In this document: in pieces, positions 1 through 34,807 of the stretch
Numbering within the stretch: the first letter of the stretch is position 1
Layout of the letters: each line of letters starts with the position of its first letter
DNA from: Lawsonibacter sp.
Lineage (GTDB): Bacteria; Bacillota; Clostridia; Oscillospirales; Oscillospiraceae
Direction: 5' to 3'
Assembly: GCA_022794495.1 (NCBI GenBank)
Contig: JAAWEX010000003.1
Span: 1 to 34,807, forward strand
DNA length: 34,807 nucleotides
Position numbers and translations under genes: made by a program
Notes under the pieces: model-generated
The model's input: only the letters and a program-made list of their open reading frames with translations
What the model was told of the DNA's origin: nothing
The model's database searches: none

Positions 1-1191
1 GTATTCAGCCGAAATCTGATTGTCCGCCGCCGCCAGCACATTTACAGCGGCGCTGCTGACATTCAGCGACAGCGAGGGCCTGCCGGTGGTGTCCAGTGGC
101 GTGCCGGGCAGGGACGCCGCCTGAACATTCCCCACTGTGTAAACCCCAACAAAGGCCGCTCCCAGAACTACACACAGTGTCAGCACGGCAGTCCATATCT
201 TACCTGATCTTGATTGCTTCTTAAACTTCATAATTGCCCCTAACCTTTCTTTCAAAAGCTGTTTATTTTCGCTTAAAGTGACAGCCCCCAGGTTTTCCTT
301 GTATTTTCCCACGGCCGCCATCGCGTCAAGCAAGGTTTTCCCGTAGTCCTGCGCGTTGCTGCTCCCCATTTTGGCAAGGACGGCTTCATCGCAGGAAAAT
401 TCGCAAGCCCTGGTAATTTCCCGGCTCATAAGATGAACCAGCGGATTAAACCAATGCAGGCAGACAGTAATTTGAACCAGCCATTTATAGAACATATCCC
501 GCCGTCTGTAGTGGGTCAGTTCATGCAGAATGATATAGCGAAAATCCTTTTCAGGAATATCCGCGCTGGGCAGTACGATACATGGATGGAAAAAGCCAAT
601 CAGCAGCGGAGAGGAAACCAACGGATTGACACATAACTCAATCGGCTTTTTAACGCCTGACTGCTCCGCGACAATCGAAAGCCGGTCCAAAAGCTTAATG
701 TCAGAAACCGGGGCCGACCCAGCCTTGATATATCGTGCAAAGCCCTGATAGATTGTTATTTTCCGTATCAGCAGCCCCAGCACGGCCGCCAGCCATACCA
801 GCCAGATATGATTGATTAACAACACTCCAATATCTCGAAGCGGGTGGGCGGTTGTTACATCATCCGCCGGACTATTCACAGGCTCATTATGCTCCTCTGC
901 TCCAACAGCGGGAATAAAATTGCCGCCTGGAGCATTTTGTGAGGGCTGCGGCGGCGGTGGTAAGGGAGCGGACTGGGATATTGCCTGATCAACAGCCTGA
1001 TATGTCTTTCCCATCAGGCTTACTTCCGGCCCGAAGGGGAGCAGCAGCCGCAAAACAACAACCAGCCAAATGTAATACTGCCATTGCCGGCTGATTTTGT
1101 TTTTCAAAAAACGTTTTCCCAAAAGCAGAGCCAGAATCAGCAAGCTGCCGGAAAAAGACATGGACAGGAAAATTTTCAAAACCGCGCTCAT
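1..1191 (-). CDS. BlaR1/MecR1-type M56 family metallopeptidase sensor, partial (runs off left edge)
   Basis: Hand translation of the minus strand from ATG at 1191 is open to base 1: MSAVLKIFLSMSFSGSLLILALLLGKRF...IPEKDFRYIILHELTHYRRRDMFYKWLVQITVCLHWFNPLVHLMSREITRACEFSCDEAVL. HEXXH (HELTH) and CDEAV motifs are typical of M56. Not in the ORF track, presumably because no stop lies inside the window. Confidence 0.92.
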   Translation of the reverse strand, partial: MSAVLKIFLSMSFSGSLLILALLLGKRFLKNKISRQWQYYIWLVVVLRLLLPFGPEVSLMGKTYQAVDQAISQSAPLPPPPQPSQNAPGGNFIPAVGAEEHNEPVNSPADDVTTAHPLRDIGVLLINHIWLVWLAAVLGLLIRKITIYQGFARYIKAGSAPVSDIKLLDRLSIVAEQSGVKKPIELCVNPLVSSPLLIGFFHPCIVLPSADIPEKDFRYIILHELTHYRRRDMFYKWLVQITVCLHWFNPLVHLMSREITRACEFSCDEAVLAKMGSSNAQDYGKTLLDAMAAVGKYKENLGAVTLSENKQLLKERLGAIMKFKKQSRSGKIWTAVLTLCVVLGAAFVGVYTVGNVQAASLPGTPLDTTGRPSLSLNVSSAAVNVLAAADNQISAEY

Positions 1192-1571
1192 TGCTGCCCT
1201 TTCCCTTTCTCCAGCAGCCGCTTTAATTCCTCATATTCCTCGTCTGCCAGCAGATCGCCCAAAATCAGATTGGAAACCAGCCCCTTTGCGCTGCCCTCAT
1301 AAATCTTATCCAGGAAATTTTTCGTCTGCGCTGTCTGGTATTCCGTTTCTGAAACGAGCGTGGTATATTCGTTGCGGCGGCCAATTTTCTTGGCACTCAA
1401 AAAGCCCTTGTTCATCAGCCGCGACAAAAGTACAATCAGGGTATTCTTCTGACACGGCCTGCCCCTTGCCGCCAGACCGTCCATGATATAGGGGAACAGC
1501 GTCACCTCATCTGGGTTTCCCCATACGATTTTCATAATTTCAAGCTCGGCATCGGAAATTTGCTGTACCAC
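1188..1571 (-). CDS. BlaI/MecI/CopY family transcriptional repressor
   Basis: QQISDAELEIMKIVWGNPDEVTLFPYIMDGLAARGRPCQKNTLIVLLSRLMNKGFLSAKKIGRRNEYTTLVSETEY is typical of BlaI. GTG start at 1571 chosen because AAGGAGG lies just upstream; the track start at 1754 adds an implausible N-terminus. Overlaps the M56 start (ATGA). Confidence 0.9.
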   Translation of the reverse strand: MVQQISDAELEIMKIVWGNPDEVTLFPYIMDGLAARGRPCQKNTLIVLLSRLMNKGFLSAKKIGRRNEYTTLVSETEYQTAQTKNFLDKIYEGSAKGLVSNLILGDLLADEEYEELKRLLEKGKGQQ

Positions 1572-1590
1572 AGGCTTAACCTCCTTGACG

Positions 1591-1624
1591 TATAACACGT
1601 TGTTGACGATTAAAATATAACACG
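1591..1624 (-). promoter_or_regulatory. Candidate BlaI operator/promoter with direct repeats
   Basis: TATAACACG at 1591-1599 and 1616-1624 (25-bp offset), each preceded at slightly different spacing by TTGACG (1585-1590, 1603-1608), just upstream of blaI. Confidence 0.45.
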
Positions 1625-1841
1625 GCGTTGCCCTTTTGTCAAGCCCACTTTTGCCGAAAGAAGATAAAAGCACGTTTCTCCATTTTCCGCATAAGGACCG
1701 AGTGACCTGTGGTCGATTTTTTGGAATTTTTATTTGCATTCCAAAGTCGGCCACACACTTATTTTTTACGGAAAAGGAGCGCAGCCGATATGCCCAGCTG
1801 TGCTTTGTTCTTTGTAATACTTGTTTTCTGCCTGTCCAGCG

Positions 1842-2039
1842 TCAAGTTTCTGAGGCTTGAGTGTGGGCGCTTTTCCCAGAAAGCATATTCAGCCGCTCTC
1901 TTTTCGCCTTCACTGGCAGCACCAGGGGCTGTCCCTTGGGTGCGAGCCCGCGCTCACAGCTCGAGCAGTTGTCGATCCCGGTCTCGTCTTCCCAGTAAAT
2001 CACAGCATTTTCTGATTTTCGTAAATCTACATGTCCCAT
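1842..2039 (-). mobile_element. IS630-family transposase remnant (DDE domain fragment)
   Basis: Minus ORF: IYWEDETGIDNCSSCERGLAPKGQPLVLPVKAKRERLNMLSG, resembling the IS630 DDE_3 pattern DETG...RG.APKGQ...R.R.NM.S. Only about 60 aa, with no full-length transposase around it. Confidence 0.7.
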
Positions 2040-2100
2040 ACTGCCTATTTTATTACTTTCTGTTCTATATTCCTAGATGGTTTTTCGGAGATAATAATAA

Positions 2101-2136
2101 GGCCCGGAGAAATGGCTTTGCGCCGTTCTCCGGGCC
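2101..2136 (-). terminator. Rho-independent-like terminator
   Basis: Perfect 11-bp inverted repeat GGCCCGGAGAA (2101-2111) / TTCTCCGGGCC (2126-2136); on minus followed by TTATTATTATC. Sits downstream of the flavodoxin remnant. Confidence 0.75.
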
Positions 2137-2149
2137 TGTCTGCGATCTC

Positions 2150-2502
2150 TCAATAGATCGTCTTTCCAAATTCGTATGCTGTTGTCAGATGGCTGGTCTT
2201 ATCAATCTGCACTTTACCGTTTGTATCACCGCAGCCACCGGCAAGGACCATCCCCCTGTCGCGGAACCCGATGTAATTAATCAGAGCGGATAATAAGCCG
2301 CTGCCTGCTCAAATGTCCAAAAAAAGTTATCCGCAGAGGTCATGAGCAGCGCACAGTCCTTGATGGGATACTTCTCATACCGCCCAAGAGGTGGGTCCGG
2401 GTCCTCCTGGGCAATGCAGTAGAATCGCTCAATAAAGGCTTTGATCCGGGCAGAAACGGTCCAGAAGTACAGCGGCGAGGCAAAGACAATGCAGTCTGCC
2501 GC
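2150..2502 (-). pseudogene. Flavodoxin / NADPH-dependent FMN reductase family remnant, 5'-truncated and frameshifted
   Basis: Minus translation AADCIVFASPLYFWTVSARIKAFIERFYCIAQEDPDPPLGRYEKYPIKDCALLMTSADNFFWTFEQAAAYYPL* then, in the next frame, SALINYIGFRDRGMVLAGGCGDTNGKVQIDKTSHLTTAYEFGKTIY*. No start or N-terminal flavin-binding region; abuts the promoter of the next regulator. Confidence 0.75.
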
Positions 2503-2522
2503 TTTGATTTTAAATCACATTT

Positions 2523-2554
2523 TTGAGAAAATCTTGAGAATTGTATGATATAAT
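2523..2554 (+). promoter_or_regulatory. Response-regulator-type operator/promoter: TTGAGA-N5-TTGAGA-N9-TATAAT
   Basis: TTGAGA 2523-2528, TTGAGA 2534-2539 (11-bp phase), TATAAT 2549-2554; same layout recurs at 4361-4392. Confidence 0.7.
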
Positions 2555-2595
2555 AAAAGCAGATCATGGCAAGGGACCTGCAAAGGGGTGAAAAA

Positions 2596-3267
2596 ATGTC
2601 TCAGACGATTTTAATTGCGGACGACGAGCGGGGAATTGTGGACATGCTGAAGGCCTACTTTTCCCCGGAATACGAGATACTGACGGCCTACAGCGGGCAG
2701 GAGGCCATGCAACGAGCGGAAGCACAGCCCGATCTGATCCTGCTGGATATCAACATGCCGGGTATGGATGGCCTGACCGTCTGCCATGCCATCCGGGAGC
2801 ATGTTACCTGCCCGATTCTGTTTTTGACGGCCCGGGTGGAGTCCGCCGACCAGATTATGGGCTTTCAGGCGGGGGCGGACGACTACATCGTCAAGCCCTT
2901 CGACCTGGACGAGCTTGCGGCGCGGATCGCCGCACATCTGCGCCGGGAGCGGCGGAGAAGCACCCCCTCCGCGGTGCGCTTTTTCGGGGAATGCGCGGTG
3001 GACTACTCTGCCCGGACCGTGACCGTTCACGGCGAGGCGGTGGTCCTATCCCGGCGGGAGTTTGACATTCTGGAGCTGCTGTCCCTGAACCCGGGGCAGG
3101 TGTTCGACCGGGAACGAATCTACGAGTCTGTCTGGGGCATCGACGGCGAGGGCAGCAGCGGCACCGTTATGGAGCACATCCGGAAAATCCGGGGCAAGCT
3201 GGCCCAACACACGCTCCACAGTTACATCGAAACGGTCTGGGGGTGTGGGTACAAATGGAACGGCTGA
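2596..3267 (+). CDS. OmpR/PhoB-family response regulator
   Basis: MSQTILIADDERGIVDMLKAYFSPEYEILTAYSGQEAMQRAEAQPDLILLDINMPGMDG...; winged-helix C-terminus. ATG at 2596 preceded by AAAGGGGTG. Confidence 0.95.
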   Translation: MSQTILIADDERGIVDMLKAYFSPEYEILTAYSGQEAMQRAEAQPDLILLDINMPGMDGLTVCHAIREHVTCPILFLTARVESADQIMGFQAGADDYIVKPFDLDELAARIAAHLRRERRRSTPSAVRFFGECAVDYSARTVTVHGEAVVLSRREFDILELLSLNPGQVFDRERIYESVWGIDGEGSSGTVMEHIRKIRGKLAQHTLHSYIETVWGCGYKWNG

Positions 3268-4364
3268 GAGATATGAGCCTGCGGCGGGCGTTTTTTCTGC
3301 TGACCCTTTCCGGCCTGCTGGCGGCGGCGGCGCTGGCGGCCCTGCTATGGATGGGGTGCAAGGCGGTCGCCTCCCAGTATCCCCTGGGCGGGATCAGCAT
3401 CAGCATTGACGGAGCCATCACCTCCCTGCCCAGGCCTACGCCAGAACGGCAGCGGCTGTTACAGGCACTGGATATCATCGCCCTGCTGGGCTGGGTCCTG
3501 CTGCCGGTGACGGGCCTGGCCGTGGCCGGGGGGCTCTTTTACCGTTGGAAGCTGAAAGAGCCCATCCGCATCCTTCTGGAGGGAACGCGGCGAATCCAGG
3601 CCCACGACCTGGACTTCACCCTTCCGGCTGTCTCCGCCGACGAGCTTGGGCAGATCTGCGCCGCCTTTGAGGAGATGCGGCAGGAGCTGCTGAAAACGAA
3701 TCAGGAGCTTTGGCGGCAGGCAGAGGAGCGCAAGCGGCTCAATGCCGCCTTTGCCCACGATCTGCGCAATCCGGTCACTGTGCTGAAGGGCAGCGTCAAG
3801 CTGCTGCGGCAGGCCCCCTCGGATCCGCATACCCTGGACCGGCTGGAGAATTACACCGTAAGGATCGAGCAGTATGTGGAGGCTATGGGTTCCATTCAGC
3901 GGCTGGAGCAGATGCCCGTGAGAGCTGCCGCTGTGCCTTTGAGCATCCTTTGCTCGGAGATGGAGGAGACGGCCCGTCTGCTGGCCCCGTCGCTGGAGAC
4001 TGTGGTCTGTGGACCTGAGGTGGGAGCGGCGGAGATCGACCACGGGATTTTTCTCACTGTAGCGGAAAATCTGATTGGAAATGGGGCGCGTTTTGCGAAA
4101 CAGCGGCTGGAGATCACCCTGTCTTTAGAGGAAGGCACCCTGTCCCTGTCCGTTGCGGACGACGGCCCCGGCTTTCCGGACCAGCTGCTGAAAAGCGGCC
4201 CAAAGCCCTTTGGGAAGACAGAGGAGAGCGGGACCCATTTCGGCATGGGCCTGTATACCAGCGGCCTGCTGTGCCGAAAGCACGGCGGCGGGCTCCGGCT
4301 GGAAAGCAGCGCGTCCGGCGGAGCTGCTGCCATTGCTTCCCTGAGAACAAATAACTGCTCTTGA
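3255..4364 (+). CDS. Sensor histidine kinase (HAMP, HisKA, HATPase_c)
   Basis: Membrane N-terminus, FAHDLRNPVTVLKGSVKLL H-box, NLIGNGARFAKQ, DDGPGF and GMGLY motifs. Start 3243 or 3255. Confidence 0.95.
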   Translation: MERLRDMSLRRAFFLLTLSGLLAAAALAALLWMGCKAVASQYPLGGISISIDGAITSLPRPTPERQRLLQALDIIALLGWVLLPVTGLAVAGGLFYRWKLKEPIRILLEGTRRIQAHDLDFTLPAVSADELGQICAAFEEMRQELLKTNQELWRQAEERKRLNAAFAHDLRNPVTVLKGSVKLLRQAPSDPHTLDRLENYTVRIEQYVEAMGSIQRLEQMPVRAAAVPLSILCSEMEETARLLAPSLETVVCGPEVGAAEIDHGIFLTVAENLIGNGARFAKQRLEITLSLEEGTLSLSVADDGPGFPDQLLKSGPKPFGKTEESGTHFGMGLYTSGLLCRKHGGGLRLESSASGGAAAIASLRTNNCS

Positions 4365-4392
4365 GAATTTTTTGAGATTTACCTGTTACACT
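4361..4392 (+). promoter_or_regulatory. Second TTGAGA-N5-TTGAGA-N9-TACACT operator/promoter driving the ABC genes
   Basis: TTGAGA 4361-4366, TTGAGA 4372-4377, TACACT 4387-4392; overlaps the stop codon of the kinase gene. Confidence 0.7.
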
Positions 4393-4422
4393 CTCCTTAT
4401 TCTACATAAGGAGGGTGTTTTT

Positions 4423-5097
4423 ATGAACATCGAAGCGCAGGAACTTTCCAAGCTCTATGGCCAGGGGGAAAACCGAGTAACCGCCCTGGACCGGGCCTCA
4501 CTGACCATCGCCCCCGGCGATTTTATCTCCATCATGGGGCCGTCTGGCAGTGGGAAAAGCACGCTGCTGCACCTGCTGTCCGGCCTGGACCGGCCCACCT
4601 CCGGCCGCCTGCTTTACGACGGCAGGGACATCTACGGCCTGTCTGACAAAAAGCTGTCTGCCTTCCGCCGCCGGCGCATCGGCTTTATCTTCCAGCAGTT
4701 CCATCTGCTCCCCGTGCTCACCGCCCGGGAAAACATCATCATGCCGCTGCTGCTGGACCGAAAGCAGCCGGACGAGGGGTATCTTCAAAAGCTGACCGGC
4801 CTGCTGGGCATCCAGGAACGGCTGACCCACCTGCCCCATGAGCTCTCCGGCGGGCAGCAGCAGCGGGTGGCCATTGCCCGCGCCCTCATCGCCCAGCCTG
4901 ACGTGATCTTCGCCGACGAGCCCACCGGCAACCTGGACAGCCGCAGCGGCGGCGAGGTGATGGAGCTGCTGAAAACCGTGGGCAAGGAGATGGGCAAGGC
5001 GCTGGTGGTTATCACCCACGACAGCCGCGTCGCGGCACAGGCAGCGCGGCGGCTCACCATTGTGGACGGGGTGCTGTCGGAGGTGGGGGCGGAATGA
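4423..5097 (+). CDS. ABC transporter ATP-binding protein (MacB/LolD-like)
   Basis: Walker [10 protein letters not shown], signature [15 protein letters not shown], Walker [16 protein letters not shown] 4423 with GGAGGG upstream. Confidence 0.96.
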
Positions 5098-7595
5098 GAC
5101 ACTACCATACGCTTGCTCTGAAAGAGCTGCTGGCCCAGCGGGTCACCTCAGTTTTAATCCTCCTGGCCATCGTCCTGTCCACCATGATGACGGCGGTGGT
5201 CGGCCAGTCCATAGGTGTGCTGTCCGCCATGCGGCAGCAGCAGGCCATCGCCATCGGCGGAAACCGCCACGCCGGATTTGTCCAGATGAATGAGGAACAG
5301 CTGGAAACGCTGAGGCAGGACCCCCGGCTGTCCTTTGTGGGCGCCTATGTGGTGCTGGGCAGCGTACAGCTGGACAACACTCTAATCCTGGGCCTCAGCG
5401 AGTTTCAGGAGGACGTAAGCGCCCTCTACCCCTCTATCTCCGCCCTGAAAGAGGGCCGTCTGCCCCAGGCCCCCATGGAGCTCGCCCTGCCCGAGGATGT
5501 GCTGGGATACCTGGGCTTCTCTGGCACACTGGGGGACACCCTGACCATCTCCCTCTCCAAGGCCCTGCGCCACGGGGTGGTGACTCAATCCTATGACTTT
5601 ACCGCCTCGTTCACCCTGGTGGGCGTCACCGAGAGCAACTACCTCAACTACGCCGCCGGGGCCGTCAACGGCATCGTGGGGCCGGGGACGGCGGAGGCCC
5701 TGCTGCCGGAGGAGTACTTCTACTACAATGCGGACATCCGCGTGGCGGACAAAAATACCTTCCAGGCCGTTATGGACAGCCTGACAGCCACCCTGAACGT
5801 CCATGAGCTGGACACCACCTACAACATCCCGCTTTTAAACGCTCTGGGCGTCCGGTACAGAGCGGAGGCCGCCGACATAGCAGATGTCTCTGAAGCGGGG
5901 TTCCCCTTCATGATGGCGGCGGGAGTGCTGGTCGGCGGGCTTATTCTGCTGGCGGCGGGGCTGGTGATCTATAACATTCTGAAAATCGCCGTTGCCCGGC
6001 GCATGACCCAGTACGGCGTCCTCCGGGCCATCGGGGCGGACAGAGGGCAGCTCTATATTTTGGTCGCTGGACAGGTGCTGCTGTTGTGCGCGGCGGGCAT
6101 CCCAGCCGGCCTGCTGCTGGGGGCTCTGTCGGCCAGGGGCATCCTCACCGCCGCCACAGGGCTGCTGTCCCCGGAAATTTTCCTGGCCCGGGACGCCGGG
6201 GAGCTGGCCCGCCTGATTGGGGAAAACAGCGGCGGCAAAGGCATCTTCCTGCTGGCCAGCGGGGCCGTTACCCTGTTTTTTGCCTTGGCCGCCGCCCTTC
6301 CCGCCGCCCGGTACGCGGCCCGGGTGTCTCCCACCGCCGCCATGGCGGGGAATCAGGTTAAAATCAAGCGCCGGGGCCGGAGGGTGAAGAAAATCCGCAG
6401 CTTTGAGGCCTTTTACGCCCGCCTCAACCTGAGACGCAGCCCAGGCCGCACGGCGATCACCGTCCTGTCCCTGGTAATGAGCATTACCGTTTTCATCGCC
6501 CTACAGGGGGCGGTGGGCCTGCTGGACAGCGCCGGGGCCGGCGTGCCGGAGCACTTTGGCGACTACTCCATCACCAACGAATCGGCGGGCTTTTCCCCTG
6601 GGGAATACCAGGCAATGAAAGACGACCCCCGGGTAGCGGAGCTGACCGCTATGCAGTTTTCCCTCTATGAGCAGGGACAGGACGGCTATCCGGCAGGAAT
6701 CAGCTTTGGCTTTCCCCTCCAGCCGGCGGAGACCTTCCAGGTGGTGGGTCTGAACGGCGCTTACTGGGACCGGGCCTTCTCCTCGCTTACACCGGAGGTT
6801 TTGGAAAAGCTGAAGGCCGGGGAGGGCTGTATGGTCCGCAATCCCCTGCCCCTGGTCTTTGAGGGGCAGGAGATTCCACGCACCAGCATACAGACCGGGG
6901 ACACCGTCACCGTGGCAGGGCGGGAGCTGCCGGTACTGCACACCCTGGACAGCTATGATACGTATCTGAGCGTGGGCAGCCACGGCTTTGTCAACGGGGT
7001 GCAGATTGTTGTAAACGAGGACCTTTACGCCGCCATCACGGGAAAGACGGCCTACAGCTGGCTGCTGCCCACCCTGGCGGAGGGGGTGGAGCGGACAGAA
7101 TATGACGCTGCGGTGGAAGCCCTGGCGGGGCGCACCCCCGGCACGCTCTGGCTGTCCTATGAGGACACCGACCGGCAGCTTGCGGAGAGCTTCGCCCAGA
7201 TTCAGCTTTTGGCTTGGGGCTTGATCCTCTTTGTGGCGCTGATTGGTCTGCTGAATATTATCAACACGGTGTATACCAACATCCACACCCGGGTTGCCGA
7301 AATCGGAATGCAGCGGGCTGTCGGCATGAGTGCGGGGAGCCTGTTTCGGGTGTTCCTGTGGGAGGGGGCCTACTATGGAATCATCGCGGCGGCGATTGGG
7401 AGTATCACCGGGTACGTTTGCACAATCTTTGTAGACGCGGCAGCGACGGATGAACTGCGGTTCATCCCTATCCCCGTCATTCCCATCGCGGAGGCGGCGG
7501 CCCTCGCCACGGCCGCCTGCCTGCTGGCAACCTGCATCCCGCTGAGAAGGATCAGCAAAATGAGTATTGTGGACTCTATTGAAGCTGTTGAGTAA
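5094..7595 (+). CDS. ABC transporter permease, FtsX/MacB-like (two FtsX domains)
   Basis: 833 aa with FtsX-type helices near [21 protein letters not shown] and [34 protein letters not shown]; 4-nt overlap with the ATPase gene. Confidence 0.93.
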
Positions 7596-7812
7596 GCAAG
7601 GCTTGCTTGCGCCTTGGACCGGACGGCAGGGGGGAAAAGCCGGAGCCTTCCAGCACCACGGCGGCGGAGCTGAGCTGCCAGAGGAGGTCCCGGCCGGCGC
7701 ACACCGTCCCCCGGGTCGATGGCCAGCTGGGTGGTGATTCCGCCGGACCTGCCTGCGTCCACATAGCCGGCCTTGGTCAAGCAGCCTCCAGTCCATCGCA
7801 AGGCTCCCTTTG

Positions 7813-8385
7813 TCAGTCCGCGTACTTCACCACACCGCTGCGCCGCAGGGCATGGACCACAGGAATACATACAGTGGTAACAATCACGGTGGTGGCAGCG
7901 CTGGTGGCGAACCGGCCGGGGAGGAAGGGGATGTGGACCATAAACTCGGTGTGATACATCACGCTTTCCAGCCAGATGCTCACGGTGTTGCCCAGGGTGG
8001 TAAGGACGGCCCCGGCGAAGCAGATGGCGTAGCAGGCCGCTGGCCGGCTCTCAATCCGCTTGCCGGTCCGGCGGCACCACACCGCGCCCAGACCCACCAC
8101 CGTGCCGCGGATGGCGGCGGGGGCCACATAGAGCACCGTGGTGGGGGCCAGGCCGTAGGGGCCGGTAATCTGGGCGATAAACTCCCCCAGCAGGCCCACC
8201 GCCATGCCCTCCACCGGGCCGAACAGCATAGCCGCCAGCATGATGGGCAGCGAGGCGAAGTTAAACTTGAAATAAGGGGTTTCAATGGCGATGGTCCGCT
8301 TCAGCAGGACCATTATGGCGGTGAGCATGGCCACCATGCAGATGGTGTAGACTGTTTTTCTTTTCTTTACAGATGTCATAATCAT
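7813..8385 (-). CDS. folT: Folate-family ECF transporter S component
   Basis: MIMTSVKKRKTVYTICMVAMLTAIMVLLKRTIAIETPYFKFNFASLPIMLAAMLFGPVEGMAVGLLGEFIAQI...; preceded by a THF riboswitch, which supports folate specificity. Confidence 0.9.
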   Translation of the reverse strand: MIMTSVKKRKTVYTICMVAMLTAIMVLLKRTIAIETPYFKFNFASLPIMLAAMLFGPVEGMAVGLLGEFIAQITGPYGLAPTTVLYVAPAAIRGTVVGLGAVWCRRTGKRIESRPAACYAICFAGAVLTTLGNTVSIWLESVMYHTEFMVHIPFLPGRFATSAATTVIVTTVCIPVVHALRRSGVVKYAD

Positions 8386-8386
8386 A

Positions 8387-8435
8387 CGCTCCTTTCACGG
8401 CGTGTCGCCATGAAAGGAGCGTACTCCTCCATGGC
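8387..8435 (-). promoter_or_regulatory. Riboswitch expression platform: SD-sequestering hairpin and competing anti-sequestor
   Basis: RNA (minus): CGCUCCUUUCAUGGC-GACAC-GCCGUGAAAGGAGCG masks the AAAGGAG SD (8387-8421); alternative GCCAUG-G-AGGAG-UACG-CUCCU-UU-CAUGGC (8407-8435) overlaps the 3' strand of aptamer P1. Confidence 0.75.
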
Positions 8436-8530
8436 AGCGGATGCGATACAGCAACGCGGGCGCGTGACGCCCTTCGTCCATTGGCAACCTCCCATCCAAT
8501 GGCACTTGACGCGCTGTACCTACTCTGACC
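8433..8530 (-). ncRNA. Tetrahydrofolate (THF) riboswitch aptamer
   Basis: Minus: GGTCAGAGTAGGTACAGCGCGTCAAGTGCCATTGGATGGGAGGTTGCCAATGGACGAAGGGCGTCACGCGCCCGCGTTGCTGTATCGCATCCGCTGCC. Contains the recalled THF consensus blocks AGAGUAG, GCGUYAAGUG, GAUGGGA, ACGAAGGG and GCAUCCGCU, with matching P1 ends. Confidence 0.93.
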
Positions 8531-8542
8531 AGGTGCGGATAT

Positions 8543-9169
8543 TTACATGGATTTCACGACGGTGCTGTAGATATCATCGGCCAGGGGCAGCGCCTTGGCC
8601 AGCAGAGCCTCGCCCTTGGTGCGGTACTCCTCAGCCAGGGCGGTATCCTTCAGGCTGCCGATGTTGATGAGCACATTGAGCCACGCGCCCTGAACAGCGG
8701 CGCGCAGGGACAGGGCAGACACGCCCAGATCGCTGGCGGCACTGTCGTTGGACTTGCCCAAAACGGAGGCGGTGAGCTCCAGGGCTTCCACGGCCAGCTC
8801 CATCATCTCGAGGGGGGGCTTGGTGCAGCCCTTCAGTCCCTCCTGAATGGCTGCGGAGCGGGCGGCCTTCTCCTCCTCGGTGGCCTTTGGCATTCCAAAG
8901 GCGGCGCTGACCGCGTTGAACGCCTCGGTATCCCGCTCCATTACGTCCACAAAGCGGGCTTTCAGGCCGTTGGACTTCTCCAGGACAGACCGGGCCAGCT
9001 CCTCATAGCCGGCGTATTTCTTCTTGCCCACGGTAAGGGAGCAAACCATGGCGGTGAGGGCGGCGCCCAGGGCGCCCTCCAGGGCGGCGGCGGAGCCTCC
9101 GCCGGGGGCAGGGGCGTCGGAGGCCAACAGGTCGGCAAAGCCGGCGGTGGTCAGTTCAGCAAGCTTCAT
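8543..9169 (-). CDS. fchA: Formimidoyl-THF cyclodeaminase / methenyl-THF cyclohydrolase (FchA/FTCD-C family)
   Basis: MKLAELTTAGFADLLASDAPAPGGGSAAALEGALGAALTAMVCSLTVGKKKY...; APGGGSAAA motif. Confidence 0.93.
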   Translation of the reverse strand: MKLAELTTAGFADLLASDAPAPGGGSAAALEGALGAALTAMVCSLTVGKKKYAGYEELARSVLEKSNGLKARFVDVMERDTEAFNAVSAAFGMPKATEEEKAARSAAIQEGLKGCTKPPLEMMELAVEALELTASVLGKSNDSAASDLGVSALSLRAAVQGAWLNVLINIGSLKDTALAEEYRTKGEALLAKALPLADDIYSTVVKSM

Positions 9170-9241
9170 ATGGTTATTTCTCCTAATCCTAAATTTGTCA
9201 GGCGCCTCTGCGCCGTTTGACGGCGGCGGGCAATCAGCCTC

Positions 9242-10153
9242 TTATTCCATCCCTACCAGGTGGTACTCCAACACCTGATTATAGCAGTCGAAGCTCTCCA
9301 GCTTCAGATAGTGCTCGGCGCAGTCCAGCAGCGCCTTGGCGGGGGTGAGGCCCACCACCTCGCTGCCCACGATATAGGTTCCGTACCGCTCGGCCAGAGA
9401 CTTAATCATCTCATAGACGGTACACAGGGAGGTGTCCTCATAGTTGACCATGTTCATGGACACCTGGGCAATCCCGCGGTCCTCCAGCATGAAGCCCATG
9501 GCCTTGCAGCTGCGGAAGCCTCCGGAGGAGCCGCGGATGACCTTGGCAATCTTCTTTGCGACCTCTACGTCAGAGGTGGCCAGATTCACGTTGAACGCCA
9601 CCAGGGGCATCCGGGCGCCGATAGCGGTGATGCCGGCGGTGGGGTGGATTTTCCGCTCGCCGAAGTCGGGGGCCCATTCGGGCTGGAGCAGCTTCTCAGG
9701 CATACCCTCGAACTGTCCCTTGCGGCAGGCGGCCAGATTGCGGCGCTCAGGGCGGGTGGCGGAGTCCTCATAGAGGAAAGAGGGGATGTGCAGCTCATCC
9801 CAGATGCGCTGGCCCAGCCGCTTGGAGATGGCCACGCACTCCTCCACAGTGACTCCCATGGTAGGGATGAAAGGGATCACATCGGTGGCTCCCATGCGGG
9901 AGTGTTCACCGGTGTGTTTTGTCATGTCGATGACCTCAGCGGCCTTTTTGGCCAGCTGGAAGGCCGCCTCCTCCACCGCCTCGGGGGCGCCGATCATGGT
10001 GAATACGCAGCGGTTGTGGCTGCCGTCGGTCTGGGCGTCGAACAGGGTGCAGCCGGGGATGCTCTTGGCCACCTCCACCAAAGCGCTATAGGCCGCCTCG
10101 TCCTTCTCCTTGCTGCAGCTGAAATTGGGGACGCACTCAACTAATTTTGCCAT
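9242..10153 (-). CDS. ftcD: Glutamate formimidoyltransferase
   Basis: MAKLVECVPNFSCSKEKDEAAYSALVEVAKSIPGCTLFDAQTDGSHNRCVFTMIG...; ATG at 10153 with AGGAGG upstream; track start 10222 is too long. Confidence 0.95.
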   Translation of the reverse strand: MAKLVECVPNFSCSKEKDEAAYSALVEVAKSIPGCTLFDAQTDGSHNRCVFTMIGAPEAVEEAAFQLAKKAAEVIDMTKHTGEHSRMGATDVIPFIPTMGVTVEECVAISKRLGQRIWDELHIPSFLYEDSATRPERRNLAACRKGQFEGMPEKLLQPEWAPDFGERKIHPTAGITAIGARMPLVAFNVNLATSDVEVAKKIAKVIRGSSGGFRSCKAMGFMLEDRGIAQVSMNMVNYEDTSLCTVYEMIKSLAERYGTYIVGSEVVGLTPAKALLDCAEHYLKLESFDCYNQVLEYHLVGME

Positions 10154-10249
10154 TTCAAGTTCCTCCTGATGTATGAATAATGGGGATGCTGTTATTATAC
10201 GGGATGGCGGGAAATACTGCAATGGAAAAGCAAAGGTCTTTGACCCCTT

Positions 10250-11173
10250 TTACTTAATAAAGTTAGCCGCTTGCGTCTGTTTTCCCTCCTGGAGCTGAGA
10301 AGCCAGGGCCAGAAACTGCCGCACACAGCCGGCATGATGGGGGTCGTTGTTCCACAGAAGGATGGGATAGGACATGGGAGAAAATTCCAGAACAGGCTTG
10401 GTGTAGACGGCGGAGCCGGGGCAGGTTTTCCCGATGGAGCGGGGCAGAAAGCCCACGCCAAAGCCGGCCAGGATCATTTGCAGCTCCATGGGGGTGTCAT
10501 AGCACTGGCAGACCACGTTGGGGGCAAAGCCCGCCCGGTGGCACTCGGCCACCAGACCCCGGCTGTAGTCCCACAAATCGTCGTTGCCCAGCAGGCACAT
10601 AGGCACATCCCGCAGGGCCTGGATGGGAACAGCGTCCTGTCCCGGAGCCGGGTCGGTCTCGGGGCACATGACCAGCTCCAGAGGGTCCTCCCCCAGGACC
10701 TGCTCTTTCAGGTTATAGGGCCGCCTTGACTGATCCCGGAGAAACAGGACATGAAGGTCCCGCCGCCACAGGTCCTCCAGCAGGTCATCAGGGGACCCCA
10801 TGCGGACGTACAGGTCCACCTTTGGAAACCGCTGGTGATACTCTTTTATCAGTTGAGTGGCGATGAGGGCGGTGGAATAGATGACCCCGACCCGCAGCTG
10901 CCCCCGCACCCCTGTGTCCATCTCCCGGACGCTTTCCGCCATAGCCCGCAGGTTGTAGAACATCTCCTGACTGTGCTGATACAGGCACTGCCCCGCCTCG
11001 GTCAGTTCAATGCCCCGGTTGTTGCGCAGAAACAGGCACACCCCAAGCTCGTCCTCCAGCAGGGCCAGCTGCCGGCTGATGGGGGGCTGAGCCACATGGA
11101 GCACCCGAGATGCCCCCGAGATGCTCCCCTCCTCCGCCGCCGCCGCGAAATATTCAAGCTGCTTAAAATTCAT
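10250..11173 (-). CDS. LysR-family transcriptional regulator
   Basis: MNFKQLEYFAAAAEEGSISGASRVLHVAQPPISRQLALLEDELGVCLFLRNNRGIELTEAGQ; start 11173 with GGAGG upstream. Confidence 0.95.
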   Translation of the reverse strand: MNFKQLEYFAAAAEEGSISGASRVLHVAQPPISRQLALLEDELGVCLFLRNNRGIELTEAGQCLYQHSQEMFYNLRAMAESVREMDTGVRGQLRVGVIYSTALIATQLIKEYHQRFPKVDLYVRMGSPDDLLEDLWRRDLHVLFLRDQSRRPYNLKEQVLGEDPLELVMCPETDPAPGQDAVPIQALRDVPMCLLGNDDLWDYSRGLVAECHRAGFAPNVVCQCYDTPMELQMILAGFGVGFLPRSIGKTCPGSAVYTKPVLEFSPMSYPILLWNNDPHHAGCVRQFLALASQLQEGKQTQAANFIK

Positions 11174-11218
11174 GGTGATTTTCCTCCAATCTTTGCCTCG
11201 AAAAAATGCTATACCGCT

Positions 11219-11239
11219 ATTGTATATCAAATATACAAT
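11219..11239. promoter_or_regulatory. Candidate LysR-type operator
   Basis: Perfect 9-bp dyad ATTGTATAT-CAA-ATATACAAT in the divergent lysR/hutU region, 46 bp upstream of lysR; contains a T-N11-A arrangement. Confidence 0.65.
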
Positions 11240-11346
11240 AATAATACTTTTTATTCTAGCAGATATGCGTTAAAATGCAATACACAGGGGAAACATTTTC
11301 GGGCTTTCTGGATGTTTTCCACAAAAAGGCTCCCTTCTTCTTTGCT

Positions 11347-11383
11347 GTTGTCCCCGCTCCTTTTCCAAGGGGGCGGGGACAAC
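11347..11383 (+). terminator. Strong hairpin in hutU leader (attenuator or orphan terminator)
   Basis: Perfect 11-bp stem GTTGTCCCCGC (11347-11357) / GCGGGGACAAC (11373-11383), about 65 bp upstream of hutU; no clean U-tract. Confidence 0.4.
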
Positions 11384-11447
11384 ATAAAAAGCGCCCCCCG
11401 GGGGAGTGAAAAGAATGGGAGAAAAATTAAGGGAGTGAAGAGGGAAT

Positions 11448-13457
11448 ATGAATCTGGAAGAAGCCATGACTGTCAAATTAGACTATGACCTGCCCGCGTA
11501 CCCCCGCTTTGAAGCGGGCTGCCGCCGGGCGCCCCACAGGGAATCCCATCTGTCCCAGGCGGACAAGGTCCTGGCTGTCAAGAACGCCCTGCGGTATATC
11601 CACCCCGACCACCACGAGCAGATGGCCAGGGAGTTCGCCCGGGAGCTGGAGGAGCACGGCCGCATCTACGGCTACCGGTTCCGTCCTGCCGGCAAGCTGT
11701 ATGGAAAGCCCATTGAGGAGTATAAAGGCCGGTGCATCGAGGCCAAAGCCTTTCAGGTGATGATCGACAACAACCTGGATTTCGATATCGCCCTGTACCC
11801 CTATGAATTGGTCACCTACGGTGAGACCGGCCAAGTCTGCCAGAACTGGATGCAGTACCGGCTGATTAAGAAATACCTGGAGATTATGACCGACGAGCAG
11901 ACCCTGGTGGTCATGTCCGGCCACCCCCTGGGCCTGTTCCACAGCCACAGGCTGGCCCCCCGGTGCATCATCTCCAACGGCCTGATGGTGGGGGCCTATG
12001 ACGACCAGAAGGATTTTAACCGGGCCGCCGCCATCGGCGTGGCCAACTATGGCCAGATGACCGCAGGCGGCTGGATGTACATCGGCCCCCAGGGCATCGT
12101 TCACGGCACGTTCAACACCCTGCTCAACGCCGGCCGGTTGAAGCTGGGCATCCCGGCGGACGGCAACCTGGCCGGCCGGCTGTTCATCTCCGCCGGGCTG
12201 GGCGGCATGTCGGGCGCCCAGGGCAAGGCCGCCGAGATCGCCGGGGCCGCCTCCATCGTCGCGGAGGTGGACGACTCCCGCATTGAGACCCGCTATAGTC
12301 AGGGCTGGGTGAGCCACCGCACCGGCGAGCTGGCCGAGGCCGTGAAAATTGCCCAAGAGCACCAGGCCGCCGGGAAGCCCTGCGCCGTGGCCTACCACGG
12401 CAACATTGTAGACCTGCTGGAGTATGTCTGCGACCACGGCATCCATGTGGACCTGCTGTCCGATCAGACCTCCTGCCACGTCCCCTACGACGGAGGCTAC
12501 TGTCCCCAGGGCCTGAGCTTCGAGCAGCGTACCAGGATGCTGGACGAGGACCCCGAGCAGTTCGCCAGGCTGGTGGATAAGACCCTCCAGCACCACTATG
12601 AGCTGGTGTGCAGGCTCCACGACAGGGGCACCTACTTCTTCGACTACGGAAACGCCTTCCTCAAGGCCGTATACGACACGGGGATCAAGTCCATCTGCAA
12701 GAACGGCGAGAACGATCTGGACGGTTTTGTCTTTCCCTCCTACGTAGAGGACATTCTCGGCCCCTGCCTGTTTGACTACGGCTACGGCCCCTTCCGCTGG
12801 TGCTGCCTGTCCCGAAATCCCGAAGATTTGCACAGGACGGATGCGGCGGCGGCCGAGTATATCAAGGCCCACAACCGCCGCCACCAGGACTATGACAACT
12901 ATGTCTGGGTCCGGGACGCCGAGAAAAACAGGATGGTAGTGGGCACTCAGTGCCGCATCCTCTATCAGGATGCCATGGGCCGTATGAACATTGCGCTGAA
13001 GTTCAACGACATGGTCCGCAGGGGGGAGATTGGCCCCGTCATGCTGGGCCGGGACCACCACGACACCGGCGGCACCGATGCGCCGTTCCGTGAGACCTCC
13101 AACATCAAGGATGGCTCCAACATCATGGCTGAGATGGCCACCCAGTGCTACGCAGGCAATGCCGCCCGGGGCATGAGCCTCATCGCCCTGCACAATGGCG
13201 GGGGCACCGGCGTTGGCAAGGCCATCAACGGCGGCTTCGGCATGGTGCTGGACGGCTCTGAGCGGGTGGATACCATCCTGCGCATGTCCATGCCCTGGGA
13301 TGTGATGGTGGGAGTATCCCGCCGGGCCTGGGCCAGGAATGAGAATGCCCTGACCACCGCCGCCGAATACAACAAGCTCTACGCAGGACAGGACCACATC
13401 ACGCTGCCCTATCTCAGCGACGATGATCTGGTCCGGAAGGCCTTGCTGGGGGAGTAA
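11448..13457 (+). CDS. hutU: Urocanate hydratase
   Basis: 669 aa; VVMSGHPLGLFHSHRLAPRCIISNGLMVG, YGQMTAGGWMYIGPQGIVHGTFNT, GRLFISAGLGGMSGAQGKA, SDQTSCHVPYDGGY, LHNGGGTGVGKAINGGFGMVLDG. Confidence 0.97.
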   Translation: MNLEEAMTVKLDYDLPAYPRFEAGCRRAPHRESHLSQADKVLAVKNALRYIHPDHHEQMAREFARELEEHGRIYGYRFRPAGKLYGKPIEEYKGRCIEAKAFQVMIDNNLDFDIALYPYELVTYGETGQVCQNWMQYRLIKKYLEIMTDEQTLVVMSGHPLGLFHSHRLAPRCIISNGLMVGAYDDQKDFNRAAAIGVANYGQMTAGGWMYIGPQGIVHGTFNTLLNAGRLKLGIPADGNLAGRLFISAGLGGMSGAQGKAAEIAGAASIVAEVDDSRIETRYSQGWVSHRTGELAEAVKIAQEHQAAGKPCAVAYHGNIVDLLEYVCDHGIHVDLLSDQTSCHVPYDGGYCPQGLSFEQRTRMLDEDPEQFARLVDKTLQHHYELVCRLHDRGTYFFDYGNAFLKAVYDTGIKSICKNGENDLDGFVFPSYVEDILGPCLFDYGYGPFRWCCLSRNPEDLHRTDAAAAEYIKAHNRRHQDYDNYVWVRDAEKNRMVVGTQCRILYQDAMGRMNIALKFNDMVRRGEIGPVMLGRDHHDTGGTDAPFRETSNIKDGSNIMAEMATQCYAGNAARGMSLIALHNGGGTGVGKAINGGFGMVLDGSERVDTILRMSMPWDVMVGVSRRAWARNENALTTAAEYNKLYAGQDHITLPYLSDDDLVRKALLGE

Positions 13458-13505
13458 ACGCCAAAACGACTGTATTACTGTATTATTGAGGAGGGACCAG
13501 CCAAC

Positions 13506-14720
13506 ATGAGATTGACAGAACAGGAACAGGCCATGCTGAACGGCGAATTCGGCCCCGGCTTCGCCCGGGCGATGCGGGTGCTGGTGGGGATTGGCAAGGC
13601 CTTTGGGGCCCAGCGTATGGTGCCCATCAGCCGGGGACACATCTCACTGAGCAACCAGGAGGGGGATCTCTGGTTTGTCTCCCAAATGCTGGAGGAGGGG
13701 GCGCACTGCCGGGTACCGCCCACGGTAAACCCGGCCTATGACTACGAGTATTTCAAAACAGTGTCTCAGCTGGACGGGGAGAATGAGCGTATTCTGAAGA
13801 GCACCATCGACGTATACCGAAAGCTGGGAGCTGTCCTGACGTTTGACTGTACTCCGTTCTTTGAGAACAATGTTCCCCGCTTCGGGGAGATATGTTCTTT
13901 CTCCGCCTCTGGCGGTGCAGTATATGTCAACTCCGTCCTGGGGGCCCGCTCCAACCGGGAAGCCGCCCAGAGCGCCATGTGCGCCGCCATCACCGGTGTC
14001 ACCCCGGAGTACGGCCTGCTGCTGAAGGAGAATCGGGCCGGCGATGTACTGATCCGGGTGGAGGCTGACGCAGCTACCGAGTATGACTACGAGCTGCTGG
14101 GCTACTGCACCCCGAAGAAGATGGGCCAGGCCTATCACCAGCCCGTGTTTGAGGGGCTGAGCCCCCAAACCACGGCGGAGCAGCTCATGAACCTGGGCAC
14201 TCAGCTGAATGTCCACGGCATCGTCCCCATGTTCCATGTAGCGGGGGTGACCCCGGAGGCCCCGGATGTGGAGACCGCGTTCCAGGGCCGGAAAGACTAC
14301 CCGGTGGTCACCGTCACCGACGAGGACCTGGCCCAGGCCAGGCGGGAGATTTCCGCAGGCGCGGGCAAGGCGGACTTCTGCATCCTGGGCTGTCCCCATC
14401 TGACCATCGGCCAAGTGGGCTCCATTGCCGCCATGCTGGAGGGACAGAAGCTGGCCGGCCAGCTGTATATCTTTACCTCCACCTCCACCCGGGAGCTGGC
14501 CCGGCGGATGGGTTATCTGGATGTTATCCACGCTGCCGGCGGCGAAATCGTCATCAACAGCTGTGTGGACCAGCCCTGCTGGTCCCACCTGAACGGGATG
14601 AGCGGCGTCACCGAGTCCCCCAAGTGCGCCTATTACACCAAGCGCTGGAACATGGCCTTTACGGTCAAGAGCATACCTGCCTGTATCCAGTCTGTGCTGA
14701 AGGGAGAGATCGTAGAATGA
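13506..14720 (+). CDS. Aconitase X catalytic (large) subunit, AcnX type II
   Basis: MRLTEQEQAMLNGEFGPGFARAMRVLVGIGKAFGAQRMVPISRGHIS...FDCTPFFENNVPRFGEICSFSASGGAVYVNSVLGARSNRE...ILGCPHLTIGQV...INSCVDQPCW; AcnX (DUF521) motifs with candidate cluster cysteines. Confidence 0.9.
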   Translation: MRLTEQEQAMLNGEFGPGFARAMRVLVGIGKAFGAQRMVPISRGHISLSNQEGDLWFVSQMLEEGAHCRVPPTVNPAYDYEYFKTVSQLDGENERILKSTIDVYRKLGAVLTFDCTPFFENNVPRFGEICSFSASGGAVYVNSVLGARSNREAAQSAMCAAITGVTPEYGLLLKENRAGDVLIRVEADAATEYDYELLGYCTPKKMGQAYHQPVFEGLSPQTTAEQLMNLGTQLNVHGIVPMFHVAGVTPEAPDVETAFQGRKDYPVVTVTDEDLAQARREISAGAGKADFCILGCPHLTIGQVGSIAAMLEGQKLAGQLYIFTSTSTRELARRMGYLDVIHAAGGEIVINSCVDQPCWSHLNGMSGVTESPKCAYYTKRWNMAFTVKSIPACIQSVLKGEIVE

Positions 14721-15127
14721 AAGAGGAAAAGCTCCTGAGAGGGGACCCCATCGCCGGCGGGACCGCTGCGGGGGAGGTCCTGGTCTCCGCAGACCCCATC
14801 AACTTCTATATGGTCAGCCCGGAAAAGGGAACAATCATCGAAAAAAACCACGCCTTGGAGAACCAGGTAATTGCCGGGAAGATTGTGGTTTTCCCCATCG
14901 ACAAGGGCAGTTCGGTGGTGCAGATGGACGGCTTATATCAGATGTCGAAGTTTGGAAACAAGCCGGCAGGCTTTGTGGTGCTGGACCTAAGCACGGTGCT
15001 GGTCTCCAACGCCATTATCATGGATATCCCTCTGATCCGGATGGGTCAGGCTGATTACGGCCGTCTGTGTACGGGACAGCGGGTCAAAATGGACGGTGAC
15101 TCCGGAGAGATCGTATTTCTGACATAG
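14717..15127 (+). CDS. Aconitase X swivel (small) subunit, DUF126
   Basis: MKEEKLLRGDPIAGGTAAGEVLVSADPINFY...IAGKIVVFPIDKGSSVVQMDGLYQMSKFGNKPAGFVVLDLSTVLVSNAIIMDIPLI; ATGA overlap with the large subunit; track start 14624 is upstream of the likely start. Confidence 0.88.
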   Translation: MKEEKLLRGDPIAGGTAAGEVLVSADPINFYMVSPEKGTIIEKNHALENQVIAGKIVVFPIDKGSSVVQMDGLYQMSKFGNKPAGFVVLDLSTVLVSNAIIMDIPLIRMGQADYGRLCTGQRVKMDGDSGEIVFLT

Positions 15128-15164
15128 CCGCAGGCAAGAGAGAAGAATAGGAGAGGAGAAAATT

Positions 15165-16580
15165 ATGACGCAATCACAAATCACAATGCTGGTTATCCTG
15201 GCCGCATACATGGCGGTAATTTTGGGCGTGGGCCTCTACGCCTCCCGTAAGGTCAAGGGCTCGGAAGACTTCCTTCTGGCCGGCCGTTCCATGGGTCTGA
15301 TGGTTCTGGTGGGGACGCTGTGTGCCACCCAGCTGGGCGGCGGCAACATTATCGGCACCTCTACCAACGGCTACAATCAGGGCCTGTCCGGCATGACCTT
15401 CGGCGTCTCTACCGGCATTGCCATGCTGGTGCTGGGCCTGCTGATGGCAAAGCCCATGCGCAAAATGGGTCTGTGCACCATCAGCGATTTCGTCTACGAG
15501 CGCTACCAGTCCAACGCCGCCCGGGTTCTCACCGCAGGCTTCTCCTTTGCGGCCCTGGTGGGCATCCTGGCCGCTCAGGTGGGGGCTATCTCCAAGGTCC
15601 TCACGGTGTTCGGCATCGACAGCAAAATGGCCGCGGTGGTCGCTATCAGCATTATCATCCTGTACACCTCCTTTTCCGGCATGTGGGGCGTGGCCCTCAC
15701 TGACGTGGTTCAACTGGTGGTCATCTTCATCGGCGTACCCCTGACTACCGTTATCGGAATGGCAAAGATCGGCGGCTGGAGCGGCATGGCGGCCAAGCTG
15801 TCTGCCATGGATGTCCCCGGCGGACTGGACACCTACCTCAGCCCCACCGGCATCGGCCTGGCGGCTATGGCCTCCATCGCCCTGCCCATGATTGCCTATG
15901 AGATCATCGGCCAGGACTTCTATCAGCGCCTTTTGTCCGCCAAAAATGAGCGCATTGCCAAAACCGGCTGCATCATCGCCGGCTGTATCCTGATGGCTAT
16001 GGGCGTCAACAGCGCCATAGATGGGATGCTGGCCCGTGCGTTTCTGGGCGACAGCCTCACCGAGGTCAGCGCCATCGCCTCGCTGGCGGTGGAGGTCCTG
16101 CCCACCGTGGCTGCGGGCATCGTCATTGCCGCTTTGTGCGCCGCTGTCATGTCCACCGCCGACTCCCTGCTGCTGGCCTGCACCTCCCATGTAGTCAACG
16201 ACATCTATCTGGGGGCTATGGGCAAGTCCGCTGATGATGAGAACAGCTCCAAGGCCGTGCTGCGCATGTCTATTGTCACCACCGTGTTGGTTGGCGCCGC
16301 CTCCCTGTTTATTTCCCTGGCCATCCCCGGGATCATCACCATCCTGGACTATGCCTATACGTTCTATGCCAGCGGCCTGGTGGTGCCCGTCCTTTTAGGC
16401 CTGTTCTGGAAGCGGGGCAACGCCATGGCAGCAGTCACCTCCATCGTGGCGGGCGGCGCCGTGTCCCTGCTGTGCGTGTTCAAGGTGGTCAACATCCCTG
16501 TGGATGAGATTATCGTTGGCATGGTAGCCTCTCTGGCTGCCTACCTGGCGGTCACCCTGGCCACCTCCAAGGAGAAGTAA
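15165..16580 (+). CDS. Sodium:solute symporter family (SSS) transporter
   Basis: VKGSEDFLLAGRSMGLMVLVGTLCATQLGGGNIIGTSTNGYNQGLSGMTFG...; SSS signature; multiple TM segments. Confidence 0.93.
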   Translation: MTQSQITMLVILAAYMAVILGVGLYASRKVKGSEDFLLAGRSMGLMVLVGTLCATQLGGGNIIGTSTNGYNQGLSGMTFGVSTGIAMLVLGLLMAKPMRKMGLCTISDFVYERYQSNAARVLTAGFSFAALVGILAAQVGAISKVLTVFGIDSKMAAVVAISIIILYTSFSGMWGVALTDVVQLVVIFIGVPLTTVIGMAKIGGWSGMAAKLSAMDVPGGLDTYLSPTGIGLAAMASIALPMIAYEIIGQDFYQRLLSAKNERIAKTGCIIAGCILMAMGVNSAIDGMLARAFLGDSLTEVSAIASLAVEVLPTVAAGIVIAALCAAVMSTADSLLLACTSHVVNDIYLGAMGKSADDENSSKAVLRMSIVTTVLVGAASLFISLAIPGIITILDYAYTFYASGLVVPVLLGLFWKRGNAMAAVTSIVAGGAVSLLCVFKVVNIPVDEIIVGMVASLAAYLAVTLATSKEK

Positions 16581-16626
16581 GTTCCAAAACAGACTCGTCA
16601 AACACCGTGATACCGTCCATTATGTT

Positions 16627-16656
16627 CGGGGGGAGCCGCTGAGGCGTCTCCCCCCG
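16627..16656 (+). terminator. GC-rich hairpin between the symporter and hutI
   Basis: 9-bp stem CGGGGGGAG (16627-16635) / CTCCCCCCG (16648-16656), then CTTTAAGC; weak U-tract. Confidence 0.45.
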
Positions 16657-16688
16657 CTTTAAGCTGTAGAGTGAAAGGATAAGGTGCA

Positions 16689-17912
16689 ATGGAACGATTG
16701 CTGATAACCAATATCGGCATACTGGCCACTCCTTTGGGGACCGGCCCCAGGAAAGGTCCGGACCAGGGGAAGATTAAACTATTAAAAGACGCCTGGGTCC
16801 TGATGGAGGATGGCGTGATTGTCCATGTGGGAACCGGCCCCGCCCCGGCGGCAGACAGTGTGATCGACGCCCAGGGGAGCCTTGTGACCCCAGGACTGGT
16901 AGACGCCCACACCCATCTGATTTTCGGCGGCTGGCGGCAGAATGAATTGGGGCTGAAGCTCCGCGGCAAGACATATCTGGAAATTCAGAACGGCGGAGGC
17001 GGCATCCAGTCCACCACCAACGCCACCCGTCAGGCCACGGAGGAGGAGCTGACCCGGAAGGCCGCCCAGGCGTTGGACGAGATGATGAGCTTCGGCGTTA
17101 CCACATGCGAGGCCAAGAGCGGCTATGGCCTTGCCACCGAGCACGAGCTGAAGGCCCTGCAGGTGATCGAAAACCTGAGCCGCCGCCACCCTATGGACAT
17201 TGTTCCCACTTTCATGGGCGCCCATCTGGTGCCCGCCGAGTACAAGCAGGACCGGGAGGCCTATATCCGCCTGGTCTGTGAGGAGATGATACCCAAGGTA
17301 AAGGAGCAGGGCATCGCCCGATACTGCGACGTGTTCTGCGAGGCGGACACCTTCACGGTGGAGGAGTCCCGCCGCATTCTGGAGGCGGGCAGGCAATACG
17401 GTCTGATCCCCAAAATCCACGCAGACGAAATCGAGGCCATCGGCGGCTCTCAGCTGGCCGAAGAGGTCGGCGCCATCTCCGCCGAGCACCTTATTGTCTG
17501 CCCCCCCGAGGGGATTGCCAGCCTGGCCAGGGGCGGCGTCATCGCCTGCCTCCTCCCCGCCACCAGCTTCTACCTGGGGGCCGGCTTTGCCCCTGCCCGG
17601 GATATGGTAAGCGCCGGGGTCCCCGTGGCCATGGCTACCGACTTCAATCCCGGGTCCTGCCCCTGCCTCAACCTGCAATTTGTCATCAACCTTGGGTGCC
17701 TGAAGTATAAGCTTACCCCGGAGGAGGTTCTAACCGCCGTCACCCTCAACGCCGCCGCCGCCATCGGCCTGGCGGACAAGGTGGGCTCTGTGGAGCCGGG
17801 CAAGCAGGGCGATCTGGTGATCTGGAAGGCTCCCGACCTGGACTACATCTGCTACCGTATGGGGAGCAGTCTGGTCAAAACCGTTGTGAAAAAAGGCGTG
17901 GTGGTGGACTGA
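16689..17912 (+). CDS. hutI: Imidazolonepropionase
   Basis: VTPGLVDAHTHLIFGGWRQNELGLKLRGKTYLEIQNGGGGIQSTTNATR...AKSGYGLATEHELKALQV...ATDFNPGSCPCLNLQFVINLGC. Confidence 0.97.
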   Translation: MERLLITNIGILATPLGTGPRKGPDQGKIKLLKDAWVLMEDGVIVHVGTGPAPAADSVIDAQGSLVTPGLVDAHTHLIFGGWRQNELGLKLRGKTYLEIQNGGGGIQSTTNATRQATEEELTRKAAQALDEMMSFGVTTCEAKSGYGLATEHELKALQVIENLSRRHPMDIVPTFMGAHLVPAEYKQDREAYIRLVCEEMIPKVKEQGIARYCDVFCEADTFTVEESRRILEAGRQYGLIPKIHADEIEAIGGSQLAEEVGAISAEHLIVCPPEGIASLARGGVIACLLPATSFYLGAGFAPARDMVSAGVPVAMATDFNPGSCPCLNLQFVINLGCLKYKLTPEEVLTAVTLNAAAAIGLADKVGSVEPGKQGDLVIWKAPDLDYICYRMGSSLVKTVVKKGVVVD

Positions 17913-18349
17913 TGAACCGAACCGACTATCAGATTTTAAACCTTTTGCAGGCGGACAGCCGCACCACCCTGAAGTGCATCGGGGACCAGGTGGGCCTTAC
18001 CGCACCCGCTGTCTCCGAGCGCATCCGGCGCATGGAAGACAAAGGCGTGATTAACCGCTTTTCCATCAGCGTCGACCGCACCCTGCTGGACTGCAATCTG
18101 ACCGGGTTTATCCTTATCGCGCTGTTTCCGGAGAAGTACAGTCAGTTCTGCAGGTTCTGCGAGGACGCTCCCGCCATTACCGCTCACCACCACCTGGTGG
18201 GCAAGCTCAACGGCCTGCTGCGTTTCGCCGTAAAAGATACCCACGAGCTGGATGAGCTTTTGGCCGCCCTCAAGTACTACGGAGACTCCCAGACCTCTGT
18301 GGAATTGAGCACCTACTTTGACCAGAAGGACCTGCCCCTGCCCAATTAG
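17912..18349 (+). CDS. Lrp/AsnC family transcriptional regulator
   Basis: MNRTDYQILNLLQADSRTTLKCIGDQVGLTAPAVSERIRRMEDKGVINRFSISVDRTLL; overlaps the hutI stop (TGATG). Confidence 0.93.
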   Translation: MNRTDYQILNLLQADSRTTLKCIGDQVGLTAPAVSERIRRMEDKGVINRFSISVDRTLLDCNLTGFILIALFPEKYSQFCRFCEDAPAITAHHHLVGKLNGLLRFAVKDTHELDELLAALKYYGDSQTSVELSTYFDQKDLPLPN

Positions 18350-18431
18350 AAAATCCCTTATTAACCTCGTGTTGCTCCTGCTTCTCTATTTAAATTGATG
18401 TATATGCATACAATATCTGTCCTAAAAACAG

Positions 18432-18468
18432 AATACAGGGTGACTGAATCTCACAATCACCCTGTATT
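18432..18468. terminator. Inverted repeat downstream of the hut operon, possible terminator
   Basis: Perfect 12-bp AATACAGGGTGA (18432-18443) / TCACCCTGTATT (18457-18468); U-tract absent or weak. Confidence 0.5.
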
Positions 18469-18524
18469 AACCACAAGGAGTTTCCCTTTCAGCTTGATTA
18501 TGCTCAAAGTAAACCGAACTTGCA

Positions 18525-19094
18525 TTATTTCCAGTAAATTTTGCTACCGGATATTTGGATGACTGTATTCCTGGGCAATTTAAGCAAATGTATGATATTC
18601 AAATAGTCTACATAACTACAGCCTAAATGCAGTAAGCTAAAAGCACAAAATATCATACTTGCAAAAACGTAGGAACATGGAATCGTCAAAAATAGAATCA
18701 ATGAAATACCCCCTAAAATCATTGACGGAAATAGGTTTACAAAAATGAATCTGTTTCTTGTTATGGGGGTGGTGCAAGTTATTCCAATTCCCTGCATGGT
18801 GTAGAACATAAACACCTGGCTCTCCGCTGGAAAGCATAATGCATGGAGAAGCTCATGAACGGGAAAGAACAACAGTGCTATAACAATACCGATCATCCAG
18901 GCAGCGCGAGAAAATGCAAATCCTCCCAGATATACACGCTTACAATAGACGCAAAGAGCAAATATAAGGAGAATCGGCATTAGCATAAAGACAGATTTTG
19001 TTGTGACCTCTGGCAAAGATTTTGCGTCCGATTCTACATCAACAGTAGGAAGATTGTTTCCATTATACTTGCCAATCCATTTAACTTTTATCAA
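18525..19094 (-). CDS. DUF3267-like putative membrane zincin
   Basis: FFPVHELLHALCFPAESQVFMFYTMQGIGITCTTPITRNRFIFVNLFP; HELLH motif in a TM-rich protein; noticeably AT-rich. Confidence 0.7.
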   Translation of the reverse strand: MIKVKWIGKYNGNNLPTVDVESDAKSLPEVTTKSVFMLMPILLIFALCVYCKRVYLGGFAFSRAAWMIGIVIALLFFPVHELLHALCFPAESQVFMFYTMQGIGITCTTPITRNRFIFVNLFPSMILGGISLILFLTIPCSYVFASMIFCAFSLLHLGCSYVDYLNIIHLLKLPRNTVIQISGSKIYWK

Positions 19095-19316
19095 AATAAT
19101 CCTCCTCCGTAAATGAAAGAATTTCTAAAAACCATTCAATTTATCAATTATCATACTATATTTTCTTGCCTATTACAAGGCATTAAATGAGATATTTGTG
19201 TTAGCCCTCACGACTGTAAGGGCTGACATATAATTGCATATTTGTACATATATTTGCTAATTATTCACTATTTTACCCAACAACACTTAAACTGATAAGG
19301 GACATTAGAAATAAAA

Positions 19317-19347
19317 ACTGCCTGACCGCCGGCCAGGCAGTTTTTTT
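19317..19347. terminator. Bidirectional-type terminator downstream of fhs
   Basis: ACTGCCTG (19317-19324) / CAGGCAGT (19334-19341) then TTTTTTC on plus; A/T-rich flank also on minus. Confidence 0.85.
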
Positions 19348-19357
19348 CATGAATCTC

Positions 19358-21031
19358 TTAGAACAGGCCGGTGATTCTGCCATTACTATCCACGTCGATT
19401 TTCTCGGCAGAGGGCACCTTGGGCAGACCGGGCATGGTCATGATGTCGCCGGTAAGGGCCACAATAAAGCCCGCTCCGGCACAGACCTTCAGGTTGCGGA
19501 CCGTGACGGTGAAGCCCTTCGGAGCCCCCAGCAGGGTCTGGTCGTCAGAGAAGGAGTACTGAGTTTTGGCCATGCAGATGGGCAGCTCACCGAAGCCCAG
19601 CTCAGTGAGCTGCTGGACCTGCTTTTCGGCATTGGGGGTAAGGACTGCTTTGTCGCCGTGGTACACCTGCTTTACAATAGTATCCAGCTTCTCCTGGATG
19701 GGGGCCTTCTCATCATAGACGAAGGAGAACCGGTTGGGCTCCCGGCACAGCCGGACCACCTCCTGTGCCAGGGCGATACCTCCCTCGCCGCCTTTGGCCC
19801 ACACCTCAGACAGGGCCGCATTGACTCCCAGCTCGCTGCATTTCTTCTCTACCAGCTCCAGCTCGGCCTTGGTGTCAGTCGGGAAAGCGTTGATAGCCAC
19901 TACGCAGGGCAGGCCGTAGACATTTTTTACGTTGTACACATGCTGGAGCAGGTTGGGCAGGCCCTTCTCCAGCGCCTCCAGGTTCTCACTGTTCAGCTCG
20001 GCCTTGGGCACGCCGCCGTGGTACTTCAGCGCACGGACGGTGGCCACGATGACCACGGCAGAGGGCTTGAGGCCCGCCTTGCGGCACTTGATATCAATAA
20101 ACTTCTCCGCCCCCAGGTCGGCGGCGAAGCCCGCCTCGGTGACGGCGTAGTCGGCCACTTTCAGGGCCATGCGCGTGGCCATGACAGAGTTGCAGCCGTG
20201 GGCGATGTTGGCAAAGGGGCCTCCGTGAATGAAGGCGGGGATGCCCTCCAGGGTCTGAACCAGGTTGGGCTTGACGGCGTCCTTCAGCAGGGCGGCCATG
20301 GCCCCATCAGCCTTCAGATCGCGGGCGGTGACGGGCTTGCCATCGTAAGTATAGGCCACGATCATTCTGCCCAGCCGCTCCTTCAGGTCCAGGATGGAGG
20401 TGGACAGGCACAACACTGCCATGATCTCGCTGGCCACCGTGATCTCAAAGCCGTCCTCACGGGGCACACCCTGCATCTTGCCGCCCAGCCCATTGACTAT
20501 GTGCCTCAGCTGGCGGTCATTCATGTCCACAGTCCGCTTCCAGGTGATCTGCTTGACGTCGATACCCAGGGCGTTACCCTGCTGGATGTGGTTGTCCAGC
20601 ATAGCGGCCATCAGGTTGTTGGCTGCACCAATGGCGTGGAAGTCGCCGGTGAAGTGGAGGTTGATGTCCTCCATGGGGACCACCTGGGCGCAGCCGCCGC
20701 CAGCAGCCCCGCCCTTTACGCCGAACACAGGCCCCAGGGAGGGCTCACGCAGGGCGACAGCGGACTTTTTGCCGATCCGGCGCAGACCGTCGGCCAGGCC
20801 CACCGAGGTAGTGGTCTTTCCCTCGCCGGCGGGGGTAGGGGTGATGGCGGTGACCAGAATCAGCTTGCCGTCGGAGGCGGTGGTTTCGTTGAGCAGCCTG
20901 TAGTCGATCTTGGCTTTGTAGCTTCCATACATCTCCAGATATTTCTCGTCGATGCCGGCGGAGGCGGCAATTTCGGTAATTCGCTGCGGGATATGCTCCT
21001 GGGCGATCTCAATGTCGGACCTGATGCTCAT
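19358..21031 (-). CDS. fhs: Formate-tetrahydrofolate ligase
   Basis: [49 protein letters not shown]...[25 protein letters not shown]...[40 protein letters not shown]; full length. Confidence 0.98.
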
Positions 21032-21169
21032 AGCTGTAGACCTCCTGTTTTTTGATTTGCTGCAAATTTGACTTGTAATTTAACTGACATTATTATAAAT
21101 CGCCTATAAAAACAAGTAAACTGCATTTCTTTTTTACTTGTGAGCAAATACTTTCTTTTATAAAGTAAA

Positions 21170-21345
21170 AAGGAGGTTTTTTCTGTTTCCCAAATTGTGG
21201 AAGATTGTTCTGCTGCCCCGCCCCCTTTGAGCCCTCGGTTCACTTCGGGCAGCTTACATTTTGCGGAACCTGTCAGGCGCAAAGCACAGGCCATCCGCCG
21301 ATGTGTTTTCGATTTTGAGAAATCTTTGCCTGCGCTCCAAGGTTG
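21170..21345 (+). ncRNA. Candidate structured RNA, 6S-like; boundaries approximate
   Basis: About 310-bp gap divergent from fhs. GCTGCCC (21212-21218) pairs with GGGCAGC (21247-21253), enclosing UGAGCC-CUC-GGUUCA; plausible plus promoter (TTACTT ~21135, TATAAA 21159-21164). Resembles the apical region of Firmicutes 6S RNA from memory; closing stem not resolved by hand. Confidence 0.45.
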
Positions 21346-21372
21346 AATACAAATTTATTTTTTGCACGCAAA

Positions 21373-21404
21373 ATGAGCACAGGCAATATAATTGACTGTG
21401 CTCA
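21373..21404. terminator. Inverted repeat, possible terminator of the upstream RNA
   Basis: Perfect 10-bp ATGAGCACAG (21373-21382) / CTGTGCTCAT (21395-21404). Confidence 0.4.
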
Positions 21405-21416
21405 TTCTGCATAAAG

Positions 21417-21444
21417 AAAAGCAGCGGGCTGCCCCGCCGCTTTT
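21417..21444. terminator. Bidirectional terminator downstream of the M14-like peptidase
   Basis: AAAAGC-A-GCGGG (21417-21428) / CCCGC-C-GCTTTT (21433-21444). Confidence 0.75.
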
Positions 21445-21451
21445 CAGTCCT

Positions 21452-22570
21452 TTAAAGCAGATAATCTCCCAGATAACCGTTCACCATCTCATCATAGGAC
21501 GGGATGCCAGAGACGACAATCTGTTTTTCGCTGTTGTTGTTAAACGCGTTGATATAGGCGTTGACACCTGCCAGATGGCGGCCCACACGCAGCTCCATAG
21601 GGAAGTTTCCAGCGCTGTAATCCACATAGAGCAGGCCCAGGTCATAGGCAATGACATAACAGGGGTCCTCGCCGGTCAGGATCAGGTCCTCGTCGGTATA
21701 CCCGCGCAGACGGCCCTGGACCGGGTTGCCCGTCTCCATCAGCAGGGCGTAGGTCTCGGTAAAGTCGCCCAGCTCCCGGTGGGTCAGGCCGTGGAGGCTG
21801 ACGGGAGAGGGCTCCAGGGACATCTTGATGCCCTCCAGCTGGAGGTCCAGCACACCCTCAGAGGCGATGGTCATGGCCCGCTCGTGGGCCACGGTGGCGT
21901 TGTTGACGGCGTACTCCGGGCTGGATTCGTGCATGTCAATCTCCATGTCAATCCCCAGCGTATTAATCATATTGGTGACCGCATAGCCCACCTGCTCAGA
22001 GATGGTGCCGTCCTTCACGCCGGGGTAGCAGCGGTTCAGGTTCCGGGTCTCGGAGCCGGACAGGGTCTGGCCGGATGTGTGGGTGTAAATGTCCGGGTCC
22101 GGCCACTGGTCAATGGGGTTGGTAGCCCGGGAGCCGTAGTGGAAGGTGCGGGTCTCGCCAGTCTTGGTGGTAAAGTGCATGTACTGAGGACTGCCGTCCA
22201 GGGGATCATTGTGGGTGAAGGCGGAGTTATTGATGTTGGGAATCACATAGACGGTTCCCTGTTCCACCTTGACATTTTCCTCAAACACAATGGCGGCCAT
22301 GTGCCCGGCGGGCTCGCTGGGGTGGGTGCCGCCCAGCAGCAGCAGGGAGCCGCCCTCCTTTTCCCCTTTGAGCACATAGACATCTGTATCGGCAATGGTG
22401 CCGGCCAGATTCTCATTGTATCGGGACAGCTTGAATACTTCAGTAACGCCCGCCCCCTGTCTGATGTCCTCTACAAAGTGCCGCTTGGCGTAAAAGTTCA
22501 TTCCGGCGGCCCCTGCAATGATGGCGGCGGCCAGAATAACAGCGATTCCTGTGATATAACTCTTTTTCAT
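21452..22570 (-). CDS. M14-like zinc carboxypeptidase / succinylglutamate desuccinylase-aspartoacylase family, membrane-anchored
   Basis: N-terminal TM; SLLLLGGTHPSEPAGHMAAIVFEE (H..E), NLNRCYPG, MEIDMHESSPEY, FTETYALLMETGNP. Confidence 0.82.
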   Translation of the reverse strand: MKKSYITGIAVILAAAIIAGAAGMNFYAKRHFVEDIRQGAGVTEVFKLSRYNENLAGTIADTDVYVLKGEKEGGSLLLLGGTHPSEPAGHMAAIVFEENVKVEQGTVYVIPNINNSAFTHNDPLDGSPQYMHFTTKTGETRTFHYGSRATNPIDQWPDPDIYTHTSGQTLSGSETRNLNRCYPGVKDGTISEQVGYAVTNMINTLGIDMEIDMHESSPEYAVNNATVAHERAMTIASEGVLDLQLEGIKMSLEPSPVSLHGLTHRELGDFTETYALLMETGNPVQGRLRGYTDEDLILTGEDPCYVIAYDLGLLYVDYSAGNFPMELRVGRHLAGVNAYINAFNNNSEKQIVVSGIPSYDEMVNGYLGDYLL

Positions 22571-22583
22571 TCTGTCTGCCTCC

Positions 22584-22733
22584 TCACTTAATCAAAAGTA
22601 TCCGCAGCAGCAGCGGGATCAAAATCATTCCGGCATTGATCTGGTCGGCCAGCTTTTCTTCCTTGAAGATCAGGTTATACAGGGTACTGACAAACACGAT
22701 CAGCGCGATGCCCAGATAGATGTACGTAATCAT
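22584..22733 (-). CDS. Tiny hydrophobic membrane protein (49 aa)
   Basis: MITYIYLGIALIVFVSTLYNLIFKEEKLADQINAGMILIPLLLRILLIK; ATG at 22733 preceded by AAAGGAGGG; wedged between permease and peptidase genes. Confidence 0.7.
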   Translation of the reverse strand: MITYIYLGIALIVFVSTLYNLIFKEEKLADQINAGMILIPLLLRILLIK

Positions 22734-22749
22734 ATTTTCATACCCTCCT

Positions 22750-24036
22750 TTAAAACAGTCCGGCAATCAGCTTGGAGTTAGCCAGGAAGAAGCTGGCATA
22801 GGCCAGCAGGATTACGATTGGCACCAAACAGCGCTTGAGAATCCTGGTGTAAGGCTTGACGTCGGTGATCTGTGCGGCGAACAGGCCGGCCAGGGCGGTG
22901 GGGGGCATCATGTCGCCCACCGCGGCAATCAGGCTGATAGCAGCCAGAACGACCACCGAGTTTCCGCCCAGCAGGGAGGCGTAGATGTAGGCAAAGGGCA
23001 CGCCCAGCACGGAGCAGGCCCCGTAGGAGGACACCGCACCGAACAGGGGGATGCTGACGGCGCAGGCCACCAGCCACAGCACCTGGGGCAGGCGCAGACA
23101 GCTGATGACCACCAAGCCGCGCACGCCGGTGGCGGTCATGACCTCGATGAACATGCCTACGCCCATCAGGATGCCCATGACAGGGGCGGCGGTGCGGATC
23201 GCAGAGGGGACGGCCTGGAGCATATTGATTTTCTTGCCGGTAAACATCCCGGTTACAGCGCTGAGCAGGAACATAAGGGGCATACCGATGTCCTCTCCCA
23301 GCTTCAGCACCTTAAAGACCACCATCAGGGCCACCAGCACGATCAGGGGGATGTAAATCTTAATGCCATACTTCTTCCGCACGGCGTCCTGCTCCACCAG
23401 GGCGGGCTTCAGCTTCTCATAGTCCAGGTGCCGGGCCTGCTTATAGCCCAGAAGCAGCACAAACAGGATGGCCAGCGGGAAGGTCAGCAGAGCCAGCGGA
23501 CCCTCGAAGCCCACATAGGGCACGTCAATGCCGGCACAGATAATCAGCGCGGCGGTGTTGACCGGGGGCGCGATCATGCCCAGCAGAGCGCCCATGGCGA
23601 TGATGGAACCGGCGGTCACCGCGTCGATTCCCATCAGGGCCAGCACCGGGGCCATAATGGAACCGGCGGACAGAACGGCGGCGGTGGAAGAGCCGGTAAT
23701 CATGCCGGGGAACATGATGATGAGCATGATGAGGATGAGCAGCACAGCGGGCACCTTGTGGAACTTCTCGATAATCAGGCTGCTCAGAGCGTCCAGCGCG
23801 CCGGAGTCCTCAATCACCTTCATGAAAATCATGGCACAGCCGATGGTCAGGATCGTATCCACATAGCCAAACTCGCCCTCGACCATCATGCGAAGGGTCT
23901 CAACCCCCAGGCCGCCTTGAATCGCGCCGCACAGAGCCGCAATCATCATGGACACGCCCACCGGCAGCTTCAGCGCAAAGCAGCCCACCATGAACACGCC
24001 CAGCATGATGACAAACGTAATGACATAAGCGGTCAT
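22750..24036 (-). CDS. DctM/TRAP-like (IT superfamily) large permease
   Basis: 428 aa polytopic; FPGMITGSSTAAVLSAGSIMAPVLALMGIDAVTAGSIIAMGALLGMIAPPVN and GDMMPPTALAGLFAAQITDVKPYTRIL. Confidence 0.8.
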   Translation of the reverse strand: MTAYVITFVIMLGVFMVGCFALKLPVGVSMMIAALCGAIQGGLGVETLRMMVEGEFGYVDTILTIGCAMIFMKVIEDSGALDALSSLIIEKFHKVPAVLLILIMLIIMFPGMITGSSTAAVLSAGSIMAPVLALMGIDAVTAGSIIAMGALLGMIAPPVNTAALIICAGIDVPYVGFEGPLALLTFPLAILFVLLLGYKQARHLDYEKLKPALVEQDAVRKKYGIKIYIPLIVLVALMVVFKVLKLGEDIGMPLMFLLSAVTGMFTGKKINMLQAVPSAIRTAAPVMGILMGVGMFIEVMTATGVRGLVVISCLRLPQVLWLVACAVSIPLFGAVSSYGACSVLGVPFAYIYASLLGGNSVVVLAAISLIAAVGDMMPPTALAGLFAAQITDVKPYTRILKRCLVPIVILLAYASFFLANSKLIAGLF

Positions 24037-24086
24037 ATTTTTTCTCCTTCATCCAGATTTTAAACGATCAGGCCAGCGTCCTTTTA

Positions 24087-24743
24087 TTACACACCGAACA
24101 GGGTCTTCAGCGTCTCGATGCAGTCGGCCACCTGCTCCACGTAGGCGCTGGGGGTGCTGTTTCCGGCCAGGATGCCGCTCATCAGGCCGTCACCGTCACC
24201 CTCGCTCACCACGATGGCAATGTCGGCGGCGGCAAAGGCGGGGCTGATAAAGGAGTCGGACAGCGTGCCGCGGCGGGCGGAGCCGCCGGTGTGCAGCGCC
24301 ACCACGGTGATGCCCAGCTCGTCGGCCTTGCTCAGCAGGTCCTCGGTGCGGGCCAGCTCCTGGTCGGCGTCAATGCCGGCGGCGCCCAGGCCCTTGGAGG
24401 AGCCGCCCACAGCCAGCAGCAGCGTCTTGCAGTCCGCGCTGAGCTCGTCAGCGGTGATGGTGTTGTTCAGCTCCACCTCCACGCCGGCCTTGTTGCACAG
24501 GGTGCCCACAATCTCCACGTCGGCGCTCTGGCCGATGCTGGTGAGGACGGCAGGGGTGGCGCAGGAACCAGAGGTGATCTCGGGCAGGTTGGAGGCGTCG
24601 CCGCCGGTCTGCGCGCCGGAAGCGGCAGAGTTGTTTCCGCCGTTGGGGGCGGCAGGGGCCTTGGTCTCGCCGCCTCCGCAGGCGGTCAGGGAGAGGGTCA
24701 TGGCGGCGGCCAGAGCAAAGGTCAGCAGTTTTTTCGTATTCAT
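24087..24743 (-). CDS. Lipoprotein of unknown function (DUF6305-like; family name uncertain)
   Basis: MNTKKLLTFALAAAMTLSLTACGGG lipobox, then a globular domain LPEITSGSCATPAVLTSIGQSADVEIVGTLCNKAGV... Confidence 0.72.
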   Translation of the reverse strand: MNTKKLLTFALAAAMTLSLTACGGGETKAPAAPNGGNNSAASGAQTGGDASNLPEITSGSCATPAVLTSIGQSADVEIVGTLCNKAGVEVELNNTITADELSADCKTLLLAVGGSSKGLGAAGIDADQELARTEDLLSKADELGITVVALHTGGSARRGTLSDSFISPAFAAADIAIVVSEGDGDGLMSGILAGNSTPSAYVEQVADCIETLKTLFGV

Positions 24744-24805
24744 ATTTAAACTCCTTTATAAGTTCCCGTCTCCGAAGAGACGGGAACAGTAATGATTTTA
24801 AGTTT

Positions 24806-26620
24806 TTAATATCCAACAGCAACGCCGTCACTGAACTCGGCACCCATAACGCCGGTAGCTTCAGCACTACCTTGGAGTGTTCCGTCGGGCATATACATAA
24901 TACCAGTCGGGATACCAACATAGCCCTCTTTAACTTGTGTATGGCCCAGGGCACTCAGTTGATCCAACACACTTTGCTCCATCTCTGGTGTATACATGAT
25001 AGACGGTCCCATTGCAGTAATACGGGGAGAGTTGATTGCTTCGTCAATGTTCATCTTGTAATCAATGGCATTTAGGATTACCTGGCACACACCAGGATAA
25101 ATCGTTACGCCACCAGGAGCACCACAGGTCATAAAAGGTTTACCATCGGGGTCCAGTACCACAGTGGGGGACATGGAAGACAATGGGCACTTTCCAGGCT
25201 GAACGGAGTTGGAGTAGCCGGAACCGACCACAAAATCGCCCAGTTGGTTGTTCATAAAGAAGCCATAGTCATCTACATATACGCGGCTTCCCCAAACACC
25301 ATTAATTGTATGGGTAATAGTAACCATATTGCCCGCTTTGTCGGCAACAGAGAAGGAGGTAGTATTTTGGCTCTCGGTCTCATAATCCCACGGATTTCCA
25401 TAAGAGAAGTCTTGAGATTTCGTCATATCCACCTTATTTGCCAAAGTTTTTGCGTATTCCTTGCTGATAATGCCGTCGATAGGCACATCAACAAAACGGG
25501 TGTCGCCCATATATTGTCCCCGGTCAGCCCACACCATCTTCTGGACCTCGGCCAGCTGATGCCAATATTCCACTGTATTAAACTCATAAACGGGCAAATT
25601 TTCCAAAATGTTCAAGGTTTCTACAATAAAGGTCCCGCCAGAGGAGGGAGAGTTGGAAGAAGCGATGGTGTACCCCCGATAAGTGCCCGATACAGCCGAT
25701 TCCTCCCAAGGCTGGTAACCATCCAAGTCCGCCTGAGTCATAACGCCGCCGGCATTCTGTACGGCATGAATCATGGCGTCAGCCATAGCGCCTTTGTAGA
25801 ATCCATCCGGTCCCTTATCCCTGATAAGCTCCAGTGCTTTCGCCATATACTCATTTTTGATAATGGAGTTTACCGGTTTTACCATATCATTTTCATCCAA
25901 ATAAATTTCGGACAGTTGGGCGTTGGAAGCCATATCAGCGTAGGCATATTCAATCCACTGGTACAGCTCAGGAGTAACTACATAACCCTCCCGGGCCATG
26001 TCAATTGCGGGTTGAATCACGTCCTCCCAATTCATCGTACCATACTCACTCAACGCCTGATACAAACCAGCCACTTCGCCAGGAACGCCAACAGACAGGC
26101 CGCCATACATATTGTGCTCGCCGATTACGTTGCCTTCTTCGTCCTGGACCCACAGCTCTGCGGTTTGGAACATAGGTGCAGTTTCCCGGAAGCTGAGGAA
26201 AATAGTATTTTCAGTCTCAGCATTGTAGAAGGTCATAAAGCCACCACCTGCCACACCGCACATTTGGGGCATAGAGACAGTGAGCGCTAAGGCAGTGGCT
26301 ACCGCCGCATCCACAGCATTGCCGCCTTTCTTCATAATGTCAACACCAACCTGGGCAGGCTCATACCGCAGAGCGGCCACCATGCCGTTCTCAGCGGTAG
26401 TCAGCCGCTCAAAGTTGATATTCTTGCCATTCTCATCCCAACTGCGATATTCCTGGGGAATGTCCATATAGACGGATGGCGTCTGTTCCGGGGGCGCAGG
26501 GTTTTGGCTTGAACTTGCAGGAGGTGCGCTGCTGCCAGCATGGGTGGGCTTTTGAGGCCCACAGGCAGCTAATGACAATACCATCGCCGCAGTCAAAGCC
26601 AGTGCTAGGAACCTTTTCAT
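24806..26620 (-). CDS. ggt: Gamma-glutamyltransferase family protein, predicted lipoprotein
   Basis: Lipobox LSLAACGP; KKGGNAVDAAVATALALTVSMPQMCGVAGGGFMTFYN; nucleophile-Thr region SQNTTSFSVADKAGNMVTITHTINGVWGS; PLSSMSPTVVLDPDGKPFMTCGAPGG. Confidence 0.95.
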   Translation of the reverse strand: MKRFLALALTAAMVLSLAACGPQKPTHAGSSAPPASSSQNPAPPEQTPSVYMDIPQEYRSWDENGKNINFERLTTAENGMVAALRYEPAQVGVDIMKKGGNAVDAAVATALALTVSMPQMCGVAGGGFMTFYNAETENTIFLSFRETAPMFQTAELWVQDEEGNVIGEHNMYGGLSVGVPGEVAGLYQALSEYGTMNWEDVIQPAIDMAREGYVVTPELYQWIEYAYADMASNAQLSEIYLDENDMVKPVNSIIKNEYMAKALELIRDKGPDGFYKGAMADAMIHAVQNAGGVMTQADLDGYQPWEESAVSGTYRGYTIASSNSPSSGGTFIVETLNILENLPVYEFNTVEYWHQLAEVQKMVWADRGQYMGDTRFVDVPIDGIISKEYAKTLANKVDMTKSQDFSYGNPWDYETESQNTTSFSVADKAGNMVTITHTINGVWGSRVYVDDYGFFMNNQLGDFVVGSGYSNSVQPGKCPLSSMSPTVVLDPDGKPFMTCGAPGGVTIYPGVCQVILNAIDYKMNIDEAINSPRITAMGPSIMYTPEMEQSVLDQLSALGHTQVKEGYVGIPTGIMYMPDGTLQGSAEATGVMGAEFSDGVAVGY

Positions 26621-26641
26621 ATATATTCCTCCCTTTTAATA

Positions 26642-26677
26642 ATGCGGCATATTCTCAGCTAGTATGACACGCCGCAT
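26642..26677 (-). promoter_or_regulatory. 5' leader hairpin of ggt mRNA
   Basis: ATGCGGC (26642-26648) / GCCGCAT (26671-26677), extendable with G-U/A-U pairs, between the predicted TSS and the SD. Confidence 0.4.
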
Positions 26678-26689
26678 AAAACTGTAAAC

Positions 26690-26718
26690 ATCATATAAAT
26701 CTCCGGTTATTTTGTCTA
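26690..26718 (-). promoter_or_regulatory. Sigma-A-like promoter of ggt operon
   Basis: Minus strand TAGACA-N17-TATGAT (spacer AAATAACCGGAGATTTA). Confidence 0.6.
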
Positions 26719-26780
26719 TATAACTCTCATATCTCTCTCGTTTTCTTTGTAGAAATTTTCATTTCTTCCTAAAATGGGCA

Positions 26781-26813
26781 AGAAAAATCCCGTCAAAAGG
26801 ACGGGATTTTTCT
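26781..26813. terminator. Strong bidirectional terminator between the regulator gene and ggt
   Basis: Perfect 14-bp AGAAAAATCCCGTC (26781-26794) / GACGGGATTTTTCT (26800-26813). Confidence 0.92.
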
Positions 26814-26816
26814 GCC

Positions 26817-27440
26817 CTACTCCGGGCGGACCCGATACATCTGCTTGGGGCGGCCCACCTTGCCGTATACGCTCTCCACATCCACCAGCTTCTGCTGGGT
26901 CATGTGCTGCAAATAGCGGAACACCGTCTGATAGGCCAGGCCGGTCTCCCTTGAGATATCGTTCGCCGTTACAGGGGCGCTGCACTGGCGGAGAAAGTGC
27001 AAAATCAGCTCCAGGGTCCCGTGGCTGATCCCCTTGGCAAAGCTGATATCAATATTTTGCTGCTCCAGCAGGCGCAGGTGCAGCCGGACCCGGCTGATAA
27101 TATCGGGGGCTTTGATGGGCTTCAGTGCAAAGTCGCTGGCGCCGGCGGCCAGAAACTCATCGGCCACCCGCTGGCACTCGTCGATGGTAAAAACAATGAT
27201 GGGCACTGTGGCCGACAGGCGGCGCAGCATCCGCACCCCCTCTACCCCGTTGAGCCCCGGCATGTGGTAGTCAATCAGCACAAGGGTGGGGCGCAGCTGG
27301 GTGAACAGCTTCAGCCCCGCGTTCACATCACAGGCGGCGGCCGTATTCCAGCCCTGGGTGCGAAACAGGGTTTTCAGGGCAAAGCAGATATCATCCTCGT
27401 CGTCAATACACAGAATCGTCACATTTTGTCTCTGGTCCAT
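26817..27440 (-). CDS. Response regulator, CitB/DcuR-like receiver plus HTH
   Basis: VTILCIDDEDDICFALKTLFRTQGWNTAAACDVNAGLKLF...VLIDYHMPGLNGVEG...FALKPIKAPDIISRV; C-terminal HTH SAPVTANDISRETGLAYQTVFRYLQHMTQQKLV. Confidence 0.92.
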   Translation of the reverse strand: MDQRQNVTILCIDDEDDICFALKTLFRTQGWNTAAACDVNAGLKLFTQLRPTLVLIDYHMPGLNGVEGVRMLRRLSATVPIIVFTIDECQRVADEFLAAGASDFALKPIKAPDIISRVRLHLRLLEQQNIDISFAKGISHGTLELILHFLRQCSAPVTANDISRETGLAYQTVFRYLQHMTQQKLVDVESVYGKVGRPKQMYRVRPE

Positions 27441-27443
27441 GTC

Positions 27444-28838
27444 CTACTCCTCCTTTGGAATGCTTATGGTAATGACTGTTCCTTTTCCTTCCACACTTTG
27501 CAGCTCCACTCTGCCGCCCAGCCGCTCCACCACATCCTGGACAAAAAACAGCCCCAGTCCGCTGGAGTCGCTGCCGGAATAGCCCCGGTCCCAAATATCC
27601 TTCAGCTTCTGCTCCGCAATTCCCCTCCCGTTGTCAATCACCTGAAAGCGCACCCACATATCGTCAGCGTCGGAGCGAATGATAATATTCAGCCGCCGGT
27701 CCTTCTGGGCGGCATGCGCGGCATTCTGAACCAGATTCACCAGCACGCGGGAAAACAGAATGCCATTGACCCGGACCGTTGCCTCCGGCTCAGCCGCCTC
27801 AACGCGGATCAGAGAGGCATAGTCCTCTATGGATATCTGGGCGGACACCCGCCGCAGCAGCTTTTCCACCGAGATTCGGGTGGTCTTGTCCTGGTAGAGA
27901 ATCTCAGAGATCATCTGACTCATGTGCTCCACCGCATTCTCCACCCGCTCCAGCAGCTCCACCTGCTCCGTCCGGCCGTCCTGCTCACACTCCAGCCGGA
28001 ACACCCCAACCAGAGTCTGCACCACCGTCAGCGGCGATTTCAGGTCGTGTACCAGGTGCTGAATCTCCTGATATGTGCGGCTGCGCATCTCGTTTATCCG
28101 GGCCTTGGCGCGGATGGCCTCGTTCTGTTCCTTCAGGGCGTCCATCTCCCGCAAGGAGTTTTCGTCCCGGAGCATGATAAACAGCAGCACAGCGCAGATG
28201 GCAAACAGCAAAATTCCCATTCCGCCGATGGTGTCCAGGGCGTTCTCCCCGTCCAGCAGCCGCCCTGCCAGCTTGATCGACTGGGACATCTCCCCCCGGC
28301 CCACAGGCAGAAGAGCGGCAGCGGGCATGATATCTAAAAACTGCCAGGCAATCAGCTCCATGGCGACAAAGGCCGTCTTTTTCCCCATGGAGATATATTT
28401 ATAGTCCAGCTTGTCAAAGAGAATGATAAAGAGGGCGGCGGCAACGGCGGGCAGGCCAAAGTCGTAATAGATTCCGTGGATGACGTCTATGCTGCGGTAG
28501 GTGGCATACAGCAGCAGAAGGATCAGCCCTGCGTTAAAATACCACGCATCCCGCCGCTTCCAGCGAAATTCCAGGGCATCGGCCACCAGAAACGCCCCAC
28601 AGTAGTGCGGCAGGGCCCGAACCGCGTTCAGTGCCACCAGCCGCAGGGCCGCGTCTATCAGGTCCAGCCGTTCTCCATTCTTCAGAGCCAGATAGAGAAA
28701 GTTCCGCACCTGAAAATTATCCACGGTAAACAGCAGCGGCATAAAAAAGCTCAGCGCAATCAGCCCCATGCCGGTCAGCAGCACCCTTTTGCTGTGGATG
28801 GAAACCGTCAGTTTCCCTGAAGTCCAGCCCCTTTTCAC
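27444..28838 (-). CDS. Multi-TM sensor histidine kinase
   Basis: N-terminal multi-TM region; IQHLVHDLKSPLTVVQTLVGVF H-box; NLVQNAAHAAQ, DNGRGI, SSGLGLFFVQDVVERLGG. Confidence 0.93.
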   Translation of the reverse strand: MKRGWTSGKLTVSIHSKRVLLTGMGLIALSFFMPLLFTVDNFQVRNFLYLALKNGERLDLIDAALRLVALNAVRALPHYCGAFLVADALEFRWKRRDAWYFNAGLILLLLYATYRSIDVIHGIYYDFGLPAVAAALFIILFDKLDYKYISMGKKTAFVAMELIAWQFLDIMPAAALLPVGRGEMSQSIKLAGRLLDGENALDTIGGMGILLFAICAVLLFIMLRDENSLREMDALKEQNEAIRAKARINEMRSRTYQEIQHLVHDLKSPLTVVQTLVGVFRLECEQDGRTEQVELLERVENAVEHMSQMISEILYQDKTTRISVEKLLRRVSAQISIEDYASLIRVEAAEPEATVRVNGILFSRVLVNLVQNAAHAAQKDRRLNIIIRSDADDMWVRFQVIDNGRGIAEQKLKDIWDRGYSGSDSSGLGLFFVQDVVERLGGRVELQSVEGKGTVITISIPKEE

Positions 28839-28910
28839 AACATTCCCCCCTATCCCCTCGCGCGCGGTGTTTTTTCACAGCGGCTCAGTCAGCATACGGC
28901 TCCGGGGCTG

Positions 28911-29966
28911 TCAGCCCTCCCGGCGCAGTCTGCGAAAGCCCAGCCAGATTGTTCCGGCCGCGCCAGCCAGGCACAGCACCGCCCGCCAGCGGGGGTAGAC
29001 CGTCTCAAAATAGACGGCGCTCTCCCCAGGCGGCAGAAGCCGCTCCGGGTCAAATGTCAGCCCATAGTCCGCCACCAGCCGTTTGATATCCAGCAGGTGA
29101 ATCACCGGCAGGCCCTGCTCGCTGTACCGGCGGAGCAGGCCGCTTTTCTCCGACGCTGCCCCCAGGCTTCCGGGCTGAATCACCCCGCAGGGGATGCCGT
29201 CGTCCTCCAGGCCCTGGGTGGCGATGCTGCCCCCCACCCCGACAAAGCATTGGAGCGCGCCCTCCGCCTGGAAGAGGTCCATGCGGGCTTTTAGATTTTT
29301 CTCATAGTCCGGCTCCTCCATCAGCGGCACGCCGTAGCCCGCGGCCCGCGTTAAAACCTGGGAGCGCAGCTCCGGGTCCATCTCCGCCCCGCAGTCGTAG
29401 TCGCCGCCGGGAGTGATGAGGACAGGCGGCCGCTCCAGCAGGCCGGCCTGATACAGCCGGCAGGCCATATCCGGGAAAGTGAGCTCCGGCTGATTGGCTC
29501 CATAGGTGGAGGCCCCCACCGACGTCATGTAGACACAGTCCACATCAAGGGCCTGGCAGGCGGCCAGCACCGCCAGATTCATGGCCGGAAAGCTGCCGGA
29601 AAAGCACCCCCCTACCCTGTCGCCCGGCTGCACGCCCGCCCGATGGAGCAGCTCCACCGCCAGGGCGGCCATGTCGGGATTGCAGGTAGTCCGCTTGGCG
29701 GCGGGGTCCCCCAGGGTGGTGGTAATAAAGGTGTACCGCTCCCCCACCAGGCCGGTGCGGTGATAGTCCTCCTCCGTCAGCTCCAGACCGGCCTGGAGCT
29801 TCATCTCCTTCACTGCGTCCATCCACTGCTGCATCAGCCCCGCGGCCTCCAGCTTTGCGCTGAAATTTTCCGCCTTCGCCGTTTTGGCCCCGGCAAGGGT
29901 CAGCGCAATGCCCGCAATCAGCCATCCGGCGGCGATATACAAAACCATCCGCTTTGCTCTCGACAC
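28911..29966 (-). CDS. pgsW: Poly-gamma-glutamate system protein PgsW
   Basis: N- and C-terminal TM segments; ELTEEDYHRTGLVGERYTFITTTLGDPAAKRTTCNPDMAALAVELLHRAGVQPGDRVGGCFSGSFPAMNLAVLAACQALD; adjacent to pgsC and pgsB. Confidence 0.82.
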   Translation of the reverse strand: MSRAKRMVLYIAAGWLIAGIALTLAGAKTAKAENFSAKLEAAGLMQQWMDAVKEMKLQAGLELTEEDYHRTGLVGERYTFITTTLGDPAAKRTTCNPDMAALAVELLHRAGVQPGDRVGGCFSGSFPAMNLAVLAACQALDVDCVYMTSVGASTYGANQPELTFPDMACRLYQAGLLERPPVLITPGGDYDCGAEMDPELRSQVLTRAAGYGVPLMEEPDYEKNLKARMDLFQAEGALQCFVGVGGSIATQGLEDDGIPCGVIQPGSLGAASEKSGLLRRYSEQGLPVIHLLDIKRLVADYGLTFDPERLLPPGESAVYFETVYPRWRAVLCLAGAAGTIWLGFRRLRREG

Positions 29967-29969
29967 CGC

Positions 29970-30377
29970 CTACACCCCCAAAGCCAGCACACATAAAACG
30001 GTGGCCCCTGTGGTAATGGCCAGGCTCAGGCCCGTGCTTACAAAGCCCTGCCGGTCAAACTCCCGGGCCAGTAGCCCGGGCAGTATCACCCCGATTACCG
30101 GAATGGAGAATCCCAGCGCCCCGGCGATCCAGGAAAAAAAGAAGGTCAGCAGCAACAGCAGGGCAAAGCGCCGCCGCCCATAAAGGATTACCACGCAGGC
30201 CAGCAGGCGGCACACCGCCACCGCCAGGCCTGCGCTGAGCAGCGTAAAAACCAGCCGGGCGGGATTTTGCAGGTTGAGCGCCAGATAGCCGGAGATAATC
30301 AGCCCTGCGGAGTACCCCGTCAGCTCGGTATAAATCAGGCTGATGATAACGCTGAGTATAATAACCTGGTTATACAA
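29970..30377 (-). CDS. pgsC: Poly-gamma-glutamate biosynthesis protein PgsC/CapC
   Basis: MYNQVIILSVIISLIYTELTGYSAGLIISGYLALNLQNPARLVFTLLSAGLAVAVCRLL; TELTGYSAGLIISGYLAL motif; overlaps the pgsB stop. Confidence 0.92.
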   Translation of the reverse strand: MYNQVIILSVIISLIYTELTGYSAGLIISGYLALNLQNPARLVFTLLSAGLAVAVCRLLACVVILYGRRRFALLLLLTFFFSWIAGALGFSIPVIGVILPGLLAREFDRQGFVSTGLSLAITTGATVLCVLALGV

Positions 30378-31521
30378 AGGGGATCCCCTCCTCTTCTACT
30401 CGGGCCAAAACCGCCCGTCCCTCGCCGGCAATATTTCCGATGGCAAATACCGCGCAGCCCTCGTCCAGCCCGGAGAAATCCAGCGCTCTGGCGCTGGGGA
30501 AGCCCTTCACCAGTATGGAGCGCCCCTCCAGCCGGGCCCGCATATAACCCTGCGAGGCCCCAAGCAGCCAGACCTCCCGGGGAGACAGAGCCAGGCAGGC
30601 TTGGAGCATATCCTGCGTGCGGCTGCCCCGGTCAGCGCGGTTGTTCACCAGAAGAATCAGCCTTTTCCCGCCCAGGCTGTACCGCTCTCTCAGGCTCTCC
30701 CACACCATGCAGGTGGACTGCACATCATTGATGGACAGTCCGTTAATCCAAACCGCGCCGCGGACCCGGTAAAGCGCCAGCGCGAAGGGGTCCCGCTTAA
30801 ACCGGGCCATCCCCTCCAGGGCGGTCTCCCGGCTGACGCCCAAGCGCTGGCAGACCGCCAGGGCCAGGGCAATATTCTCCGCAAAATCGAAGGCGGGCTC
30901 ATCTCCCCCAGGACAGACGGCGACCAGCTCGCTGCCCATCCTCCGGGCCGCGGCGGCCATGCCCGCCGTCTGAACACGCTCTGCGGTGAACAGAACACCG
31001 TTTTGGGGAATCGTATTGCACAGCGCGCCGCAAATCTCCTCCAGCGTCTCCCCCATCACATCGGTGTGGTCCCGGCGCACATTGGTAATCACGCCCACAT
31101 CCGCCCGTAAAATCTGGTGCTGAGCCGCATATTGCAGCTCCGGCTGGAGCGCCATACACTCCACAATCAGCACCTGGGCCCCCTGGCCGGCCGCCCGCTG
31201 GAGAATTTTGATCTGCTCCTTAATATTCGCCCTCCCCCGGCGCGTCAGAAGCTCCTCGGCTCCGTTTACATCAATGGTCATCGGATCGGTGCCTGTGGTC
31301 TTGCAGAACACCCGGAGACCTCCCGCCCGCAGGCCGGCCTCGATCAGGCGGCACACGGTGGATTTTCCCCGCGTCCCGTTGACATGAATCACATGGGAGA
31401 GCTGCCCGCGGGCCTTTCTGGTCTGTCTGGCCTCCCTAAGCAGGAAGGCCGCCCAGAGCGCGGTCAGGATTAAAATCAGCCAAGACACGGCGCACCACCC
31501 CCCTCGTCCGATCCGGCGCAT
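30370..31521 (-). CDS. pgsB: Poly-gamma-glutamate synthase PgsB/CapB (Mur-ligase-like)
   Basis: N-terminal TM; HVIHVNGTRGKSTVCRLIEAGLRAGGLRVFCKTTGTDP; VLIVECMALQPELQYAAQHQILRADVGVITNVRRDHTDVMG. An internal start near 31488 is possible. Confidence 0.95.
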   Translation of the reverse strand: MRRIGRGGWCAVSWLILILTALWAAFLLREARQTRKARGQLSHVIHVNGTRGKSTVCRLIEAGLRAGGLRVFCKTTGTDPMTIDVNGAEELLTRRGRANIKEQIKILQRAAGQGAQVLIVECMALQPELQYAAQHQILRADVGVITNVRRDHTDVMGETLEEICGALCNTIPQNGVLFTAERVQTAGMAAAARRMGSELVAVCPGGDEPAFDFAENIALALAVCQRLGVSRETALEGMARFKRDPFALALYRVRGAVWINGLSINDVQSTCMVWESLRERYSLGGKRLILLVNNRADRGSRTQDMLQACLALSPREVWLLGASQGYMRARLEGRSILVKGFPSARALDFSGLDEGCAVFAIGNIAGEGRAVLARVEEEGIPFV

Positions 31522-31625
31522 CCATTATCCCATTTATCATGATAAATTCCTTTGTTCCAATTCGTCAAGAGAGAAATATGAGACAAATGGATTTCAGCTC
31601 CCGCTCCCCTGGCCCGTTCCGCAAA

Positions 31626-31654
31626 CAAGCTCCCGCCGGATTGGCGGGAGCTTG
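31626..31654. promoter_or_regulatory. Perfect inverted repeat in the pgsB leader region
   Basis: CAAGCTCCCGCC (31626-31637) / GGCGGGAGCTTG (31643-31654); no U-tract on either strand. Confidence 0.45.
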
Positions 31655-31832
31655 CTCCGCTCCTCTCACTCGTCAAAGACAATTGAAAGCCTGTCAGCTT
31701 TGTCCGTTTGGATTTTCCAGCTTTCCCACATTGATAACATCCTTCTGTCAAGATCCTGTTTCCCCCCAGCGCACGCCTCTTTTTCAGTTCAGTGCTTGCA
31801 GCAGCACGCCCCATCGGTTTTCATGCCCGGCT

Positions 31833-31875
31833 CTGTAATATTGTCACAGAACTGCGGGGGCGTTTTCCGTATAAT
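31833..31875 (+). promoter_or_regulatory. CRP/FNR-type activated promoter of the ferredoxin operon
   Basis: Dyad CTGTAATATTGTCACAG (31833-31849, centre 31841) and TATAAT (31870-31875); predicted site centre about -41.5. Confidence 0.65.
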
Positions 31876-31903
31876 AAGCCCATCAAATCCGGGAGGTCAT
31901 AAT

Positions 31904-32116
31904 ATGAAGGCATATGTGAAGGCAAGGCGCAGCGCTTTTGTTGACACAGATTCCTGCGTCGCCTGCGGCTGCTGTGTAAAGGTATGTCCGCTGGGGGCCA
32001 TCTCTGTGGACCGAGGTATCGCCGCCAAGGTTGACCCGCAGCGGTGTGTGGGGTGCGGAAAGTGCGCGAAGGAGTGCCCCGCATCCGTCATTTCCATTCA
32101 GGAGGTTTTGGCATGA
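31904..32116 (+). CDS. 2[4Fe-4S] ferredoxin
   Basis: MKAYVKARRSAFVDTDSCVACGCCVKVCPLGAISVDRGIAAKVDPQRCVGCGKCAKECPASVISIQEVLA; ATG 31904 with GGGAGG upstream. Confidence 0.95.
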   Translation: MKAYVKARRSAFVDTDSCVACGCCVKVCPLGAISVDRGIAAKVDPQRCVGCGKCAKECPASVISIQEVLA

Positions 32117-32709
32117 AAAAGCATTGGTATGACTACCTCTGGGTCCTCTCGCTGACCTACCTGCTTTTAGGTTTTTTCAATATCCTTTTTGCCTGGCTTG
32201 GTCTGCTGTGCTTCTTTATCCCGCTGATAATCTCTGTCGCCGGCGGCACAAAGGGCTACTGTAACCGCTACTGCGGCAGGGGCCAGCTGTTTGGCCTGCT
32301 GGGCGGACGGTTTGGGCTGTCCCGAAGAAAGGACATTCCAAAATGGATGAAGAGCAAGCCTTTCCGCTATGGATTTCTGATTTTCTTCTTCATCATGTTC
32401 TTCCAGATGCTCTGGACCACCTGCCTGGTCTTCGCAGAGGTCCAGGGACTGAAGCAGGCGGTTACGCTCCTCTGGACGCTGAAGCTGCCCTGGAGCTGGG
32501 CCTATCACGGGACGCTGCTCCATCCGGGCGTGGCCCAGTTCGCCTTCGGGTTTTACAGCGTTATGCTCACCTCAACCGTCCTCGGGCTGATTACAATGGT
32601 GCTGTTTAAACCCCGCAGTTGGTGCGTATACTGTCCTATGGGAACCATGACTCAGCTGATCTGCAAGGTCAAACACCAGAAGGGTAACATTATCACAGAA
32701 CAGAAATGA
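32113..32709 (+). CDS. NapH/CcoG-like 4Fe-4S membrane protein
   Basis: TM segments; GYCNRYCGRGQLFGLLGGRFGLSR and KPRSWCVYCPMGTMTQLIC cysteine clusters; ATGA overlap with the ferredoxin gene. Confidence 0.82.
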   Translation: MKKHWYDYLWVLSLTYLLLGFFNILFAWLGLLCFFIPLIISVAGGTKGYCNRYCGRGQLFGLLGGRFGLSRRKDIPKWMKSKPFRYGFLIFFFIMFFQMLWTTCLVFAEVQGLKQAVTLLWTLKLPWSWAYHGTLLHPGVAQFAFGFYSVMLTSTVLGLITMVLFKPRSWCVYCPMGTMTQLICKVKHQKGNIITEQK

Positions 32710-32724
32710 GGCGTTTGGTATGAT
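32682..32724 (+). promoter_or_regulatory. CRP/FNR-type activated promoter of the thioredoxin-rhodanese unit
   Basis: GGGTAACATTATCACAG (32682-32698, centre 32690) and TATGAT (32719-32724); same 29-bp centre-to-(-10) distance as the ferredoxin promoter. Confidence 0.62.
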
Positions 32725-32757
32725 AACGCCAATACATAGAGATAAGGAGGACAAAAT

Positions 32758-33063
32758 ATGTCTATCGTCAATATCAATCAGAATAACTTCAGCAAAGAGG
32801 TCATCCAGTCCGACCGGCCTGTCCTGCTGGACTTCTGGGCTCCATGGTGCATCCCCTGCCGTATGGTCGCCCCCATCCTGGATGAGATCGCCCGGGAGCG
32901 CGCCGACGTCAAGGTGGCCAAGGTCAACATCGACGAGCAGCCGGAGCTGGCTGGCCGGTTCGGCATTATGAGTATCCCCACCCTGATGGTTATGAAGGGC
33001 GGAGAGATCACAGGCCAGGCCATGGGGGCCAGACCCAAGCATCAAATTCTCGGGCTGCTCTGA
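32758..33063 (+). CDS. Thioredoxin with CIPC active site
   Basis: VLLDFWAPWCIPCRMVAPILDEIARERADVKVAKVNIDEQPELAGRFGIMSIPTLMVMKGGE; AAGGAGG upstream. Confidence 0.95.
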   Translation: MSIVNINQNNFSKEVIQSDRPVLLDFWAPWCIPCRMVAPILDEIARERADVKVAKVNIDEQPELAGRFGIMSIPTLMVMKGGEITGQAMGARPKHQILGLL

Positions 33064-33075
33064 GGGGGTGCCTCC

Positions 33076-33396
33076 ATGGGATTTTTCGACTTTTTGAGGG
33101 GGCCCGATATCAACCAGGGCGTGAGAGAGTTCCGGGAGACGCCCGGCGCTCTTCTGCTGGATGTACGCACGCCTCAGGAGTACGACGCAGGCCATATCCC
33201 CGGCAGCCAAAACGTCCCCCTTCAGATTCTTGACACATCGGGAACCATGACCGCCCCCAAGGACACGCCTGTATTTGCCTACTGCTATTCAGGCAGCCGG
33301 AGCTGGCAGGCCGTAAGAATGCTGACCCGCATGGGCTACTCCCGCGCAAAAAATATAGGCGGAATCACCGCCTATACAGGAGAGACAGAGCGCTGA
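33076..33396 (+). CDS. Rhodanese-like domain protein
   Basis: ALLLDVRTPQEYDAGHIPGSQNVPLQIL...PVFAYCYSGSRSWQAVRMLTRMGYSRAKNIGGI; active-site Cys in CYSGSRS. Confidence 0.95.
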   Translation: MGFFDFLRGPDINQGVREFRETPGALLLDVRTPQEYDAGHIPGSQNVPLQILDTSGTMTAPKDTPVFAYCYSGSRSWQAVRMLTRMGYSRAKNIGGITAYTGETER

Positions 33397-33430
33397 CATG
33401 AGCGCCCGAGCGCCGCCGGATGGGACTTCC

Positions 33431-34090
33431 TCAGGGGCTGCTCAGGGCGCTCAGCCTCTTTTCGTCCAGAAGCTCCACCGCGCCCCGCGACAGCCTCACC
33501 ATTCCCTCGCTCTGGAGATAGCGCAGCATCCGGGTTACCACCTCTCTGTGGGTCCCCAGGTGCCGGGCGATGGAATCATGGGTGAGCTTCAGCTGTCTGC
33601 TGCCCTCAATGGCCGACTCCTCCAACAGGAAGCCCGCCACCCGCTGGTCCATGCTCTTCCACATGATCTGCTCCACCAGCCACATGACCTCTGAAAACCG
33701 GGCGGCCATCACCTCATTGGTATAGTTGGCCGCCGGCGCGGACTCCTCCATAATGCTCCGGTACAGCTCCGCCGGAATCACCCAGAGGCTTGTGTCCTTC
33801 TCCGCTTCAATGGTGATGTCAAACTGAATGCTCCGCAGCATACAGGAGGCGGAAAACAGGCAGACGTCCCGGTCAAGCAGACGGTAGACAGTAATCTCCC
33901 TGCCCTCGTCGGAGAGAATGTAGGCCCGGAGCTGTCCCGACTTCACCAGCAGCAGCCCAGTGCAGTCCATACTGCCGCTGTGGATCACGGTCCCTCTGCC
34001 AATCTGATGGCAGACAAGACCGTCAAGGATGCGGTTCCGCTGGACGTCTGACAATTTGTCCCATATGGGAAAGCAGCTCTGAAACGACAT
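33431..34090 (-). CDS. CRP/FNR-family transcriptional regulator
   Basis: Cyclic-nucleotide-binding-like domain plus C-terminal HTH LKLTHDSIARHLGTHREVVTRMLRYLQSEGMV; recognition helix has REVVTR (R-E-x-x-x-R as in E. coli CRP). Confidence 0.93.
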   Translation of the reverse strand: MSFQSCFPIWDKLSDVQRNRILDGLVCHQIGRGTVIHSGSMDCTGLLLVKSGQLRAYILSDEGREITVYRLLDRDVCLFSASCMLRSIQFDITIEAEKDTSLWVIPAELYRSIMEESAPAANYTNEVMAARFSEVMWLVEQIMWKSMDQRVAGFLLEESAIEGSRQLKLTHDSIARHLGTHREVVTRMLRYLQSEGMVRLSRGAVELLDEKRLSALSSP

Positions 34091-34102
34091 CTTGCGCCGG
34101 AC

Positions 34103-34477
34103 CTATGCTTTCCACAGGCTGTGCAGGTTGCAGTAGGCGTAGACGGCCTCTACCTCGTCGCCCTCACAAAGCGCAAAGCAGACCTCCGGCTTGTCGCCGG
34201 GATGCAGCAGCTTTCGCTGATTGCCCTGCCTGGTCTGTAAGGAGACCCACTGGATGTAGTGCTCCGGCAGCATGGGATGCTCCGTGGAACCGACGCGCAC
34301 CCTTACCAGGCCGCCCTCCACCTGATACACGGGGACGTGCTTCTCCACGGCGGCGTCAGTGGCGCCGGGAATAATCTCCGTCATCCTCTGGCCACAGCAC
34401 ATGACCGGGACCCCAGTGTCCTTCACCATAGCAATTATATTGCCGCAGTGCTCACAGATGTAAAATTTTTGCTCCAT
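34103..34477 (-). CDS. dfx: Desulfoferrodoxin (superoxide reductase)
   Basis: YICEHCGNIIAMVKDTGVPVMCCGQRM; EKHVPVYQVEGGLVRVRVGSTEHPMLPEHYIQWV; YAYCNLHSLWKA. Confidence 0.95.
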   Translation of the reverse strand: MEQKFYICEHCGNIIAMVKDTGVPVMCCGQRMTEIIPGATDAAVEKHVPVYQVEGGLVRVRVGSTEHPMLPEHYIQWVSLQTRQGNQRKLLHPGDKPEVCFALCEGDEVEAVYAYCNLHSLWKA

Positions 34478-34639
34478 TTGAAGTTCCTCCTTTTGTTCTT
34501 TGAGAAAATATTCCTCTTATTTAGGATATCCCAATCAAGAGAGAAAATCAAGGTTATATCAAAAATTCATAAGTGCAAGATTGCTTTCTCCGCTCCCTTG
34601 ACTTTCCTCTTGACTCAAGAACTGTAAGAAGCGGCAAAC

Positions 34640-34676
34640 GCCCCGGATTTTGTGCTAGAATCCGGGGCATTTTTTA
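34640..34676 (+). terminator. Rho-independent terminator with no obvious upstream plus-strand gene
   Basis: GCCCCGGATT (34640-34649) / AATCCGGGGC (34659-34668) followed by ATTTTTTAT. Confidence 0.85.
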
Positions 34677-34729
34677 TGTTTAACCGCACTTTTCCGCACG
34701 CTTTGCCAAATTCCGCCCGTCTTGACCCG

Positions 34730-34807
34730 TAACCAGGTGGCACAGATGGCTCTGAATGCTCTGGAGAGCGAGATGGTGACCTTCACCGGCGTCCCTGGCA
34801 TCGAGGC
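34730..34807 (+). pseudogene. Possible S-layer-homology (SLH) domain protein fragment, cut by right edge
   Basis: Plus translation LTRNQVAQMALNALESEMVTFTGVPGIE, resembling an SLH segment (TR.qvAqmalNaL.s.MV), with no start codon or RBS between the terminator and the coding-like sequence. Confidence 0.35.

Follow-up and report, generated by a model that had tools for sequence, protein, structure and literature searches.

How is folate import governed when the gene for the importer follows genes of histidine degradation? The question is raised by the minus strand of a 34,807-nucleotide stretch of Lawsonibacter sp. DNA (contig JAAWEX010000003.1, positions 1 to 34,807; the whole stretch is called the window), in which the folate transport gene folT lies directly behind a THF riboswitch. 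The riboswitch class is already known, reportedly from the work of Ames et al. 2010 and Trausch et al. 2011, and the window copy is a new member of it in an unusual operon setting. THF-I riboswitches control folT, folC, and folE in Firmicutes, with a switching sequence that joins the aptamer to the expression platform and with regulation that depends on the pseudoknot site (PMC9881143). N5-substituted folates bind to the aptamer (PMC6800512), and P1 is stabilised upon ligand binding (PMC11477058).

The aptamer and its operon

A first-pass annotation had read a THF riboswitch with a translational switch from the sequence, placing the aptamer at 8433-8530 and proposing a search with the Rfam THF model. 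This search returned a significant, full-length match to RF01831 (model positions 1-99 of 99; gathering score 36 bits), the sole above-threshold RNA family match across the window, which confirmed the identity and the 8433 end and moved the other end, set one base too far, to 8529. Alignment to the model showed that the core blocks AGAGUAG, AAGUGCC, GGGA.GUUG, GGACGAA, and GCAUCCGCU are all present. A permissive RNA-family scan of the window added one item, a sub-threshold ylbH leader at 34573-34677 on the minus strand (27.4 of 50 bits). The aptamer and the genes around it are as follows.

7612-7801, minus strand: hutD remnant, frameshifted and truncated, directly after folT (tblastn E about 3e-9 in two frames)
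7813-8379, minus strand: folT, ECF folate-family S component (TIGR04518, 80.7 bits, cut-off 60), start at the likelier second ATG
8433-8529, minus strand: THF-I (RF01831) aptamer (79.5 bits, E 6.2e-17)
8543-9169, minus strand: fchA-like methenyl-THF cyclohydrolase / formimino-THF cyclodeaminase gene (PF04961, 219.9 bits; NF045657, 201 bits, under the 275 cut-off)
9242-10153, minus strand: ftcD, glutamate formimidoyltransferase (TIGR02024, 396.6 bits)
10194-10222, minus strand: candidate operon promoter, TTGCAG-17-TATAAT
10250-11230, minus strand: LysR-family regulator gene, a conserved neighbour
11448-13457, plus strand: hutU, urocanate hydratase, divergent (TIGR01228, 431 bits)
13506-14720, plus strand: aconitase-X-like gene (PF04412), between hutU and a sodium:solute symporter gene
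16689-17912, plus strand: hutI, imidazolonepropionase (TIGR01224, 467 bits)

The aptamer thus sits between an fchA-like gene and folT, as first described. A folT start at 8385 did not survive comparison and is judged unlikely: that ATG is missing in the second genomic copy and in most relatives, in which the ATG follows GGAG by about 9 nt, so that 8379 is the more likely start. The stop codon of fchA lies 13 nt ahead of the aptamer, and a scan of the window sequence found no credible promoter or terminator in this gap. A promoter of folT's own was rejected on account of the gap length and because the sole promoter-like match overlaps the Shine-Dalgarno (SD) sequence and the start codon. A TTGC...TATAAT element ahead of ftcD is kept in the window and in most close relatives, and the transcript reaching folT probably starts there. 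The first-pass annotation had proposed that folT is controlled separately from the folate-consuming enzymes; the riboswitch does precede folT, but folT appears on the ftcD-fchA transcript and therefore would be under both controls, not simply separate.

FtcD transfers the formimino group from histidine to THF, and in histidine degradation FtcD and FchA load one-carbon units onto THF. With the LysR gene, hutU, and hutI beside ftcD and fchA, the setting of the switch is a locus for histidine utilisation, in which hutI-hutU diverge from LysR-ftcD-fchA-aptamer-folT, an arrangement conserved in the genus; the description of the upstream genes as folate-consuming enzymes was half the story, and the locus is no general folate operon. 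The order on the divergent side is hutU, aconitase-X-like gene, sodium:solute symporter, and hutI, and the aconitase-X-like protein of the window had no match in the neighbourhoods of 15 relatives. Comparison of 15 longer neighbourhoods revealed that the order LysR-ftcD-fchA-aptamer-folT-hutD-folC, opposite a divergent hutU and hutI, is largely preserved; the exceptions are one neighbourhood without a LysR match and hutD, two that carry a terminator version of the aptamer before hutD, and one contig that ends before hutU. Profile searches of the window genome, which is 70% complete, found neither an intact HutD (PF05962) nor a histidine ammonia-lyase (PF00221), so that the first step of histidine utilisation is unaccounted for in this genome. 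Since relatives keep intact hutD and folC after folT, a rearrangement is suggested in the window, next to an FtsX-like gene on the plus strand.

The hutD remnant, the absence downstream of the folC that is present in 15 of 15 relatives, and a second intact folT-folC unit elsewhere in the genome (L097) would all fit a decayed or constitutively OFF leader, with an intact aptamer in a degenerating operon. However, no damage is seen in the aptamer, in either hairpin of the platform, or in the folT frame, and their scores resemble those in relatives; we consider decay very improbable.

Two mutually exclusive hairpins and a mismatched P1

The following segments, which include both hairpins that the first-pass annotation had described, exist exactly in the sequence at and around 8387-8435.

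8525-8529, minus strand: P1 5' strand, GUCAG, with U at the second position opposite C, a conserved mismatch
8433-8437, minus strand: P1 3' strand, CUGCC, whose GCC also begins the anti-sequestor
8424-8435, minus strand: anti-sequestor 5' arm, GCCAUGGAGGAG
8407-8421, minus strand: shared middle strand, CGCUCCUUUCAUGGC, the sequestor 5' arm; its 8407-8419 portion, CUCCUUUCAUGGC, is the anti-sequestor 3' arm
8387-8401, minus strand: sequestor 3' arm, GCCGUGAAAGGAGCG, carrying the SD (core GGAG, 8389-8392)

In the anti-sequestor, GCCAUGGAGGAG pairs with CUCCUUUCAUGGC; in the sequestor, CGCUCCUUUCAUGGC pairs with GCCGUGAAAGGAGCG and the SD is hidden. The two helices are mutually exclusive, one masking the SD and the other overlapping P1, as in a translational OFF switch with an anti-sequestor. 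None of 200 dinucleotide-shuffled spacers matched the strength of the sequestor (z 7.1) together with a P1-overlapping anti-sequestor (z 4.1), and the minimum-energy fold of 8370-8530, which includes the SD-hiding hairpin, had a z of -4.6 against shuffles. In an alignment of 28 platforms, 94.3% of the anti-sequestor cells were paired with 6 double changes (0/500 shuffles) and 89.7% of the sequestor cells with 10 double changes (1/500 shuffles), counts that are modest because the platform sequences are close and highly conserved, with shuffle tests inflated by related sequences and a sequestor count lowered by the poor alignment of terminator-type and SD-type platforms beyond the loop. When partners were shifted by one to three columns, pairing fell to 38-57%. 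The same arrangement, a sequestor overlapped by an anti-sequestor that draws on the P1 strand, recurs in 76 of 87 testable leaders when all platform types are counted, despite differing sequences.

The sequence after 8387 supports a translational platform. Intrinsic attenuation, with the sequestor hairpin acting as a terminator, would resemble the six same-platform relatives in which a hairpin is followed by a U-run before hutD; in the window, however, the hairpin is followed by UAUGAUUAUG without a U-run, no terminator-like site was found after it, and the start codon lies 9 nt past GGAG. A terminator reading of the window copy was rejected on the missing U-run, and we give attenuation hardly any weight.

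The overlap of the anti-sequestor GCC with the P1 3' strand stands as first noted, but its three bases are not all paired in P1, since the middle C faces U8528. Four of the five P1 pairs can form in the window, and P1 contributes only about 1.4 kcal/mol in the model (OFF versus OFF with P1). The second-pair mismatch recurs in 34 of 35 relatives with the window-type platform (type A), where the 5' strand base opposite C is A in 17, U in 14, C in 3, and G in 1; in the one locus with G (L058), the mismatch falls at position 1 instead. Platforms with the CUGCCGCA junction (type B) have a perfect P1 in 23/23. The occurrence of three different non-pairing letters hints at selection for a weak P1 in type A, and shared ancestry may explain part of the pattern.

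The same cassette in relatives

The aptamer was found in 224 of 301 genomes in a family sample and in 58 of 61 in the genus, which holds 64 genomes. Over half of the genus aptamers (35/68) share the platform CUGCCAUG..CUCCUUUCAUGGC..GCCGUGAAAGGAG, and when 401 family genomes were scanned for the exact pattern, the CUGCCAUG junction turned up only in the genus. An FchA-like gene lies directly upstream in 33 of these 35 same-platform loci, although it is only 35-38% identical in three of them. The aptamer precedes folT in 29 of the loci; in the other six, the terminator hairpin with its U-run stands before hutD (HutD confirmed), and three of these six continue with folC, a second THF aptamer, and then folT. 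In L063, L078, L079, and L123, a single operon contains two THF riboswitches, one of the terminator type ahead of hutD-folC and one of the SD type ahead of folT. The window genome itself holds two THF aptamers; the second, on another contig (L002 / L097), has the same platform and is located before a folT paralogue (53% identical) and folC, after a gene that we take to be fhs-like from its C-terminal sequence, not from a family search.

Energetics and a proposed switching mechanism

Folding calculations indicated that, without ligand, the SD-hidden state is preferred by 14.7 kcal/mol in the full window leader (about 13-15) and by 7-16 kcal/mol in eleven relatives. The first-pass annotation had predicted that ligand favours SD sequestration. 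The predicted direction is retained, as the anti-sequestor takes the P1 3' strand and ligand should therefore mean OFF, but the equilibrium picture is not, the SD-hidden state being the modelled ground state without ligand. An equilibrium riboswitch, in which ligand shifts the balance of the two hairpins on the finished mRNA, is the standard textbook picture and would suit mutually exclusive helices; with preferences of this size, however, an mRNA at equilibrium would never leave the OFF state, and we regard this reading as unlikely. Because the OFF hairpin is strongly favoured even without ligand, control has to be kinetic, and from the modelled folds we infer a toehold-type OFF switch decided by a race during transcription.

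In folds of the growing transcript, the anti-sequestor was the best structure at lengths of about 28 to 40 nt beyond the aptamer, and the sequestor took its place from 44 nt onward. In the nearest-neighbour model, which has the pseudoknot, Mg2+, ligand, and real transcription speed outside it and in which three extra G-C pairs on any helix raise such barriers, a barrier of 9-10 kcal/mol stands in the way of OFF while the GCC-GGC clamp is formed. The value drops to 3.1 when P1 closes and thereby takes away this three-pair G-C clamp of the anti-sequestor. Among 27 relatives, the mean barrier fell from 10.9 to 3.4 kcal/mol once the P1 strand was taken, with a drop in 25 of them; the two without a drop are the second copy in the window genome (L002) and L044.

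In the proposed kinetic mechanism, P1 and the anti-sequestor would contest the same GCC as RNA polymerase leaves the aptamer. Without ligand, P1, weak with its four pairs and one mismatch, would lose the GCC, and the full anti-sequestor would close with its G-C clamp and delay the later-made SD strand, allowing ribosome loading (ON). With THF or N5-substituted THF bound, P1 would keep the GCC and the GGC of the middle strand would be left free as a toehold, at which the SD strand would rapidly displace the shortened anti-sequestor (OFF). With transcription probably beginning at the ftcD promoter, folT would be expressed in cells that are short of folate and have the histidine-degradation operon switched on. 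We consider it quite probable that the THF-I riboswitch within the ftcD-fchA-folT transcript lowers FolT translation when reduced folates are plentiful.

The window switch shares with folT-associated THF-I riboswitches of Firmicutes the full-length aptamer, the folT association, and the predicted OFF logic via P1 stabilisation, and it differs in its place inside a histidine-degradation operon and in a platform type with the conserved P1 second-pair mismatch. By analogy only, it resembles the ZTP riboswitch, in which the outcome likewise hinges on an invading strand that displaces an earlier helix in transcription; ligand-gated strand displacement is attributed to that riboswitch in the citing passage of PMC13273304 (Strobel et al. 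2019). However, the ZTP riboswitch has another aptamer and ligand and is transcriptional, whereas the window switch appears translational. THF-II (the folE motif) is also a THF-sensing translational OFF switch (PMC9881143), but its aptamer is unrelated and its SD lies within P1 itself, so it is not a relative of the window switch. Four THF-I leaders of the family (L007, L015, L019, and L027), in which the P1 3' strand continues into the SD (CUGGAGGU) and the start codon lies 9-11 nt further, may work by direct SD occlusion at P1, as in THF-II. A literature search outside the original THF-I papers found none that links a THF riboswitch to hut genes, and the novelty of the gene association is provisional.

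With 27 distinct, closely similar SD-type platforms and six terminator versions of one cassette, the genus offers a natural collection in which to ask whether a translational riboswitch is governed by kinetics or by equilibrium. We tentatively propose, at somewhat less than even confidence, a THF-I lineage in which a conserved mismatch maintains a weak P1, a toehold race in transcription decides between the clamp helix and P1, and one cassette is swapped between an SD-hiding output at folT and a terminator output at hutD, tying folate supply to histidine degradation. The setting suggests a metabolic logic, in that FtcD loads THF and the same transcript would yield folate import only when folate is short.
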